Positions 1 through 64,000 of a DNA stretch of 64,000 nt are shown piece by piece. Positions within the stretch are counted from its first letter, which is position 1; every line of letters starts with the position of its first letter. The stretch is taken from NCBI RefSeq assembly GCF_000376385.1, contig NZ_AQWN01000003.1, positions 1 to 64,000 of the forward strand, given 5' to 3'. The DNA comes from Desulfurispora thermophila DSM 16022 (GTDB taxonomy: Bacteria; Bacillota; Desulfotomaculia; Desulfotomaculales; Desulfurisporaceae). Position numbers and translations under genes: made by a program. The notes under the pieces were generated by a model. The model searched no databases, had not been told where the DNA came from, and worked only from the letters and a program-made list of their open reading frames with translations.

Positions 1-834
1 ACCAGCACCACCGACCCTGATAGTGGGCTTTTTGTCAAAAGTGAAAAAGAACGGGTCTTTGCCTACTCGTTTCATACGGCGTGTGACCGGCATGGTTTTG
101 TGTTGGGAACGCATGTGACACCAGCCCATGTGCGTGACAGCCAGGTATTTGATGAGGTACTGGAAAAAGTCACCCGGCGGTTTGGGCTGCCAAAAGCCAT
201 TGCGCTCGATGCCGGTTACAAAACGCCGTATATCGCAAAAAGGTGCCTGGATGCAAACATTCGTCCGGTCATGCCCTATACCAGACCCCATACGAAAGAC
301 GGTTTTTTACACAAACACGAGTATGCGTATGACGAATACTACGATTGTTACATCTGTCCTCAAAACGAAATCTTGGAGTATGAAACAACCACACGGGAAG
401 GGTACCGGGTGTACCGTTCCAACCCGGACAAATGCAAAGATTGTCCATTGCTTTCCCGGTGTACCGAGAGCAAAGATATTACCAAACGCATTAGCCGTCA
501 CATCTGGGCGGATTATGTGGAAGAAGCAGAACATTTAAGGCACACCGAGGAAAATAAACGATTGTATGCGATGCGCAAAGAAACCATCGAACGCGTCTTT
601 GCCGATGCTAAGGAAAAGCATGGCATGCGTTGGACAACCTTACGCGGTTTGGAGAAGGTGTCCATGCAGGCGATGCTTACTTTTGCTGCCATGAATCTGA
701 AAAAATTGGCCACCTGGCTATGGAAGTCAGGTGGCTCGAAGCTACAATATTTATTTTTCCTTTCCAAATTAATACAAAAACAACGAATTCCCGTTGGCTG
801 GCTGTTGATACAAAGGTGTTTGTCAACACTCTGA
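1..834 (+). CDS. IS1182-type transposase, C-terminal part (5' truncated by window edge)
   Basis: The reading frame is open from base 1, so the gene starts upstream; an internal GTG at 100 is not the true start. The visible part has a DDE-type layout: TDPDSG at the very start (first Asp), ALDAGYKTP (second Asp), a Cys-rich insert (CPQNE, CKDCPLLSRC) and ETIERVFADAKEKHG (the Glu), followed by the MNLKKLATW end typical of IS1182/IS5-like transposases. It would catalyse cut-and-paste movement of its element. The last 35 or so residues past MNLKKLATW are hydrophobic and less conserved. It abuts the cotJ operon, which is transcribed toward it. Whether the upstream half is intact cannot be seen. Confidence 0.9.
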   Translation, partial: TSTTDPDSGLFVKSEKERVFAYSFHTACDRHGFVLGTHVTPAHVRDSQVFDEVLEKVTRRFGLPKAIALDAGYKTPYIAKRCLDANIRPVMPYTRPHTKDGFLHKHEYAYDEYYDCYICPQNEILEYETTTREGYRVYRSNPDKCKDCPLLSRCTESKDITKRISRHIWADYVEEAEHLRHTEENKRLYAMRKETIERVFADAKEKHGMRWTTLRGLEKVSMQAMLTFAAMNLKKLATWLWKSGGSKLQYLFFLSKLIQKQRIPVGWLLIQRCLSTL

Positions 835-856
835 GCCACTCCTACACGGAGTGGCT
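834..856. repeat. Perfect 9-bp inverted repeat at the IS right end
   Basis: The arms AGCCACTCC and GGAGTGGCT are separated by TACAC, directly overlapping the transposase stop. No T-run follows on either strand, so it is a weak terminator candidate. It may belong to the IS right end or separate the convergent transposase and cotJC transcripts. A second hairpin (GCCACCTG/CAGGTGGC, 709-716 and 728-735) lies inside the end of the transposase gene. Confidence 0.5.
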
Positions 857-867
857 ATTGAGCATGA

Positions 868-1440
868 TTAGAAGACTCTTTTACTGTCCATGTATTCATA
901 AACGTTGTTCAATGCTTCACCAAACCGCTGAAAGTGGACAACCTCCCTTTCGCGCAGAAAGCGCAGCGTGTCTTTCACACCGGGGTCATCGGTCAGGCAG
1001 ATCAGATGCTCATAAGCGACACGGGCTTTTTGCTCCGCGGCCATATTTTCGTGTAAATCAGCCACCGGATCGCCGGTAGCCTGGATGTATGCTGCTGTCC
1101 AGGGTACGCCCTGCGGGTCGCAGGGGAAAAGGGCGTGGTCGTGCAGTGTGTAGTACCCACCCAGGCCGGCGGCCTTCATTTCGTCGCTGGTGGCGCCCAG
1201 GGTGAGTTTATAGATCAGTGTGGCGATGATTTCCCAGTGCGCCAGCTCTTCCGTGCCGATATCGGTCAGCAGACCGCGGGCCCGGTTGGTGGGCATGGTA
1301 TAGCGTTGGTTAAGGTAACGCACGGCGGCGGAAAGCTCGGAGTCGGGCCCGCCGTATTGTGCGAGCAGATAGTTGGCCATGCGCAGGTCTTTTTTCTCTA
1401 CACGCACCGGATACTGTAATTTTTTTTCATACACCCACAT
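868..1440 (-). CDS. cotJC: CotJC, spore coat manganese-catalase-like protein
   Basis: 190 residues, the usual CotJC length. The N-terminus MWVYEKKLQYPV is the family signature. The four-helix Mn-catalase core follows, with metal-ligand-type motifs (GTEELAHWEI, ENMAAEQKARVAYEHL, EREVVHFQRFGE). Known role: component of the inner spore coat, related to non-haem manganese catalases. The start is supported by AAGGAG about 12 nt upstream. It is the last gene of a minus-strand cotJA-cotJB-cotJC operon, 26 bp after cotJB. It is expected to be a mother-cell sporulation gene, though I see no clear sigma-E promoter. Confidence 0.95.
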   Translation of the reverse strand: MWVYEKKLQYPVRVEKKDLRMANYLLAQYGGPDSELSAAVRYLNQRYTMPTNRARGLLTDIGTEELAHWEIIATLIYKLTLGATSDEMKAAGLGGYYTLHDHALFPCDPQGVPWTAAYIQATGDPVADLHENMAAEQKARVAYEHLICLTDDPGVKDTLRFLREREVVHFQRFGEALNNVYEYMDSKRVF

Positions 1441-1466
1441 AATTGCTGATGCTCCTTAATATGGTT

Positions 1467-1724
1467 TTATAGTTCCCAGGGCCAGGGCTGGGCCAGCCAC
1501 CGCCATTCGGACGTGGCGGCGTCCGGACTGTCGGATACCAGGGGGCCGTACTGCTGGCTGTAGGTTATTTTCAACTCCTTAAGCTGTTTGCTGTATTCCT
1601 GGTGGTAAGCCAGAGCTGCGGCGTCCATGGGATGGGTGTCCAGAAAAAGAGTGGCTTCCAGTACGGCAAAGTCCAGTTCCATGATTTTACGCAGGAGCGC
1701 CATTTTTTCACTGTTATTGCTCAT
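1467..1724 (-). CDS. cotJB: CotJB, spore coat protein
   Basis: 85 residues matching the CotJB family: an N-terminal helix (ALLRKIMELDFAVLEATLFLDTHP), the central H-x-EY-x-L segment (AYHQEYSKQLKEL), YGPL, and the WPWE C-terminal signature. Known role: small coat protein needed with CotJA and CotJC for assembly. The ATG has AAGGAG 11 nt upstream. It is the middle gene of the cotJ operon, with 16 bp to cotJA and 26 bp to cotJC. Confidence 0.92.
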   Translation of the reverse strand: MSNNSEKMALLRKIMELDFAVLEATLFLDTHPMDAAALAYHQEYSKQLKELKITYSQQYGPLVSDSPDAATSEWRWLAQPWPWEL

Positions 1725-1740
1725 TTCTTGTTACACTCCT

Positions 1741-1971
1741 TTAATCGCGGCAAATGTAAGGCCGGTAAAGATCAGGAAAGATAGTACCTTTGCTCAGGCC
1801 TTCCTGCGGCGAGTATGTTGTAGTCCATGTTTGCACTGGTACATAGGCTCTGGCCAGTTGCTGATCGTTGTGGTTGCATTGCTGATTGCCGCTTTCTGTA
1901 AAGATGTTGTTACGCCAGGACGGTTCTCGAGCCGGTTTAAACTCGGGTAAACGAACAGGTCTGATGAACAT
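1741..1971 (-). CDS. cotJA: CotJA, spore coat associated protein
   Basis: 76 residues. The C-terminal half carries the CotJA signature (LARAYVPVQ, YSPQEGLSKGTIFPDLYRPY). An in-frame ATG lies two codons upstream at 1977, but GGAGG touches it directly. The second ATG, at 1971, has a correct 6-nt spacing, so it is taken as the start. First gene of cotJABC on the minus strand. The upstream region to glgP (1972-2123) is AT-rich and divergent, and should contain promoters for both directions; a small TACTAT/ATAGTA palindrome lies at about 1997-2009. Confidence 0.88.
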   Translation of the reverse strand: MFIRPVRLPEFKPAREPSWRNNIFTESGNQQCNHNDQQLARAYVPVQTWTTTYSPQEGLSKGTIFPDLYRPYICRD

Positions 1972-2123
1972 AGGCATCCTCCAAAACCTTTTTTTTACTA
2001 TAATAGTAATCTGTTCATTAAATGGTGATTGCGATCTAAAATTTTTGTAAAAGCAGATCATTGGCAGGAATATTGAGACAACAGTTAAAATTATTGCTGA
2101 AAATAGGCAGGGGAGGTAAAAAT

Positions 2124-4730
2124 ATGTTTGCCTACCGCACAGTGTCGGTGAAGCCCAAGCTGCCGGCGGCCATAGCACGTTTACAAGAATTGGCCAACAA
2201 CTTCTGGTACGCCTGGCACAAACAGGGGCGGCAACTGTTCAAACGTATTAATGAAGAATTGTGGGAGGAAGTGGGGCACAATCCGGTCAAGTTTTTGCTG
2301 CATGTCCGGGAGAGTGACCTACAGCGGGCGGCAGAAGATGAGGACTATTTACGTTATTACCAGCAGGTATTGGATGATTATGATGCTTACCATAATGCTC
2401 GGTTGTGGTTTGACCGGAAGTATCCCGAGTACCGGGGAGAGGTGGTGGCCTACTTCAGTGCAGAATTCGGACTACATGAATCGCATCCCATCTATTCGGG
2501 TGGTCTGGGCCTGCTGGCCGGCGATCATTTGAAGTCGGCCAGCGATCTGGGACTGCCGCTGGTGGGGGTGGGACTTTTATACAAGCACGGTTATTTCAAC
2601 CAGATAATCAACCGGGAGGGCAGACAGGAGGCCAGCTATCCGTACCACAACTTCTTTGAACGGCCCATGCAGCAGATGCTGACGCCGGAAGGCAAGGAAG
2701 CTTTGGTTTATGTGGACCTGCCCGGGCGGCGGGTTTTTGCCCGCCTTTGGCGGTGCTGGGTGGGTCGGGTTAGCTTGCTCTTGTTGGATTGTGATATTAC
2801 GCTCAATTCGCCGGAGGACCGCAAGATCACAGCTCAGCTCTATGGCGGGGACGTGGAAATGCGTATTTGTCAGGAAATTATGTTGGGTATAGGCGGGGTA
2901 CGCGCCCTGCGGGCTCTGGGCATTGAGCCGGCAGCCTGGCATATTAATGAAGGGCACGCAGCATTTTTAACACTGGAGAGGTTGCGGGAGATGGTGGAGG
3001 CTGGAATGAAACTGGCGGAAGCCAAAGAGCTGGTGCGCAGCAATACCCTTTTTACCACCCACACTCCGGTGCCGGCCGGGCATGATTTGTTTACTGCCGA
3101 GCTGATTGATAAATATTTTTATCCTTTTTACGAGAGCATGGGGATTGAGCGGGAAGATCTGTTGGAGCTGGGTTGGGATGAATCCCGGCGCATGTTCAAC
3201 ATGACTCTGCTGGCCATGCGCATGGCAACCTTTTGCAATGGGGTGAGCAAGCTGCACGGACAGGTTTCCCGCCAAATGTTCAGTTATCTCTATCCCGGTA
3301 TTCCTGTGGAGGAAATACCAATCGGGCATATTACCAACGGCATTCATACACTGACCTGGCTGGCGCAGGAATTGAAAGACCTGTACACCATCTATTTGGG
3401 AGAGGACTGGGAAAACCATATTACCGATCCCGGTATCTGGCGTAATATTGAAGATATTCCCGATACGCTGCTCTGGGCGGTACACCAGTCCTTGAAAGAA
3501 AAAATGCTGCACTTTGCCCGGAACAACATCAAACAGCAGCGTTTGCGCAACCAGGAAGCCGCTCAGGCGGTAAAGGAGGTGGAACAATATTTGCGTCCCG
3601 ATGTGTTCACCGTGGGGTTTGCCCGCCGTTTTGCCACCTACAAGCGGGCCAACCTGCTTTTTCAGGATTTGGAGCGCTTAAGCCGCCTGGTAAACCATCC
3701 CCAGTATCCGGTGCAGTTTATTTTTGCCGGCAAGGCCCACCCGGCGGACGTTGCCGGTCAGGAACTGATTAAGCTGATTTATGATGTTTCCCGTCAGGAG
3801 CCATTCCGGGGCAAAATAGTCCTGCTGGAAAATTACGACATGCTGATGGCCCGGCATTTGGTGCAGGGGGTTGATGTATGGCTGAATACGCCCCGCCGTC
3901 CGCTGGAGGCCAGTGGCACCAGCGGCCAGAAGGCGGCTGCCAACGGGGTGATTAATCTCAGCGTTCTGGATGGCTGGTGGCCGGAAGGTTACACGGGAGA
4001 CAATGGTTTTGTGGTGGGAGAAGTAAAAGACTATGTCAGTGAGGAACTGCAGGACCGGGATGATTGTTTTTCCCTCTATGCCGTGCTGGAAGAGCAAATA
4101 TTGCCGCTCTATTACTACCACGACGGTGGTATTCCTAAGAAATGGGTTAAGTTGATGAAGCGTTCCCTGATCACCATATCGCCGTTTTTCAATACCGACA
4201 GGATGGTGATGGAGTACACCAGAAACTACTATGTGCCATGTATGAGGAGATGGCAATACTTTAACTCACCGGGTAGTCGGGCTGTGCAAGAGCTTTGCGC
4301 GTACAAGGAACATATTTCCAGAAACTGGTCCCAGGTGCAGGTGAAGGTGGAAGAAGTGTTTGTCTGTCAGCAGGAACTGATTGCCGAGGGCGAACAGCAA
4401 GGTTATAGTCCCGGAGAGCAATGTCTGGTGGAGAGAGGGATGCACCTGGGGGAAGAGTTGAAAATACTGGCCGGGGTAACATTGGGCAACATTCTGCCCG
4501 AGCAGGTAATGGTGGAAATTGTTTACGGGTTGGTAGCCGAGGGTGGCCTAAAAGAGCTGCAGGCAGTGCCCATGCAACAGCAGGAATTCAGGGACGGTCG
4601 GTATTTATATATGGGCAAATTGCTTCTACCCCAGGGAACATACGGTTTTACGGTACGCGTGCGACCACACTATAAAGACTTTGTGCACAGGTTTGATTTG
4701 CCTCTGGTAGTCTGGTCCGAGCGCTTTTAA
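2124..4730 (+). CDS. glgP: Alpha-glucan (glycogen/maltodextrin) phosphorylase, GT35
   Basis: 868 residues. It catalyses phosphorolysis of alpha-1,4-glucans to glucose-1-phosphate in the cytosol. The N-terminus has the DUF3417-type extension of the bacterial/archaeal AgpA-like subfamily (LQELANNFWYAWH). The catalytic body follows (YFSAEFGLHESHPIYSGGLGLLAGDH, NEGHAAFLTLER, TTHTPVPAGHD, FARRFATYKRA). The PLP-binding site is GTSGQKAAANG, with Lys at about residue 603. An earlier in-frame start exists at 2061, but the ATG at 2124 has GGGAGGT seven bases away and begins at the conserved MFAYRTV. Single gene, ended by a strong terminator. A GH15 glucoamylase elsewhere in the window (27.3-25.4 kb) could act in the same glucan metabolism. 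Confidence 0.95.
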   Translation: MFAYRTVSVKPKLPAAIARLQELANNFWYAWHKQGRQLFKRINEELWEEVGHNPVKFLLHVRESDLQRAAEDEDYLRYYQQVLDDYDAYHNARLWFDRKYPEYRGEVVAYFSAEFGLHESHPIYSGGLGLLAGDHLKSASDLGLPLVGVGLLYKHGYFNQIINREGRQEASYPYHNFFERPMQQMLTPEGKEALVYVDLPGRRVFARLWRCWVGRVSLLLLDCDITLNSPEDRKITAQLYGGDVEMRICQEIMLGIGGVRALRALGIEPAAWHINEGHAAFLTLERLREMVEAGMKLAEAKELVRSNTLFTTHTPVPAGHDLFTAELIDKYFYPFYESMGIEREDLLELGWDESRRMFNMTLLAMRMATFCNGVSKLHGQVSRQMFSYLYPGIPVEEIPIGHITNGIHTLTWLAQELKDLYTIYLGEDWENHITDPGIWRNIEDIPDTLLWAVHQSLKEKMLHFARNNIKQQRLRNQEAAQAVKEVEQYLRPDVFTVGFARRFATYKRANLLFQDLERLSRLVNHPQYPVQFIFAGKAHPADVAGQELIKLIYDVSRQEPFRGKIVLLENYDMLMARHLVQGVDVWLNTPRRPLEASGTSGQKAAANGVINLSVLDGWWPEGYTGDNGFVVGEVKDYVSEELQDRDDCFSLYAVLEEQILPLYYYHDGGIPKKWVKLMKRSLITISPFFNTDRMVMEYTRNYYVPCMRRWQYFNSPGSRAVQELCAYKEHISRNWSQVQVKVEEVFVCQQELIAEGEQQGYSPGEQCLVERGMHLGEELKILAGVTLGNILPEQVMVEIVYGLVAEGGLKELQAVPMQQQEFRDGRYLYMGKLLLPQGTYGFTVRVRPHYKDFVHRFDLPLVVWSERF

Positions 4731-4734
4731 ATAA

Positions 4735-4765
4735 AACAGGCCGCCCCTGAAGAGGGCGGCCTGTT
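4735..4765. terminator. Bidirectional intrinsic terminator
   Basis: Twelve-base arms AACAGGCCGCCC and GGGCGGCCTGTT are separated by a 7-base loop. It lies between the convergent glgP and the 4775-5131 gene and can serve both. Confidence 0.85.
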
Positions 4766-4774
4766 GAATACTGG

Positions 4775-5131
4775 TCATATTTCCTGCTGCAATCTATGCT
4801 GCAAGGTGTGCAGCAGTCTTTGTTTCTGACATTTGCCACTGGGTGTTTTGGGGATGTCATCCAGGATTTCAATCAAGACTTTCATCTCTGGGGGAAGGTC
4901 TTGGGCATGGTTTTGCAGATGTAATTGTAAATCCTGAGCCGTAATCTGATTGTTGGCTGGTACAATAAAAGCTGCCAGGGTAATATGGTCACCTGTATTG
5001 GGCACAATGATCGCCACAACTTCGCCCACGCCTGCGTGCTGGTAAAAAATCTCTTCCAGTTGGCGGGTTAACATTTGGCCCTGGGCTGTAGCTTCCAGCG
5101 GATGGGTGGAAAGAGGTAGATTGCTAGTCAT
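4775..5131 (-). CDS. Stand-alone AMP-binding-enzyme C-terminal domain protein
   Basis: 118 residues. From about residue 20 it aligns by motif with the C-terminal lid domain of acyl/acetyl-CoA synthetases (QLEEIFYQHAGVGEVVAI...AAFIVPAN), ending in IPKTPSGKCQKQRL, which contains the lysine (PSGK) that activates the carboxylate in full-length enzymes. The large N-terminal adenylation domain is absent. It is not an obvious fragment: it has its own GAGGAGG seven bases before the ATG at 5131 (an earlier ATG at 5170 has no comparable site) and lies 83 bp after hbd in the same direction. It may be the last gene of the thl-hbd operon. It could work in trans with another adenylase or have another role; the function is unknown. 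Confidence 0.75.
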   Translation of the reverse strand: MTSNLPLSTHPLEATAQGQMLTRQLEEIFYQHAGVGEVVAIIVPNTGDHITLAAFIVPANNQITAQDLQLHLQNHAQDLPPEMKVLIEILDDIPKTPSGKCQKQRLLHTLQHRLQQEI

Positions 5132-5214
5132 TAAGTTACCCTCCTCAGAGTTATTTGGGGTAGCACTCATCAGGTTGTGCGTTGATGTAGCGCCGGGCAG
5201 CTACGCGCTGGGCA

Positions 5215-6069
5215 TTATTGGTTATAGACATAAAAGCCGCGGCCGGTTTTGCGTCCCAGGTGTCCGGCCCGCACCATCTTGCGCAAGAGCGGGCAGGGAC
5301 GGTATTTGGAGTCGCCCGTTTCCTGGTAAAGCGTTTCGGTGACCATCAGCATGACATCCAGGCCAATCAGGTCGCAAAGGGCCAGCGGGCCAATGGGGTG
5401 GTTGGCGCCCAGCATCATGCCCTTGTCAATGTCCTGGGCCGAAGCAACCCCTTCCATCAGCACGAACATGGCTTCGTTGAGCATGGGCACCAGAATGCGA
5501 TTGACGGCAAATAATGGAGATTCGTTGACCAGGATATATTCTTTGCCCAGTCTGGTAGTAAGATCTTTGGTGGTTTCCAGAGTTTCCTGATTGGTTTCGG
5601 CCGCTTTAATGATTTCCACCAGCTTCATTACCGGAACGGGGTTGAAGAAGTGCATACCAATGAACTGGGCTGGACGCTTGGTTGCGGCAGCCATTTCTGT
5701 AATGCTCAGTCCCGATGTGTTGGAAGCAAAAATGGTGTGGGGGGGGCAAATTTCGTCCAGTTGTTTGTACAGTTCTTTCTTGAGGGGCATTTGCTCAATA
5801 ATGGCCTCAATGATGAAATCACACCCGGCCAGGTCGGTCAGGTTCACTGTACCCGAGATGCGTTCCATTATTTCCTGTGCATCCTGGGCACTCAGACGGT
5901 TTTTTTGCACATCGCGGTCCAGGTTCTTTTTGATGGCGCCCAGACCCCGCGCGACGAAGTTCTCAGCCACATCGCGCAGGATGACCTGGAACCCGGCCCG
6001 CGCGGCAACCTGGGCAATTCCCGCCCCCATAGTTCCGGCACCAACAACACCAATGGTTTTTACCTCCAT
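5215..6069 (-). CDS. hbd: 3-hydroxybutyryl-CoA dehydrogenase
   Basis: 284 residues, the family length. The N-terminal NAD-binding fold has GVVGAGTMGAGIAQ; next come FIIEAIIEQMPLKKELYKQLDE and the catalytic-site regions NTSGLSITEMA and GMHFFNPVPVMKLVEII. The C-terminal 3HCDH domain ends in GRKTGRGFYVYN. It interconverts acetoacetyl-CoA and 3-hydroxybutyryl-CoA. The start is at 6069, where GGGGAGG precedes the ATG by 8 bases; the frame is open further but runs into the upstream thiolase. It is 29 bp downstream of the thiolase gene, so the two are co-transcribed. No crotonase or butyryl-CoA dehydrogenase is nearby. Confidence 0.95.
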   Translation of the reverse strand: MEVKTIGVVGAGTMGAGIAQVAARAGFQVILRDVAENFVARGLGAIKKNLDRDVQKNRLSAQDAQEIMERISGTVNLTDLAGCDFIIEAIIEQMPLKKELYKQLDEICPPHTIFASNTSGLSITEMAAATKRPAQFIGMHFFNPVPVMKLVEIIKAAETNQETLETTKDLTTRLGKEYILVNESPLFAVNRILVPMLNEAMFVLMEGVASAQDIDKGMMLGANHPIGPLALCDLIGLDVMLMVTETLYQETGDSKYRPCPLLRKMVRAGHLGRKTGRGFYVYNQ

Positions 6070-6098
6070 GGAATACGCCTCCCCTTGGGGTATGTATT

Positions 6099-7277
6099 TT
6101 AAATCCTTTCTAAAATCATGGCCATGCCCATACCGCCGCCTACGCACAGTGAGGCCAGGCCGTAACGGCAACCGCGGCGGTGCATTTCGTAAACAAGCGA
6201 AACGGTGATGCGGGTACCCGTGCACCCCACCGGGTGACCCAGGCTGATGCCGCTGCCGTTTACGTTGGTGATTTCCCGGTTTAAGTCCAGCAACTTCTCG
6301 CAAGCCAGGTACTGGGCGGCAAAGGCTTCGTTGAGTTCAATCAGTTCAATGTCATTTAGATTAAGACCGGCCCGTGCCAGCGCTTTGCGGATGGCCGGCA
6401 CCGGACCGTAACCCATTAAATCGGGTTCCACGCCGGCCCGGGCGTGGCTGACAATCCTGGCCAGCGGTTTTATCCCCAGGCTGGCTGCTTTCTTTTCCGA
6501 CATCAGAATCACCGCGGCCGCTCCGTCGTTGAGACCGGAGGCGTTACCCGCCGTCACGGTTCCATCCGGCCGAAAGACCGGCTTGAGCTTGGCCAGGTTT
6601 TCCAGGCTGATATCGCGGCGCGGGTGTTCGTCGGTGTCCAGCGTGATGGTTTCTCCTTTGCGGCCTTTTTTATTTATGGGTACTATTTCATCCTTAAACA
6701 GCCCTTCATCTATAGCTCGAATGGCGTTTTTGTGGCTGCGGTAGGCAATGATGTCCTGCTCCTCGCGGCTGATGTTATATTTCTCGGCCAGGCGCTCGGC
6801 TGTCTCTCCCATCATGATCTTGTGGATGGGGTCGCAGAGCAGTTCCCAGAGGGCATCGGTCATCTGGCCGTGCTGCAGGCGTTTGCCCCAGCGGGCGTCT
6901 TTTAAAACATAGGGTACGGTGCTCATGGATTCCGCGCCGCCAGCCAGGACAATTTCCGAGTCGCCCGTCTGGATTTGCTGGCAACCGGAAACTATGGCCT
7001 GCATACCGGATGAGCACTGCCGCTGGATGGTCATCCCGGTGACTTCTTTGGGCAACCCGGCCAGCAAGGCGGCGGTGCGCCCCAGGTTGGGTTCGTCGGA
7101 GCGCTGGGCACAGTTGCCCACAATGCAGTCATCGATTTGGGCTGGTTCTATTCCGGCGCGCCGGATTACTTCCTGGATGATCGGTACCAGCAACTGGTGA
7201 GAAATCATATCCTTGAACATACCGCCAAAATCACCAATAGCTGTGCGTGCGGCAGCAACAATCACCACGTCTTGCAA
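6099..7277 (-). CDS. Acetyl-CoA C-acetyltransferase (thiolase)
   Basis: 392 residues from a TTG start. It condenses or cleaves acetyl-CoA and acetoacetyl-CoA. Motifs: VIVAAARTAIGDFGG at the N-terminus, the active-site Cys in QRQCSSGMQAI, ELNEAFAAQYLACE, GSGISLGHPVGCTG and the C-terminal LCVGGGMGMAM. The frame is open to an ATG at 7322, but those extra 15 residues are not family-like. AAGGAGAGGG precedes the TTG at 7277, and LQDVVIVAAARTA is the usual beginning. First gene of thl-hbd-(AMP-binding C domain), acting in acetoacetyl-CoA/3-hydroxybutyryl-CoA chemistry. Confidence 0.93.
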   Translation of the reverse strand: MQDVVIVAAARTAIGDFGGMFKDMISHQLLVPIIQEVIRRAGIEPAQIDDCIVGNCAQRSDEPNLGRTAALLAGLPKEVTGMTIQRQCSSGMQAIVSGCQQIQTGDSEIVLAGGAESMSTVPYVLKDARWGKRLQHGQMTDALWELLCDPIHKIMMGETAERLAEKYNISREEQDIIAYRSHKNAIRAIDEGLFKDEIVPINKKGRKGETITLDTDEHPRRDISLENLAKLKPVFRPDGTVTAGNASGLNDGAAAVILMSEKKAASLGIKPLARIVSHARAGVEPDLMGYGPVPAIRKALARAGLNLNDIELIELNEAFAAQYLACEKLLDLNREITNVNGSGISLGHPVGCTGTRITVSLVYEMHRRGCRYGLASLCVGGGMGMAMILERI

Positions 7278-7383
7278 GTCAATTCCCTCTCCTTTCCAGA
7301 ATGTAAGATAAATTAATAGCATTAAATTCTGTCATTTGATACAAAATTCCTTCTAGTCTGTAAAATCATCCTGACAATAAAAT

Positions 7384-7407
7384 AACCGGCTAGGTGCCGG
7401 GCCGGTT
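7384..7407 (-). terminator. Intrinsic terminator of the VanZ-like gene
   Basis: AACCGGC and GCCGGTT arms with a 10-base GC-rich loop; read on the minus strand they are followed by ATTTTATT. It lies 28 bp past the stop of the VanZ-like gene. 7278-7383 is otherwise an AT-rich stretch that should carry the thiolase promoter. Confidence 0.6.
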
Positions 7408-7434
7408 GTTTTCAAATACTGATATCCATTATAA

Positions 7435-7824
7435 TTATAAAGCATTGTGTTTTTCCCTGCTTTTACCTCGCCGGGGGAATGTCAATTGCCACAAAACGGC
7501 CAGGCCGGCCCCCAGCATATCGCGTCCCAGATCGGCCAGGTCGGGAGAGCGGGTGGGTACGAAGGATTGGTGGTACTCGTCGCTGATCCCGTATATTAAA
7601 CAGAGGAGTAGAGCCAGGAGTGGCCGGTATGGCAAAGAATCATATTGCTTTAAAGCAAAAAGGTACGTGCGGGCTAAAATAAAATAAGCAATAATATGTC
7701 CCGGGTTAAAATCTTTAAAAAATGGAAAAGAATGCTGGAGCTGGCTGCTGGTGCGGCTGGAAAGGTAAAAAATCACTCCCATCCACAGCAGGGCGGGAAG
7801 CCAGCAAGCTATTTTTCTCATCAT
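7435..7824 (-). CDS. VanZ-like membrane protein
   Basis: 129 residues with four predicted hydrophobic segments. VanZ-family features are the first TM followed by IFYLSSR, then FNPGHIIAYFIL (the family His), and YGISDEYHQSFVPTRSPDLADLGRDMLGA. This family includes the teicoplanin-resistance protein VanZ, but most members have unknown roles in the envelope. The frame is open to 7851; AGGTG with 6-nt spacing supports the tandem ATGs at 7824/7821. It is divergent from lspA. Confidence 0.88.
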   Translation of the reverse strand: MMRKIACWLPALLWMGVIFYLSSRTSSQLQHSFPFFKDFNPGHIIAYFILARTYLFALKQYDSLPYRPLLALLLCLIYGISDEYHQSFVPTRSPDLADLGRDMLGAGLAVLWQLTFPRRGKSREKHNAL

Positions 7825-7903
7825 CAATAACACCTGGCTATGATTATCCATTACACTGCATGTATTATACCAAAAATTCCAATGTATTGCTGAGGTGAAC
7901 AGC

Positions 7904-8347
7904 GTGTTTTACGCAATTGTAGCGATAATTTTTTTGCTGGACAGGGGTAGCAAGTTGTGGGTGCAGCATGTGCTGTGGCCGGGGGAGAGCATTCAGGTCA
8001 TCCGGGGTATCTTCAGCCTTACATATATTCACAACCCCGGTGCCGCCTTTGGCATGTTTGCCCATCAAACGACATTTTTTATTGCCGTGTCCGTGCTGGT
8101 AGTGGCCGGGGTTACCGGATACTACCTGTATAAGAAACCATTGCCCCCTGCCCAGCAGGTGGCGCTGGCCTTGATCTGCGGCGGGGCGTTGGGCAATCTC
8201 TGGGACAGATCGTTATACGGTGAAGTGATTGACTTTTTACATCTTTCCTTCTGGCCGGTTTTCAATCTGGCCGATGTGGCCATAGTGGGCGGGACCTGTT
8301 TACTGGTGCTGCTCCTCTGGCGGGCTGGCGAACAGGAGGGCAGGTAA
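7904..8347 (+). CDS. lspA: Lipoprotein signal peptidase (signal peptidase II)
   Basis: 147 residues, four TM segments. It cleaves the signal peptide of diacylglyceryl-modified prolipoproteins at the membrane. The conserved blocks are HNPGAAFGMF, GGALGNLWDR, the catalytic-Asp region GEVIDFLHL, and FNLADVAIVGG. GTG at 7904 lies 6 bases after GAGGTG; another GTG at 7895 overlaps that site and is less likely. It is followed one base later by the RluD-family gene, the common lspA-rluD pairing. Confidence 0.95.
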   Translation: MFYAIVAIIFLLDRGSKLWVQHVLWPGESIQVIRGIFSLTYIHNPGAAFGMFAHQTTFFIAVSVLVVAGVTGYYLYKKPLPPAQQVALALICGGALGNLWDRSLYGEVIDFLHLSFWPVFNLADVAIVGGTCLLVLLLWRAGEQEGR

Positions 8348-8348
8348 C

Positions 8349-9389
8349 TTGGCAGAGATCACCCTTGAGTACCGGGTGGGGGAGGAACAGGCCGGCCAGC
8401 GGTTGGATCAGTTTTTGGCCAGGCAAAACCAGGATTTGAGCCGGACGTATATTCAGGAGTTGATTGGCCAGCAGCGGGTACAGGTGGACGGGCAGCATTG
8501 CAAAGCCGGTCAGCGGGTAAAACAGGGGCAGTTGGTGACGGTTGTTCTGCCACCACCCTGCGACCTGGAAGTAAAGCCGGAGAAAATAGCGCTGGATATT
8601 TATTATGAGGATAGCCATGTCATTGTGGTGAACAAGCCGCGGGGGATGGTGGTGCACCCTGCGGAAGGTAATTTCAGCGGGACGCTGGTCAATGCCCTGC
8701 TTTACCACTGCCGGGATCTGTCGGGCATAAACGGCGTGCTGCGGCCGGGCATTGTCCACCGCCTGGACAAGGACACCTCGGGCCTGCTGGTGGTAGCCAA
8801 ACATGACCAGGCTCATGTACACCTGGCCGAGCAGCTAAAGGAGCGCCGGGTAAACCGCCGTTATCTGGCCCTGGTGCACGGAGTGTTGCGGCACCGGCGG
8901 GGTAGTATTGAGGCTCCCATTGGCCGCGACCCCAGGGACAGGCAAAAAATGGCGGTGGTGTTTAAAAACAGCAAGCCGGCCTTAACCCACTATCTGGTCA
9001 GACAGTTTTGCGGCCAGTACAGCTATTTGGAGCTCAGGCTGGCTACCGGCCGAACCCATCAAATTCGTGTGCACATGGCTCATATCGGCCATCCGGTGGT
9101 GGGAGACCCCAAATATGGCCCGGCCCGGCCGCATTTGGGCCTGGATGGTCAGTTTTTGCATGCTGCGTTGCTGGGTTTTGTGCACCCGGCAACAGGGGAA
9201 TACCTGGAGTTCAAAGCGCCCCTGCCGGAAGAACTGCGCGCAGTTCTCCAGCAGATTTGCGACCCCTGGGATGACGCCCTGCTATGGCCCCTGCCTTCTG
9301 CCGAGCAATTCCAGGAGCAGGGCGGTAATGCCTGCGGCCATGAGCGGTCCCACGGGCACGCCGTGCCACAAGATAATGCCCAGCAGTGA
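8349..9389 (+). CDS. rluD: RluD/RluA-family 23S rRNA pseudouridine synthase
   Basis: 346 residues with a TTG start; AGGAGG sits inside the end of lspA. It isomerises uridine to pseudouridine in RNA. An N-terminal S4 domain (QRLDQFLARQ...QVDGQ) is followed by the synthase domain with motif I GIVHRLDKDTSGLLVVAK (catalytic Asp) and the RTHQIRVHMAHIGHPVVGD block. The C-terminal tail past about residue 310 is not conserved and its last 108 bases overlap, antisense, the DUF441 gene. The family is certain; the exact target uridine is not. Confidence 0.93.
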   Translation: MAEITLEYRVGEEQAGQRLDQFLARQNQDLSRTYIQELIGQQRVQVDGQHCKAGQRVKQGQLVTVVLPPPCDLEVKPEKIALDIYYEDSHVIVVNKPRGMVVHPAEGNFSGTLVNALLYHCRDLSGINGVLRPGIVHRLDKDTSGLLVVAKHDQAHVHLAEQLKERRVNRRYLALVHGVLRHRRGSIEAPIGRDPRDRQKMAVVFKNSKPALTHYLVRQFCGQYSYLELRLATGRTHQIRVHMAHIGHPVVGDPKYGPARPHLGLDGQFLHAALLGFVHPATGEYLEFKAPLPEELRAVLQQICDPWDDALLWPLPSAEQFQEQGGNACGHERSHGHAVPQDNAQQ

Positions 9390-9740
9390 ACCCAGGATTA
9401 TACCCAGCCCCAGGCGGGGCTGCCTGTGCAGCAGATCCAGTCCGGCGGCATTGATGTGCGTGGCCATGATGCCGCCGGCCAGCGCGAGCAGCCCGCTGCC
9501 GCTGCTCACGCAGACCATGATGTCGCCCAGCCGTCCGCTATCCCTGGCCAGCGGCGCCAGGATGGCCAGCAGCAGGAAGACCAGCCCTGCTTCCAGGGCT
9601 CTTTTTTCCAAAATATCCAGCATAACCTTCCAACCGGTTATTTGTATAATAAACAAAAAACCGGCAGAGACTGCCAGTATAAATGAGTTTGTCAATAAAC
9701 CAATGCCCATTAAGATGACCAGCTGGGCGATCCGGGTCAT
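9282..9740 (-). CDS. DUF441 / UPF0756-type membrane protein
   Basis: 152 residues, mostly hydrophobic, four or five TM helices. Recognised by the DUF441 signature: GLVFLLLAILAPLA, the MATHINAAGLDLL stretch, and the C-terminal GIILGSLLGIILWHGVPVGPLMAAGI. Function unknown in all members. The ATG has GGAG 8 bases upstream. Its 3' end overlaps the rluD 3' end by 108 bp on the opposite strand. It follows comA by 25 bp in the same direction, so the two may form an operon. Confidence 0.85.
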   Translation of the reverse strand: MTRIAQLVILMGIGLLTNSFILAVSAGFLFIIQITGWKVMLDILEKRALEAGLVFLLLAILAPLARDSGRLGDIMVCVSSGSGLLALAGGIMATHINAAGLDLLHRQPRLGLGIILGSLLGIILWHGVPVGPLMAAGITALLLELLGRRQGP

Positions 9741-9765
9741 CGTCCATCACTCCGGGGCCTTTTGT

Positions 9766-10608
9766 TTAAGATTTATGTCCGGAGTAAGGCGAATATTCTG
9801 AATCATTCAAGGCGGTTTTCAGCGTGTCGGCCCGCAGACCCAGGCGTAGCGCTTCCAGGGCGATGATTTCCTCCGGGGGGATGTTACCCAGGTTAACGTT
9901 GCATCCCAAACGGTTGATCAGAGCCTGTTGCTGGCCCTTTTGGGGAGCTTCCCAGATGATTCGGTCCGGTTCTGCGATATACTCCAGCAGCCTTTCCAGA
10001 TCGCCCCGGCGGATATTTCCTTTTTCGTCGTACAGCCCCACATTGATGCCCATTTCCCGCCCTTCCATGATCACCATGTGCGCTCCCAGGGACAGGTCGG
10101 TGTTTATAAGTTCGGCAATTTTTTCGATGCAGGGTTGTTGTTCGTGATCTTTTTTCCCCACTTCGGTCAGAACCTGAAAGCCCTGCTCCAGAGCAAGGTT
10201 GATCGCTTTTTCTCTCACCTCGGCAGGCAAAAATATGGTCCCATCGGAAACTTCAATAAAGTTAAAGCCCAGCTGGTAGGCGCGTTTGAGAAATTCCAGC
10301 AGGCGGTTTTGCCAGATGGCAATTTCCAGAAATGTACCGCCCGGGTAGATGTTCACGCCGTAGTTTCTAACCAGTTGAATCTTTTCCTCCAGCAGTTCCT
10401 GGCTGTACAGAGCCGAAGTACCGAAGGCCAGCTTGATGAAGTCGATGTGGTGGGCCGCTTTGTGGAGCAAGTCTCTGGTTTCCCCCAGTCCCAGACCTTT
10501 ATCCAGCAGCATGTTTACTCCCTGCCGGCGGGGTTTGGGGAAACGAATACCCAGGGGTGCTTTTAAAAAATCCCACCAGACATTTAGACAGGCTTCCTGC
10601 GCAAGCAT
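9766..10608 (-). CDS. comA: Phosphosulfolactate synthase
   Basis: 280 residues of the ComA family. It adds sulfite to phosphoenolpyruvate, giving (2R)-phospho-3-sulfolactate. Motifs: PRRQGVNMLLDKGLGLGETRDLL, the lysine block HIDFIKLAFGTS, GVNIYPGGTFLEIA, NFIEVSDGTI, ARMV-like AHMVIMEGRE, IIWEAPQKGQQ, and CNVNLGNIPPEEIIALEALR. In methanogens this starts coenzyme M synthesis; in Bacillus the homologue makes sulfolactate for spores, which fits this genome better. AAGGAG lies 8 bases before the ATG at 10608, preferred over the 10638 start. comB/comC are not in view. Confidence 0.92.
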   Translation of the reverse strand: MLAQEACLNVWWDFLKAPLGIRFPKPRRQGVNMLLDKGLGLGETRDLLHKAAHHIDFIKLAFGTSALYSQELLEEKIQLVRNYGVNIYPGGTFLEIAIWQNRLLEFLKRAYQLGFNFIEVSDGTIFLPAEVREKAINLALEQGFQVLTEVGKKDHEQQPCIEKIAELINTDLSLGAHMVIMEGREMGINVGLYDEKGNIRRGDLERLLEYIAEPDRIIWEAPQKGQQQALINRLGCNVNLGNIPPEEIIALEALRLGLRADTLKTALNDSEYSPYSGHKS

Positions 10609-10788
10609 ACTGGCAACTCCTTTCTTGGTGACCGCCAATTAAGTTCCGCTCCGGGGAGCGGACTGTTGGACCCACCTCCTGTACAATTTGTTTTGTCCGG
10701 CAGTCAGGAAAGAAAGGCTGCCCGTGTTTTTCCGGTGTTTTATGTTATGTTCCGGTGCGACCTGCGGTGAGAGGACGGGGGGTGGTAA
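10609..10788. other. Intergenic region with a GC-rich hairpin in the comA leader
   Basis: TCCGCTCC and GGAGCGGA (10645-10662, 2-base spacer) form a tight hairpin about 37 bases before the comA start codon. An isolated AGGAGGTGGG further upstream on the minus strand has no convincing reading frame. I see nothing else definite; the stretch should hold the comA promoter and the end of the MFS transcript. Confidence 0.35.
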
Positions 10789-12099
10789 TTAATGACTGTC
10801 CGGACCGGGGTCTGGTTTGCGGGCGGGTTGAACGGCAAGAGACGGCCCCGGGCGCTCACTACCTGCCGGGGTGGCTTTTACCTGTGTGAGCTGCTTTTCC
10901 GGCTTGATAAACAGCCAGGCCAGAACAAAGGCGGCGGCGCCCAGTCCGGCTCCGCTGAAAAACATGGTTTTCAAATTGTATTTCATCAGCCATCCGAACA
11001 GGGGCGGACCGGCGGCCACCCCAAAAAAGCGCACACTACCATAAAGCGATGTGACCATGCCCCTTTTGGCAGCGGCTGTTGTGCTGGTGATCAGCATATT
11101 CAAGCAGGGTAGGGTCAGACCTGTGCCCAGCCCGCAGCCACTGACGCCGCCAAACAAAAACCAGGTTTGCTGCCCGTTCCAGGTTAGCACCAGCAGCGAG
11201 GCGGAGATGATCAAAAGGCCGCTCAGGATTAACCGGCGCATGAGGGCCGCCCTTTTTTTGATTATTCTTCCCGTCAGGTATGAGGTCAGGCTCATAATCA
11301 ATACGGGTATGGCCAGTGCCAGCCCTTTGCTGATGCCTGTCAGGCGGTATGTTTTTTCCAGGTGTTCGGATAGGAAAAACAGCACGCCAAAAAGCACCAG
11401 CAGGGCAGTCATACCTCCGGCAAAACAGCTGATAAGCAGCCTCGATTTACTGGTGAAAATCTGGGCGATATCCCGCGCGTATTGTTTTACCGACTGTTTT
11501 TGTCTGCTGGTGCGCGGTTCCTCCACCCACAAAAAAAGAATAATTGCTGCGGGCAGAATGACCAGGGGGAAGAACAAAAAAGCGGCATACCAGGTAATCA
11601 GGCCCAGAGCGGCTCCCAGCACCGGGCTTAAAACCTTACCCAGGCCGTTGCTGGCCTCAATAATGCCCAGGACCCGGCTGCGTGCGGCGCCGGTGAACAG
11701 GTCGCCACAGAGGGCCATGGCGATGGGAGCGGTTCCCGCTGCCCCCAGCCCCTGTAGTACCCTGCCGGTCAGAATGAGCGGAAATGACTTCTCGGCCAGC
11801 AGAATGCCGGCCGCTGCCGCCAGTATGCCTCCGGCGGCATAAAGGGCCAGTGAGGGAATGATCACTTTTTTCCGCCCGATACGGTCGGATAGAAAGCCGG
11901 CCAGCGGGATGACCAGGCCGGCGGGTACGGAAAAAAGGGTGATTAGCAGGCTGGTTTTTAACTGGCTGATACCCAGAGCACTTTTGATGGCCGGCAGGAC
12001 CGGAATGAGCATGGAATTGCCCAGCACCATGATCAGAGGGATGCTGCTCAAAGCGATGATGGTTTTTTGATCAGCACGGATGGTTTTATTCTCTGGCAT
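10789..12099 (-). CDS. Major facilitator superfamily drug/metabolite exporter
   Basis: 436 residues, twelve predicted TM segments. The MFS loop 2-3 motif is GFLSDRIGRKKVI, and motif C-like GLGKVLSPVLGAALG in TM5 points to the drug:H+ antiporter (DHA1, Bmr/TetA-like) group. The C-terminal 40 residues are hydrophilic, proline-rich and variable (KATPAGSERPG to PDSH). Substrate unknown. GCGGGGAT precedes the ATG. It stands alone between comA and the yqhV-like gene. Confidence 0.88.
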   Translation of the reverse strand: MPENKTIRADQKTIIALSSIPLIMVLGNSMLIPVLPAIKSALGISQLKTSLLITLFSVPAGLVIPLAGFLSDRIGRKKVIIPSLALYAAGGILAAAAGILLAEKSFPLILTGRVLQGLGAAGTAPIAMALCGDLFTGAARSRVLGIIEASNGLGKVLSPVLGAALGLITWYAAFLFFPLVILPAAIILFLWVEEPRTSRQKQSVKQYARDIAQIFTSKSRLLISCFAGGMTALLVLFGVLFFLSEHLEKTYRLTGISKGLALAIPVLIMSLTSYLTGRIIKKRAALMRRLILSGLLIISASLLVLTWNGQQTWFLFGGVSGCGLGTGLTLPCLNMLITSTTAAAKRGMVTSLYGSVRFFGVAAGPPLFGWLMKYNLKTMFFSGAGLGAAAFVLAWLFIKPEKQLTQVKATPAGSERPGPSLAVQPARKPDPGPDSH

Positions 12100-12298
12100 A
12101 TTTTGTTATCCCCGCTACTATTTATAGTTATAAGGTTATTAGGTACTTTTTATATTTTGGCAATTGACAGCCATACCATGCATAGAAACAAAAAATTAAA
12201 TTACCTCAGTAACAAAAAGCCCATTGGTGTATATTGTTAAATTTTTTTTGGCGGGGGAGTGAGGCAAACTGGGGGGCTGGGATAAGATTGTTTTAGGG

Positions 12299-12541
12299 AT
12301 GGCCCTGCTGCGCTTCATCTCATCTAGTATAGAATTCAGCGCAGCGCTTTTAATGCTGGCTTTTAACTCTATTGAGAGCGCTTTAAAAATAAATGCGGCC
12401 CTGGCGCTGGTCGGGCCGACAATTATGCTGGCAGTGACTTCCCTGGGCCTTTTTGGTCTGGCCGGGAAGCTTTCTTTCTTTTCCATGCTCTTGATTGTAT
12501 CTGGTGTGGCTCTGATCTTGTTGGGGCTCAGGTCTTTATAA
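12299..12541 (+). CDS. YqhV-like (DUF2619) small membrane protein
   Basis: 80 residues from ATG 12299, with three hydrophobic segments. It resembles the sporulation-linked YqhV family: ALLRFISSSIEFSAALLMLAFNSIESALKINAALALVGP. As I recall the family, homology begins upstream of this ATG: the preceding in-frame codons read DKIVLG, similar to the KAVLS of relatives. No ATG/GTG/TTG exists there before a stop at 12260, so translation may begin at a rare codon (ATT 12287 or CTG 12269, both after G-rich stretches). It converges on the 12545-12886 gene with a 3-bp gap and no terminator. Confidence 0.75.
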   Translation: MALLRFISSSIEFSAALLMLAFNSIESALKINAALALVGPTIMLAVTSLGLFGLAGKLSFFSMLLIVSGVALILLGLRSL

Positions 12542-12544
12542 GGC

Positions 12545-12886
12545 TCAGTCCTGGATAATCTCAATGGCCCCGCACTGTTCCATAATGCTCCTGACCCGGT
12601 CGGCTTCTTTTTTGGAAGTTTCCACCGCCACAACAATACCTTTCTGGCCGGGGGAAAAATGTTCAATGCCGGTGGCCAGGGCGGCTGTTTTTTTCAGACC
12701 AATGTCGTCGCTTTCTGTTTTGACCAGGGCGATCTCTTCCGCCATTTCTTCGTTGCTCACGGGTCCGGCTCTTCTTGCGTCGGTCAGATCGGTGATCACC
12801 ATATCTTTGCGATCGAACCCGGCATTGCGCAGGGTGTCTACCAAAAATCCTACCTGTTCCTGGGGAATCCGGGCAATTAAGCGCAT
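12545..12886 (-). CDS. Conserved small cytosolic protein, unknown function
   Basis: 113 residues, acidic, without TM or signal peptide. It begins MRLIARIPQEQVGFLVDTLRNAGFDRKDM and has a second half (KGIVVAVETSKKEADRVRSIMEQCGAIEI) that looks like an alpha/beta ferredoxin-like fold, vaguely similar to YflT/general-stress 17M-type domains; this is only an impression. GGGAGG lies 7 bases before the ATG, supporting expression. It is convergent with the yqhV-like gene. I do not recognise it further. Confidence 0.7.
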   Translation of the reverse strand: MRLIARIPQEQVGFLVDTLRNAGFDRKDMVITDLTDARRAGPVSNEEMAEEIALVKTESDDIGLKKTAALATGIEHFSPGQKGIVVAVETSKKEADRVRSIMEQCGAIEIIQD

Positions 12887-12911
12887 AATGTTACCTCCCG
12901 CAAGATATTAC

Positions 12912-12945
12912 AAAGGAGCCGCGTGTTTTGAACAACGGCTCCTTT
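12912..12945. terminator. Bidirectional intrinsic terminator
   Basis: AAAGGAGCCG and CGGCTCCTTT arms with a 14-base loop, 17 bp after the DUF1540 stop on the minus strand. Confidence 0.75.
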
Positions 12946-12961
12946 GTTAACTTTCCTCAAC

Positions 12962-13111
12962 TTACATTTTGGGTTTAAAGGTTTGGCACTGCGTGTGATC
13001 CGAGCTGGAAGCCATGTTGGTTTTGTTGTGGTCGACTTCCACCATGGGGGCATTGCAGGCTACATCTTTGTTATAGGTGCACTCGGTGACTTTGCACTTG
13101 ATGCTGGGCAT
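12962..13111 (-). CDS. DUF1540 small cysteine-rich protein
   Basis: 49 residues: MPSIKCKVTECTYNKDV, then CNAPMVEVDH and HTQCQTF. The four cysteines are spaced as in DUF1540, probably a small metal-binding fold, often found in clostridia and bacilli. The ATG at 13111 is preceded by AAGGAGGTGATC, a full-length complement of the 16S 3' tail, so this is a very strong ribosome site. The frame continues upstream to 13192, but without a ribosome site. Monocistronic with its own terminator. Confidence 0.85.
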   Translation of the reverse strand: MPSIKCKVTECTYNKDVACNAPMVEVDHNKTNMASSSDHTQCQTFKPKM

Positions 13112-13406
13112 GGGATCACCTCCTTCCGGGCGGATATTATACCCGGTCGGGAGGAAAATTATACCGCATGCTTTTCTCATAATCTTTGCCACAGTAGTTT
13201 ATTCTGCTGCAATGATGTGATTACTGTTTTTTGTTGATAAAGGTATACCAGATAGGCCAGGATGGTACCCCATGTCATTTTAGTGCTGAGAGATTATGAA
13301 AATATTACCTTTGTCCTATGGATATTATCAATTTTTTTCTATATAATTCTGGACACAAGTAGCCTGTAGACCAGACAGACAATACTACTGACAAGGAGGA
13401 GACATT

Positions 13407-14528
13407 ATGCGCTACAAAACATTTGCCTGCGTACTGCTGGGTGTTTTTGCTTTACTTATGGTGTTTAGCCCGGCAATGCTTGAAGCGAGCAATAAAGTGA
13501 ATAAGCCGGCCGGCAGAGAACAGGTGAAAAAAATTGAACGGGCAAATGTCAAGGAACAGGTGCAGCAGCAGGTAAAACAGGAATCGTTGCAGCAGGCAAA
13601 ACAGGAGCTGAAAAAGGAATCGCTTCCCAAAGCGCACAGACTGATGGGCACAAATCTCGACAAGCTGGACCGGGAGGCTCAACAATTAATTAAGCAAAAA
13701 ATTAAAGACAAGCTCAAGGAGCAGGTAAAGAAAGAGTTTAAAGACACTGCAGCTCACTGGGCCAGGAAAGATATTGTGAAAGCTCAAGCGCTGGGCCTGC
13801 TTAACGGTTATGAGGATGGCTCCTTTAGGCCCGAAGCTCCAATCAACAGCGTGGAAGCAATGGTTGTGGCAGTGCGCCTGGCGGAAACGGTCGCTGGCGA
13901 GGTGTATGGTGATAATCTCACCAATGAAGAATTGTCCGGAGATGCTGGTAAGGTCCTGGCACAATTCCCCGGTTGGGCAAAAACTGCTGCGAAAAAAGCT
14001 CTGGCTAACCAGATTATCAATATCAACCGCTTTCACAGTCCTGTGCAGGCTACCCGGGCTCAGGTAGCCGTGATGCTGGCCAAGGCGCTGGGCTTGCAGC
14101 CAGTGCAACCGGTGACGGTAGTTTTCAAAGATGGGGTAATGATCTCCAAAGAAGACATGGGCTACATCATTGCTCTGTATGAGGCGGGTGTGGTTAAGGG
14201 TACGCCGGATGGACGGTTTAACCCCAACAGCGCCATAACCAGGGCTGAGTTTGCGGCATTACTGGCCCGGCTTACCGATATAGTTGAAGAAAAATTGGGC
14301 GTGGAAGAAGATAATGTTCAGGAACAGAATGATAATGCTGGTGAGCAGGAAAGTACACTAGAAGAATCTACCGGCACAAATAATGCCGGTACTGAAAATG
14401 AAAATAATGATAATGTAATTGATAACCAAACTAACAGTATAAGTGATGGTGGGAGCGGGGAAGACAATACCGGAACCGGGGAAGCAACACCTGACAATCA
14501 AAATGAACAGCCCAATGAAGGACAGTAA
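13407..14528 (+). CDS. S-layer homology (SLH) domain surface protein
   Basis: 373 residues, secreted. A signal peptide at about 1-27 (YKTFACVLLGVFALLMVFSPAMLEA) is followed by a very charged, Lys/Gln/Glu-rich coiled-coil-like region (30-110). Next come SLH repeats: HWARKDIVKAQALGLLNGYEDGSFRPEAPINSVEAM, a more degenerate middle one, and VVKGTPDGRFNPNSAITRAEFAALLAR. The tail of about 80 residues is Asn/Glu/Asp/Gly-rich and of low complexity. SLH repeats anchor proteins to pyruvylated wall polymer. AAGGAGGAG precedes the ATG. Single gene with a terminator. 13112-13406 upstream is AT-rich and includes a TATAAT near 13340. Confidence 0.9.
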   Translation: MRYKTFACVLLGVFALLMVFSPAMLEASNKVNKPAGREQVKKIERANVKEQVQQQVKQESLQQAKQELKKESLPKAHRLMGTNLDKLDREAQQLIKQKIKDKLKEQVKKEFKDTAAHWARKDIVKAQALGLLNGYEDGSFRPEAPINSVEAMVVAVRLAETVAGEVYGDNLTNEELSGDAGKVLAQFPGWAKTAAKKALANQIININRFHSPVQATRAQVAVMLAKALGLQPVQPVTVVFKDGVMISKEDMGYIIALYEAGVVKGTPDGRFNPNSAITRAEFAALLARLTDIVEEKLGVEEDNVQEQNDNAGEQESTLEESTGTNNAGTENENNDNVIDNQTNSISDGGSGEDNTGTGEATPDNQNEQPNEGQ

Positions 14529-14538
14529 AATTTATTCT

Positions 14539-14574
14539 AGCCCTCCGGTTTTGAACATTGGCCGGCGGGCTTTT
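14539..14574 (+). terminator. Terminator of the SLH gene
   Basis: AGCCCTCCGG pairs with CCGGCGGGCT (one mismatch) across a 15-base loop, followed by TTTT. Confidence 0.65.
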
Positions 14575-14720
14575 ACCTGATTGTAGTATTGCCTGCGGTC
14601 CACGGGGAATTGCAGTTCGGGTTGTGGTTTGGTTGGCCGGATTGTTCGGACTGTATAATAAGAGCACGCTGGATAATAATAAATAACAAGCCGAGAGGGT
14701 GCATTATAACAGTGGAAGCG

Positions 14721-14759
14721 AGCGGTCTGCTAAAATAGCGGGCCGCTTTGTGGTATAAT
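14721..14759 (+). promoter_or_regulatory. Hairpin and -10-like box ahead of the ROK kinase gene
   Basis: AGCGGTCTGCT/AGCGGGCCGCT (14721-14747, AAAAT loop, one G-U pair) is followed by TTTG and a TATAAT at 14754-14759. No good -35 lies at the right distance. The hairpin may end any upstream transcript and the box may start the ROK gene; it is tentative. Confidence 0.4.
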
Positions 14760-14798
14760 GTGGTAAGTAGCTTTAGCCAAGTGGGAGTGGTGCGGGGC

Positions 14799-15770
14799 AT
14801 GGGTGAAAGAAACCAGGGAGTTGGCCTGGGTCTGGATATTGGCGGCACCAATATTGCCGGTGCTCTGGTGGATGCGGCCGGACGTTTGCTTGAGCAGTAC
14901 ACGCTGCCCACATGTGCCTGGAAAGGGCAGGATGCGGTTATTGAGCAGATATTTCTGGTGGCGGAGCATTTGTTCCGGCAGGCGGAGAACAAAGGGCTTC
15001 AGATTCGGGGGATCGGGATGGGGGTTCCCGGACCGCTGGAATCCAGGACAGGGCTGGTGTTGCATGCTCCCAATCTGGGCTGGTACAATGTTCCGGTTAA
15101 ACAAATTGTGCAGCAGCGTTTTCAAACACCTGTCTTTGTGGAGAATGATGTACGCTGTGCTGCGCTGGGGGAGAAATATTTTGGTGCCGGGCGGGGTGTG
15201 GACGATTTAATCTGTGTGGCGCTGGGTACCGGTGTGGGGGCGGGAATTTTTGTCGCGGGTAGTCTCTTGCGCGGCTTTGGGGACATTGCCGGCGAGATTG
15301 GTCATATTTGTCTGGATCCCAACGGCCCGCACTGCAACTGTGGCCGGCGCGGTTGTCTGGAGGTCTATGCCGGGGCTCCCGGTATTGCCCGGCGGGCCCG
15401 GGAAGCGATACAGAGCGGTAAACAGTCGGTGATCGGCAAGCTGGTGGGAGGCAACCTGGCTCTGATTGATCCCGCCGTGATCTCCTCGGCAGCCGGACAG
15501 GGCGACCAGCTGGCCATCGAGATCTGGCGGGAAACCGGAGAGCTGGTGGGCTGGGCTCTGGCTACGGCGGTTACGCTGTTCAACCCGCGGCTGGTTATTG
15601 TGGGCGGCGGGGTTGCCAGGGCCGGTGAAGTGCTCCTGGGGTCCATCAGAGAGACGGTATTCCAGCGGGCTATGCCCGAGCACGCCCGCCAGGTGGAAGT
15701 GGTTCCGGCGCATTTGGGCGAACGGGCCGGGGTGGTGGGAGCGGCCTGTCTGGTACTGGAAAAAATCTAA
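14799..15770 (+). CDS. ROK-family sugar kinase (probable glucokinase)
   Basis: 323 residues. ATP site LGLDIGGTNIAGALVD at the N-terminus, sugar-site regions GVPGPLES and VENDVRCAALGE, GTGVGAGIF, and EIGHICLDPNGPHCNCGRRGCLEVYAG with the ROK zinc motif (CxCGxxGCxE). No N-terminal HTH, so it is an enzyme rather than a repressor. Likely phosphorylates glucose or a related hexose. The ATG at 14799 has only a weak site (GGAG 12 bases away); tandem GTGs at 14787/14790 are alternatives. It stands 73 bp upstream of the HTH-CapA fusion gene and could be co-transcribed with it. Confidence 0.9.
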   Translation: MGERNQGVGLGLDIGGTNIAGALVDAAGRLLEQYTLPTCAWKGQDAVIEQIFLVAEHLFRQAENKGLQIRGIGMGVPGPLESRTGLVLHAPNLGWYNVPVKQIVQQRFQTPVFVENDVRCAALGEKYFGAGRGVDDLICVALGTGVGAGIFVAGSLLRGFGDIAGEIGHICLDPNGPHCNCGRRGCLEVYAGAPGIARRAREAIQSGKQSVIGKLVGGNLALIDPAVISSAAGQGDQLAIEIWRETGELVGWALATAVTLFNPRLVIVGGGVARAGEVLLGSIRETVFQRAMPEHARQVEVVPAHLGERAGVVGAACLVLEKI

Positions 15771-15842
15771 CAGCAATTGTGTTTATTTCTTAATCTGTTC
15801 GTGTTGCTGTTTGTCAATATGGTGTTGGAGTTGGCATAAAGC

Positions 15843-17183
15843 ATGTTTATTCCTTCGCCAGACCTGCTGGCAGAGAGGTTGCGCGATTGGCGGTTGCAGC
15901 AAAAAGTGGATCTGGAAGATGTGGCGCTGGCCTGTAAAATGCCCCTGAAAAAGCTCAAGGATTTTGAAAACGGGCAGGCCAGGCTTTCGGTGCAGGAGAT
16001 TGAAAATTTATTAAATTATTATGGATTGACAGCGGATCAGCTATTGAGTGAGGGGCCGGGATGGTTGAAAAATGCTAAAAACATCTCTTTAATGGTTATC
16101 ATCGCTATCCTGGTGCTGCTTTCTCTCAGTATTTTGGCTATATATGCAATTAATTTACGAGTGTTTAATGCAACTGCCATAAAACCGCTTTCGGAGCATT
16201 CTCGGCAGGCGGAGAGTGAAAAGATCAGAGAAATGGCGCCTTTGCTGGACTCTGGTGATAGCAAGCAAGAGCAGCCCTTGCAGGGTGAGGCCAAGACGCC
16301 CCGGAAACAGGCCCTGGTCATGCGTTTTTATGGGGATGCGCTTTGGGAACAAACCCCGCCGGATGTGTCCGGCCCCTCTGCGCCCCATGTGCGGGTGTAT
16401 ACAATCACCGCTCTGACAGCCAGGCCAAGCTTACCCGACTGGCTAAACGAGTATCGGCAAAAAACAGACCGGATAATTTTAAACCTGGCCACCAACCACG
16501 CGCTGGATGCCGGTCGGAATGGTGTGCGGGCTTCTCTGGAGTTGTTGCAAAAGGCCGGGTTAACTACACTGGGATTGGGGACGAGTAACCAGTGTTATCA
16601 GCCATTGGTGGTTGATAGCCCGCAGGGCAGAGTGGGCCTGCTGGCTTTTTCTGCCATCCTGCCGCAGGCCGGTTGGAAGGCTGCTCCCGGCAATTTCGGT
16701 GTGGCTCATGCCTATGAGCAAAACAATGTTGTTGCGGCTGTAAGGGCTGCCAGTGCACAGGTGGACCTGCTGGTTGTGTTGATGCACTGGGGAACGACAT
16801 TTGCGCAGCAACCGGCAGCCGGTCAGCTGGCCCTAGCCCACCGCATAATTGATGCCGGTGCGGATCTGATTGTAGGTACTCACCCGCTTACTGTTCAGCA
16901 AATTGAAAGGTACAGGGGCAAATATATCTTTTACAGCCTGGGACACATAACCAGCCGTTATCAGAGCAGTCAGGGCTGCACGGTGGTTGTGGATGTCAAA
17001 GTTGAAGACAGGGATATAGCTGCTGTGGAGCTGCAGGCGGGAGTTTTGCGCCGTGGTCGAGCCAGCTTTGCGCTCAGTGGTACGGAAAAGGAAGTGCTAA
17101 ATAGTTACCTGGTTAAACTCTTACCGGCAGAGAGGGCTGGGATGTCGGACGGAGAAAGATCCAGCCCCCTACTCGTCAGGTAG
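15843..17183 (+). CDS. HTH - transmembrane - CapA-like (PGA_cap metallophosphatase) fusion protein
   Basis: 446 residues. A cytoplasmic N-terminal helix-turn-helix of the XRE/RodZ type (about 9-66) leads to one TM helix (about 82-105), a polar linker (110-155) and an outside domain of the poly-gamma-glutamate capsule CapA family. CapA motifs: NLATNHALDAG (about 214-223), GLTTLGLG, LMHWGTTF (about 314), IDAGADLIVGTHPLTVQQIERYRGKYIFYSLGH (about 345). The first part of a normal CapA domain, with the GD metal-site and the NLE stretch, looks short or degenerate (only RFYGDALWE remains), so catalysis is doubtful. The topology is RodZ-like. It might link envelope sensing to transcription or to the cytoskeleton; this is inference. 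Confidence 0.8.
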   Translation: MFIPSPDLLAERLRDWRLQQKVDLEDVALACKMPLKKLKDFENGQARLSVQEIENLLNYYGLTADQLLSEGPGWLKNAKNISLMVIIAILVLLSLSILAIYAINLRVFNATAIKPLSEHSRQAESEKIREMAPLLDSGDSKQEQPLQGEAKTPRKQALVMRFYGDALWEQTPPDVSGPSAPHVRVYTITALTARPSLPDWLNEYRQKTDRIILNLATNHALDAGRNGVRASLELLQKAGLTTLGLGTSNQCYQPLVVDSPQGRVGLLAFSAILPQAGWKAAPGNFGVAHAYEQNNVVAAVRAASAQVDLLVVLMHWGTTFAQQPAAGQLALAHRIIDAGADLIVGTHPLTVQQIERYRGKYIFYSLGHITSRYQSSQGCTVVVDVKVEDRDIAAVELQAGVLRRGRASFALSGTEKEVLNSYLVKLLPAERAGMSDGERSSPLLVR

Positions 17184-17316
17184 TGTCCACCTCGTCATAG
17201 GACAGGCGGGTGACGCGGGTGTAATTGCCTTTGCGGCGGTCTTCTTCACTGGCGCTTTTCTCCAGCTCTGCATAGTTGCCCGGGGCAATGTCGGGTGTGG
17301 TTTTTTTCTCGGCCAT
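17176..17316 (-). CDS. Short conserved-looking soluble protein, unknown
   Basis: 46 residues, highly charged, no TM. It begins MAEKKTTPDIAPGNYAELE and ends RVTRLSYDEVDTT. GGAG lies 11 bases before the ATG at 17316 (AAAGGAGACGG). Its stop overlaps the end of the CapA fusion gene by 8 bp on the opposite strand. The composition recalls minor spore proteins, but I cannot assign it. The upstream 17317-17458 is AT-rich with no other gene. Confidence 0.5.
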   Translation of the reverse strand: MAEKKTTPDIAPGNYAELEKSASEEDRRKGNYTRVTRLSYDEVDTT

Positions 17317-17458
17317 GTTGTGCCGTCTCCTTTCTTGGATATGAGCCCGCCGTACACTATGACATTTTAGTAACACTGTCAGCAGTTTGATCAGGCTCCT
17401 TTCCGCAAATATGTGAATGCAATATTATAGTTTGCCGGATGAGTAGTTTTTATAACAC

Positions 17459-17588
17459 CCTGGCACATTTTTGTCCTTCTGCAGAAGTCGCTATAAATCG
17501 AAAGCCCCGCAAAACCTTGCGGGGCCTGGCTTTTTATAGCGTCCCAGGAGGGATTCAACCCCTCGACCTACGGATTAGAAGTCCGTTG
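17459..17588. repeat. Degenerate duplicate of the tRNA-Arg 3' half and its terminator (copy A)
   Basis: 17539-17588 matches the 3' half of tRNA-Arg at 19823-19899 (GCGTCCCAGGAGGGATTC, then the anticodon arm through GATTAGAAGTCCGTTG) with damage in the T-arm (TTC-AACCCCTCG). The match continues outside the tRNA: the terminator hairpin CCCCGCAA/TTGCGGGG and the CTTCTGCAGAA stretch are shared with 19750-19822. Such a displaced tRNA 3' end is what remains at the far side of an element integrated into a tRNA gene. Confidence 0.75.
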
Positions 17589-17805
17589 AAGAATCCACTC
17601 CAGAACCGTCAAACCCTTGATACTACTGACTTTTAGCTTTCTAAACCACCTTTATGGCATACGGACTACGTTTAACAATGTGGCAATCTTTTACTCAAAC
17701 TCTGAATACATAAAGAAGGAGTGCTTGGTTCCCCATAGAAATTATTACAACAAAATTATATTTTTTCTTGAAAAGAAATATAATGTAAGAAAGGAAGAAT
17801 TCAAG

Positions 17806-18276
17806 ATGAGTGAGCCTAAAGGTCGCTTTACGCCAAGCACCCCGGATTTTGAGTACCGTGTTCGGTCAAGTTTTTCACAACAATCGGTAATGAATCTTAT
17901 CGGTGCGAAGATTGTTAAGGTCGTTCCGGGTGAAGTAGATATTCAAATTCCTTTTAGAAAAGATCTTACCCAACAGCATGGTTTTCTGCATGCAGGCATC
18001 ATAACGACCATCGTAGATAGTGCTTGTGGGTATGCAGCGTTGAGTCTGATGCCTGCCGATGCTTCTGTTCTTACAGTTGAGTTTAAGGTAAATTTTCTTT
18101 CCCCAGCAAAGGGGGAATGGTTTATAGCTAAAGGGAAAGTAGTGAAACCGGGGCGAACAATTACCGTTTGCTCAGGAGAGGTTTTTACCTTAGGTGCAGA
18201 AGAACCGAAACTTATCGCCACCATGACAGCAACGATGTTGATGCTTCAAGGTCGTCCCGGAATCATGCCAGGTTAA
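17806..18276 (+). CDS. PaaI-family hotdog thioesterase
   Basis: 156 residues. Hotdog-fold acyl-CoA thioesterase features: GAKIVKVVPGEVDIQIPF, the helix motif QQHGFLHAGIITTIVDSACGYAALS (HGxxHxG-like), and LTVEFKVNFLSPAKGEWFIAKGKVVKPGRTI. It hydrolyses an acyl- or aryl-CoA thioester; substrate unknown. AAAGGA lies before the ATG at 17806; the frame runs back to 17617, but that part is AT-rich and not family-like. Codon use is more AT-rich than the flanking core genes, and it lies inside the tRNA-Arg element, so it is probably acquired. Monocistronic. Confidence 0.88.
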   Translation: MSEPKGRFTPSTPDFEYRVRSSFSQQSVMNLIGAKIVKVVPGEVDIQIPFRKDLTQQHGFLHAGIITTIVDSACGYAALSLMPADASVLTVEFKVNFLSPAKGEWFIAKGKVVKPGRTITVCSGEVFTLGAEEPKLIATMTATMLMLQGRPGIMPG

Positions 18277-18350
18277 GGGTATAGCAATGCGTTTGCGGGT
18301 TAGTTTCAGAATTTTTGGGTTATATTAACGCCTTGCGAGCATAAAAGCAA

Positions 18351-18433
18351 CGGACTAACTTTTTTCGCCCCCATAAGCGGGGCATTTTTAGTCCATTTTT
18401 TAAAAATCGAAGGGAAGCGGACTAACTTTTTTT
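18351..18433 (+). repeat. Short direct repeats and a terminator inside the element
   Basis: CGGACTAACTTTTTT occurs at 18351-18365 and again at 18418-18432. Between them GCCCC/GGGGC (18367-18383) followed by ATTTTTA can end the thioesterase transcript, and TAAAAATCGAAGG (from about 18401) matches the flank of the tRNA-Arg terminator. It reads as a mosaic of broken attachment-site flank. Confidence 0.5.
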
Positions 18434-18471
18434 GAAGGTCAGTTAAAGGGTTTTGGGAATTTTTAAAAACA

Positions 18472-18492
18472 AACCCTTGTATTACAAGGGTT
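18472..18492. repeat. Perfect 10-bp inverted repeat next to att copy B
   Basis: AACCCTTGTA and TACAAGGGTT around one T, followed by another TACAAGGG. It lies 17 bp before the second tRNA-derived repeat and could be an integrase arm site or a terminator. Confidence 0.45.
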
Positions 18493-18509
18493 ACAAGGGC
18501 TTCAGACTT

Positions 18510-18550
18510 TGGCGTCCCAGGAGGGATTCGAACCCCCGACCTACGGATTA
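18510..18550. repeat. tRNA-Arg 3'-half duplicate (copy B), attachment-site remnant
   Basis: 41 bases identical to the plus-strand view of the tRNA-Arg 3' half (19824 onward) except for one G to A. The match breaks inside the anticodon region at GGATTA. It runs from the CCA end to the anticodon, which is the common crossover segment for tRNA-targeting tyrosine integrases. Confidence 0.75.
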
Positions 18551-18577
18551 CGGCAGGAATATGTCAATACTGTAGAG

Positions 18578-18626
18578 GTAATATAATTACTTTTACTTGT
18601 AATAATACTACTACAGATGTTATAAT
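18578..18626 (+). promoter_or_regulatory. Probable promoter/operator of XRE-hicB-hicA
   Basis: A TATAAT at 18621-18626 with TTGTAA 18 bases upstream (18597-18602) fits a sigma-A promoter. GTAATATAATTAC (18578-18590) is palindromic and is followed by related GTAATAATAC half-sites, as expected for autoregulation by the XRE protein or HicB. Confidence 0.45.
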
Positions 18627-18647
18627 GTTACTGAAAGGGGGATCGTT

Positions 18648-18887
18648 GTGGCTATCAGAATTAAAGTATCTGAATTACTGGGAAGACACAAAATGACTCA
18701 AAAAGAATTGTCCCAAAAAACAGGCATACGCCCGGGCACTGTTTCCGCTTTATACCATGAGACTATCAAGCGGCTGGAAATAGAACACCTGGACAAAATT
18801 TGCGCCGCCCTCAACTGCCAGCCTGGGGATCTGTTTGAATACATTCCCACCGCAAGGGAGGAAAATCAGAATGCAGCGTCGGTTTAA
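18648..18887 (+). CDS. XRE-family helix-turn-helix regulator
   Basis: 79 residues, a single Cro/C1-type HTH of the YozG/YdaS-like short class: KVSELLGRHKMTQKELSQKTGIRPGTVSALY, then the HLDKICAALNCQPGDLFEY block. GTG start with AAGGGGG 6 bases before. Its end overlaps the start of hicB by 17 bp in another frame, so expression is coupled. It probably represses its own toxin-antitoxin operon. Confidence 0.88.
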   Translation: MAIRIKVSELLGRHKMTQKELSQKTGIRPGTVSALYHETIKRLEIEHLDKICAALNCQPGDLFEYIPTAREENQNAASV

Positions 18888-19101
18888 GGTAATCCTGGAG
18901 TGGGACAAGGAAGCAAAGGTATACGTTGTCACCGTACCCGCACTGCCCGGCTGCTCCACTTTTGGTCGCTCCAGGGAGGAAGCGCTAGAAATGGCCAAGG
19001 ATGCTATTCAGGTCACGCTTGAGGGTCTGAAAGCTATTGGCCAACCTGTTCCGACCGAAGACAAGGACGTATCGCTTGCAGAAGTGGTGCTACCGGCATG
19101 A
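18871..19101 (+). CDS. hicB: HicB-type antitoxin
   Basis: 76 residues of the HicB/UPF0150 partial-RNase-H fold: RRFKVILEWDKEAKVYVVTVPALPGCSTFGRSREEALEMAKDAIQVTLE. GGGAGG lies 9 bases before the ATG at 18871. There is no C-terminal DNA-binding extension, unlike longer HicB proteins; the upstream XRE protein could supply that role. It overlaps hicA by 4 bases (ATGA). It neutralises HicA by direct binding. Confidence 0.9.
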   Translation: MQRRFKVILEWDKEAKVYVVTVPALPGCSTFGRSREEALEMAKDAIQVTLEGLKAIGQPVPTEDKDVSLAEVVLPA

Positions 19102-19337
19102 TGTCACCCAGGCTGCCGAGGGTAACCGCAAAGCAGCTCATCCGAGCTTTAACCAGGGCAGGTTTTGTGCTGGGCCACAAGGGAAGCACATCACACCGCT
19201 TTTATGTTCACTCTGAAGACCGCAGTCGGTATGCTGTTGTGCCGGTGCATGGTAAGGACATTATCCCTGTTGGTACACTGGCTGAAATTTTGCGTACTGC
19301 TAAAATAACACCTGATGAATTAAGGGATTTACTCTAA
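19098..19337 (+). CDS. hicA: HicA-type mRNA interferase toxin
   Basis: 79 residues with the dsRBD-like HicA fold: TAKQLIRALTRAGFVLGHKGSTSHRFYV, then VVPVHGKDIIPVGTLAEILRTAKI. The catalytic His is present at about residue 33 (STSH, where GSH is usual). The family cleaves mRNA and tmRNA when freed from HicB. Order here is antitoxin first. The operon looks intact although the neighbouring integrase is broken. Confidence 0.9.
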   Translation: MMSPRLPRVTAKQLIRALTRAGFVLGHKGSTSHRFYVHSEDRSRYAVVPVHGKDIIPVGTLAEILRTAKITPDELRDLL

Positions 19338-19373
19338 CGCCGTCCTTTCCTCCTTTATCCCCCCCTGGCTCGC

Positions 19374-19694
19374 TTGAACATCCGGGCAGCTACCGCTTTG
19401 GTCAGGTCAGGACCAGGCAATCCTGCTTGCCCAAGAAAGTTCCTGAAAAAGCACGGGCTGCCGCCTCTTTCATTTCACGGCTTGTGGTACACAGCGGCCA
19501 CCATGCTAATCAACCAGGGCCTGCCGGCCAAAAGTATCAGCGGTCACCTGGGCCATGCCAACATTGGCACCACCATGGATATATACGGCCACTACCTCAA
19601 GAGTGCCGACAGGGAAGCAGCAGACAGGCTGGAACGGGTCTACCAGACCATGAAAGAAAGCGGGCAAAAAGGCACGAAAAAAGGACGGGCATAA
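19374..19694 (+). pseudogene. Tyrosine recombinase (integrase) C-terminal remnant, inactive
   Basis: About 106 residues, only the end of the catalytic domain. The box normally reading HxLRHTAAT is here FHGLWYTAATMLI, so the catalytic Arg of HxxR is Trp and the next His is Tyr. The later HLGHANIGTTMDIYGHY keeps the His and the nucleophile Tyr. The N-terminal domain and the first catalytic Arg are missing. It sits 128 bp from the tRNA-Arg 3' end, the expected location for the integrase of the element. Confidence 0.82.
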
Positions 19695-19785
19695 TGCCTG
19701 TCCTTTGGTCTTGTTGGGTACGGTTTTGGGGAGCTTGGCACGCGTTTGGCACACTTTCGCCTTTCTGCAGAATTTGCTAAAAATC

Positions 19786-19812
19786 GAAGGCCCCGCAAAT
19801 GCTTGCGGGGCC
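19786..19812 (-). terminator. Terminator of tRNA-Arg
   Basis: GGCCCCGCAA and TTGCGGGGCC around ATGC; on the minus strand it is followed by TTCGATTTTT, 11 bp past the tRNA CCA end. A diverged copy is found at 17499-17526. Confidence 0.75.
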
Positions 19813-19822
19813 TGGCTTTTTC

Positions 19823-19899
<77 letters not shown>

Positions 19900-19925
19900 A
19901 GCAACAATTTACTAGCGCAAGAGCT

Positions 19926-19955
19926 ATTATAGCAAAAACCAGCAGCCAGTGTCAA
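19926..19955 (-). promoter_or_regulatory. Sigma-A promoter of tRNA-Arg
   Basis: On the minus strand TTGACA (19955-19950) and TATAAT (19931-19926) are perfect consensus boxes with an 18-base spacer, about 27 bases before the tRNA 5' end. Confidence 0.85.
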
Positions 19956-19997
19956 ATACTTTGCGCAGGATAGAGTTACATATTGGCCACAAAAGCG

Positions 19998-20648
19998 TTA
20001 GTCAGCGGTTTCAAATAGTTTCAGTTTTTCGTTTTGTCCGATGACAATTAAAATATCATTTTTCTCCAGCACCTGTTTGGCGCCGGGTGAAATAATGAAA
20101 TCACCGTTGCGGCGGATGGCCAGGACGGTAATCCCGTATTTCTTGCGCAGGTCAACCTCCTGCAAGGTTTTGCCCAGAAATTTTTCCGGTGCGGCCATTT
20201 CAATCAGGCTGTAGTCGGGGGAAAGGTTAATCTGGTCGATGATGTTGCGCGATACCAGCCAGCGGGCTACTCGTTCCCCCATGTCCCTTTCGGGGAAAAC
20301 CACTATATCTGCACCGACACGCTCAAGTACCTTGCCGTGCAGTTCGTTGGTGGCTTTGGCCACCACTTTTTTTACGCCAATTTCTTTCAGCATCACCGTG
20401 ACCAGAATGCTGGACTGAACGTCCTGACCGATGGCCACAATCACCACGTCAAAATTGCGGATGCCCAGAGACTTCAGTACACCCTCTTCCAGGGCATTGG
20501 CCTGGACGGCATGAGTGACCACATCGGCCATGTTGTTGATATTGGCTTCGTTTGTATCAATGGCCAGAACTTCATAACCCATTCTGATTAGAGTGCGGGC
20601 CAGGCTGGAGCCGAAGCGGCCCAAGCCAATTACAGCAAATTGTTTCAC
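19998..20648 (-). CDS. KtrA/TrkA-type potassium channel gating subunit
   Basis: 216 residues, cytosolic. An N-terminal RCK domain with the NAD(H)/nucleotide fold (FAVIGLGRFGSSLARTL, acidic end at AIDTNE) is followed by an RCK_C domain (about 140-215: SPDYSLIEMAAPEKFLGKTLQEVDLRKKYGITVLAIRR). RCK_C domains of this type often bind c-di-AMP in Firmicutes. It gates the TrkH/KtrB pore encoded 44 bp upstream in the same operon. Confidence 0.92.
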   Translation of the reverse strand: MKQFAVIGLGRFGSSLARTLIRMGYEVLAIDTNEANINNMADVVTHAVQANALEEGVLKSLGIRNFDVVIVAIGQDVQSSILVTVMLKEIGVKKVVAKATNELHGKVLERVGADIVVFPERDMGERVARWLVSRNIIDQINLSPDYSLIEMAAPEKFLGKTLQEVDLRKKYGITVLAIRRNGDFIISPGAKQVLEKNDILIVIGQNEKLKLFETAD

Positions 20649-20692
20649 AGTGTTCCATTCCTTTCCCCAACTATGGTTAATACCTTGCAGTC

Positions 20693-22039
20693 TTAGCCAA
20701 TGAGTATGTTGCCCGGGGGATGTTTGATGGGCAGAGTAACTTTGGAGCGTTCGGCAAAGGCCAGCACCGCCGTCATGGTACCCACCCGCCCCAGGAACAT
20801 GGTGAGAATAATAATTAACCGCCCGGCATCCGAAAGGTGCGGTGTCAGGCCCATGGTCAGTCCCACAGTACCGAAGGCCGATACCGTTTCAAAAAGCGTT
20901 AGCAGAAAATTGTCCTGGTGTTCTGTATACAGCAGAGCGGTGCTGACCCCAAGGACCAGGGCGATGGCCAGGAGCAGGATGGCCAGTGATTTGGCTACCT
21001 GTTCCCGCGGTACCATGCGCCGGAAAATAGTCACATCGATGCTCCCTCTGGCCAGTGATAATATGGACGAACCAAGGACGGCAAAAGTGGTGGTTTTGAT
21101 GCCGCCCCCGGTGGAGCCGGGTGAGGCGCCGATAAACATGAGAATAATGATCATCATTTGGGTGTAGCTGTGCAATGCACTAATGTCAACGGTATTATAG
21201 CCCGCAGTGCGGGGAGTCACGGACTGGAAATAAGAGGCCAGCAATTTTCCGGTCCAGGTATAGTTTTTTATCGTGTTGTCATTTTCAAACAAGTAGAAGA
21301 GCAGGGTGCCGCAGACAATCAGTCCGGCAGTAACTACCAGCACCAGCTTGGTGTGCGTAGTCAGCTTTTTGTGTTGCCGCCAGTTAACAAGGTCTACAAT
21401 GACACTGAAGCCAATGCCGCCCAGAATAATCAACGTGGTGATGCACAGGTTCACCGTGACGTCCTGCACATAACCCGTTAAAGAACGAAATTGACCAAAC
21501 AAATCGAACCCGGCATTGTTAAATGCCGATATGGAGTGAAAAAGACCGAACCACAGGGCCCGGGGGAGGGGCATGTCCAGACTGAAGCGCCACGCCAGTG
21601 CAGTGGCAAAGAAAGCTTCCGTGACAAATGTAAAAATCAGGACGTACTTACCCAGATTCACTATGCCCTGCAGATGGTTCTGGTTGAGGGATGCCTGCAT
21701 CAGCAACCGGGTTTTCAGACCGATCTTTTTCCCCAGCAGCAGAAACATGAAAGTGGCCATGGTCATAAAACCCAGACCGCCAATCTGTATCAATGCCAGG
21801 ATGATGATCTGACCGGCTGTTGACCAGTAGGTACCCGTGTCCACTACTACCAGTCCGGTTACGCAAACGGCCGAAGTGGCCGTAAAAAGAGCCGTTAAAA
21901 AGCTGGTGGCCTCGTGTTTGGCCGAGGCAAAAGGCATGCTCAGCAGCGTGGCACCCAGCAAAATGGTCAGGGCGAACCCTGCTACTAAAACTCTGGGTGG
22001 GCTTGGGTTAAGCCTTCTTTTTTTGAAAATAGCTCTCAT
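20693..22039 (-). CDS. TrkH/KtrB-family potassium transporter subunit
   Basis: 448 residues, 8-10 TM helices with the four pore-loop repeats of the family: TAVCVTGLVVVDTGTYWS, SISAFNNAGFDLFG, VTPRTAGYNTVDI and ETVSAFGTVGLTMG. It moves K+ (possibly with Na+) into the cell with its RCK partner. First gene of a two-gene operon, pore then gate. The start has GGTGA 5 bases before the ATG. Confidence 0.93.
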   Translation of the reverse strand: MRAIFKKRRLNPSPPRVLVAGFALTILLGATLLSMPFASAKHEATSFLTALFTATSAVCVTGLVVVDTGTYWSTAGQIIILALIQIGGLGFMTMATFMFLLLGKKIGLKTRLLMQASLNQNHLQGIVNLGKYVLIFTFVTEAFFATALAWRFSLDMPLPRALWFGLFHSISAFNNAGFDLFGQFRSLTGYVQDVTVNLCITTLIILGGIGFSVIVDLVNWRQHKKLTTHTKLVLVVTAGLIVCGTLLFYLFENDNTIKNYTWTGKLLASYFQSVTPRTAGYNTVDISALHSYTQMMIIILMFIGASPGSTGGGIKTTTFAVLGSSILSLARGSIDVTIFRRMVPREQVAKSLAILLLAIALVLGVSTALLYTEHQDNFLLTLFETVSAFGTVGLTMGLTPHLSDAGRLIIILTMFLGRVGTMTAVLAFAERSKVTLPIKHPPGNILIG

Positions 22040-22417
22040 TTATGTCACCGGTGCTTTATTGTTTGGATGTTTGGATGTATTAAATGTTATCACTTGCTTG
22101 ATTTAAAGCAAGCGTGTTTTCAGGATGCCGTTCATTTATTTTGGGCAATTTAGGTGCCACAACACTTTCTTATGCATTTATAATAATCTTTTCGCTTATT
22201 TTTAAGCTCGTTTCGGATAATTTTTTGCAAATTCTTTTAACGTGGAGCAAATACTGTTGAAACGCCGGTTGCAATCAAACCAGTTCGCAAGTTGCAGTGC
22301 GTTCGTTAGTTTGTATATTTTAGGAATTTTTTTGCGTTCAGCTTTTGCATTTCTATAGAATAATCTATAATTTAAACAATATTCGTTTAAATTTAAAAAC
22401 TCAAGAAGGTGAGCATT
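22040..22417. other. AT-rich intergenic region
   Basis: Holds the divergent starts of ktrB and the MetE-like gene. An open frame on the minus strand (22202-22423) covers the start of the next gene, has no ribosome site and no recognisable product, and is probably chance. I see no RNA element here. Confidence 0.5.
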
Positions 22418-23449
22418 ATGCAATTACCCGGCAACTGTCGCACGACGGCCATGGGCATTTTGCCCCACCAGGAGATTGAGCGGGCCGTTGATTTGGCCCT
22501 GACGTTGGATATACCCTTTTGGCCACAGCTCCCCCGCTACAGCTATTATGAGGACATGTATGTGCAGGTCAGTGAGCATTTTCCCGGTATTTTGGTGGAT
22601 GAAAGGCAACAGAGGATCACTCTGGATACGGGGCGGTTTTTTGAGGAACTGGCGGATTATGCGGCGCAAAGTGATGGGGAGGAAATATTCAAGCTGTCAC
22701 CCCAGTATTCGGTTGCTTTTGATGCTTTTCTAGCCCGGGATCTTTCCCCCTACCGGTTGGTCAGGGGGCAGAGCATAGGTCCGATCAGTTTCGGTCACAA
22801 AATAGTGGACGAAAACTTAAAGCCGGTTATCTATAATGATGATATTCGGGAATTTATGTACGACTTTATTGCCCGCAAGGTCAATGTCCAGTACCGCCAG
22901 ATGAAAGAGATACACCCCGCCCCCTTTGTCTGGGTGGATGAGCCGGGGCTGGAAATCATATTCGGTTCATTCAGCGGCTACAGCAGCGAGAGGGCAAAAA
23001 AGGATTTTGGGTCTTTTTTACATAGTCTGGAAGGCCCCCGGGGAGTGCACCTGTGTGGCAACCCGGACTGGTCTTTTTTACTGCAGGGGTTGGATTTAAA
23101 CATTCTTTCCATTGATGCCTACAGCCTGGGACAGATTTTCAGCCGCTACACCGATGCGATCAGGGAATTCCTGGCCGGTGGCAACATTATTTGCTGGGGC
23201 ATAGTACCCACTCTGAGTGAAGAATTGGGACAGGAAAGTGTGGAAAAACTGGTGGGGCGATTGGAGGAGATCTGGGGTAACCTGACCGGGAAAGGGATCG
23301 GCTTAAAACAGATCCTGCGCCAATCATGGCTGGCGCCGGCTCGCTGCTGTTTAATCAATGCGGATGGGTATCTGACAGTGGAGCGATCCTTTGCCACCCT
23401 GCGCCAGGTGGCTGCTCTGCTAAGGGACAAGTACAACCTGGCCGACTGA
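22418..23449 (+). CDS. UROD/MetE-like protein (cobalamin-independent methionine synthase-type fold)
   Basis: 343 residues. TIM-barrel of the UROD/MetE-like superfamily found in anaerobes: the opening NCRTTAMGILPHQEIERAVDLALTLDIPFWPQLPR is the hallmark, then FVWVDEPGLEIIFG, the metal-site-like GVHLCGNPDWSFLL (His and Cys), and the late APARCCLINAD Cys. The family is thought to transfer methyl groups to or from corrinoid or thiol acceptors; substrate unknown. AAGGTG lies 6 bases before the ATG at 22418, preferred over the GTG at 22409. Monocistronic. Confidence 0.82.
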   Translation: MQLPGNCRTTAMGILPHQEIERAVDLALTLDIPFWPQLPRYSYYEDMYVQVSEHFPGILVDERQQRITLDTGRFFEELADYAAQSDGEEIFKLSPQYSVAFDAFLARDLSPYRLVRGQSIGPISFGHKIVDENLKPVIYNDDIREFMYDFIARKVNVQYRQMKEIHPAPFVWVDEPGLEIIFGSFSGYSSERAKKDFGSFLHSLEGPRGVHLCGNPDWSFLLQGLDLNILSIDAYSLGQIFSRYTDAIREFLAGGNIICWGIVPTLSEELGQESVEKLVGRLEEIWGNLTGKGIGLKQILRQSWLAPARCCLINADGYLTVERSFATLRQVAALLRDKYNLAD

Positions 23450-23524
23450 ACTGGTGGTAGATATTACCGCTGGATATATTAACAGACCAGCAATTATAAT
23501 AATTAGTAAATTATATAGCCGAAT

Positions 23525-23660
23525 CATTGTTCCAAGAACAATGTACGGGGGAACTAATTTTTGGGGTGAAGCGGCGATTTAGACGGGAGGTGAATTTACT
23601 AAATCGCGGTAGGGTGATCCTCAACCCGAACCCGTCAACTAACCCCGGAGGCTGCAGAGG
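23525..23660 (+). promoter_or_regulatory. Cyclic-di-AMP riboswitch (ydaO/yuaA leader)
   Basis: The conserved blocks of this class are visible in order: CGGGGGAACTAA, TTTGGGGTGAAGC, a hairpin (GCGATTTAG/CTAAATCGC), GGTAGGGTGATCCT, CAACCCGAACCCGTCAACTA and ACCCCGGAGGC. It ends 10 bases before the start of a cell-wall hydrolase gene, the commonest target. These riboswitches turn genes off at high c-di-AMP. No separate terminator hairpin is seen; since GGAGGCTGCAGAGGAGGAG includes the ribosome site, control may be on translation. Confidence 0.9.
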
Positions 23661-23670
23661 AGGAGAATAA

Positions 23671-24372
23671 TTGTATAAGCTGGTCAAAAGATGGCCCGTT
23701 TGGGTGAGTGTGTTTTTGTTGATGTTGCTTTTTCCTTCCGCCTGTCTGGCTGCGCAGTTTACTTACAAAGTGCGGGCCGGCGATTCACTCTACAAAATTG
23801 CCCAGAGATATGGCACTACTGTCAATCTGCTCAAGACGGTTAATCATCTGAGATCCAACCTGATTTATCCGGGGCAGACCCTGGTGATCAAAACCAAATC
23901 CAGCAGTTCAGCTGCGGCAAGCAAAAAAGCCGTGTCTAATAACAATAAAACTACCAATTCTTCAACTAACCGGACAATCAGCCGGGCGGCTTTAAATAGC
24001 GGTGAAGTTTCCCGCAGCGATTTTGACCTGCTGGCCCGCCTGATAACAGCCGAGGCGGGGGGAGAGCCCTATCAGGCTCAGCTGGCCGTGGGGGCCGTGG
24101 TGATGAACCGGGTGAAGAGCAGCCTGTTTCCCGATACGATCCGGGCTGTGATTTACCAGGTGGACAACGGCCACTACCAGTTCACGCCGGTGATGAACGG
24201 GTGGATAAACCGGCCGGCTACAGACCAGGCCAGGCAAGCGGCCAGTGAGGTGCTGGCGGGTAAAGATCCGACGAACGGCGCGCTTTATTTTTATTCGCAA
24301 GGGATTACCAATAAATTTTTGTTGAGCCGGCCCGTTTGTTTTACGGCGGGCAATATGGTTTTTACACGCTAA
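23671..24372 (+). CDS. Secreted LysM - SleB-type cell wall hydrolase
   Basis: 233 residues. Signal peptide about 1-27 ([16 protein letters not shown]), one LysM peptidoglycan-binding module (about 30-73: [21 protein letters not shown]...IYPGQTLVI), a Ser/Asn linker, then a Hydrolase_2 (SleB/CwlJ) domain: [30 protein letters not shown] (catalytic Glu in TAEAGGE), HYQFTPV, NGALYFY. It cleaves cortex or vegetative peptidoglycan. TTG start with GAGGAG 6 bases away, at the end of the c-di-AMP riboswitch. Confidence 0.93.
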
Positions 24373-24400
24373 CTAACGGGACAAGCTTATTGTTGAAAAA

Positions 24401-24426
24401 AAACAGCCCTGTGTGCGGGGCTGTTT
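24401..24426. terminator. Bidirectional intrinsic terminator
   Basis: AAACAGCCC and GGGCTGTTT arms with A- and T-runs on either side, between the convergent hydrolase and XRE-cupin genes. Confidence 0.85.
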
Positions 24427-24975
24427 TTATATGGGCGGGCTGATAATCCAAAAGACTTCCGCTGTGGACTGGCCGGGGTTTTTCAGCAAGACCGGGTGGT
24501 CAAAGATGAAATAGGCAGCATCACCGGTATCCAGAAGGTAACTTTTTTCCGGCAGGCAAATCTCCAGGCTGCCGGACAGAACATAAAAAAAATCTTCCCG
24601 CTCGGCACTGAACATTTTAAATCCATCGTACACCGCCCCGGCTTCCAGACGGAAAATAAACGGCTGCATGCGCTTCTCCCTGGCTCCCAGAAAAGTGAGC
24701 AGTTCCAGGCTGAGCCCGGGGTTGTCGGTTACTACTTTCTTTCTATTCTGTCGCCTGACCACCAGCCACTCTTCCGGTAAATCTTCTTCCACCAGCAGGC
24801 TGATATTGGTATTGAGCACCTGGGCCAGAGATTTCAGGGTGGAAAAAGAAGGAGAAACCTTGTTTTGTTCCAGCTGGTAAATAAAGCTGGCTGAAACCCC
24901 CACTTTTTCCGCCAGTTGCCGTACAGTCAGCTGATTGTTGAGCCGGATCTTTTTGATGCGTTCTCCCAAGCTCAC
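24427..24975 (-). CDS. XRE-cupin transcriptional regulator
   Basis: 182 residues. N-terminal HTH (about 5-60: IKKIRLNNQLTVRQLAEKVGVSASFIYQLEQNKVSPSFSTLKSLAQVL) and a C-terminal cupin_2 sensor (about 110-180: FIFRLEAGAVYDGFKMFSAEREDFFYVLSGSLEICLPEKSYLLDTGDAAYF). Members control amino-acid, polyamine or sulfur metabolism; the ligand here is unknown. Two GTG starts are possible, 24984 and 24975; GGGGTG overlaps the first, so the second is preferred. Confidence 0.88.
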   Translation of the reverse strand: MSLGERIKKIRLNNQLTVRQLAEKVGVSASFIYQLEQNKVSPSFSTLKSLAQVLNTNISLLVEEDLPEEWLVVRRQNRKKVVTDNPGLSLELLTFLGAREKRMQPFIFRLEAGAVYDGFKMFSAEREDFFYVLSGSLEICLPEKSYLLDTGDAAYFIFDHPVLLKNPGQSTAEVFWIISPPI

Positions 24976-25002
24976 TTGTGTCACCCCGGTACAGCCTGCA
25001 TT

Positions 25003-25095
25003 TTACTTGCGCCTGGAGAAGAAACCCGCGAAAAAGGCGATTATCCCCACCACGGCCAAAAAGGCAATGAAAAGATAAGATCTGGTTGTCAGCAA
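25003..25095 (-). CDS. 30-residue single-TM small membrane protein
   Basis: TTG start, 30 residues: MLTTRSYLFIAFLAVVGIIA, then a few more hydrophobics, ending in a positive SRRK tail. GAGGAG lies 10 bases before the start, inside the end of the 25099-25350 gene, which stops 4 bases earlier; translation is likely coupled. Composition (one TM helix plus basic tail) is that of a real small membrane peptide. Function unknown. Confidence 0.5.
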   Translation of the reverse strand: MLTTRSYLFIAFLAVVGIIAFFAGFFSRRK

Positions 25096-25098
25096 TGT

Positions 25099-25350
25099 TT
25101 AATCGCTCCTCGCCGATTCGTTGACCATTTCCGCCACCAGACGCAATGTGGCCACAGTGCTGGTTAATAGCGCTTCATAAAGCAGCAAAGGCAAAACGTC
25201 GGTCAGGCGGGGGGATACTTCCCCGCTGGCCATTTTATTTTCCACAGTGCGTCCCGCTTTGTTCAGCGCCAGGTTGACCAGTGTCTCAATCTCCACCTGG
25301 TGCTTCTGAACGAAACGGTCGATATCAATTGGGTGGGGCAAAGGTATCAC
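25099..25350 (-). CDS. Small helical protein, unknown
   Basis: 83 residues from GTG; no TM. HPIDIDRFVQKHQVEIETLVNLALNKAGRTVENKMASGEVSPRLTDVLPLLLYEALLTSTVATLRLVAEMVNE is predicted all-helical. No good ribosome site precedes the GTG, so the start is uncertain. Probably co-transcribed with the 30-residue membrane protein that follows. Not recognised. Confidence 0.55.
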   Translation of the reverse strand: MIPLPHPIDIDRFVQKHQVEIETLVNLALNKAGRTVENKMASGEVSPRLTDVLPLLLYEALLTSTVATLRLVAEMVNESARSD

Positions 25351-25437
25351 GTCCGTGTTAAATTATTGATAAATAAAGCTACATTCAACGATTTATAGAA
25401 AAATTCCTGCCTGGCTTTGCAAAAAATAATTTATGCT

Positions 25438-27342
25438 TTACAAATGAAACTCCAAACTGGAAAAATTATATTGACCGTGCAGGGCCAGGACGGCCAGCGT
25501 GTACATGGCGTGTGACCAGTTGAGGGGCAGTACCCAGGCCGGCCCCCCTTTTTCTTTGTTGATTTGCTCCGGCAGCAGCCCGGTGGGGGAAGCATTGCTA
25601 TCCGCCCAGGTGATCAGTTCCCGCGCTCTGGACAGGCTGCCCGCCAGGGTATGATAAATAGACAGCCACAGGGTGAGCAACACCCAGGGGTTGCCGCCGG
25701 CGTAGCCATCCCCTTCATAGCGGTGCAGGCCGCCCGTGCTGTGGTTCCACAGACAGGACTCCAGCGCGGACACCGTCTTTTGCATCAGGGGATGTGCGGG
25801 GGGCAACAGGGCAAAGGGGAAGCACAGGCCCAGGGTAGCGCTGTCCAGCCGTTCATCCAGGTAGTAGCTGTGGGAATCCTTCTTGCGTCCCCGCACAAAG
25901 CTCTGCCGGCTGGCACTCCAGAGCCGGTTGAGCACGGCCTGCTGGATGTTTCGGGCGGCGGTGCGCCAATTTGTCGCGGCCTGGTCCTCTCCCCGTATGC
26001 CGGACAGGTAGGCTGCGGCGATCAGCCCGCCAAAACAGGCGGCCGCAGTGTAAGTGCTCTGGCCGAATTGGTCTTCCCACAGGTCCATGCTGGGCGCGGG
26101 CAAAGAATCTTCATCCAGACTCTGCCAGATGTGCTGTGCTCCGGCCTGCACCAGGGGCCAGATTTCTTCTAAAAAAGACCGGTCGCCGGTTAAACGATAA
26201 TGGGTGGCGCAGCCCCAGAGCACGGCGCCCACCTGGTCCCGCTGCTGCCCCCAGCTGGAGCCCCAGCTGCCGTCCACAAAGTAGCGCTGGTGGAAACTGC
26301 CGTCCGGGTTGAGCACCCGGCGGCAGAAACGGTAAAAATCGGCCGCTTCCTGATGTTTGCCCGCCAGATCCAGGGCCAGGGCCACATAAAAGCCATCCCG
26401 CGGCCAGCAGTAACCGTAGCCGCCGCTGGCCTGAAAAGCCGGGTCGAACTCCGGGGCGGCTATGGAGGCACCGGTTTTTTTCTCACTTAAAAGTTTCATG
26501 AGCACCAGAGATTGGGAAAAAAGGGCGGTATATTCCGGTGGGGCGGGAGCGCCGGCCAGATATGTATGCCAGTATTCTATTGTTTCTTGCAGCAATTCGC
26601 TCAAGGGGGTAGCTGATATTCTGGCCAGCAAATCCTGCAATTGCCGGGCATTTTCTGCAAACAGCATCAGCAGGGGGTAATCCACCGTTTGGCCGGGGTC
26701 AATCGGCCCTGTTTCCCAGGCCAGGGCGGCAGCCCCTTCTTTGATGTTGTCCCGGCCGCCCCAGAATTCACCCCGCAGGGCCGGTGCCAGCGGGTCGGAA
26801 GGTGTGTGCCGGCGGCCGCAATGAAAGCCGTATAGCTCACGTCCGGGGATGGTCAGTCCGGCAAAAACCCTGCGCCGGTGTTGCACAAGCACGTTGCCCT
26901 CGATGTACATCCCGTCGTATTGTACCGACTCGTCAATATTTAATGATATGTAAACCACCAGCTTGCCTGTGAGGGGGCCCGGACGCAGATTGGTGATTTT
27001 CAGCCAGCGGCAGAGAACATCCTGCCGGGGAGGGCAAAAGTCGTAGTGGCTGATGGTGATGGCCAGGCCGGGATGCGAGAGTTCAGTGACAAAAACCGCG
27101 CTGTTCGACAGGTAGTACTGCCGGACGGTCCAGGCCGGGTCGTCCAACCAAATGGTCTGACTGCCGGGCAGCAGTATGCCTATTTTGAGGATACCCATAT
27201 GCTGGCCGCCGTCGATGTAGGGCCAGAAGATGCGCTGCAGACTGCCGCTGGCGTTGATGCAGGCCAGCAGGGAGGAATTGCCTACTATGCCGGACGGAAA
27301 TATGCTGGTGGAAAGCAAAGTTGCCTCGCCTCGCCTTATCAA
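25438..27342 (-). CDS. GH15-family glucoamylase / glucodextranase-like glycoside hydrolase
   Basis: 634 residues, no signal peptide, so probably cytosolic. An N-terminal beta-sandwich of bacterial GH15 enzymes (about 1-250) leads to an (alpha/alpha)6 barrel with GYCWPRDGFYVALALDL, the general-acid Glu in SMDLWEDQFG (about residue 423) and the general base in GLLPEQINKEKGGPAWVLPLNWSHAMY (about 592). It releases glucose from ends of alpha-glucans or malto-oligosaccharides. TTG at 27342 is used; a second TTG eight codons later with GAGG 5 bases before is an alternative. It fits with the glucan phosphorylase at 2.1-4.7 kb. Confidence 0.9.
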   Translation of the reverse strand: MIRRGEATLLSTSIFPSGIVGNSSLLACINASGSLQRIFWPYIDGGQHMGILKIGILLPGSQTIWLDDPAWTVRQYYLSNSAVFVTELSHPGLAITISHYDFCPPRQDVLCRWLKITNLRPGPLTGKLVVYISLNIDESVQYDGMYIEGNVLVQHRRRVFAGLTIPGRELYGFHCGRRHTPSDPLAPALRGEFWGGRDNIKEGAAALAWETGPIDPGQTVDYPLLMLFAENARQLQDLLARISATPLSELLQETIEYWHTYLAGAPAPPEYTALFSQSLVLMKLLSEKKTGASIAAPEFDPAFQASGGYGYCWPRDGFYVALALDLAGKHQEAADFYRFCRRVLNPDGSFHQRYFVDGSWGSSWGQQRDQVGAVLWGCATHYRLTGDRSFLEEIWPLVQAGAQHIWQSLDEDSLPAPSMDLWEDQFGQSTYTAAACFGGLIAAAYLSGIRGEDQAATNWRTAARNIQQAVLNRLWSASRQSFVRGRKKDSHSYYLDERLDSATLGLCFPFALLPPAHPLMQKTVSALESCLWNHSTGGLHRYEGDGYAGGNPWVLLTLWLSIYHTLAGSLSRARELITWADSNASPTGLLPEQINKEKGGPAWVLPLNWSHAMYTLAVLALHGQYNFSSLEFHL

Positions 27343-27419
27343 GTGCTTGGGCTTATATCTTTAGACTGTTGATGATAATATAATATATCAAATTATTTGC
27401 CAAATAAACCCGATAAAAA

Positions 27420-27442
27420 AGAAGCACCTGTTGTGTGCTTCT
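27420..27442 (-). terminator. Terminator of the 27498-27926 gene
   Basis: AGAAGCAC and GTGCTTCT with a 7-base loop; on the minus strand a TTTTTTATC run follows. 27343-27419 is AT-rich promoter sequence of the GH15 gene. Confidence 0.8.
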
Positions 27443-27497
27443 GGAAATGACAATCCTATGGCTTGGCAAGTTTATTGTTTGGCTGGAATGTACGCCC

Positions 27498-27926
27498 TTA
27501 TGCCGGAGCCCAGAGAATTTTCACCCTTTCGCCCTCGGTTCCGTAACAGACCCGGAAGCCGTCGTAGACAAACCAGAGCCCGAAGAAGGTTCCTTCCCCG
27601 CGGCGCCGCAGGTCGCGGATCACCAATTTGGCCGTGATATAGGGCCGCGGTACGTAGCCGGAGCTGTATTTTACCAGCACGGTGTAGATAGCCTTGTGCA
27701 ATTTCTGGTCGAAGCTGTATTTTTCCGGCAGGCGGGGGAAAAGATTGGGTCCGAACTCCCGGATGGATTCCCGCTCGCTGAATATTTCGTCGTTCAGACA
27801 TAAATACCATTTCCAGCCCTGGCGCCGGCAGTAGCGGATGGCTTCCCGGAAGATGGTGTAGCCGCTATCTATCACCTCTTCCGTATCTGCATTGATGATT
27901 TTATCCCCCACAATCAGCACGCGCAT
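27498..27926 (-). CDS. Unrecognised conserved-looking cytosolic protein
   Basis: 142 residues, no TM. It starts MRVLIVGDKIINADTEEVIDSGYTIFREAIRYCRRQGWKWYLCLND and is rich in aromatic and basic residues (YGTEGERVKILWAPA at the end). GAGTGAGGTG lies before the ATG and a terminator follows, so it is a real single-gene unit. I cannot assign a family. Confidence 0.6.
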   Translation of the reverse strand: MRVLIVGDKIINADTEEVIDSGYTIFREAIRYCRRQGWKWYLCLNDEIFSERESIREFGPNLFPRLPEKYSFDQKLHKAIYTVLVKYSSGYVPRPYITAKLVIRDLRRRGEGTFFGLWFVYDGFRVCYGTEGERVKILWAPA

Positions 27927-28076
27927 TTTTTACACCTCACTCCAATAATCTGTTCCTGTATCGGGCGGAGCGGTGTCATTATAAGCAGCTGTAAAATTTA
28001 TTAATATTATACACAATTCAAAATAAAATGAAAATGATTTATGGTTATCTGCTGAAAAAAATTTAATAAAAATAAA

Positions 28077-28097
28077 TAGCCCGGCCAGGCCGGGCTA
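28077..28097 (-). terminator. Terminator of the zinc-ribbon membrane gene
   Basis: TAGCCCGGCC and GGCCGGGCTA around one A; on the minus strand followed by TTTATTTTTA. The rest of 27927-28146 is AT-rich and without visible features. Confidence 0.75.
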
Positions 28098-28146
28098 AGC
28101 TGCTGATTAACAGAATGCAGGTAATTTTTAACCTTAATTTATTGCC

Positions 28147-28464
28147 TTATTGCTTATTCGCCTTTCCTTCCTTGACAATGCTTACTTGCTGGCAGTTGGG
28201 GCAGAGGAAGGAACCATAGTCGCGCAGGGAACGGGTACGGTGACCGCAGTGAGGACAGGTTACATTCACTACCTCGAAGAGGTGACCGCAGGCCAGCAGG
28301 AAAAAGCCGAACAGCCCGCCGATGGTGCCGCTGACCACGGGTGGCAGTCCCGCCACCATGCCGGCTCCGGCGGTAGTCAGTACCAGGGCGACGAAGTAAA
28401 TAACCCGTACCAGCACCAGCATCAGTTCCAGGCCTGGTGTTTTGATTTCCCCCGGGTAATACAA
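28147..28464 (-). CDS. Small membrane protein with C-terminal zinc ribbon
   Basis: 105 residues from a TTG with AGGAGGG 6 bases before. Two hydrophobic helices (about 14-38 and 45-65) are followed by a cytosolic CPHCGHRTRS...FLCPNCQQ zinc ribbon (two CxxC). Function unknown; similar small TM plus zinc-ribbon proteins are common in Firmicutes. Monocistronic. Confidence 0.7.
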   Translation of the reverse strand: MYYPGEIKTPGLELMLVLVRVIYFVALVLTTAGAGMVAGLPPVVSGTIGGLFGFFLLACGHLFEVVNVTCPHCGHRTRSLRDYGSFLCPNCQQVSIVKEGKANKQ

Positions 28465-28560
28465 AGAGATCCCTCCTGTAGTGTTTTGTTTGGCTTTTCA
28501 CTAAATAACTAATTCGTGTTGGTCAAAAAATATCCTGCCATTGGCTAATTATTTTGGCAA

Positions 28561-29850
28561 CTAAAATTGCCCCGGCCATCGTCCATATAAGTAGTCCACC
28601 AGTTGCCTGGCCGTACGTCCCGAATACCCGTTGTGCCACATGGCCCAAAGCCGGGCCTGTTTGAGCAGAGCGTCCCGGGGCCAGTCCAGTCCCGCCTGGC
28701 GAGCCAGATGCAGCACCATCTCCAGGTAGGCCTGCTCACCGGGGGCGGAGAACATCAGGCACAGGCCAAACCGGTCGGCTAAAGAGAGTTTTTCCTGAAC
28801 GCTGTCCTGCGGGTGTTTGTCCTGCTCCCGGAAAGTTTCGCTGACCAGATGGCGGCGGTTGGACGTGGCGTAAATGACCACATTGTCCGGCCGGCGCCGC
28901 ACACTCCCTTCCAGCATGGCCTTGAGCTGTTTGTAATCAGTTTCCAGCTCCTCAAAGGAGAGATCATCCAGAAAAATAATGAATTTGTACGGTAGTTCAG
29001 CCAACTGGTTCAGCAGAACGCTGTACTGGCTCAGGTTGGTTTTGTCCATTTCCACCAGGCGCAGCCGCTGCTGGCCAAACAGGTGGAGCAAAGACTTCAC
29101 GGCGGAAGATTTGCCGGTGCCCCGGTCGCCGTACAGCAAAATGTTGACAGCCGGCAGGCCGGATACCAGCCGGGCGGTGTTTTCCCGCAGGGTCTCCCTT
29201 TCCTGCAGGTATCCGTGCAGGGCGTCAGGCGGCGGGCTGTCGGGGTGGGTGACCGGTTGCAGGCTTCCCTGCCAGGTAAAACAGAAAAAGCGGCTGAGCA
29301 GTCCGTAGCCCAGGGCGGTGTGGAATTTTTCCAGCGCGTCCAGTATGGCGGCCGGGTTTTCCTCAAATGCCGCGGCCAGGGCTTTTTTGTGCTGCCAGAA
29401 GGCTTGCTGGTCCGGGTAACGGGGTGAACGGGCCGGGGGGGAACTCTGCCAGATGTGCTGCCAGTATCCCTCTGTACCCGCAGGGAGGTGGACCTGATCC
29501 GGTTGCCAGTGGTACAGCACTTGTAAAACAGCCAGCTCTCTTTCCAGCAGGGAGCGGAGCTGGCCTGATAGAGCCGGGCAGCTCTCCTGCTCGCCGGTCG
29601 GGCAGGCGGCCATGGCCCGGCTGCCGATATTGTCATCCAGCATGATTAAGTCCAGCAAGTGGTTTTGCCACCAGTTGCAGCCGGTTAGCGGGTGGGGGCA
29701 GTGCTGAACCTGGTCAAAGAGCCGGGCCAGATGCTGGTAGTCGCCGGCGTGGTTTTGTAGTTCCCGCCAGCTGACCAGGACGGGGTCGCAGTGTAAATTG
29801 CGGTAGATGACCAGTTGGGTAATTTTTTCGGTTATTTCAGATGTGGACAT
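28561..29850 (-). CDS. DUF815-type AAA+ ATPase
   Basis: 429 residues. The N-terminal half is helical and unassigned. The C-terminal half is a P-loop domain: Walker A NILLYGDRGTGKSSAVKSLL, Walker B KFIIFLDDLSFEELETDYKQLKAMLEGSVRRRPDNVVIYATSNRRHLV, and the sensor-2 region GYSGRTARQLVDYLYGRW. This is the DUF815 family, of unknown function, related to AAA ATPases. ATG at 29850 is chosen; TTG at 29889 is possible. Monocistronic and divergent from the DUF2148 gene. Confidence 0.85.
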   Translation of the reverse strand: MSTSEITEKITQLVIYRNLHCDPVLVSWRELQNHAGDYQHLARLFDQVQHCPHPLTGCNWWQNHLLDLIMLDDNIGSRAMAACPTGEQESCPALSGQLRSLLERELAVLQVLYHWQPDQVHLPAGTEGYWQHIWQSSPPARSPRYPDQQAFWQHKKALAAAFEENPAAILDALEKFHTALGYGLLSRFFCFTWQGSLQPVTHPDSPPPDALHGYLQERETLRENTARLVSGLPAVNILLYGDRGTGKSSAVKSLLHLFGQQRLRLVEMDKTNLSQYSVLLNQLAELPYKFIIFLDDLSFEELETDYKQLKAMLEGSVRRRPDNVVIYATSNRRHLVSETFREQDKHPQDSVQEKLSLADRFGLCLMFSAPGEQAYLEMVLHLARQAGLDWPRDALLKQARLWAMWHNGYSGRTARQLVDYLYGRWPGQF

Positions 29851-30014
29851 GTTTATCACCAACCAGCGCTTGTATTGATGGAGCGGCAATTTCCGCTATT
29901 TTCTGCGGCAGGAAAAACTAACCTGAAGCAGAAATATGTAATAATAAATAGAAAAAGTATTCAGCATAGGGTAACCAAAATGATTATACTATGAAAAAAT
30001 GCAGGAGGGAACAA

Positions 30015-30545
30015 ATGATGCAAAATGCACTGCAAATGGTGGCCGAGTTGATGGCGCTTTCCGCCAAGACGGCGCCCAAGTCTTTAGGTCAGGACTATGT
30101 GGAAATAAAAATTGTCAGCGGGGAGGACCTGAATAGATTGGCCGAACAGATGGAGCAATACGGGCGTAAAACCGGTAAAGTGAACTTTGACCGGGACGCG
30201 GCCAATGTGCGCCAGTCGGCGGCCGTACTGCTGCTGGCGCTGAAAGAAAACAAGCCTCTGGGGCTGAACTGCGGGGCCTGTGGCTTTTCCCGGTGTGATG
30301 AGTTAACCAGCCAGGAGGGACCGGAATTTGTGGGGCCACTCTGTGCCTGGCGGGTGATCGATCTGGGGATTGCCCTGGGTTCGGCGGTGAAAACCGCCAG
30401 TATTTTAAACGCGGACAACCGGGTAATGTACCGGGCCGGGGTGGTGGCCCGGCAAATGGGTCTCATCAGCGGGGCCATTGTGGTCGGGGTGCCCATAGCG
30501 GCGTACAGCAAGAATATCTATTTTGACCGGCCGGCCCGGAGTTAA
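30015..30545 (+). CDS. DUF2148 ferredoxin-like iron-sulfur protein
   Basis: 176 residues. A DUF2148 domain with the Cys motif LNCGACGFSRCDEL and a fourth Cys in GPLCAWRVIDLGIALGSAVKTASILNADNRVMYRAGVVAR, which together look like a 4Fe-4S site. Common in anaerobes; redox role unknown. GGAGGG lies 5 bases before the ATG at 30015. It is 29 bp upstream of the phosphodiester glycosidase gene. Confidence 0.85.
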   Translation: MMQNALQMVAELMALSAKTAPKSLGQDYVEIKIVSGEDLNRLAEQMEQYGRKTGKVNFDRDAANVRQSAAVLLLALKENKPLGLNCGACGFSRCDELTSQEGPEFVGPLCAWRVIDLGIALGSAVKTASILNADNRVMYRAGVVARQMGLISGAIVVGVPIAAYSKNIYFDRPARS

Positions 30546-30574
30546 GAGAGCATATTTCAAGGAGGCATACAGCA

Positions 30575-32944
30575 TTGTATATAGCAGGCAAGGCGCTCCT
30601 GAAGAAGCTAAAACCGTTGCAGTGGACACTGTGCCTGGTCTTATCCTTTCTGGCACTTTACCTGGGGCCGGCGGCCGGTGTGGCCCGGGCCCAGGTGTAC
30701 CCGGTGCTGGAACACACCAGTCAAATAATCAGTCGGGGAGTGAATCAGGATACATATACTCTGCAAGCAAACGATGGCAAGATTATCGCTTATGTGTTGA
30801 CCGTGGATCTGCACGACCCCTATATTGACCTCCAAGTATTGCTGGGTGCGGGAGAGTCCTGGCAAAAAAATGACACCGTGTTGAACATGGCCCGGCGCAG
30901 CGGGGCGGTGGCCGCGGTGAATGCCGACTTTTTTCAGATGAAGGACAGCGGCCGGCCCATTGGGATGACGGTGCTCCAGGGGCAACTGCTCAGCAGTCCT
31001 CCGCTGCGCCGGGATATGTACACAATAGCCATAGGTCAGGACAAGACACCTTTCATCGGCCTGTTCAGCTTTACCGGCCTGGTAACCGCTCCGGACGGCA
31101 GCAGTTTCCCTCTGGCTGGCATCAACAAACCGGCTTATTTGCTGCCCAATGCCACCAGTTCTGATAGCAATGCTTTGCATATGTACAATGCAGCCTGGGG
31201 GGAGAGAAGCCGGGGCAGCAAGTACGCGGTGGGAGAACCCCTGCTGGTGGAAATGCTGGTGCGCAACAATACGGTAGTGCAGCTCTACAGCAACAGCGAT
31301 CCCATCCCGCTGCCGGCGGACGGTTTTGTCCTGCGGGGGCAGGGAAATGCGGCGCGTTTTTTACAGGAAAAGTTCCGGCCGGGAGACCAGGTGCAGCTTA
31401 CTTATCGGGTGCAGCCCGATATCAGCAATATAAAAAGCGCCAGCGGCGGGCAGGCTCTCCTGCTGACCGATGGACATCTGCCCACCTATTTTTCCCAGGA
31501 GATAACCGGCTACCACGCCCGCACGGCGGCCGGTTATGATGCCACGCAGAGCAAACTGTATCTGGTGGCCATTGAAAATAGCAGCCGTAGCCGGGGGATG
31601 ACCCAGAAAGAACTGGCCGAGTTTATGCTGGGGCTGGGCGTCCACACTGCCATCAACCTGGATGGGGGAGGCTCGACCAGCTTTGTCTCCCGGCCGCTGG
31701 GCGAGAACAGCCCCGTACTGGTCAACCTGCCGGAAAAGGGTGCCCAGCGGCCGGTGCCGGTGGTTTTGGCGGTCTTCTCCACCGCGCCGCCCGGTGCGCT
31801 GCAGGGGCTGATCATATCCGGTCCGGAGCGCATAGTTCCAGGTCTGCCGGTGAAGTATACTGTTAAAGCCTACGATGAATACTACAACCCCTACCAGCTG
31901 GCGCAGGAGGCAGTAAGCTGGGAAGTGGGTTCCGGATGGGAGCAACTGGCCGCGGGTGAATTTTTGCCCCGGGAGCCGGGCTCTATCTCCCTGCGGGCGT
32001 CTTATCAGGGAGTGGTGGCGCAAAAGCAGGTGAGTGTGTATCAGGACGACCAGCTGCAACTGGTTGTACAGCCCGGCTCCTTAAGCCTGCTTCCCGGGCA
32101 GAAAAGCGAAATCAAGGTTAACCTGCGCGATCCGTCCGGACAGCTCTGGCCGGTGCCCGCTTCTTACCTGCAAATTAAGTCGGAGAGCGGGCTGATCAGT
32201 ATCCAGGGAGCGTTGCTCACGGCCGGAGAAGAAGCCGGACAAGGCGAAATAAAGATAAGTTTTCGCAGCAAGAGCGCAACTGTTCCGTTTACCATCAAAG
32301 CTCCGCTGCCCTTTACAGATTTGGATGAAAAGCACTGGGCCTACCAGGCGGTGCACAATCTTTACCAGTTGAAAGTGGTCAGCGGCGTGAGCGAAACACT
32401 TTTTCAGCCGGCGGAAAAAGTGACGCGGGCGCAGTTTGTGACCATGCTGGGCCGGGCCCTGGGCTGGGTGCAGCAAAACCAGCTATCCGGCCAGACGCCC
32501 GCTCTACCATTCAAGGATAGGGCCAGGATACCGGGCTGGGCCAGCCCCTATGTGGCCTATGCCGTACAACAAAAATACTTGACCGGTTTTCCCGATGGCA
32601 CCTTTTTGCCCGATCGTCTGCTCACCCGGGCGGAAATGGCTGTGGTACTAGACCGGGTGCTGAAACTACCTGCAGCCAGTGATGATACCCCGTCATTTGC
32701 CGACACGGCCACCATCCCCGCCTGGGCTAGCCCCGCTCTGGCCGCCTGCAGCAAGGCGGGTTTAATTCGCGGCGACGGGGAGAACAAAGTGCACGCGCAA
32801 CAAAATGCTAGCCGGGCGGAAACCGCTGTGGTCATTAATCGCATGTTGGTCAGCGGCCTGGTTAAAACAGCGGGACAGAGCGCGCCCGAAAGAAGCGGGC
32901 AAAACTTACCGGGGGGCGAGATGATTGGACCGCCAGCACCGTAA
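30575..32944 (+). CDS. Secreted phosphodiester glycosidase (NAGPA-like) with SLH domains
   Basis: 789 residues. Signal peptide about 1-40 (LCLVLSFLALYLGPAAGVARA). A phosphodiester glycosidase/NAGPA domain (about 60-410) has GAVAAVNADFFQM, RTAAGYD, and the signature HTAINLDGGGSTSFVSRPLG. Beta-rich regions follow (about 415-580), then three SLH repeats (about 580-770: HWAYQAVHNLYQLKVVSG, WASPYVAYAVQQKYLTGFPDGTF, WASPALAACSKAGLIRG). The family removes GlcNAc-type caps or acts on exopolysaccharide; here it is probably wall-anchored. TTG start 9 bases after AAGGAGG. Its end overlaps fni by 20 bp. Confidence 0.9.
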   Translation: MYIAGKALLKKLKPLQWTLCLVLSFLALYLGPAAGVARAQVYPVLEHTSQIISRGVNQDTYTLQANDGKIIAYVLTVDLHDPYIDLQVLLGAGESWQKNDTVLNMARRSGAVAAVNADFFQMKDSGRPIGMTVLQGQLLSSPPLRRDMYTIAIGQDKTPFIGLFSFTGLVTAPDGSSFPLAGINKPAYLLPNATSSDSNALHMYNAAWGERSRGSKYAVGEPLLVEMLVRNNTVVQLYSNSDPIPLPADGFVLRGQGNAARFLQEKFRPGDQVQLTYRVQPDISNIKSASGGQALLLTDGHLPTYFSQEITGYHARTAAGYDATQSKLYLVAIENSSRSRGMTQKELAEFMLGLGVHTAINLDGGGSTSFVSRPLGENSPVLVNLPEKGAQRPVPVVLAVFSTAPPGALQGLIISGPERIVPGLPVKYTVKAYDEYYNPYQLAQEAVSWEVGSGWEQLAAGEFLPREPGSISLRASYQGVVAQKQVSVYQDDQLQLVVQPGSLSLLPGQKSEIKVNLRDPSGQLWPVPASYLQIKSESGLISIQGALLTAGEEAGQGEIKISFRSKSATVPFTIKAPLPFTDLDEKHWAYQAVHNLYQLKVVSGVSETLFQPAEKVTRAQFVTMLGRALGWVQQNQLSGQTPALPFKDRARIPGWASPYVAYAVQQKYLTGFPDGTFLPDRLLTRAEMAVVLDRVLKLPAASDDTPSFADTATIPAWASPALAACSKAGLIRGDGENKVHAQQNASRAETAVVINRMLVSGLVKTAGQSAPERSGQNLPGGEMIGPPAP

Positions 32945-34013
32945 AATCCAGCATATTGAACAGGCGCTGGCTCTGCCGGAAGAGACAGGTACGAGCGGTT
33001 TTCAGGATCTGCTCCTGGTGCACAATGCCCTGCCGGAAATGGATCCGGGCGATATTGATCTTTCTTGCACTTTTCTGGGTAAAAAGCTGGCCGCTCCTCT
33101 ATTGATCAACGCCATCACCGGCGGTCATGAAAAAACACTGCCCATTAACAGGGCACTGGCCCGTCTGGCCGCCCGCTGCGGTCTGGCCATTGCGGTGGGC
33201 TCCCAGAAAGCCGCTCTGGAAGATCCGGCGGTTATCGATACCTTTCGCGTGGTGCGGGAGGAAAACCCGACCGGGGTGGTGCTGGCCAATTTGAGCGCTA
33301 CCTGCCAACCAGGGGAGGCGCGGCGGGCGGTGGAAATGCTGGCGGCGGATGGCCTTCAGCTGCACCTCAATGCCGCGCAGGAACTGGCCATGGTGGAAGG
33401 GGAAACCAATTTCGGCCACGTGGCGGATAATATTGCCCGGGTCGCCGGGGAGCTATCCGTGCCGGTGATTGTCAAAGAGGTGGGTTTTGGCCTGTCCAGA
33501 GATGTGGTGCGCCGGCTGTACGCCGGCGGGATCACCCACTTTGACATTGCCGGCCGGGGTGGCACCAACTTTTTGCAAATCGAACTGGCCAGGCGGGGCG
33601 CGGCCTGGCCGGAAATAAGTGACTGGGGCATCCCCACGGCGGCGGCCCTGCTGGAGTGCGTCAACCTGCAGCTACCCGTGACAATCATTGCGTCAGGTGG
33701 TGTGCGTACCTACCTGGATATTGTCAAAGCGCTGGTGGCCGGCGCACAGCTGGTGGGCATGGCCCGCCCGCTGCTCCAGGCCGTCTACAGTTCAGAAGAT
33801 GTTCTGTTCCATTATGTAGATGATCTCCTTCAGGGTATGCGGCGGGTAATGTTTTTGCTTGGTGCGGTAAGCATTGACCGGCTGGCCCGTGTGCCGCTGG
33901 TGATCACCGGTGCCACAGCCCAGTGGCTGGCGGCCCGGGGCGTGGACATAGCGCAGTGGGGTAAAAAAGATATCTTGGCGGAGAAGGAAAAAGTGGATCC
34001 CTGTAGAAAGTAA
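32925..34013 (+). CDS. fni: Type 2 isopentenyl-diphosphate delta-isomerase
   Basis: 362 residues, FMN/NADPH-dependent TIM barrel that interconverts IPP and DMAPP. Motifs: APLLINAITGGHEKTLPINRALA, IAVGSQKAAL, LQLHLNAAQELAMVEGE, VIVKEVGFGLSRD, FDIAGRGGTNFLQIE, and IIASGGVRTYLDIVKALVAGAQLVGMARPLL. TTG start preceded by GGGGGG, within the 3' end of the previous gene, so the two are translationally coupled though functionally unrelated. Confidence 0.95.
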   Translation: MDRQHRKIQHIEQALALPEETGTSGFQDLLLVHNALPEMDPGDIDLSCTFLGKKLAAPLLINAITGGHEKTLPINRALARLAARCGLAIAVGSQKAALEDPAVIDTFRVVREENPTGVVLANLSATCQPGEARRAVEMLAADGLQLHLNAAQELAMVEGETNFGHVADNIARVAGELSVPVIVKEVGFGLSRDVVRRLYAGGITHFDIAGRGGTNFLQIELARRGAAWPEISDWGIPTAAALLECVNLQLPVTIIASGGVRTYLDIVKALVAGAQLVGMARPLLQAVYSSEDVLFHYVDDLLQGMRRVMFLLGAVSIDRLARVPLVITGATAQWLAARGVDIAQWGKKDILAEKEKVDPCRK

Positions 34014-34029
34014 TACATAAAACAAACGC

Positions 34030-34216
34030 ATTGTTCACCAGCAGGTGCTGTCCAGGCTGGACAGAGAATAGGGAACCGGGTGCAAGTCCCGGACGGACCC
34101 GCCACTGTAACCGGGGAGCAAAGCGCCATTTATGCCACTGGTTGTTCTAACCGGGAAGGCGGCGCGGCGCGTTGATCCGGAAGTCAGGAGACCTGCCTGC
34201 CGGTGCAATCCGCTGG
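34030..34216 (+). promoter_or_regulatory. Cobalamin (B12) riboswitch
   Basis: The class hallmarks are clear: GGTGCTGTCCAGGCTGGACAGAGAATAGGGAACCGGGTGCAAGTCCCGG (split here: GGTGC..., AATAGGGAA, CCGGGTGCAAGTCCCGG), then ACGGACCCGCCACTGTAACC (B12-box core GCCACTG), GGGAAGGCGGC, and GTCAGGAGACCTGCCTGCCGG. It is followed by an intrinsic terminator and then cobT, so B12 should end transcription early. Confidence 0.95.
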
Positions 34217-34226
34217 ATGATGGTAA

Positions 34227-34265
34227 AGTCCACGGCTAACTGTAGCCGTGGACTGTTTATTTTTT
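34227..34265 (+). terminator. Riboswitch-linked terminator before cobT
   Basis: AGTCCACGGCTA and TAGCCGTGGACT, 4-base loop, then GTTTATTTTTT. It lies 10 bases past the B12 riboswitch and 44 bases before cobT, the place for an expression platform. Confidence 0.88.
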
Positions 34266-34308
34266 ATCAATCCATAATTATTTAATCTATGCTAGGGAGG
34301 TATTTGTA

Positions 34309-35379
34309 ATGTCGCTGCTAAATGAGACTATCAGTGCCATTGCTCCGCTGGATGCCGGCTGGATGGAAAAGGCCCAGAGCCGGGTGGACAGTTTGATTAA
34401 ACCGCCCGGGAGTCTGGGCCGCCTGGAAGAACTGGCCGTGCAACTGGCCGGCATTACCAGCAGCCTGAGGCCGCCGGTGCAAAACAAAGTGATTGTACTT
34501 ATGGCCGGCGACCATGGTGTGGTGGAAGAAGGCGTCAGCATTGCGCCGCAGGAGGTTACCTACCAGATGCTGAGTGCTTTTGCCGGCGGTGTGGCGGGCG
34601 TAAGTGTTTTCAGCCAGGTGGTGGGCGCCAGGCTGATCATTGTGGACGTGGGCGTCAAAGTGCCGGTGGACATTCCCGGTGTCCTGTCCTGCAAAGTTAA
34701 AAACGGTACTGACAATATTGCGAAAGGTCCGGCTATGAGCCGCCAGGAAGCGGTAGCCGCTCTGGAAGTGGGTATCCGGGTGGCCAGTGAACAGGTGGAT
34801 GCGGGGGCTGATGTGCTGGCCCTGGGCGATATGGGCATTGGCAATACTACTCCCAGCAGTGCCATTCTGGCCTGCCTGGCGGGGCTAACGCCGCAGGAGG
34901 CTACCGGGCGGGGCACTTTTGTCAACGACGAAGTGCTGGCACGCAAGATCGCCGCGGTGGAAAGTGCGCTGCGCATAAATAAGCCCGACCCGGCGGACGG
35001 CCTGGACGTGCTGGCCAAAGTGGGCGGCCTGGAAATCGCCGGTCTGGCCGGAGTGGTGCTGGCGGCAGCGGCGCGCCGCAAACCGGTGCTGGTGGACGGG
35101 TTTATTTCTACCGCCGCCGCCATGATCGCCGCCAAACTGGCGCCGGCCTGCCGTGACTACATGATCCCGGCCCACCTGTCTGGTGAACAGGGACACCGGC
35201 TGATGTTGGAGTACCTGGGCTTAAAACCACTGTTGCAACTGGATATGCGCCTGGGAGAAGGGACGGGGGCCGCGCTGGCCATGCCCCTGCTGGAAGCCGC
35301 CGTGGGGATGCTCACCCGCATGGCCAGCTTCCAGGACGCCGGGGTATCCGATTTGGACAGGGACAAAGCGGCCGGTTAA
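34309..35379 (+). CDS. cobT: Nicotinate-nucleotide-dimethylbenzimidazole phosphoribosyltransferase
   Basis: 356 residues. It makes alpha-ribazole phosphate from a lower-ligand base and nicotinate mononucleotide, for the nucleotide loop of B12. Motifs: DSLIKPPGSLGRLEELAVQLAGI, VLMAGDHGVVEEGVS, AFAGGVAGVSVFSQ, LALGDMGIGNTTPSSAILA, VDGFISTAAAMIAAKL, HLSGEQGHRLMLEYLGLKPLLQLDMRLGEGTGAALAMPLL with the catalytic Glu (GEGTGA). GGGAGGT lies 8 bases before the ATG. A single gene under the B12 riboswitch; no other cob genes are in the window. Confidence 0.95.
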   Translation: MSLLNETISAIAPLDAGWMEKAQSRVDSLIKPPGSLGRLEELAVQLAGITSSLRPPVQNKVIVLMAGDHGVVEEGVSIAPQEVTYQMLSAFAGGVAGVSVFSQVVGARLIIVDVGVKVPVDIPGVLSCKVKNGTDNIAKGPAMSRQEAVAALEVGIRVASEQVDAGADVLALGDMGIGNTTPSSAILACLAGLTPQEATGRGTFVNDEVLARKIAAVESALRINKPDPADGLDVLAKVGGLEIAGLAGVVLAAAARRKPVLVDGFISTAAAMIAAKLAPACRDYMIPAHLSGEQGHRLMLEYLGLKPLLQLDMRLGEGTGAALAMPLLEAAVGMLTRMASFQDAGVSDLDRDKAAG

Positions 35380-35385
35380 ATTAGC

Positions 35386-36192
35386 TTATTTATACCCCCT
35401 GATAAAAGCGCTGACCACGGAGCCGTTTAGTTCCCGCCGCTCGTTTTCGTTCAGATTGGGCAGGATGCTGGCGGCCGCAGGATCGGTGAAATCATAGGTG
35501 CGGGTGATCTGGATGGACACGTCCTTGAATCCGGCCCGCACCATTTTCTCTCTGTACTCATCCTGCTGCAGGGCACCGGCCACACAGCCCGCCCAGGCCA
35601 GCAGATCCTGTTGCACCTGAGGGGGCAGGGGACGGGTGAGCACAATATCGGCCACAGCCAGCCGGCCGCCCGGCTTCAATACCCGGTAGGCTTCCGCCAG
35701 CACCCGGTCTTTATCGGCCGAAAGGTTAATCACGCAGTTGGATATGATGACATCAACACTGTTGTCGGGCAGGGGGATGTCTTCAATATAGCCCTTTAAA
35801 AACTCTACATTTTTAATGCCCGCCCGCTCCTGGTTGGCCCGCGCTGTGGCCAGCATTTCATCGGTCATATCCAGGCCGTAAACCTTGCCCGTAGGCCCCA
35901 CACGCCGGGCCGAGAGCAATACATCCAGGCCGGCCCCGCTACCCAGATCCAGAACCACCTCACCCGGCTGCAGATCGGCCAGCAATGTCGGGTTGCCGCA
36001 TCCAAAGGAAGAGGCAATCAGGTCTTCCGGCAGGCCGGAAATTTCCTCCGGGTTGTACAGATCGGCTGTGATCGGGTCGCATGATTGGCCGTTGCTGCAA
36101 CAGCCAACGGATGCGCTGCTGCAACACCCTTTCTTTTGCTTTATCGCTCCAGCATATTTCTGGCGCACGAAGTTGCGGATGTCTTCCGGCAT
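35386..36192 (-). CDS. arsM: Arsenite methyltransferase
   Basis: 268 residues. SAM-dependent methylation of As(III). SAM motif [21 protein letters not shown], then [14 protein letters not shown]. Conserved cysteines: CC pairs near 23-24 and 31-32, one near 61 (SSFGCGNP), ISNCVINL, and WAGCVAGAL, which match the arsenic-binding set. GGGGGG lies before the ATG at 36192. Downstream of arsR in the same direction, with its own operator (36238-36265), so arsenic-inducible. Confidence 0.92.
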
Positions 36193-36237
36193 GAGTTTTC
36201 CCCCCTGGCGAATTTGCATTTGTATATTGTATATATT

Positions 36238-36265
36238 ATATACATCAAAAACATTTGATGTATAT
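36238..36265. promoter_or_regulatory. ArsR operator upstream of arsM
   Basis: Perfect palindrome with 12-base arms ATATACATCAAA/TTTGATGTATAT around AACA. Its core ATCAAAAACATTTGAT matches the site upstream of arsR. Confidence 0.75.
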
Positions 36266-36276
36266 TGCTAAAAAAA

Positions 36277-36591
36277 TTACTCCAGTTGGAAATCTTGCTG
36301 GAGCTGGCGTATGAACTGTTGTAATACGTCCTGGTTCAAATAATAATACTTCCATTTGCCGCTGGGTTGCTCGGTCACCAGGCCGGCTTCCACCAGTTCC
36401 TTCATGTGGTAAGAAACCCGCGACTGGATCATGTTCATTTTAGCCATGATCTCGCAATTGCACAGGCCGGGTAGATTGTTTTCGCCGGCCGGTACGGGAC
36501 AGCAGCTCTGGTCGGTGCGGGCCAAAAGCAATAAAATCTGGTAGCGAATCGGGTCGCTCAAGGCGCGGGCAATTTTCTGGCTGTTCATCAT
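36277..36591 (-). CDS. arsR: ArsR-family repressor
   Basis: 104 residues, winged helix: ARALSDPIRYQILLLLA, then the DNA-recognition part MIQSRVSYHMKELVEAGLVTEQPSGKWKYYYL. Metal-binding cysteines are in SCCPVP and GLCNCEIMAKM, the latter in the position of the ELCVCDL box. It should release DNA on As(III) binding. No clear ribosome site precedes the tandem ATGs; an operator palindrome lies 9 bp upstream, so the mRNA leader is very short or absent. Confidence 0.9.
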   Translation of the reverse strand: MMNSQKIARALSDPIRYQILLLLARTDQSCCPVPAGENNLPGLCNCEIMAKMNMIQSRVSYHMKELVEAGLVTEQPSGKWKYYYLNQDVLQQFIRQLQQDFQLE

Positions 36592-36600
36592 GGCTTGATC

Positions 36601-36620
36601 ATATCAAAAATATTTGATAT
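36601..36620. promoter_or_regulatory. ArsR operator upstream of arsR
   Basis: ATATCAAA/TTTGATAT palindrome around AATA. Shares ATCAAAAAYATTTGAT with the arsM site. Confidence 0.75.
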
Positions 36621-36651
36621 TAGCAAGGATTGGGCGGAATTATTTTTTTGT

Positions 36652-36681
36652 TTGACATCCCCGCTGCTTTTATGGTAACCT
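36652..36681 (+). promoter_or_regulatory. Candidate promoter of the pyr operon
   Basis: TTGACA at 36652-36657 and a weak -10 TAACCT at 36676-36681 (18-base spacer), about 30 bases before the PyrR leader. The -35 is perfect, the -10 poor. Confidence 0.5.
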
Positions 36682-36711
36682 GTAGCAAATGCAAATTTGA
36701 TCCTTTAACAT

Positions 36712-36788
36712 CGGTCCCGTGAGGCCGGTAAGGTTTGACCATGGCGAGGGTAATCTGGGCCTGCTTACCGGCGGTAAGCAGGCTTTTT
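36712..36788 (+). promoter_or_regulatory. PyrR attenuator 1 (leader of pyrR)
   Basis: The PyrR-binding hairpin loop is CGGTCCCGTGAGGCCG (36712-36727). An intrinsic terminator follows: GCCTGCTTACC/GGTAAGCAGGC (36759-36783) and a T-run. With UMP-bound PyrR on the first hairpin, the antiterminator is prevented and transcription stops. Confidence 0.88.
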
Positions 36789-36800
36789 AATTGCAGGTGA

Positions 36801-37361
<561 letters not shown>

Positions 37362-37375
37362 CCCATCCTTTAAAA

Positions 37376-37480
37376 ACGGTCCGGAGAGGCCGGCAAGGAG
37401 GGCGGCGATAGTTTGTTCCTTTTTGCTGGCCTTTAGCTGCCGGGCAGTCGCGGTACTGCCGGTGGCGGGGCTTATTTTTA
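37376..37480 (+). promoter_or_regulatory. PyrR attenuator 2 (between pyrR and pyrB)
   Basis: A second PyrR loop, ACGGTCCGGAGAGGCCGGC (37376-37394), with the same GGTCC..GAGGCC core as attenuator 1. Downstream a hairpin around GGGCAGT/ACTGCC (37443-37460) and GGGGCTTATTTTTA may be its terminator. It would tune the downstream genes separately from pyrR. Confidence 0.75.
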
Positions 37481-37565
37481 TGCCCTTTACAGTTTGCTCG
37501 CGGCGGAAAGATATTGCGCTGCTGTGGCAAGCGTACCGGGAAGTATTGCAAACGAGGTGAAAAAG

Positions 37566-38516
37566 ATGCCTTTAATGAGCAGGCATTTGCTGGGCCTGGA
37601 AAAGATGACCCGGGAAGAAATAGGCCTGGTGCTGGACACTGCCGCTTCCATGAAGGAGATCCTGGGCCGCCCCATTAAAAAGGTACCGGCGCTGCGGGGC
37701 AAGACCGTGATCAACCTTTTTTACGAGGCCAGCACGCGCACCCGCACCTCCTTTGAGCTGGCGGCCAAACATTTGAGTGCCGACAGCGTGAACATCGCCA
37801 CTGCGGCCAGCAGTGTGACCAAAGGCGAGAGCCTGATTGATACGGCGGCCACCCTGCGCGCTCTGGGGGCCGATGCGGTGGTGTTGCGCCATCCCATGGC
37901 CGGTGCGCCCCACCTGCTGGCGCAAAAGGTGGACTGCGCGGTAATCAATGCCGGCGACGGGGCGCACGAGCACCCCACCCAGGCCCTGCTGGATCTGTTT
38001 ACCATCCGGCAAAAAAAGGGGCGGCTGGACGGGCTGACCGTGGTAATCACGGGCGATATCGCCCACAGCCGGGTAGCCCGCTCCAATATCTGGGGGTTGA
38101 GCAAGATGGGCGCCCGGGTACGCTTGTGCGGGCCGGAGACGCTCATGCCGCCCGGCCTGGAAAAACTGCCTGTGGAAAAGTTCCACGACTTTGACCGGGC
38201 CATTGCCGGGGCCGACGTGGTGATGATGCTGCGCCTGCAACTGGAGCGGCAGCAACAGGGCCTGTTCCCGTCCCTGCGGGAATACGCCCGCCTGTACGGG
38301 TTAAACCGGCAAAGGCTCAGCCTGGCCGCGCCGGACGCGCTGGTGATGCACCCCGGTCCCATCAACCGGGGAGTGGAGATAACGGCCGATGTGGCCGATG
38401 GAGTGCAATCCGTGATCAATGAGCAGGTGACCAACGGGGTGGCCGTGCGCATGGCCGTGTTGTACCTGCTGGTAGGAGGAGGTGGCGGCAGTGAAACTGA
38501 TGCTGCGGGGCGGTGA
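37566..38516 (+). CDS. pyrB: Aspartate carbamoyltransferase catalytic subunit
   Basis: 316 residues. Makes carbamoyl-aspartate. Carbamoyl-phosphate site [21 protein letters not shown], then [29 protein letters not shown] and [13 protein letters not shown]. No regulatory pyrI follows. GAGGTG lies 6 bases before the ATG at 37566. Overlaps the start of pyrC by 26 bp. Confidence 0.96.
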
Positions 38517-39795
38517 AGTGGTTGACCCCTGGCAAGACCGGGTGACTAGGGCCGACGTGCTGTTGGAGGACGACCGGGTGGCCGCCGTGGGTGAAAAGTT
38601 ACCGGCGCGGGGAGCGCGGGTGCTGGACGTTTCCGGCCAGCTCATTCTGCCCGGCTTGATTGATATGCACGTGCACCTGCGCGAACCGGGATACGAGTAC
38701 AAGGAGGATATCGCTTCGGGCACGGCGGCGGCGGTGCGCGGTGGTTTCACGGCTGTGGCCTGCATGCCCAACACCAACCCGGTGGCCGATAATCTGACCG
38801 TTTTGGAACTGATCAAAGCGCGGGCGCATGAGGCCGGATTGGCCCGCGTTTACCCGGTGGCGGCCATCACCAGGGGCAGCCGGGGGGAAGAACTGGTGGA
38901 GATGGCCGAGCTGGCCGCCGGTGGAGCGGTGGCCTTTTCCGATGACGGGCAGCCGGTGCGTAGCGCGGCGGTGATGCGCCGGGCCTTGCAGTACGCCGGC
39001 ATGCTGGGCCGGCCCATCATTGCCCACTGTGAGGATAAAGATCTGGCGGCCGGGGGAGCCATGCACGAGGGGTACGTGTCCACCCGGCTGGGCCTGAAGG
39101 GTATCCCGGCGGCGGCTGAGGAAGTGATGGTGGCCCGGGATATCATTCTCTGTGAGTTGACGGGATGTCCGCTGCATATCGCCCACGTCAGCACGGCGGG
39201 GTCGGTGCGCTTGATCCGGGAGGCCAAACAACGGGGACTACCCGTGACGGCCGAAGCGGCACCCCACCATTTCGCCCTCACCCACACGGCAGTGGAGGGG
39301 TATGATACGTCTACCAAAGTAAACCCGCCCCTGCGCGCGGAGGAAGATGTGGAGGCTGTACGGCAGGGGCTGGCCGATGGAACCATTGATGCTATAGCCA
39401 CCGACCATGCTCCTCATGCCCGGCATGAGAAGGAAGTGGAGTATGATTTGGCTCCCTTTGGGATGATCGGGCTGGAAACAGCGCTGGCCCTGATCTGGAC
39501 TGAGCTGGTACAGCCGGGCTGGTTGACCATACCGCAGGCTGTGGCCAAAATGTCAGCTGCTCCGGCTCGCATATTGAACATTCCAATCTGCAACTGGCAG
39601 CCCGGCTGTCCGGCCGACATCACGGTTTTCGACCCGGCCGCCCGGTGGGTGGTGGATCCGGACAGCTTTGCCAGCAAAAGCCGCAACACGCCCTTTGCCG
39701 GCCGCCAGCTGCAGGGCCGGGCGGTCATAACCATTGTGGGGGGACGAATAGTTTACAGCGCGGCAGAAGATTGTACCGGTTCGACAGGACGGTAA
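38491..39795 (+). CDS. pyrC: Dihydroorotase
   Basis: 434 residues, type I amidohydrolase. Zinc ligands in [18 protein letters not shown], substrate asparagine in CMPNTNPV, further metal residues in [24 protein letters not shown] and the catalytic Asp in [17 protein letters not shown] at 38491 is 8 bases after GGAGGAGG; GTG at 38482 lies inside that site and is less likely. Cyclises carbamoyl-aspartate to dihydroorotate. Confidence 0.95.
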
Positions 39796-39887
39796 CTCCG
39801 GCCGGCTGCATTTATCCAGGGATTTACGGTTATTGAACGCAACAGCAGATTTCAGATATGGCAATGTTCATAAGGGGGAATAGGACA

Positions 39888-40964
39888 ATGCAGGCAATTC
39901 TGGCGCTGGAAGATGGCACGATTTTCACGGGCAAACCTTTTGGAGCGCGTACCACCAAATGGGGCGAAGTGGTTTTCAATACGGGCATGACCGGTTACCA
40001 GGAAATCCTCACCGACCCGTCCTACTGCGGGCAAATTGTGGTGATGACCTACCCGCTGATTGGTAACTACGGCATCAACCGGGAGGATTTTGAAGCGCAC
40101 AAATCCTTTGTGCGCGGTTTTGTGGTGCGGGAGGATTGCGACCTGCCCAGCAACTGGCGGGCCAGCTACAAGATCGGCGATTTTCTGGCCCGGGAAGGAG
40201 TGCCGGGCATTGCCGGCATCGACACCCGGGCGCTGACCAGACACCTGCGCAACTACGGCACCATGCGCGGCGTGATCAGCACCGTGGGGGGCGATGTGGC
40301 CGAGCTGGTGGAGCAGGCCAAAAACTGCCCGCAGCTGACCGGCCAGCAGCTGGTGCCCGAGGTGGCCACAACCGGGACCTTTACCATTCCCGGTTCCGGC
40401 AAGCGGGTGGTGCTGGTTGACCTGGGCTCCAAGCGCAATATCATCCGCTCCCTGCAGGAACGGGGCTGTGAGATTGTGGTGGTGCCGCCACACAGCACGG
40501 CGGAGGAAATTCTGGCCCATAATCCGGACGGTATCCTGCTGTCCAACGGTCCCGGCGACCCGGTGGATGTACCTGAAACCATTGCCACGGTGCGCCAGCT
40601 GCTGGGGAAAAAACCCCTCTTTGGCATCTGCCTGGGGCACCAGGTGCTGGCCCTGGCTCTGGGGGCCAAGACCTACAAAATGAAGTTCGGCCACCGGGGG
40701 GCCAACCACCCGGTGAAGGATCTGGCTACCGGCCGGGTATACATCACTTCACACAACCACGGCTTTTCCGTGGACGAGAGCAGCATGGCCGGGTGTGGTC
40801 TGATGGTTACTCATATCAACCTGAATGACAACACGGTGGAGGGGATGCGTCACGCCAGCCTGCCCGTTTTCTCGGTGCAGTATCACCCCGAGGCGGCGCC
40901 CGGTCCCCACGACTCCACATACATCTTTGACCAGTTCCTGCAGATGATGAACGGGGAGGTTTAA
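39888..40964 (+). CDS. carA: Carbamoyl-phosphate synthase small (glutaminase) subunit
   Basis: 358 residues. N-terminal CPSase small domain (GTIFTGKPFGA...GYQEILTDPSYCGQIV), C-terminal class I glutamine amidotransferase with the nucleophile Cys at about 248 (FGICLGHQVLALALGAKTYKMKFGHRGANHPV) and the His-Glu pair in QYHPEAAPGPHD. Provides ammonia to CarB. AAGGGGG lies 9 bases before the ATG at 39888. 3 bp from carB. Confidence 0.96.
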   Translation: MQAILALEDGTIFTGKPFGARTTKWGEVVFNTGMTGYQEILTDPSYCGQIVVMTYPLIGNYGINREDFEAHKSFVRGFVVREDCDLPSNWRASYKIGDFLAREGVPGIAGIDTRALTRHLRNYGTMRGVISTVGGDVAELVEQAKNCPQLTGQQLVPEVATTGTFTIPGSGKRVVLVDLGSKRNIIRSLQERGCEIVVVPPHSTAEEILAHNPDGILLSNGPGDPVDVPETIATVRQLLGKKPLFGICLGHQVLALALGAKTYKMKFGHRGANHPVKDLATGRVYITSHNHGFSVDESSMAGCGLMVTHINLNDNTVEGMRHASLPVFSVQYHPEAAPGPHDSTYIFDQFLQMMNGEV

Positions 40965-40967
40965 AGC

Positions 40968-43900
40968 ATGCCGCTGCGCCGGGATCTGCGCAAAGTAATG
41001 GTCATTGGCTCGGGGCCCATTGTCATTGGTCAGGCTGCCGAATTCGACTACGCCGGCACACAGGCCTGCCGGGCTCTGCGGGAAGAGGGGCTGGAGGTGG
41101 TGCTGATCAACAGCAACCCGGCCACCATCATGACCGATGGCAATATGGCCGACCGGGTTTACATCGAGCCCATCACGCCCGAGTTTGTCACCCGGGTGAT
41201 TGAGAAGGAGCGCCCGGACGGTCTAGTGCCCGGTCTGGGCGGCCAGGTGGGGCTGAACATGGCCAAACATTTGGCCGAGAGCGGGGTGCTGGAGCAGTTC
41301 GGCGTAGAACTGCTGGGTACGCCCCTGGAGGCCATCCGGCGGGCCGAAGACAGGGAGGGCTTCAAGTCCACCATGCAGAGCATCGGCCAGCCGGTGCCAC
41401 CCAGCGTTGTGGTGGAAAGCGTGGATGAGGCCCTGGAGTTTGCCCGCAGCGTGGGCTACCCGCTGGTGGTGCGCCCGGCTTACACCCTGGGCGGCACCGG
41501 CGGTGGCATGGTCTACAACCGGGAGGAACTGGTGGCCGTGACCAGCCGGGGGCTGAAAGCCAGCCCCATCGGCCAGTGCCTGATTGAATGCAGTGTGGTG
41601 GGTTGGAAGGAAATAGAATTTGAAGTAATGCGCGACAATGCCGACAACTGCATCACTATCTGCGGCATGGAAAACATCGACCCCATGGGCATCCACACGG
41701 GTGACAGCATTGTGGTGGCCCCCATCCAGACGCTCACCGACCAGGAATACCAGATGCTGCGCAGCGCTTCCATAGACATCATCCGCGCCCTGCAGGTGGC
41801 CGGAGGGTGCAATGTGCAGTTTGCTCTGGACCCCAACAGTTTCAATTATTATGTGATCGAGGTCAACCCGCGGGTTTCCCGTTCCTCGGCCCTGGCTTCC
41901 AAGGCCACCGGGTATCCCATTGCCAAAGTGTCGGCCAAAATTGCCGTGGGCCTGAACCTGGATGAGATCAAAAATGCCGTGACGGGTAAAACCTATGCCT
42001 GCTTTGAGCCCGCCCTGGATTATGTGGTGGTAAAATACCCCCGCTGGCCCTTTGACAAGTTCAGCCAGGCCGACCGGTTGCTGGGCACCCAGATGAAGGC
42101 CACCGGCGAGGTGATGGCCATAGACCGCAACCTGGAGGGCGCACTGATGAAGGCTGTGCGCTCACTGGAAATTGGCCGGCCCGGCCTGAAAAGCAGTGAA
42201 CTGCAGGCCCTCAGTCAGGAACAACTGGAGACCGCGCTCCAGCAGGCCGATGACCGGCGGCTGCTGGTGGTGGCCGAAGCACTGCGGCGGGGCATGCTCC
42301 TGGAGCGCATTCAGCGCCTGACGGGCATTGATGCCTTCTTCCTGCGCAAGCTGGCCAATCTGGTGCACATGGAAAGACAAATCACACAGGTCGGGCTGGC
42401 CGGGCTGGATAAAGAGCTCCTGTACCGGGCCAAACAGTGGGGTTTTGCCGATGCCTACCTGGCCGAACTGCTGGGCTGCCGGGAAGAGCAGGTGCGCGAA
42501 CTGCGCTATAGTTATGGAATTCGTCCGGTATATAAAATGGTGGACACCTGCGCGGCCGAGTTTGAGGCCGAGACACCCTATTTTTACTCCTGCTACGATG
42601 GCGAGGACGAGGCCAGGCCCGGAGTGGGCGAGAAAGTGGCCGTGCTGGGCAGTGGTCCCATCCGCATTGGTCAGGGCATTGAGTTTGACTACTGCTGTGT
42701 GCACTCGGTCTGGGCGCTGCGCGAGATGGGTTACGAGGCCATCATAATCAACAATAACCCGGAGACCGTGAGCACAGATTTCGATATTTCCGACCGCCTG
42801 TACTTTGAACCCCTGCTGGCCGAGGACGTGCTGCATGTGCTGGAAAAGGAAAAGCCTCTGGGCGTAATTGTGCAATTTGGCGGCCAGACGCCCATCAACC
42901 TGGCCGGGCGCCTGCAGCAGGCCGGGATCAAGATCCTGGGTTCCTCGGTGGAAAGCATTGACACGGCGGAAGACAGGCAGCGCTTTGACGCCCTGCTGGC
43001 CGAGCTGGACATCCCCCGCCCGCCCGGACGAACGGTTTTCTCCGTGCCCGAGGCGGTGCAGGTGGCGCAGGAAATTGGTTATCCCGTCCTGGTGCGCCCT
43101 TCCTATGTGCTGGGGGGGCGGGCCATGGAAATAGTCTACAACCAGGACGAACTGCTCAATTACATGCAGCATGCGGTGCAGGTCAATCCGCAGCACCCCG
43201 TGCTGGTGGATAAGTACCTGCTGGGCGAGGAGCTGGAAGTGGACGCCATAGCCGACGGGGAGAGCGTGCTCATTCCCGGCATCATGCGCCACATTGAGCG
43301 GGCCGGCGTACACTCGGGCGACAGCATTGCGGTTTACCCGGCCGGCGTGTCTTTCAAGGTACAGCAGCAGATTGTGGACTACACGACCCGGCTGGCCCGG
43401 GCCTTGAATGTGCGCGGCATGATCAACATCCAGTATGTGCTGCACCAGGGCAGCGTCTATGTACTGGAGGTCAACCCGCGGGCCAGCCGCACCGTGCCCT
43501 ATATGAGCAAGATCACCGGCATTCCCATTGTCAACCTGGCCACCCGGGTGATCATGGGGCAGAAACTGGCCGATTTGGGCTATAAGAGTGGCCTGTATCC
43601 CGCGCCGGGGGTATTTGGTATCAAAGCGCCCGTATTCAGCTTTGCCAAGCTGACCCAGGTGGATGTGACGCTGGGGCCGGAAATGAAATCTACCGGTGAG
43701 GTGATGGGGGCGGACAGCAATTACGCCCGGGCCCTGTACAAGGCTCTGGTGGCCTCGGGCAACACCTTCCCGCGCCGGGGGGCCATTCTGGTGACGCTGG
43801 CCGACAAGGACAAACAGGAGGCGCTGCCCCTGGTGCGCTGCCTGGCCGGTATGGGCTTCAAACTGTACGCCACCACGGGTACGGCGCAGTTTTTAAGCGC

Positions 43901-44201
43901 CAGCGGGCTAAATGTGGAGCACGTGCACAAAATCCGCGAGGGCACGCCCAATATTATCGACCTGATCCGTTCAGGAGAAATCAGGATGGTGCTGAACACC
44001 CTGACCAGGGGCCGTGCCCCCGAGCGGGACGGCTTCCAGATCCGGCGGGCGGCGGTGGAATACGGGGTGCCCTGCCTGACCTCGCTGGACACGGCCTGGG
44101 CCATTTGCGAGGTGCTCAGTTCCATCCAGGAAGGTGACCCCATCGACGTCCTGGCCCTGCAGGATTATGCCGGGGCGGAACAGGGAGCAGGGCGGCCATG
44201 A
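40968..44201 (+). CDS. carB: Carbamoyl-phosphate synthase large subunit
   Basis: 1077 residues, full length. Two duplicated ATP-grasp halves, each opening with [23 protein letters not shown] and [23 protein letters not shown]; the oligomerisation region (about 400-550) and the C-terminal MGS regulatory domain ([32 protein letters not shown]) are present. GGGAGG 9 bases before the ATG. Overlaps pyrK by 4 bases. Confidence 0.97.
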
Positions 44202-45082
44202 AGTACCAGCTGTGGTGTGAAGTGCTGGAACACCGGGCGGTGGGGCCGGCTTGCTTTGAGCTGACTTTGCTGGCTCCGCCCATTGCTGCTGCCGCCCGGC
44301 CGGGGCAGTTTGTGCACCTGTCCTGCCGGGCCGCAGGCAGCTATGACCCCTTGCTGCGCCGACCGCTGAGTATTTTTGCCGCTGACGGGCAACGGGGCAC
44401 TGTATCCCTGCTGTACCGGACAGAGGGGCGGGGCACGGCCTGGCTGGCCGCGCTGCCGGCCGGAGCCCGGGTGGATGTGTTGGGTCCGCTGGGCCACGGC
44501 TTTGACCTGGCAAAAGCCGGAGCGGGCCGGCCGGCCCTGCTGGTGGCCGGCGGCATGGGGGTGGCCCCGCTGCACTTTTTAGCCTGTAAATTAAAAAATC
44601 AGCCCGAACCGGTGGAGATAATCTTCTTTTATGGAGCGGGGGAGAAAAATCAATTGCTCCTGCTGGATAGGCTATCCGTACTGGCCAGCGAACTGATCAT
44701 CAGCACGGATGACGGCAGCCTGGGCCAGGCCGGGCCGGTTACCGAACCGCTGGCCGCTTATCTGTCCGGACGACCGGCCGGAGTGATCTACAGCTGCGGG
44801 CCGCGCCCCATGCTGGCAGCGGTGGCTGAACTGGCGACGCGATACGACCTGCCCTGTGAGGTTTCCCTGGAAGAAAAAATGGCCTGCGGGGTGGGGGCCT
44901 GTCTGGGCTGCGCCTGCCGCACCTACCGGGTGGCGGGAAGGACAAACACCAGCGGTGAGGCCGGGGAGGCAGAGCAGCCGCCCTACAGTCTGGTTTGCAC
45001 GGACGGTCCGGTATTCGACGCCCGGGTGGTTTTCCCGCCGCCGGAGGACCGGGTTGCCCGGCCGGGGAGGGTGGAAAAATGA
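44198..45082 (+). CDS. pyrK: Dihydroorotate dehydrogenase B, electron-transfer subunit
   Basis: 294 residues. FAD domain (about 1-100, [22 protein letters not shown]), NAD domain ([35 protein letters not shown]) and a 2Fe-2S cluster site ([19 protein letters not shown]...LVCTDGPVF). It passes electrons from PyrD to NAD. ATGA overlaps link it to both carB and pyrD. The C-terminal 15 residues are a Pro/Arg-rich tail. Confidence 0.95.
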
Positions 45083-45996
45083 ATCTAAATCTGGTCGTGG
45101 ATCTGGGCGGCATCAAGATGGCCAATCCGGTGACCGTAGCTTCGGGCACATTTGGCTACGGGCAGGAGTATGCCGACCTGGTGAACATCCGCCGTCTGGG
45201 AGCCATCATTGTCAAGGGAACCACGTTAGAGCCCCGGGCCGGCAACCCGCCGCCCCGCCTGGTGGAAACGCCGGCCGGTCTGCTCAACGCCATTGGTCTG
45301 ATGAACCCGGGCGTGGAGGCGTTTGTTGAACAGTACCTGCCCTACCTGCGCACTGCAGGCGTGCCGGTGATTGTTAATATTGCCGGTAACACTGTTGAGG
45401 AGTACGCTGCTCTGGCCGCCCGCCTGGACGGGGTGGCAGGGGTGGCCGGGCTGGAAGTGAACATTTCCTGCCCCAATGTCAAAAAAGGCGGCCTGCAGTT
45501 TGGCAGTGATCCGGAGATGGCTGCCCAGGTTACCCGGGCGGTTAAGGATAACACCCGCCTGCCTGTGATTGTGAAGCTCTCCCCCAATGTCACCAGCATT
45601 ACTGAGCTGGCCCAGCGGGTGGCGGCGGCCGGAGCGGATGCGCTTTCCCTGATCAACACATTGCTGGGTATGGCCATAGACATCCACACCAGGCGCCCGG
45701 TGCTGGGCAATGTGCTGGGCGGCCTCTCCGGCCCGGCCATCAAGCCGGTGGCCCTGCGCTGTGTCTGGCAGGTTTATCAGGCGGTGCGGTTGCCCATTCT
45801 GGGCATGGGCGGCATCAGCTGCGCCCGCGATGTTTTAGAGTTCATCATGGCCGGGGCCAGCGCCGTGGCCATAGGGACGGCCAATTTTGTCAACCCCCGG
45901 GTGAGTGAGGAAGTGCTGGATGGCATCCGGGAGTTTATGATTGCGGAAGGGGTTAAGGACATCAAAGAGCTGGTGGGGGCCGCCCACAGCGTTTAG
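45079..45996 (+). CDS. pyrD: Dihydroorotate dehydrogenase B, catalytic subunit
   Basis: 305 residues, class 1B. FMN-barrel motifs: [61 protein letters not shown], the catalytic Cys in [20 protein letters not shown], and [32 protein letters not shown]. Start at 45079, overlapping the pyrK stop; GGGAGG is 10 bases before. Oxidises dihydroorotate to orotate. Confidence 0.96.
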
Positions 45997-46030
45997 GATT
46001 TACTAATCACCAGTTTTGTGTTACATATAC

Positions 46031-46236
46031 GGGTGTGTTTTCTTCGCTCGCCCGAATTCCGTACTGGGCGGCACCAACGGCTCGGTTGCGGGCGGGCCGG
46101 GCCGCCCCTGATTCGACATCCTGTCTCAGCAGGGGCTGGCGCGGACGTCCTGTCCGCGCCTCCCGGCCCGCTGCCGCACCCTCGCCGGGTGCCGCAACCA
46201 GTACTCCAGACGGGCTCGCCCAGGAAAGGCACACCC
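46031..46236 (+). repeat. 206-bp foldback repeat, copy 1 (between pyrD and pyrF)
   Basis: Begins GGGTGTG and ends CACACCC. The arms pair through most of their length: GTACTGG/CCAGTAC (46061-46067/46198-46204), GCGGCACC/GGTGCCGC (46068-46075/46188-46195), CGGC/GCCG, TGCGG/CCGCA, GCGGGCCGGG/CCCGGCCCGC (46092-46101/46162-46171). The tip has two hairpins, CCCCTG/CAGGGG and GGCGCGGAC/GTCCGCGCC (46138-46146/46152-46160). Copy 2 lies on the far side of pyrF in the same orientation; the two differ at many positions, yet the pairing is kept (see finding). It has no coding potential of its own. Confidence 0.85.
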
Positions 46237-46278
46237 ACAAAACTAACACTGCTGTTTGTTGTAGGGGATGTTAATAAA

Positions 46279-47028
46279 TTGATACAGGCCAAGCATAAGC
46301 TGATCATTGCCCTTGATGTACCCGACCGGCAGAGCGTCCGGCAATATGTGACCATGCTGGCCCCTTACGCGGGCATGTTTAAAGTGGGCATGGAGCTGTA
46401 CTACAGCCAGGGCCCGGGAATCATTGAGGAAATCAAAAGCCTGGGGGGCAAAATATTTCTGGACTTAAAGCTGCACGACATCCCGCGCACGGTGGGCCGG
46501 GCGGTGTCCGTGCTGGCCGCTCTGGGCGTGGACATGCTCAATGTGCATGCCTCCGGTGGGCTGGCCATGCTGCAGGCGGCCGTCGAGGCGGCGCGGAGCG
46601 CGCAGCAGCCGCCGCTTATGATTGCGGTCACCGCTTTGACCAGCCTGGATGAAAGGGTCTGGCGGCAGGAATTGGGCTTTGGCTGCAGCATTGAGGAAAA
46701 AGTGCGGGACTGGGCCCTGCTGGCCAAACAGGCCGGCCTGCAGGGCGTGGTGGCTTCGGCGCGGGAGATTGAAATTATCAAAACACACTGCGGCCGGGAA
46801 TTTCAGGTGGTTACGCCGGGCATTCGTCCGTCCGGCAGTGAGCCGGGCGATCAGAAACGCGTCCTGACGCCGGGGGCGGCCATTGCGGCCGGAGCCGACT
46901 ACCTGGTGGTGGGCCGCCCCATCCTGCAGGCGCCCGACCCGGTGGCGGCGGCCAGGCAGATTCTGGAGGAGATTGAGCCAGTCTCTACTGACTTGAATGT
47001 TGGCAGTTGTTTAGTACTAGATACGTAG
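46279..47028 (+). CDS. pyrF: Orotidine 5'-phosphate decarboxylase
   Basis: 249 residues. Substrate motifs KLIIALDVPD, the DxKxxD core FLDLKLHDIPRTV, NVHASGGLAMLQAA, VTPGIRPSG and DYLVVGRPI. The frame is open upstream through the 206-bp repeat, but the family start fits TTG at 46279 (AGGGGA 9 bases before). It is the last step to UMP. Bracketed by direct 206-bp repeats. Confidence 0.94.
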   Translation: MIQAKHKLIIALDVPDRQSVRQYVTMLAPYAGMFKVGMELYYSQGPGIIEEIKSLGGKIFLDLKLHDIPRTVGRAVSVLAALGVDMLNVHASGGLAMLQAAVEAARSAQQPPLMIAVTALTSLDERVWRQELGFGCSIEEKVRDWALLAKQAGLQGVVASAREIEIIKTHCGREFQVVTPGIRPSGSEPGDQKRVLTPGAAIAAGADYLVVGRPILQAPDPVAAARQILEEIEPVSTDLNVGSCLVLDT

Positions 47029-47046
47029 TATTAATTTGTCAGCAGC

Positions 47047-47252
47047 GGGTGTGCATCCTTCGCTCGCTTGAATTCCGTACCGGGCAGCACCAATGGCTCG
47101 GTCGCGGGCGGGCCGGGCCGCCCCAGATTCGACCTCCTGTCTCAGCAGGGGCTGGCGCGGACGTCCTGTCCGCGCCACCCGGCCCGCTACCGCGCCCTCG
47201 CCGGGTGCTGCAGCCGGTACTCCGGACGGGCTTGCTCAGGAAAGGCACACCC
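47047..47252 (+). repeat. 206-bp foldback repeat, copy 2 (downstream of pyrF)
   Basis: Same length and ends as copy 1. Matching stems: GTACCGG/CCGGTAC (47077-47083/47214-47220), GCAGCACC/GGTGCTGC (47084-47091/47204-47211), CGCGG/CCGCG (47103-47107/47190-47194). The apical GGCGCGGAC/GTCCGCGCC hairpin is identical to that of copy 1. It starts 18 bp after the pyrF stop. Confidence 0.85.
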
Positions 47253-47341
47253 GCTAGCTTACGCTGTAGTGTTAGCAGCGTTTAACGCAGCAGATGTCCG
47301 GCGCGAGCGCTTTGCAAAGAGCCGTATGCTGAAACAAAAAT

Positions 47342-47364
47342 GGCCGGAAGGGTTACTTCCGGCC
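47342..47364 (-). terminator. Terminator of the SASP gene
   Basis: GGCCGGAAG and CTTCCGGCC around GGTTA; on the minus strand followed by ATTTTTGTTT. 47253-47341 has no other feature. Confidence 0.8.
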
Positions 47365-47374
47365 GCCGTGGCCT

Positions 47375-47554
47375 TTAAACCTGCAGCAGAGATTGCTCGG
47401 CCCGTTGAATGGCCAGCTTTACCAGGTTACCGCAGTCACGCGAGCTTACCGAACCGAAGTCACCTTCACGGGCCACGATATCGGCAACGCCCAGTTCCTT
47501 GGCCAGCTCAAACTTGAGCCTGTCCGACATCACCCGGTTGCGGCGTCTGCTCAT
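47375..47554 (-). CDS. Small acid-soluble spore protein, alpha/beta type
   Basis: 59 residues: MSRRRNRVMSDRLKFELAKE, then LGVADIVAREGDFG, and the second helix SSRDCGNLVKLAIQRAEQ. The LKFELAKELGV and GNLVKLAIQRAE blocks are the SASP signature for coating spore DNA; this is a divergent member with an Arg-rich start. AAAGGAGG lies 8 bases before the ATG and a terminator follows. It is transcribed against the pyr operon, between pyrF and pyrE, so the operon is interrupted here. Confidence 0.85.
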   Translation of the reverse strand: MSRRRNRVMSDRLKFELAKELGVADIVAREGDFGSVSSRDCGNLVKLAIQRAEQSLLQV

Positions 47555-47723
47555 AGGCCAGTCCTCCTTTGCCTTTTGGGGCCACGGCTGTAGTTATAGT
47601 ATGGCTGGTGGTACTAAAAAAATTGCACAAAAATTTTACGTGCTTGCCTGGTTATGATAATATGTGTATCATACAACATAGCAGCAATGCTTGTTTACAA
47701 TATGCACCAGGAGGCGAAGGTGG

Positions 47724-48161
47724 ATGTTGAGAAAAAAGCGTATGTGGCAAACCGCGGGAATATTGTTACTGCTGGTTGCTCTCTTGTCCGGTTGTGGTAA
47801 GTACAACCCTTTCCAGCAGCTGGGTGTGAGCAACAAAGAAGTCCCGGATTACCAGGTCAGCGGTGAGGTCTTTCACGAGCAAAAAGTGGGCGATCAGGAA
47901 GTAAAGGCGGTCTGGGCCACGGTGAATGTGAAGGGCTTCAGCGAGGAGCAGGCCAAAAAGGTGATTGCCGACTATATCAGCAAGCAGATGGAAAAGCGTA
48001 ATTTCATATCTGTGATTGTCAAGGAGACCAAAACCGAAAAGAAGAAGTTGATGTACGAGGGAATGTACTTTGGCAATAAAGAGGCCGCCAGTATGGCCGG
48101 CAAGGACGTGCGGAAAATAGAAAAATTCCCCGTTATCTTTTATAACAAAATTGAGAAATGA
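47724..48161 (+). CDS. Putative lipoprotein, unknown
   Basis: 145 residues. Lipoprotein signal: KKRMWQTAGILLLLVALLSGC with the Cys lipobox LSGC at about residue 23. The mature part is charged (VSGEVFHEQKVGDQEVKAVWATVNVKGFSEEQAKKVIADYISKQ). ATG at 47724 follows GGAGGCGAAGGTGG; an ATG at 47691 lies further up. No family recognised. LspA of this window would process it. A terminator separates it from pyrE. Confidence 0.72.
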   Translation: MLRKKRMWQTAGILLLLVALLSGCGKYNPFQQLGVSNKEVPDYQVSGEVFHEQKVGDQEVKAVWATVNVKGFSEEQAKKVIADYISKQMEKRNFISVIVKETKTEKKKLMYEGMYFGNKEAASMAGKDVRKIEKFPVIFYNKIEK

Positions 48162-48187
48162 GCGGCTGGGGGCAGCCGCTTATTTTA
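48161..48187 (+). terminator. Terminator between the lipoprotein gene and pyrE
   Basis: AGCGGCTG and CAGCCGCT around GGGG, followed by TATTTTA. The hairpin begins at the stop codon of the lipoprotein gene. Confidence 0.75.
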
Positions 48188-48204
48188 CGAAAGGATGATG
48201 GTCG

Positions 48205-48786
48205 GTGCGTGTAGAGGATATTATGCAAATTTTTCATGAGACCGGTGCCCTGCTGGAAGGGCACTTTCTGCTCAGCTCGGGCCGGCACAGCGACCGCTAT
48301 TTTCAGTGCGCCCGGGTTTTGCAGTACCCGGACCATGCTGAAAGACTATGCCGGGAACTGGTCAGTAAAATCAATTTGCCAGAACTGCAGGTGGTGACGG
48401 CACCGGCGCTGGGGGGTATCATTGCCGGGTACGAGGTAGCCAGGGCGCTGGGGGTGCGCAGCATCTTTGCCGAGCGGGAAAACGGCCGCATGACTCTGCG
48501 GCGCGGCTTTGGCATTGCGCCGGGGGAAAGGGTGCTGGTGGTGGAAGACGTGGTAACTACCGGCGGTTCGGTGCGGGAAGTGATGCAGGTGGTGCGCGAG
48601 GCCGGTGGCCAGGTGGTCGGCGTGGGTACACTGGTGGACCGCAGCGGCGGCCGGGTGGATTTCGGCGTACCGCTGTGGTCGCTGGTGCAAATGGAGGTAC
48701 AGACCTTTGCGCCGGATGAGTGCCCGCTCTGCCGCCAGGGTCTGCCTTTGGTCAAGCCGGGCAGCCGTCAGCAGCCGGGGGCTTAG
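48205..48786 (+). CDS. pyrE: Orotate phosphoribosyltransferase
   Basis: 193 residues. Crenarchaeal/Firmicute-type OPRT: LLEGHFLLSSGRHSDRYFQCARVLQ, TAPALGGIIAGYEVARALGVRSIFAERENGRMTLRRGF, PRPP motif VLVVEDVVTTGGSVREVM. The C-terminus has a CPLCRQGLPLVKPGS CxxC stretch usual in this subtype. GTG at 48205 is used; ATG at 48223 is an alternative. Separated from the pyr operon by the SASP and lipoprotein genes. Ends convergent with rqcH (4 bp overlap). Confidence 0.94.
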   Translation: MRVEDIMQIFHETGALLEGHFLLSSGRHSDRYFQCARVLQYPDHAERLCRELVSKINLPELQVVTAPALGGIIAGYEVARALGVRSIFAERENGRMTLRRGFGIAPGERVLVVEDVVTTGGSVREVMQVVREAGGQVVGVGTLVDRSGGRVDFGVPLWSLVQMEVQTFAPDECPLCRQGLPLVKPGSRQQPGA

Positions 48787-50573
48787 TCTGGCGAGATTTC
48801 ATTGCTCAAGAGCTTTTCCACCAGGTCGGGGTCCGGGCGGACATAGAGGGTTTTCTGTTCCTCATATATGACATAACCCGGTTTGGCCCCTTTCGGTTTG
48901 CGCACATTTTTGCGCTGGGTGTAGTCCACGGGTACCGTGGTGGCTTCCCGCGCCTGGCTGAAATGGGCGGCCAGGCAGGCGGCCTGTAGCAGGGCGGATG
49001 CGGGTACGGGTTTGCCTTCCGTGCGGATGATCACATGTGCCCCGGGGATATCTTTGGCATGCAGCCAGATGTCCTCCGGCCGGGCCAGGCGCATGGTGAT
49101 GAAGTCGTTTTGCCGGTTGTTTTTGCCCACTAAAACGCTCAGGCCTTCAGGCAGGAAAATTTTTATGGGCTGGGGTTGCAGGGACGATGCTTTCTCGTTT
49201 TTTCTGGTTCTGGGGTCGCTGCTTTCCGGTGCCAGGTACCCTTCTTCCACCAGTTCCTGGCGGATCTGCTGCAGGGTTTCCGGCTCTTCGGCCAGGTTTA
49301 TCGCGGTTTCCACTTCTCGCAAATAGGCCAGTTCACTGCGGGACTGGCTGAGCTGGGTGGTGGCCGCCTGTTGAGTGGCCCGGGCCTTGTTGTATTTTTT
49401 AAAAAAGGCTTGGGCATTTCGGGCCGGTGTCAGCTGTGGATCCAGTGGGATGCTGACCAGCGGGCAATCGGGTTGGTAATAATTTTCCGCCTCCAGCACC
49501 CGGTCACCCTTTTGCAGGCGGTAGAGATTGGCCGTTACCAGCTCACCGTAGATGCGCCATTTGTCCGCCTCTTCGGCCGCGCGCAGGCTTTCCTGCTGCA
49601 GGGCGATTTTTTTCTCCAGCCGGGCTATTTCCCGCCGGGTAAAGGCCAGCAGGGACTGCTTTAAGCTGGCCGTTTTTTCCTGTTTTTCCATCCAGTGATA
49701 GTATGTATCAATGACCTGCATCATGCTATCCTCTGCCTGCAGGCGGCAGCCGGTGAGGTGGGTGAGCCGGACGGCGGCGAAGTCCAGCGGCTTTTTTTTC
49801 TGCCAGGCCAGGCAGGGCTCAAACCGGCCGGCGGCGGCGTGGGAAAAAATTTCCCGCCCGGTGCGCCAGAGCGAGGTTATTTCGTACTGGCCGCAGTGTT
49901 CAATAAGAGCATTTGGCTCCAGCCCGGCCCGGAAGCAAATCTCCCTGGCCAGGGCGGGGCTGACGCCGTCCAGTATTTGTTGCAGGGCGGCGGGAACGGG
50001 AAGCTGCCAGTCCCTTTCCAGCAACAAAGCGGCAAACTGCTCTTCTTCCAGGTTTAAAGGATGTGCTTTGGGCTGGGCGGGCGGAGCGATGTACGGCCTG
50101 CCCGGCAGCACCTCCCGGTGCCGGCTGACGCTGTGAGAATAGCGGCGGATACCGTCGATGATCTGCTGCCGGTCGTCCAGCAGGATGATGTTGCTGTGCT
50201 TGCCCATGATCTCGCAGACCAGCTTTTTTTCCACCAGACGGCCCAGGTCGTCCAGCGCTTCAATGGTGATGAGCAAAACCCTGTCCAGCCCCTGCTGGGT
50301 GACGCCGGTGATGCGGCCGCCTTCCAGATGTTTGCGCAGAAGCATGCAAAAGGCGGGCGGCGAAACCGGGTTGGGTTTGTTGTGTTTTGTTAAATGCACC
50401 CGGGCTAACCGGGCGTGGGCGGACAGAAGCAATCGCGCGTTACCGCGGGGCGAGTGCAGCAGCAGGTGAACTTCTTCACCGGACGGTTGAAATACCCGGT
50501 CAATGCGGTAGCCTGTGATGGTCTGATCCAGTTCGCGGCACACCGCCGCCAGGACAAGAGAGTCGAAAGGCAT
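48783..50573 (-). CDS. rqcH: RqcH, NFACT-family ribosome quality-control protein
   Basis: 596 residues. NFACT-N domain (PFDSLVLAAVCRELDQTITGYRIDRVFQPSGEEV), HhH and coiled-coil region (about 250-420), NFACT-R/DUF814 domain at the C-terminus (GLSVLVGKNNRQNDFITMRLARPEDIWLHAKDIPGAHVII). It recruits Ala-tRNA to stalled 50S subunits to add alanine tails; older annotation is fibronectin-binding protein. AGAGGA lies before the ATG at 50573. Confidence 0.93.
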   Translation of the reverse strand: MPFDSLVLAAVCRELDQTITGYRIDRVFQPSGEEVHLLLHSPRGNARLLLSAHARLARVHLTKHNKPNPVSPPAFCMLLRKHLEGGRITGVTQQGLDRVLLITIEALDDLGRLVEKKLVCEIMGKHSNIILLDDRQQIIDGIRRYSHSVSRHREVLPGRPYIAPPAQPKAHPLNLEEEQFAALLLERDWQLPVPAALQQILDGVSPALAREICFRAGLEPNALIEHCGQYEITSLWRTGREIFSHAAAGRFEPCLAWQKKKPLDFAAVRLTHLTGCRLQAEDSMMQVIDTYYHWMEKQEKTASLKQSLLAFTRREIARLEKKIALQQESLRAAEEADKWRIYGELVTANLYRLQKGDRVLEAENYYQPDCPLVSIPLDPQLTPARNAQAFFKKYNKARATQQAATTQLSQSRSELAYLREVETAINLAEEPETLQQIRQELVEEGYLAPESSDPRTRKNEKASSLQPQPIKIFLPEGLSVLVGKNNRQNDFITMRLARPEDIWLHAKDIPGAHVIIRTEGKPVPASALLQAACLAAHFSQAREATTVPVDYTQRKNVRKPKGAKPGYVIYEEQKTLYVRPDPDLVEKLLSNEISPD

Positions 50574-50866
50574 GGGGATTCCTCTTTTCTGTGCTCGGCA
50601 GCTGTGTGCTGCCACAAGCCTGGATTATCTGCGCTAAGCCAGTATATTATCTGCTCCAGGCTGGTGTCAACTCGTTTGCACCGGTATGGAAGGTTGCGAT
50701 GTCGAATGTCAGCAGGCATTCAAGCAACGTCTTGCAAAATTTTTTCAATTAGTAATGCTATTAAGTATTTGTTATTTTTGAGCAAGATATTGCAAGTATT
50801 CCAGGTAGAGTGATAAATTAGTAATGTGTAAAAATGTATCTAATTTTTAAAAAGGATGTCGAGAGA
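50574..50866. other. Intergenic region, rqcH leader and divergent unit
   Basis: A GGCAGC/GCTGCC hairpin (50597-50613) lies in the rqcH leader. The rest grows AT-rich toward 50860. A frame-extending ATG at 50834 of the next gene is preceded by no ribosome site. I see no RNA gene. Confidence 0.4.
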
Positions 50867-51241
50867 GTGACTGTCGGCGGTGCTTCCAAATTCTCTGAAC
50901 AACCTGCCAATCGTACGGCCGAAGTGCGCCTGCGCCTGTCGGAGTTTGAGATACCGCCCATGCAGGATGCCCTGCTGGTGGGCCGGCGTGCTCCTATCGG
51001 GCCGGAGGCCGCCCGGCGAATGGTGGATGCCCTTTCTCCCGATCAATACCAGATCCTGCGCATTGACCACGACGTGTTTGAAGCGGTGGTGATACGCAAA
51101 GTGCTGCTGAATTTGATGCCCCAGGAGAAATTGATGGCCTTGCTTTTGGATGAAGGGGCACGTGTGGGTACGGTGGACAGCGTTTTGCGAGTACAGGTCA
51201 ACATAGAAATCCATGTCAGCAAGATGGTGGATCTATCATGA
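50867..51241 (+). CDS. Unrecognised cytosolic protein upstream of a CBS-GGDEF protein
   Basis: 124 residues from GTG at 50867 (ATG at 50834 is possible). No TM. VRLRLSEFEIPPMQDALLVGRRAPIGPEAARRMVDALSPDQYQILRIDHDVFEAVVIRKVLLNLMPQEKLMALLLDEGARVGTVDS... is predicted alpha/beta. The gene overlaps the CBS-GGDEF gene by 4 bases (ATGA), so the two proteins are probably made together and could be a signalling pair. No family recognised. Confidence 0.62.
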   Translation: MTVGGASKFSEQPANRTAEVRLRLSEFEIPPMQDALLVGRRAPIGPEAARRMVDALSPDQYQILRIDHDVFEAVVIRKVLLNLMPQEKLMALLLDEGARVGTVDSVLRVQVNIEIHVSKMVDLS

Positions 51242-52080
51242 TGGTGGCCGATGTGATGATCACGCAGGTGATTACAGTGGGCTCAGGGGTCAGTGTGGCT
51301 TCCGCCGTGCAGCTTATGGACGAACATAACATCAGCTGCCTGCCAGTGCTGGAAGAGGGGCGCCTGGTGGGCATTATTACCGCCCGCGATGTGCGCAACG
51401 CCCACCCCAACCGTCTGGTGGCCGATGCCATGACAGCACAGCCGCTGTGCGTGGCTCCCGATGATTCGCTGGAGAAAGCCCTGCGTTTGTTGAATGAAAA
51501 GTCCATAGAGAAACTCCCTGTTGTGCAGGGCGACCGGCTGATTGGTATGGTTACCCGGGACGAGTTGCGTGTTTTTCAAGCCACATTAATTGATTGGCTG
51601 ACTGGCTTGCCCAGAGTTCCTTATGTCTATCTTGTCGGTAAAAAATATTTGGAGCAGGGTCAGGATTTTTCAATTATCTTTATTGATCTGGACAACTTTG
51701 GGGCCATTGATAAAAAAGTCGGACATGCTCAGGCCGACAGGTTGTTGCAAAGCTTTGCCAAATTTTTGCAAAATACAATTGATCCAATGTTGGACAAATT
51801 GGCGCGCTATGCCGGGGACGAGTTTGTGATCCTGACCTTCCGCTCCTTGGATGCAGCCGCCTTTCTGGCCCGCAAAATTATCCAGCATTGCCGTGATGGG
51901 CGTTGGGACTATGGTGTGAACTTGAGTTGCAGTGCCGGGATAAGTCATTTTTCCGGCCGGAACCACAGGGGTTCCCCTGACGAACTGCTGGGGGAGATTA
52001 TCAATGTGGCCAGTCTGGCTTCCACCCGGGCCAAAAAGATGGCCCAGCATGTCTGTGTGGTTAGCAGCGGTTCTCTTTAA
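51238..52080 (+). CDS. CBS-CBS-GGDEF signalling protein
   Basis: 280 residues, cytosolic. Two CBS domains (about 1-55, 60-112; MMVADVMITQVITVGSGVSVASAVQLM, VADAMTAQPLCVAPDDSL) joined to a GGDEF domain (about 113-280). The signature reads YAGDEF (residues 192-196), A in place of the first G, which some active cyclases also have; the entry motif DWLTGLPRVPYV lacks the usual NR. No RxxD inhibitory site is seen upstream. CBS pairs usually bind adenine nucleotides, so this may tie energy state to c-di-GMP. Activity is uncertain. Confidence 0.88.
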   Translation: MMVADVMITQVITVGSGVSVASAVQLMDEHNISCLPVLEEGRLVGIITARDVRNAHPNRLVADAMTAQPLCVAPDDSLEKALRLLNEKSIEKLPVVQGDRLIGMVTRDELRVFQATLIDWLTGLPRVPYVYLVGKKYLEQGQDFSIIFIDLDNFGAIDKKVGHAQADRLLQSFAKFLQNTIDPMLDKLARYAGDEFVILTFRSLDAAAFLARKIIQHCRDGRWDYGVNLSCSAGISHFSGRNHRGSPDELLGEIINVASLASTRAKKMAQHVCVVSSGSL

Positions 52081-52152
52081 TATTCCGGAGCAGGTTGGGT
52101 TTGTTTTCCAGTTTGTGCGCCTTGGTATTGCGGTGTGGTATTCGTGTGCGGC

Positions 52153-52428
52153 ATGAGTTCAGTAGCGCTCTGCCGGTTGAAACACGTGTTGTGCGGGAGT
52201 GAAGCGATTGTGCGGTTTTATGGGGGAATTGGCCATTTGTTGCCCGGTCAGAGGGTGCGCCTGTGGCCCGGGGATACCTATGCCAAATATGCTCTGGTGG
52301 AGAAGGTGGCGCCAGAAGGGGTGACTTTTCGCATCATAGCTGTGGACGCCGGGGAAAAGGTTTATGCCCCCGGTGATGTGGTCAAACTGCCCTGGTCGCA
52401 CATCAATGTGCGATATATTAAAACGTGA
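52153..52428 (+). CDS. Small beta-rich protein, unknown
   Basis: 91 residues from ATG 52153 (GTG 52135 also in frame). SEAIVRFYGGIGHLLPGQRVRLWPGDTYAKYALVEKVAPEGVTFRIIAVDAGEKVYAPGDVVKLPWSHINVRYI looks like a small beta-barrel. No good ribosome site at either start. Follows the CBS-GGDEF gene by 72 bp. Not recognised. Confidence 0.5.
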   Translation: MSSVALCRLKHVLCGSEAIVRFYGGIGHLLPGQRVRLWPGDTYAKYALVEKVAPEGVTFRIIAVDAGEKVYAPGDVVKLPWSHINVRYIKT

Positions 52429-52507
52429 AATGTTTTTGTAAAGATCCTGCTTACACGGTGTAAACCGGCAATAAATACCAGCACCCTTTGCCATGAACCT
52501 GATTGCT

Positions 52508-52540
52508 AACCTCTGGTGGACAACCGGAGGTTATTTTTTT
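52508..52540 (+). terminator. Intrinsic terminator
   Basis: AACCTC and GAGGTT arms (extended by a few imperfect pairs) followed by ATTTTTTT, before the P-type ATPase gene. Confidence 0.75.
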
Positions 52541-52602
52541 CTGGGACAGGCATAAATATATTTTTGACAGGCAAATGATGGTAAGCAAAGGAGTGTTGGT
52601 TT

Positions 52603-55338
52603 ATGCCCAGTCAGTGGCACATGTTAACCGGAGAGGAAGTCGCCCGCATGCTGGCTGTGGATCAATCCCAGGGGCTGGGTGAAAAAGAAGCCGAGGCGCG
52701 TTATAGAGAGGTTGGTCCCAACGATCTGCCCCGCCAGCAGGGTGTGCCCCTGTGGCAAATGTTTTTCAACCAGTTCAAGGATTTCATGGTGCTGGTTCTG
52801 CTGGCGGCCACCGCCATTTCCGGCTTGCTGGGGGAATATGCTGATGCGGTCACCATTATGTTGATAGTGGTGTTCAATGCCATCCTGGGCGTGCTGCAGG
52901 AGTTCCGGGCGGAAAAGTCCCTGGCCGCCCTGCAGAAGTTGACAGCTCCCGAAGCCCGGGTGGTCCGGAACGGCCAGGAAAAGAAGATCCTGGCCGCCCG
53001 CCTGGTGCCGGGTGATATTGTCCTGCTGGAGGCCGGGGACAGGGTGCCGGCCGATGTACGGCTTTTACAGACAGCCCAGCTGGAGGTGGAGGAATCCATT
53101 TTGACCGGTGAATCGCTTCCGGTGCGCAAGGATCCGGCCACTACCGGCAGCGGTGTGGGCGAACGCCGCAACATGGTCTTTATGGGCACTATGGTTACCC
53201 GGGGCCGGGGCCGGGGTATTGTGGTGGCCACCGGTCCGGCCACCGAGATGGGGCAAATCGCCCGCCTGCTGGCCGGGGCGCAGCATGAGCCCACGCCGCT
53301 GCAACGACGGTTGGCCCAACTGGGCGGATATCTGGTTGGTTTTTGCCTGCTGATCTGCGCGGCGGTGGTGGTGCTGGGGGTTTACCGGGGCGAGCCGCTC
53401 TATAACATGTTCCTGGCCGGAGTCAGCCTGGCGGTGGCCGCTATTCCGGAAGGATTGCCGGCCATTGTTACTGTAGTGCTGGCGGTGGGAGTACAGCGTA
53501 TGGCCCGCCGCCAGGCCATTGTGCGCAAATTGCCGGCCGTGGAAACACTGGGCTGCGCCACCGTGATCTGCGCTGACAAAACCGGTACCATTACTCAGAA
53601 CAAAATGCAGGTGCGACAGGTGGTTACTGCGGGCGGCAGCGTGGCCGAAATCACGGGGCAGGGGTATGAGCCGCGCGGTCAGCTCAAATTTTTGCGGGGG
53701 CGGGAAAGCAGGGATTGGCAATTGTTAATGAAGGCGGCGGCGCTTTGCAACAACGCCGTGTTGAAAAGGGGTGGACTGTCCATAAGCGGGTTTTTCCGCG
53801 GCCGGGCGGCCGGGCAGTACGATGGCTGGCAGGTGCAGGGCGACCCCACCGAGGGTGCGCTGCTGGTGATGGCGGCCCGCTGCGGTTTCTGGCGGGAAAA
53901 GCTGGTCCGGCCGGAAGAAATAGTGGCTGAGTTGCCATTTGAATCGGAAAGAAAGAGAATGACTGTGCTGGTGAGGGAAAAGACCGGGCTGGTGGCCTAC
54001 ACCAAAGGGGCGCCCGATGTTTTGCTGGAACTGTGCACTCACGCCTGCCGGGGGGAGCAAATTGTCCCGCTGACAGAGGACGTCAAACAACAAATCATGC
54101 AGCAGCACAGTGGGATGGCGGCTGGTGCTTTACGCGTGCTGGCCTTCGCCTGGCGGGCCTTGCCGTCCGCCGATATGGAACTTTCCCCGGAAAATGTGGA
54201 GCGCCAGATGGTGTTTCTGGGTATGGCCGGTATGTACGACCCGCCGCGGCCCCAGGTGGGCGGGGCGGTGGCCCTCTGCCGCCGGGCGGGCATAAAGACC
54301 GTGATGATCACGGGTGATCACAGATTGACGGCGCAGGCCGTGGCTCAGGAGATTGGCCTTATGGGGCGTGGCGACCAGATCCTGACCGGTCAGGAGCTGG
54401 ACCGGCTGCCCGACCACGAACTGAGCGCGCGGGCGGAGAAGGTCAGCGTGTATGCCCGGGTGACACCGCAGCACAAGTTGCGCATTGTGCGGGCCCTGCA
54501 GGAAAACGGCCATGTGGTGGCCATGACCGGGGACGGTGTGAATGATGCTCCGGCGGTGAAAAAAGCCGATATTGGCATCGCTATGGGGCAGTCGGGCACC
54601 GATGTGACGCGGGAAGCGGCCGGCATGGTGCTGGCCGACGATGACTTTTCCACCATTGTGGCCGCGGTGGAAGAAGGGCGCGGTATTTATGACAACATCC
54701 GCAAGTTCATCCGTTATTTGCTGTCCTGCAATGTGGGCGAAGTGCTGGTGATGTTTGTGGCCGTACTGGCCGGTCTGCCGCTGCCTCTCTTGCCCATGCA
54801 AATACTCTGGATGAATCTGGTCACCGACGGGCTGCCGGCCATGGCGCTGGGTATGGATCCCTACGACCGGGACATTATGTTCCGGCCGCCCCGCCATCCG
54901 CGGGAAAACATCTTTACCGGGGGATTGGGCTGGCGGATCCTGGGTAGCGGCGTCCTGATCGCAGCGGGTACTTTGCTGGTCTTCGCTCTGGCCTGGTATC
55001 AGTCCAAACAGCTGGATCTGGCCCGCACCATGGCTTTCAATACGCTGGTCTTCTTCCAGTTGTTCTACGTTTTCAGTTGTCGCTCGGAGTACCACAGCAT
55101 CTGGGAAGTGGGTTTGACCAGCAATCCCTACCTGCTGCTGGCCGTGGCCATCTCGGCTGCTCTGCAACTGCTGGTGAATTACGTTCCCCTGCTGCAGCGT
55201 CTTTTCCATGTGGTACCCCTGCACCCCGTCCAATGGGGGCTGGTCGTAGCCGTTACTCTGTTACCGCTTCTACTGGGTACAGTATACAGAACACTGCAAA
55301 AACGCCTGAAAGAAAAAATTATGTACTTGCGGGTCTAA
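52603..55338 (+). CDS. P2A-type (calcium-transporting) cation ATPase
   Basis: 911 residues. N-terminal cation-ATPase domain ([16 protein letters not shown]...[20 protein letters not shown]), actuator loop [10 protein letters not shown]4 [14 protein letters not shown] (PEGLP ion site), phosphorylated Asp at about 325 ([13 protein letters not shown]), KGAPDVLL nucleotide site, [21 protein letters not shown] hinge and the TM5-6 [15 protein letters not shown]. Ten TMs. The PEGLPA and N-x-x-TD residues are those of SERCA/PMR1-like Ca2+ pumps. ATG start after AAGGAG. Monocistronic. Confidence 0.92.
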
Positions 55339-55406
55339 AATGACATAATTAAGCAGGAAACGGGCTATTTTTAATGAATAAGTAAGATGGAGACCGAGCG
55401 GAAAAA

Positions 55407-55452
55407 GCAGGCAGGGCAGTGAAAATGTCCTTTTACTGACCTGTCCTGTCTT
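55407..55452 (+). terminator. Probable terminator of the ATPase gene
   Basis: GCAGGCAGGGCAGTGAAAA pairs imperfectly with TTTTACTGACCTGTCCTG and is followed by TCTTTCTTT, 70 bp after the ATPase stop. Confidence 0.55.
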
Positions 55453-55479
55453 TCTTTATGAACAAGGGGTGGCGCGAGA

Positions 55480-56343
55480 TTGCAGTTTATCAAAATGCAT
55501 GGACTGGGCAATGATTTCGTGATTGTGGACTGGCTGGGGCAATCGGGATTACCCTGTCGAGAAGAGGACTTGGGTGACCTGGCCCGGCGGGTGTGTGACA
55601 GGCATTTCGGGATCGGGGCGGACGGGCTGGTTTTATTGCGTCGGTCCCAGCGCGCCGATGTTTTTATGCAAATCATCAACTCGGACGGCAGTGAAGCCGA
55701 AATGTGCGGCAATGCCATCCGCTGTGTAGCCTTGTATTTATACAAACGGGGCATTGTGTCGAACCGGCTGATGGCGGTAGAAACCAGAGCCGGCATCATG
55801 CGACCCGAAGTGGTCTGTGCTCCGGACGGCAGTGTGACCGGAGTGCGGGTGGACATGGGTGAGCCCCGCCTGGAACGCGGGCAAATCCCCATGCAGGGAC
55901 CACCCGGCCGGGTGATTGACGAACCTCTGTCTGTAGCCGGTCAGGAGTTTAGAATTACCTGTGTCTCCATGGGCAACCCGCACTGTGTAATCTTTGTGCC
56001 CGAGCTGGACCGGGTGCCCCTGAGTGACTGGGGGCCGCAGGTGGAAACCCACGCTGCTTTCCCCAGCAAGACCAATGTGGAGTTTGTTCAGGTGCTCAGC
56101 CGGGATGAAGTGCGGATGCGGGTCTGGGAGCGGGGAGCCGGTCCCACCCTGGCCTGCGGTACCGGGGCCTGCGCCACGGCCGTGGCGGCCAGCTTAAATG
56201 GCCTGACCGGCCGGCGGGTAAAGGTCAACCTGTTGGCCGGGGCGCTGGATATCCACTGGGCGGAAGACGGCCGCGTATACATGACCGGCCCGGCCACCGA
56301 AGTGTTCACGGGGGTGTATATCGACACTGTGCTGCATATTTGA
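55480..56343 (+). CDS. dapF: Diaminopimelate epimerase
   Basis: 287 residues, two-fold repeated fold. Catalytic Cys pair in [17 protein letters not shown] and [16 protein letters not shown]; start [15 protein letters not shown] and [13 protein letters not shown] are family blocks. Converts LL-DAP to meso-DAP for lysine and peptidoglycan. TTG start, AAGGGG about 12 bases before. Followed by dapL, which makes its substrate. Confidence 0.96.
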
Positions 56344-56367
56344 ACCTTTTATTTCAGCATAAGCACA

Positions 56368-56450
56368 GCGTGCCATTCCTGAGTGAGCCCGTCCGGGGTG
56401 CCGGCTAAAGAATCCGGCGAGGGTGCGACAGCGGTCCGGGCGGCGCGGAG
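56368..56450 (-). repeat. Partial inverted copy of the 206-bp foldback element
   Basis: Read on the minus strand, this matches the right half of copies 1 and 2: CCGCGCC, CCCGG, CGCACCCTCGCCGG, CCGGACGGGCT, CTCAGGAA, GGCAC, with gaps and substitutions. The left arm and terminal CACACCC are missing. It fills most of the dapF-dapL gap. Confidence 0.65.
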
Positions 56451-56487
56451 TGGTACAAAATAACTCAGAGGGAAAGGATGAGCAAAC

Positions 56488-57666
56488 TTGCCATTTGCCG
56501 AAGCACAACGCATAAAAAATCTCCCCCCCTATTTGTTTGCCCGCATTGAGAAATTGATTGCCGATAAAAAAGCGGCCGGGGTGGACATTATCAGCCTGGG
56601 GATTGGCGACCCCGACCTGCCCACCCCCGACTATATAATTGACGAACTCTGCCGCCAGGCGCGGGTGGCCGAGAACCACCAGTATCCTTCCTCCGTGGGC
56701 CTGCTGTCCTACCGGCAGGCCGTGGCCGATTGGTATAAACAGCGCTTTGGTGTGGAACTGGATCCCAAAACCCAGGTGGTCTCGCTGATCGGGTCCAAAG
56801 AGGGGATTGCCCACATTTCCTGGTGCTACCTGGATCCGGGGGATATCGTGCTGGTCCCCGACCCGGGTTACCCGGTTTACGCAGGCGGTGCCATCCTGGC
56901 CGGAGCACAGCCCTACTATATGCCCTTAACCCGCGAGAACGGCTTTTTGCCCGACCTGGATGCCATTCCCGCCGATATCGCCCGGCGGGCCAAAATGATG
57001 TTCATCAACTATCCCAACAACCCCACCGGGGCGGTGGCTGACGATGCCTTTTACCGGCGGGTGATAGACTTCGCCCGGGAGTACAACATCCTGGTCTGCC
57101 ATGACGCGGCCTACTCCGAGGTTTCCTACGACGGGTACCGCCCGCCCAGCTTTTTGCAGTTTCCCGGGGCCAGCGAAGTGGGGATAGAGTTCAACTCGGT
57201 CTCCAAGGCTTACAACATGACCGGCTGGCGGATAGGCTGGGCTGCCGGTAATCCGGCCGTGGTGGAGGCGCTGGGGCGGCTGAAGTCCAACCTGGATTCC
57301 GGGCAGTTCCAGGCGGTGCAATACGCGGCCATCGCCGGCCTGACCGCGCCCCAGGACTTTGTTTTCCAGATGCAAAAGGTATATCAGGAGCGGCGGGATA
57401 TGCTGGTAAATGCCTTGAATGAAATGGGCTGGCAGCTGGAGAAGCCGCGGGCGACCTTTTACATCTGGGCCCCCGTGCCCAAAGGTTACACTTCGGAGAG
57501 CTTTGCCGAAGCGGTGCTGGAAAAGGCGGCCGTGGTGGTCACGCCTGGCACTGGATACGGCCCCAGCGGGGCGGGGTATGTCCGCATGTCTCTGACATTG
57601 CCCACCGCGCGGCTTGAGGAGGCTGTGGAACGCCTGAAAAAGCACATCGGACCGGTCAGTTTTTAA
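56488..57666 (+). CDS. dapL: LL-diaminopimelate aminotransferase
   Basis: 392 residues, PLP fold type I. Makes LL-DAP directly from tetrahydrodipicolinate. DapL-type start [45 protein letters not shown], then [29 protein letters not shown], and the PLP lysine in [23 protein letters not shown] start after AAAGGATG. Sits between dapF and a second aminotransferase. Confidence 0.94.
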
Positions 57667-57700
57667 ACATTTATCTTTTTTAAGGAGGCATTTGCAGAAA

Positions 57701-58894
57701 ATGAACCTAGCACAGCGCGCCCTGGGCATCAGCCCTTCTCCCACCCTGTCTATTGACGCCAAAGCCAAGAAAATGATTGCCCAGGGGCTGGACGTCATCA
57801 ACTTCGGCGTGGGCGAACCCGATTTTGACACGCCGCAGCACATCAAGGACGCAGCCATGGAAGCTATTCAGAAGGGCATGACCAAGTACACGGCCGTGGC
57901 GGGTACCGACCAGCTCAAGCAGGCCATTGTGGCCAAGTTCAAGCAAGACAACGGGTTGGACTACCAGCCGGGGCAGATTGTGGTTTCCTGTGGCGCCAAG
58001 CATTCCCTGTACAACGCCTTTCAAGTGCTTTGCCAGCCCGGTGATGAAGTGATTCTGCCCGCTCCCTACTGGGTCAGCTATCTGGAGCAGATCAAACTGG
58101 CCGGGGCGCAGCCGGTGATTGTGAACACTCGCCAGGAAAACGACTTCAAACTGACCGTGGCCGAGCTGGAGGCGGCCATTACGCCCCGCACGCGCCTGAT
58201 CATTCTGAACAGCCCTTCCAACCCCACCGGTTCGGTTTATACACGGCAGGAACTGGCAGCGCTGGGTGAAGTGCTGGTCAAGCATAAAATAGCTATTATA
58301 TCTGACGAGATATATGAAAAGCTGATCTATGACGGGCTGGAGCATGTGAGCATTGCCTCCTTGAGTCCGGAACTGAAGGAGCAAACCGTGGTGATCAACG
58401 GGGTTTCCAAGTCCTACGCCATGACTGGCTGGCGGATCGGTTATGCCGCGGCGCCGGCGGCTGTGGCCAAGGCCATGGCCGACCTGCAGAGCCATTCCAC
58501 TTCCAACCCCACATCCATAGCCCAGGCCGCCAGTGTGGCCGCTTTAACCGGTACGCAGCAGCCGCTGCAGGATATGTTGCGCGAGTTCAACCGGCGGCGC
58601 GACTTCATGCTGGAAAGGATCCGGCAGATTCCCGGTGTGCAATGCCGGCAGCCGGGGGGTGCCTTCTACCTTTTTCCCGATGTGAGCAGTTACTTTGGGA
58701 AATCATACCGGGGCAGGGTGGTGAGCAGCGCCTCGGATCTGGCCGACCTGTTGCTGGAGGAAGCCAGGGTGGCGCTGGTGCCGGGCATTGCCTTCGGGGA
58801 TGATAGATTTATCCGCCTTTCCTATGCCACTTCCATGGAAAAGATTGCGCAGGGGCTGGAGCGGATTGCCGCTCTGCTGGATGGGATAAAATAA
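57701..58894 (+). CDS. Class I aspartate/aromatic-type aminotransferase
   Basis: 397 residues, PLP fold type I, group Ib (bacterial AspC/AspB-like). Motifs: SPTLSIDAKAKKMIAQGLDVINFGVGEPDFDTP, APYWVSYLEQI, LNSPSNPTG, SDEIYEKLIYDG, and PLP lysine in NGVSKSYAMTGWRIGYAA. Likely makes aspartate from oxaloacetate, the entry to the lysine/DAP route. ATG at 57701, 12 bases after AAGGAGG; TTG at 57692 is too close to it. Terminator follows. Confidence 0.92.
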   Translation: MNLAQRALGISPSPTLSIDAKAKKMIAQGLDVINFGVGEPDFDTPQHIKDAAMEAIQKGMTKYTAVAGTDQLKQAIVAKFKQDNGLDYQPGQIVVSCGAKHSLYNAFQVLCQPGDEVILPAPYWVSYLEQIKLAGAQPVIVNTRQENDFKLTVAELEAAITPRTRLIILNSPSNPTGSVYTRQELAALGEVLVKHKIAIISDEIYEKLIYDGLEHVSIASLSPELKEQTVVINGVSKSYAMTGWRIGYAAAPAAVAKAMADLQSHSTSNPTSIAQAASVAALTGTQQPLQDMLREFNRRRDFMLERIRQIPGVQCRQPGGAFYLFPDVSSYFGKSYRGRVVSSASDLADLLLEEARVALVPGIAFGDDRFIRLSYATSMEKIAQGLERIAALLDGIK

Positions 58895-58909
58895 TATCTC
58901 TGAGGTACG

Positions 58910-58947
58910 AAAGTGCAGGAAATGATAAAAAACTCCTGCACTTTTCT
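58910..58947 (+). terminator. Terminator after the dap/aminotransferase cluster
   Basis: AAAGTGCAGGA and TCCTGCACTTTT with a 13-base A-rich loop, then CTTTA. Confidence 0.85.
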
Positions 58948-58977
58948 TTAGCGCTGCGCCGTGTATTGAACATTCGT

Positions 58978-58997
58978 CCGGCCGGCGCGCCGGCCGG
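58978..58997. repeat. Perfect 20-bp GC palindrome upstream of yicC
   Basis: CCGGCCGGCGCGCCGGCCGG, self-complementary, 14 bases before the yicC ribosome site. No T-run. Might be an operator or a foldback in the mRNA leader. Confidence 0.5.
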
Positions 58998-59023
58998 GCA
59001 ATCTAGAAAATGGAGTGATTTAC

Positions 59024-59908
59024 TTGCCTTACAGTATGACTGGCTACGGGCGGGGAGAATCCGCCGGGTGTGGGAAAAAATTTGTGGTGGAGCTGAAAAC
59101 CGTCAACCATCGCTATGTGGAAGTACACCTGCGCTTTCCCAGGAATTTTAACTCGCTGGTTTTGGAGGAAAGAGCCCGCAAGCTGATCCTGCAAACCGTG
59201 GCCCGGGGCCGGGTGGACGGTTTTATTACAGTGGAAGACATAGGAGAAAAAAATGCTGCCGTGCAAGTTGACAAAGAACTGGCGGCAGCTTATTATAAGG
59301 CAATGAGGGAAACCCTGACAGAGCTCGGTATATCTTCCTCAATTGAGCCAGAGCACCTTTTTTCGCGTCCGGGAGTGCTCAGCCTGGTGGAACCCGAAGT
59401 AGACGCGGAGGAATTGTGGGGTGTGCTGGAAAGCGCTCTGCGTGATGCGCTGCAGCAACTGCTGGACATGCGGCGCACGGAAGGCGAAAAACTCCAGGCC
59501 GATTTGCTACAGCGCCTGCAACTGGTGGAGAATTACACCCGGGAAATTGAAGTCCGTTCCCCGCTGGTGGTGGACGAATATCGCCAGCGTCTGGTGCAGC
59601 GGCTGGCCGAGATTATACCGGACAATATGCCCGACCAGCAGCGGCTGATGCAGGAAGTGGCCATGTATGCCGAGCGCTGCAGTATTACCGAGGAACTGGT
59701 GCGCCTTTTCAGCCACCTGGAGCAGGCCCGGGTAATCCTGGGGCAACCGGGAGCCGTGGGGCGCAAGATGGATTTCCTGCTGCAGGAAATGAACCGGGAA
59801 GTAAATACCATTGGATCCAAGTCGTCCGATTTACAGATCAGCCGGACGGTTGTGGAGATTAAAAGCGAGCTGGAAAAGATCCGCGAGCAGGTGCAGAACC
59901 TGGAGTAG
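59024..59908 (+). CDS. yicC: YicC/YloC-family endoribonuclease
   Basis: 294 residues. N-terminal YicC_N domain starting [10 protein letters not shown] and [19 protein letters not shown]-terminal DUF1732 ([24 protein letters not shown]). Acts as a single-strand endoribonuclease. TTG at 59024 lies 8 bases after GGAG, and gives the expected start near MxxSMTGYG. First gene of yicC-remA-gmk-rpoZ-coaBC. Confidence 0.93.
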
Positions 59909-59928
59909 TAAAGAATGAGGTGGATGAC

Positions 59929-60219
59929 GTGGACATTAAACTCATTAACATTGGTTTCGGCAATATTGTATCCGCCAACCGGATAGTGGCCATTGTCAGT
60001 CCGGAGTCGGCCCCCATCAAACGGATTATATCCGACGCCCGCGAGAGGGGGATGCTGGTGGATGCTACCTATGGACGCCGTACCCGGGCGGTAATTATCA
60101 CTGACAGTGAACATGTAATTCTTTCGGCCGTACAGCCGGAAACCGTCGCCCACCGCCTGTACACCAAAGAGGTGGCGGCCAGCAACAATCAGGACAATAG
60201 CGGTGAAGAGGACGAGTAG
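59929..60219 (+). CDS. remA: RemA/DUF370 DNA-binding regulatory protein
   Basis: 96 residues. [59 protein letters not shown] is the family core; the acidic tail is extra. In Bacillus RemA activates matrix and osmoprotection genes. GTG at 59929, with GAGG 8 bases before, is preferred over 59920. 3 bp before gmk. Confidence 0.93.
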
Positions 60220-60222
60220 ACC

Positions 60223-60825
60223 ATGTCCGAAGGGTTATTGCTGGTGATTTCCGGCCCGTCCGGGGCGGGGAAGGGTACACTGTGCCGGGCTCTGTGCCAG
60301 CGCTGCCCGCAAATTAGTCTGTCTGTTTCTGCCACCACCCGGCCGCCCCGTTCGGGAGAAGTGCACGGGCGGGAGTATTTTTTTCTCAGCCGGGACGATT
60401 TTGAGGAGAGAGTAAAGGCGGGGGGATTTCTGGAATGGGCCACCTATTTGGGTAACTACTATGGCACACCGCGTGAGCCGGTGCAAAAAATGCTGGCGCA
60501 GGGGCGCGATGTGGTGCTGGAGATTGATGTGCAAGGTGGCTTGCAGGTGAGGAAGTCATACCCATCGGCAGTGTTGATTTTTATTCTGCCTCCCGACTGG
60601 CAGACGCTCAAACAGCGCCTGTTGGGACGCGGCACAGAAGATGAACTGGCGGTGGAAGAGCGCCTGGGCGTAGCGCTGGGTGAACTGGACGTTATTACCC
60701 AGTATGATTACCTGGTCATAAATGATAACCTATCCACAGCGGTGGATACCGTGGCCTGTATCATTACGGCGGAAAAGTGCCGTACGGTGAGGAATAAATT
60801 GCCCGCGGACTGGAAAAATCCTTAA
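60223..60825 (+). CDS. gmk: Guanylate kinase
   Basis: 200 residues. P-loop ISGPSGAGKGTLCRAL, GMP-binding SVSATTRPPRSGEVHGREYFFLS, then FLEWATYLGNYYGTP and EIDVQGGLQV. Phosphorylates GMP to GDP. Standard place between remA and rpoZ. Confidence 0.97.
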   Translation: MSEGLLLVISGPSGAGKGTLCRALCQRCPQISLSVSATTRPPRSGEVHGREYFFLSRDDFEERVKAGGFLEWATYLGNYYGTPREPVQKMLAQGRDVVLEIDVQGGLQVRKSYPSAVLIFILPPDWQTLKQRLLGRGTEDELAVEERLGVALGELDVITQYDYLVINDNLSTAVDTVACIITAEKCRTVRNKLPADWKNP

Positions 60826-60844
60826 CGTGGGAGGGGTGTGCAGC

Positions 60845-61063
60845 ATGAATCAGGTCAGCCTGGACAATTTGATGGATAAAGTGGACAGCCGCTACACGCT
60901 GGTGGTGATTGCCGCCAAGCGGGCGCGCATGTTGACCGAGCGCAAGGACAATGAAAAGGACAAGGAAGAAGGACCGGCGAAAAAAAAACCGGTGACAGTT
61001 GCTCTGGAAGAGATCATGGCGGGAAAAATTGCCTACCGCCGCACCAGACAGGGAATAAAGTAG
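60845..61063 (+). CDS. rpoZ: RNA polymerase omega subunit
   Basis: 72 residues: VSLDNLMDKVDSRYTLVVIAAKRARML, acidic-basic middle, VTVALEEIMAGKIAYRR. ATG at 60845 with GGGAGGGG before. Helps assemble RNA polymerase. Confidence 0.95.
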   Translation: MNQVSLDNLMDKVDSRYTLVVIAAKRARMLTERKDNEKDKEEGPAKKKPVTVALEEIMAGKIAYRRTRQGIK

Positions 61064-61076
61064 CGGGTGTTGTGGA

Positions 61077-62279
61077 ATGATGCTGCAGGGTAAATGGATT
61101 ACACTGGGAGTAAGCGGCGGCATTGCAGCTTACAAGGCAGCCGACCTGGCCAGTAAACTAACTGCCCAGGGTGCGGCCGTGCATGTCATATTGACCGCCG
61201 CGGCGGCCAGGTTTGTGGGACCGGTTACCTTTGCCGGGGTGACCGGTCATTTTGTCCATCAGGATATGTTTGCCAATTCGCCGGATTGCGCCATTCCTCA
61301 CATTGACCTGGCTTCCCGGGCGGATTTGCTGGTAATCGCGCCGGCCACGGCCAACGTGCTGGCCAAGTTGGCCGCCGGGCTGGCCGATGATCTGCTTTCC
61401 GCCACGGCTCTGGCCGCCACCTGTCCGGTGCTGGTCTGCCCGGCCATGAACGCGGCCATGTATCAACACCCGGCCGTGCAGAAAAACCTCCAGGTGCTGG
61501 AGTCTTACGGCTATCACATCCTGGAGCCGGCCAGCGGGCGCATGGCCTGCGGTACTGTAGGCAAAGGACGGTTGCCGGAAACCAGTGTGATTTTGGAGAA
61601 GATCTACCAGCTCCTGACGCCGCAGGGCAATTTAAGCGGGCTCAAAGTGCTGGTGACGGCCGGTGGTACCCGGGAACCCATTGACCCGGTGCGTTATATC
61701 TCCAACCGCAGTTCGGGCAAAATGGGCTACGCGCTGGCCCGGGCGGCCGCCCAGCGCGGGGCCCGGGTGACACTGGTCACCACGCCCACCGCTTTGGAAC
61801 CACCACCGGGGGTGGAGGTGGTGCGGGTGGAAACCGCGCAGCAGATGCTGGAGGCGGTCATGGCCGTCTACGACCGGGTGGAGGTGGTGATCAAAGCGGC
61901 GGCTGTGGCCGATTACCGGCCGGCCCGGATGGCGGAGCAGAAAATTAAAAAGAGCGATGCAATGTTGGTGTTGGAACTGGTCAAAAACCCGGACATTCTG
62001 GGCCAGCTGGGCCAGCACAAGCGGCCCGGCGTCACGCTGGTGGGTTTTGCGGCCGAGACTGCGGACCTGTTGCAAAACGCGGCGGACAAACTGCGCCGCA
62101 AAAATCTGGACCTGATTGTGGCCAATGATGTCACTGTCCCGGGGGCTGGTTTTGGCAGTGACACCAATGTTGTCAAGTTGCTCTATGCGGATGGCAGTGT
62201 CAAGGATGTGCCGCGCCTGGACAAACTGGAGCTGGCGCATCTGATCTGGGACGAGGTGCTCAGGCTGCGCGGCAAATAG
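61077..62279 (+). CDS. coaBC: Bifunctional phosphopantothenoylcysteine decarboxylase/synthase
   Basis: 400 residues. CoaC half: GVSGGIAAYKAADLASKL, catalytic His near VHQDMF...IPHIDLASRADLLVIAPATANVLAK, CPAMNAAMY, and GRMACGTVGKGRL with the Cys. CoaB half: VTAGGTREPIDPVRYISNRSSGKMGYALA, KAAAVADYRP, IVANDV. Steps 2-3 of CoA synthesis. Tandem ATGs at 61077/61080. Confidence 0.96.
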   Translation: MMLQGKWITLGVSGGIAAYKAADLASKLTAQGAAVHVILTAAAARFVGPVTFAGVTGHFVHQDMFANSPDCAIPHIDLASRADLLVIAPATANVLAKLAAGLADDLLSATALAATCPVLVCPAMNAAMYQHPAVQKNLQVLESYGYHILEPASGRMACGTVGKGRLPETSVILEKIYQLLTPQGNLSGLKVLVTAGGTREPIDPVRYISNRSSGKMGYALARAAAQRGARVTLVTTPTALEPPPGVEVVRVETAQQMLEAVMAVYDRVEVVIKAAAVADYRPARMAEQKIKKSDAMLVLELVKNPDILGQLGQHKRPGVTLVGFAAETADLLQNAADKLRRKNLDLIVANDVTVPGAGFGSDTNVVKLLYADGSVKDVPRLDKLELAHLIWDEVLRLRGK

Positions 62280-62280
62280 A

Positions 62281-62306
62281 AAAGCACGGCGATGGCCGTG
62301 CTTTTC
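62281..62306 (+). terminator. Terminator after coaBC
   Basis: AAAAGCACGGC and GCCGTGCTTTT around GATG, directly after the stop. Confidence 0.88.
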
Positions 62307-62367
62307 TGTTACGGGAGAAATGCATTGCCCTGGAAAGTGTGGTCAAGCCAGTATGCGTCCGCTGAAA

Positions 62368-62727
62368 TTAATAGTTGTGTGTACCAATTACCACTGGCTT
62401 GCCAAACTTGTTCTGCAGCATCTGGGATATTTTTTCCAGATTGATGGGGCAGGCCGCGGTCTGGTTGGCTTTCACCATGCAGGTGCCCAGGTGAATGGCG
62501 TCGATGTCCACGTCCAGGTAATCGGCCATTTCCATCACCAGCTGGGCCTTGGGCATAACCAGACCGGGGCAGTCCCCGCAGCCGAACATGGCCACCACGC
62601 GCACATCGTCATCGTAGCGGGCAAACTCGCCGTCTTTTTTCTCGGAAGCCTTGAAGCACTTCATACAGGCCATGCAATGAATGTCCCGGATTTTGGCGCA
62701 GGTGATAATGGCGATCCTTTTACTCAC
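62368..62727 (-). CDS. CGGC-domain putative metal-binding protein
   Basis: 119 residues. KRIAIITCAKIRDIHCMACMKCFKASEKKDGEFARY, then VAMFGCGDCPG, HLGTCMVKAN, and ACP: the cysteine set of CGGC proteins of anaerobes, probably a metal or cluster binder. Function unknown. GTG at 62727 is 9 bases after AGGAGG; the longer frame to 62787 has no such site. Confidence 0.85.
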   Translation of the reverse strand: MSKRIAIITCAKIRDIHCMACMKCFKASEKKDGEFARYDDDVRVVAMFGCGDCPGLVMPKAQLVMEMADYLDVDIDAIHLGTCMVKANQTAACPINLEKISQMLQNKFGKPVVIGTHNY

Positions 62728-62802
62728 AACAAGATACCTCCTGCAGATATTAATATTCTGTCCATTGGATTTCGCCACGGCTTTCATTTATCCTGCAGGA
62801 GT

Positions 62803-63099
62803 TCAAAAATCTTTAAGCGTTTTCAGCGATACCTTGATTGTGCTAACAACGTTGCCCTCCAGTTTTTGCCGGATTAGCTCCCGCAGTCTGTCCAGGCTGG
62901 CGGTTTTGCCAATCACCTGGTCTCCCAGAACATAATAGGGACGCAGGGGTAAATCGGGTGTTATCATTGCCGCGCTGGCTTCGTCCAGCACTACTTCCAG
63001 TTGACCGGCAAACTCCTCCTGCAAGCACATGGCCTGGTAGACCATGTGGCGGCAACTGGCGCCGGCCGGTTTGGTTAAACATACTAACAGTTTGAGCAA
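62803..63099 (-). CDS. Small thioredoxin-fold-like protein, unknown
   Basis: 98 residues from TTG 63099 (AGGAGG 8 bases before, inside the end of the Nudix gene; TTG 63105 is too near it). LKLLVCLTKPAGASCRHMVYQAMCLQEEF ... LEVVLDEASAAM...RPYYVLGDQVIGKTASLDRLRELI resembles a thioredoxin-like fold by layout (beta-alpha-beta, cis-Pro-like RPYYVLGD), with two early Cys spaced by nine residues instead of CxxC. Assignment is weak. Co-transcribed with the Nudix gene. Confidence 0.55.
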   Translation of the reverse strand: MLKLLVCLTKPAGASCRHMVYQAMCLQEEFAGQLEVVLDEASAAMITPDLPLRPYYVLGDQVIGKTASLDRLRELIRQKLEGNVVSTIKVSLKTLKDF

Positions 63100-63101
63100 A
63101 C

Positions 63102-63770
63102 TCAACTCCTCCTGCCGTATACCGGGTGCGCGGGCCAGATGAGCTGGCAGAAATGGAACAGGATCTTTGCTGTGAAGCCCCAGATGAAATATTTTTGGTA
63201 TGTAAAGTAATACATGGGGAAGGAAGCCCTTTTTTGCCAGCCGGCTTGATATGTGCTGGGAATGCGGTCAAAAGGGAAGTCGGCTGCATAGCGGGTGGCC
63301 ACCTCAAACTCGGAAATACCGGGCGGGTTATCCGCCAGGAACTGCAGGGGCACGGTGAAGATTTCGGCTACTTCCTGGCTGCTGGGAGTGAACTCTGCGG
63401 TGTTAATTATCCCCACAAAGGGATGAATGAGCATCCCGTAGGGTATGACCAGCCGGCCCATTTCCCCCAGGATTTCTATTTGATCCGGCTCAATGCCCAG
63501 CTCTTCACAGGTTTCCCGCCGGGCGGTGAGCATGGGCAACTCCCCGGCTTCCATGCGGCCGCCGGGGAAACATATCTCGCCGGGCTGGCGGCTTAAGTCC
63601 CGGGCGCGCACCTCGAAAAGCACGGCCGGCGCACCGGTGCTATCCGGCAGCAGGGGCAGCAGCACGGCAGCGCGGTAGTACATCTCCTCGTCTATGAGCA
63701 ACTTGCCGGCGTTTTCCCCGGCCGGGGATAAACGGTTTTGCAGGCGGGTAAGCAGATCTTTCCAGAGCAT
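63102..63770 (-). CDS. Nudix hydrolase, CoA pyrophosphatase type
   Basis: 222 residues. Nudix box at about 71-93 (GRMEAGELPMLTARRETCEELGI) directly after the CoA-ase motif SRQPGEICFPGG. Later residues (MLIHPFVGII, EVAEIFTVPLQFL, YQAGWQ) also fit the NudL/YeaB group. It likely cleaves CoA or acyl-CoA to phosphopantetheine and ADP. The C-terminal 20 residues are variable. Confidence 0.9.
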   Translation of the reverse strand: MLWKDLLTRLQNRLSPAGENAGKLLIDEEMYYRAAVLLPLLPDSTGAPAVLFEVRARDLSRQPGEICFPGGRMEAGELPMLTARRETCEELGIEPDQIEILGEMGRLVIPYGMLIHPFVGIINTAEFTPSSQEVAEIFTVPLQFLADNPPGISEFEVATRYAADFPFDRIPSTYQAGWQKRASFPMYYFTYQKYFIWGFTAKILFHFCQLIWPAHPVYGRRS

Positions 63771-63865
63771 AAAATAATTCTCCTAAAAATATTGTAAGCT
63801 TAGATTATTTTATTATAGCATGTATGGTAGTTAATGATGGTGGTTTTTTGGGGAGAGTGATATTG

Positions 63866-64000
63866 TTGCAACCGGTTATTTTTGCTGCTGCGGGTTGCAA
63901 ATCCTGGCAGCGGGCCCTGGAGATTCACGCCCGGGGTGTGCCGGTGGCCTTTGCCACCATGGACGGGCAGGCGGTGCAGGCGGCGCTGGGCCTATCCCGC
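63866..64000 (+). CDS. Start of an unidentified gene (cut by window edge)
   Basis: An open frame runs to the end of the window. GGGGAG precedes TTG 63866 by about 9 bases (TTG 63863 and GTG 63857 are also in frame). It reads LQPVIFAAAGCKSWQRALE, then IHARGVPVAFATMDGQAVQAALGLSR. Codon use matches neighbours. Too short to identify. Confidence 0.5.
   Translation, partial: MQPVIFAAAGCKSWQRALEIHARGVPVAFATMDGQAVQAALGLSR

Follow-up and report, generated by a model that had tools for sequence, protein, structure and literature searches.

The TwoAYGGAY RNA family (RF01731), which belongs to clan CL00106 in Rfam, was defined by Weinberg et al. in 2010; it is entered in Rfam as a cis-regulatory type, and no gene-control role is given for it in the 2010 table (PMC2864571). 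Gardner and Eldai predicted that TwoAYGGAY binds CsrA and proposed it as a CsrA-binding sRNA (PMC4333381). The repeat of CsrB is CAGGA(U/A/C)G (PMC7652899). In the IS1202 family of insertion sequences, one group has unusually long target duplications of 16-28 bp, and the targets of that group are unknown (PMC10132070).

The locus examined here lies in a 64,000-nucleotide stretch of the Desulfurispora thermophila DSM 16022 genome (the window), in which a preliminary description had recognised two foldback sequences (46031-46236 and 47047-47252) located either side of pyrF. Their positions and equal length of 206 bp were confirmed, as were the GGGTGTG/CACACCC ends, which in copy 2 are more exactly GCGGGTGTG/CACACCCGC. 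We consider it probable that these foldbacks are non-autonomous MITE-like palindromes containing a TwoAYGGAY RNA, a predicted CsrA binder that may act as a dispersed decoy.

The foldback elements at pyrF

The features of the two copies, and of a third partial copy in the window, are listed below, the minus strand being the RNA (GGA) strand of copies 1 and 2.

46031..46236, minus strand: element copy 1, 34 bp downstream of pyrD
47045..47254, minus strand: element copy 2, including the GC/GC that lengthens the terminal inverted repeat of 47047-47252; 16 bp downstream of pyrF
46099..46163, minus strand: TwoAYGGAY core of copy 1 (RF01731, 51.9 bits, gathering 43, E 1.3e-5)
47115..47179, minus strand: TwoAYGGAY core of copy 2 (RF01731, 44.1 bits, gathering 43, E 8e-4)
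46138..46160, minus strand: apical hairpin 1 of copy 1, GGCGCGGAC-AGGAC-GTCCGCGCC, with predicted CsrA site CAGGACG
46105..46135, minus strand: apical hairpin 2 of copy 1, loop GAC-AGGAT-GTC, with predicted CsrA site CAGGATG
47154..47176, minus strand: apical hairpin 1 of copy 2, identical in sequence to that of copy 1
47121..47151, minus strand: apical hairpin 2 of copy 2, loop GAC-AGGAG-GTC, with GGA retained and the following base different
56370..56449, plus strand: partial third copy, 80% identity to element positions 123-202

The likely start of pyrF follows ~42 bp after copy 1. Copy 2 was placed by eye in the gap that separates pyrF from a short convergent frame (~47380-47560 in the window) with its own terminator-like hairpin at ~47341-47365, also located by eye. 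The frame resembles a small acid-soluble spore protein gene and is one of the short genes missed by the simple gene caller used for gene context. The two copies share 90.3% identity, with 20 differences, and have fold energies of -136 (copy 1) and -131 kcal/mol (copy 2), giving z values of -8.7 and -7.5 against dinucleotide shuffles, with none of 200 shuffles as stable as either copy.

With the Rfam covariance model, both cores scored above the RF01731 gathering threshold on the minus strand, i.e. antisense to pyr, and the cut-off was also passed by most of the 20 loci of this genome that were fetched first. The window copies align to model positions 46-112 only, and the siblings L009 and L010, together with a second sub-family, align to positions 1-168. 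GGA is present in both terminal loops of the window copies, and the CsrA site motif occurs in the loops in pairs, as CAGGACG with CAGGATG (copy 1; C-AGGAC-G and C-AGGAT-G) or with CAGGAGG (copy 2). The identity of the element RNA as TwoAYGGAY is well supported, and from its loop sequences the minus-strand RNA is predicted to bind CsrA at both loops. A small structured RNA had been among the suggestions made originally, and the RF01731 identity supports it; this RNA and the mobile palindrome discussed below are the same thing.

Elsewhere in the window, a cobalamin riboswitch (34026-34214, Rfam 139.6 bits) and a c-di-AMP riboswitch (23507-23668, Rfam 84.6 bits) were found. At 17540-17606 and 19826-19899 lie a tRNA gene (minus strand) and, ~2.2 kb from it, a degraded copy of a similar tRNA (30.5 bits); the pair could be the trace of an old integration event bounded by a tRNA and its att copy.

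Base pairing and loop sequence across copies

Three double changes between the window copies had been reported, and each of them (T46065:A46200 to C:G, G46070:C46193 to A:T and T46087:A46178 to C:G) was found to be exact and to affect bases paired in the minimum-energy fold. The remaining changes had been described as wobble-compatible, which is correct for three that are G-T on the plus strand but not for the same three on the minus strand, where they are A-C. One further change at a paired position retains pairing on the minus strand only, one converts a plus-strand wobble to a standard pair, three disrupt pairing on both strands, and six of the 20 differences fall at unpaired positions. Taken alone, the pair of window copies is weak evidence for covariation.

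Further copies were collected by plain DNA similarity, and a search of the 2.82 Mb genome gave 42 matches, 27 of them full length or nearly so. In an alignment of these 27 copies, 97.5% of cells in 75 stem pairs were standard pairs, and 27 stem pairs were altered on both sides, compared with 8.7 after shuffling and 3-6 when slid out of register; additional copies did not break the pairing as often as they kept it. As the pairing and the double changes exceed the controls, the element structure is either under selection, as first proposed and as supported by covariation well above both the shuffled and slid controls, or repaired as a palindrome. One hairpin had been noted as unchanged, and GGCGCGGAC/GTCCGCGCC is nearly invariant across all copies. 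One-sided changes comprise 52 G-U and 24 A-C cells on the GGA strand, a polarity that gives weak support to this strand, the cells being non-independent and the fold computed on the GGA strand.

The copies in this genome are ~8% from their consensus. Their outer arms (TACAGCGTAA.../...GCTGTAGTATTA) are weakly shared between copies, and the exact outer ends are therefore undefined in this genome; sharing is also weak in the flanks beyond the palindrome, and no conserved promoter was seen by eye upstream of the element. A second sub-family is represented in this genome by L078, L094 and G000:C5:203477-203635, all matching the full RF01731 model. In L078 the loop of hairpin 1 is the hexaloop ACGGAU, and the outer arms of the sub-family resemble GGGCGAGCGTTGTGCATGCTCGCC, a short hairpin also present near several first-type copies (L012, L019).

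AGGA is retained in 52 of the 54 loops of the 27 copies, the exceptions being two copies with ACGA in loop 2, and in all 80 loops of 40 copies from a relative, G010, most of which came from a search with the RF01731 model and hence with a bias towards intact loops; the following base is variable in both sets. The probability that eight random columns are equally conserved is 0.011 (this genome) and 0.002 (G010) for columns of the element, and 0.079 and 0.033 for columns of the core. As the entire hairpin 1 is nearly invariant throughout in this genome, its loop is not singled out here.

An alignment of 18 diverged sequences from 17 genomes was also examined, and 91.5% of cells were paired (67% shuffled, 32-40% slid), with 145 double changes (40 shuffled, 16-35 slid). 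The hairpin stems have been rewritten across the 17 genomes, double changes occurring in eight of the nine pairs of hairpin 1. GGA persists in the loops of the 18 sequences, with the exception of GTGA in loop 1 (G015 and G045) and AGGG in loop 2 (G090), and pentaloops (AGGAY) and hexaloops (AYGGAY) interchange between lineages. Rewritten stems around a nearly constant GGA are a better fit to an RNA loop read by CsrA than to a DNA site.

Of 399 genomes sampled across the phylum, 51 carry RF01731. A TwoAYGGAY match in Peptococcaceae bacterium BRH_c4a (L041:15551-15709) lies ~5 kb from pyrF. Genome G039 (L097-L116) has ~36 copies, many of them near-identical and within larger repeats flanked by GCGACCCTCAAG and CTTTAGCGCTTTAATG; its contigs often terminate near copies, which looks like recent amplification disrupting the assembly.

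Mobility, gene context and host range

The richest and best-preserved relative is G010, in which the element is a 265-bp palindrome with exact ends CAGACTGTAGACAAA...TTTGTCGACACTCTG. Direct repeats of 11-29 bp flank 32 of the 36 G010 copies having both ends, and at 31 of these copies the repeat comes within 3 bp of each element end. Hairpin folding was found for 26 of the repeats, and a T or A run borders 26 (for example AAAAGTGGGTAAATCACCCACTTTT in L179, AAAGCCACCCACCGGTGGCTTT in L197 and AGAGATTGGCAAAACGCCAATCTCA in L155). Matched flanks scored 17.1 and mismatched flanks 6.3, and 26 of 29 exceeded the 99% quantile. That the flanking copies are direct, not inverted, follows from the asymmetry of the loops. 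The G010 flanking repeat is itself an intrinsic terminator, so that the element has inserted at terminators with the full hairpin duplicated.

Partial and weaker evidence of such target duplication was obtained for G007, where six of ten copies exceed the 95% null quantile, for G059 and, outside the order, for G363. None was seen in G030, G352, G329 or G384, and none that was convincing in G181. In this genome none rose above chance, one of 27 copies being over the 95% null quantile. As the copies here are ~8% from consensus and lack a target duplication, they are probably old, and we infer that they moved in the same way as those in G010. Two unlike hairpins flank most copies in G079, where the hairpin to the left of one copy is that to the right of another (L224 and L228), which suggests recombination between copies or draft misassembly.

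Several shortened G010 copies (54-115 bp) without the core retain both ends and the flanking hairpin duplication. Three of 114-115 bp (L178, L187 and L197) have the RNA core cleanly absent at the same junction, a 7-bp direct repeat (CTGTCGG), and each has its own flanking repeat, which implies that the short form is mobile or that the deletion has occurred repeatedly. No autonomous partner with the same ends was recognised among the G010 end matches listed, up to 100 places per list. A Y1/RAYT transposase was considered as the mover and rejected, its presence being uncorrelated with the element: Y1_Tnp is absent from the element-bearing genomes G046 and G057, many Y1-rich genomes are without elements, and this genome has a single partial Y1 domain match in a 111-aa frame. 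The mobility of the element is well supported, and the original suggestion of a non-autonomous mobile palindrome is upheld.

Of the gaps in this genome that contain the element, 24 of 28 lie between codirectional genes, two between convergent and two between divergent genes, and nearly all are 3' of at least one gene; none of 39 copies in G010 and G007 is in a divergent gap. At codirectional sites in this genome the GGA strand is sense in 16 cases and antisense in eight (p = 0.15), and with G010 and G007 added the ratio is 32 to 18, which is not significant. Because orientation to genes is mixed, many copies, including both in the window, would not be co-transcribed as CsrA sites.

This genome has one csrA gene (G000:C2:180373-180525), adjoining fliW. 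In a sample of 60 genomes, csrA was present in 16 of 16 element-bearing and 21 of 44 element-free genomes (p = 1.5e-4), and across 113 genomes of the order RF01731 was found in 22 of 62 with csrA and five of 51 without (Fisher p = 0.0017), statistics that ignore kinship, with contrasts present within families f5, f8 and f17; the class-wide set consists of the same 113 genomes. The five csrA-negative carriers are draft assemblies, also without fliW, and one of them has six copies.

Interpretation and comparison with known systems

Each foldback would be one copy of a non-autonomous mobile palindrome, and the minus strand of its inner half would form the TwoAYGGAY RNA, a long stem with two hairpins, the loops of which present AGGA/ANGGA, the recognition element of CsrA. 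In well-preserved relatives the element inserts at intrinsic terminators and so comes to sit between two direct copies of the entire hairpin, and insertion at such sites would cause it to accumulate at the 3' ends of genes, where harm would be least. Transcription across the element in the GGA direction would yield a double CsrA site, and dozens of copies could jointly form a dispersed CsrA decoy (sponge), lowering free CsrA; we infer that the RNA is made, bound by CsrA and titrates it. CsrA binding might serve the element, e.g. by regulating its transposase, or the host, or neither, and most likely the element is a selfish palindrome that bears a predicted CsrA-binding RNA or takes advantage of one. 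More tentatively, the element may be a transposon with a double CsrA-binding RNA as cargo, moved by an enzyme that reads terminator hairpins as structures and duplicates them, with copy number tuning free CsrA. If this is true, the length of the target duplication would be set by the length of the hairpin, and tuning by copy number would explain the preference for csrA-bearing hosts.

It is rather unlikely that the element is a purely selfish DNA palindrome (MITE), its hairpins and GGA loops serving transposase recognition on duplex or single-stranded DNA and its likeness to CsrA sites being incidental. The well-supported mobility and terminator targeting, the mixed orientation to transcription and the csrA-negative draft genomes carrying the element are all consistent with it; however, the shift of loop length between lineages around a constant GGA is expected of a CsrA-bound RNA loop, the element is associated with csrA, and the core-less G010 copies with ends and duplication suggest that the core is unneeded in cis, although these copies might instead have lost it later by deletion between short direct repeats. 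The compensatory changes could also be a product of mutation, template switching in a quasipalindrome copying arm onto arm and generating paired changes in one step. The element is a near-perfect palindrome, with outer arms wholly different between genomes yet self-complementary, but such copying would erase conserved internal mismatches, whereas mismatched internal loops persist, and would not preserve an unpaired GGA, whereas few unpaired positions are conserved as strongly as the loops. One-sided intermediates (U-A, U-G and C-G at one pair) are common, which fits stepwise change, and template switching is considered improbable.

We give similarly little credence to dispersed, domesticated sRNA genes that arose by past duplication, lost mobility and titrate CsrA from their own promoters. 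Strong structural constraint, GGA conservation and the earlier CsrA-binding sRNA proposal (PMC4333381) favour such genes, but they are hard to reconcile with the high copy number, the occurrence of copies in operon gaps in either orientation, the exact terminal repeats of the G010 copies and their target duplications, the lack of a conserved upstream promoter by eye and the weakly shared outside flanks. It had also been suggested that the foldbacks serve in processing of the pyr mRNA, and a cis-acting role in processing or termination within the pyr operon would account for the location of both copies in pyr intergenic gaps and for their very stable fold as plus-strand RNA. This is highly improbable, as pyr is encoded on the strand opposite to the conserved RNA, at least 25 further copies that are full length or nearly so are found at other genes across the genome, and the relatives looked at carry no element between pyrD and pyrF.

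The TwoAYGGAY RNA family, its predicted CsrA ligand and MITEs were already known. TwoAYGGAY as the tip of a mobile palindrome that duplicates complete terminator hairpins was not found in the open-licence literature, where nothing relevant was found either on terminator-targeting elements with hairpin-length duplications or on MITEs with CsrA sites. If the mobile palindrome with its predicted CsrA-binding RNA is accepted, the so far unexplained RF01731 gains a natural history as the terminal part of a mobile palindrome that can reach dozens of copies per genome, and the annotation of its matches should be changed to reflect this. The element is also a candidate CsrA-titrating RNA for Bacillota, in which the CsrA antagonist described is FliW. 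Gapless duplication of a complete terminator hairpin suggests that the integration enzyme recognises the structure of the DNA, which provides a testable target rule.

Like bacterial MITEs, the element is short and non-coding, with terminal inverted repeats, many copies and, in relatives, target duplication. Unlike them, it is palindromic over almost its full length, its duplicated target is a complete terminator hairpin of variable length, and no parent insertion sequence was found among the G010 end matches listed. Long target duplications are shared with one group of the IS1202 family, which may offer a lead. REP/REPIN sequences with RAYT are likewise dispersed, intergenic palindromes, often in 3' regions, whereas the element carries a pair of direct hairpins on a single long stem and its presence does not follow Y1 transposases. 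The sRNAs CsrB, CsrC, RsmY and RsmZ resemble it in the hairpin loop motif CAGGA(U/A/C)G and in paired sites (PMC7652899, PMC4383904), but each is one RNA with many sites, whereas the element has two predicted sites per unit in dozens of dispersed copies and is without a known promoter or GacA/UvrY control. With TwoAYGGAY itself (RF01731) the element shares a pair of GGA-loop hairpins borne by one stem, and several siblings match the full model; the difference is that the RNA here forms the tip of a mobile palindrome with many copies.
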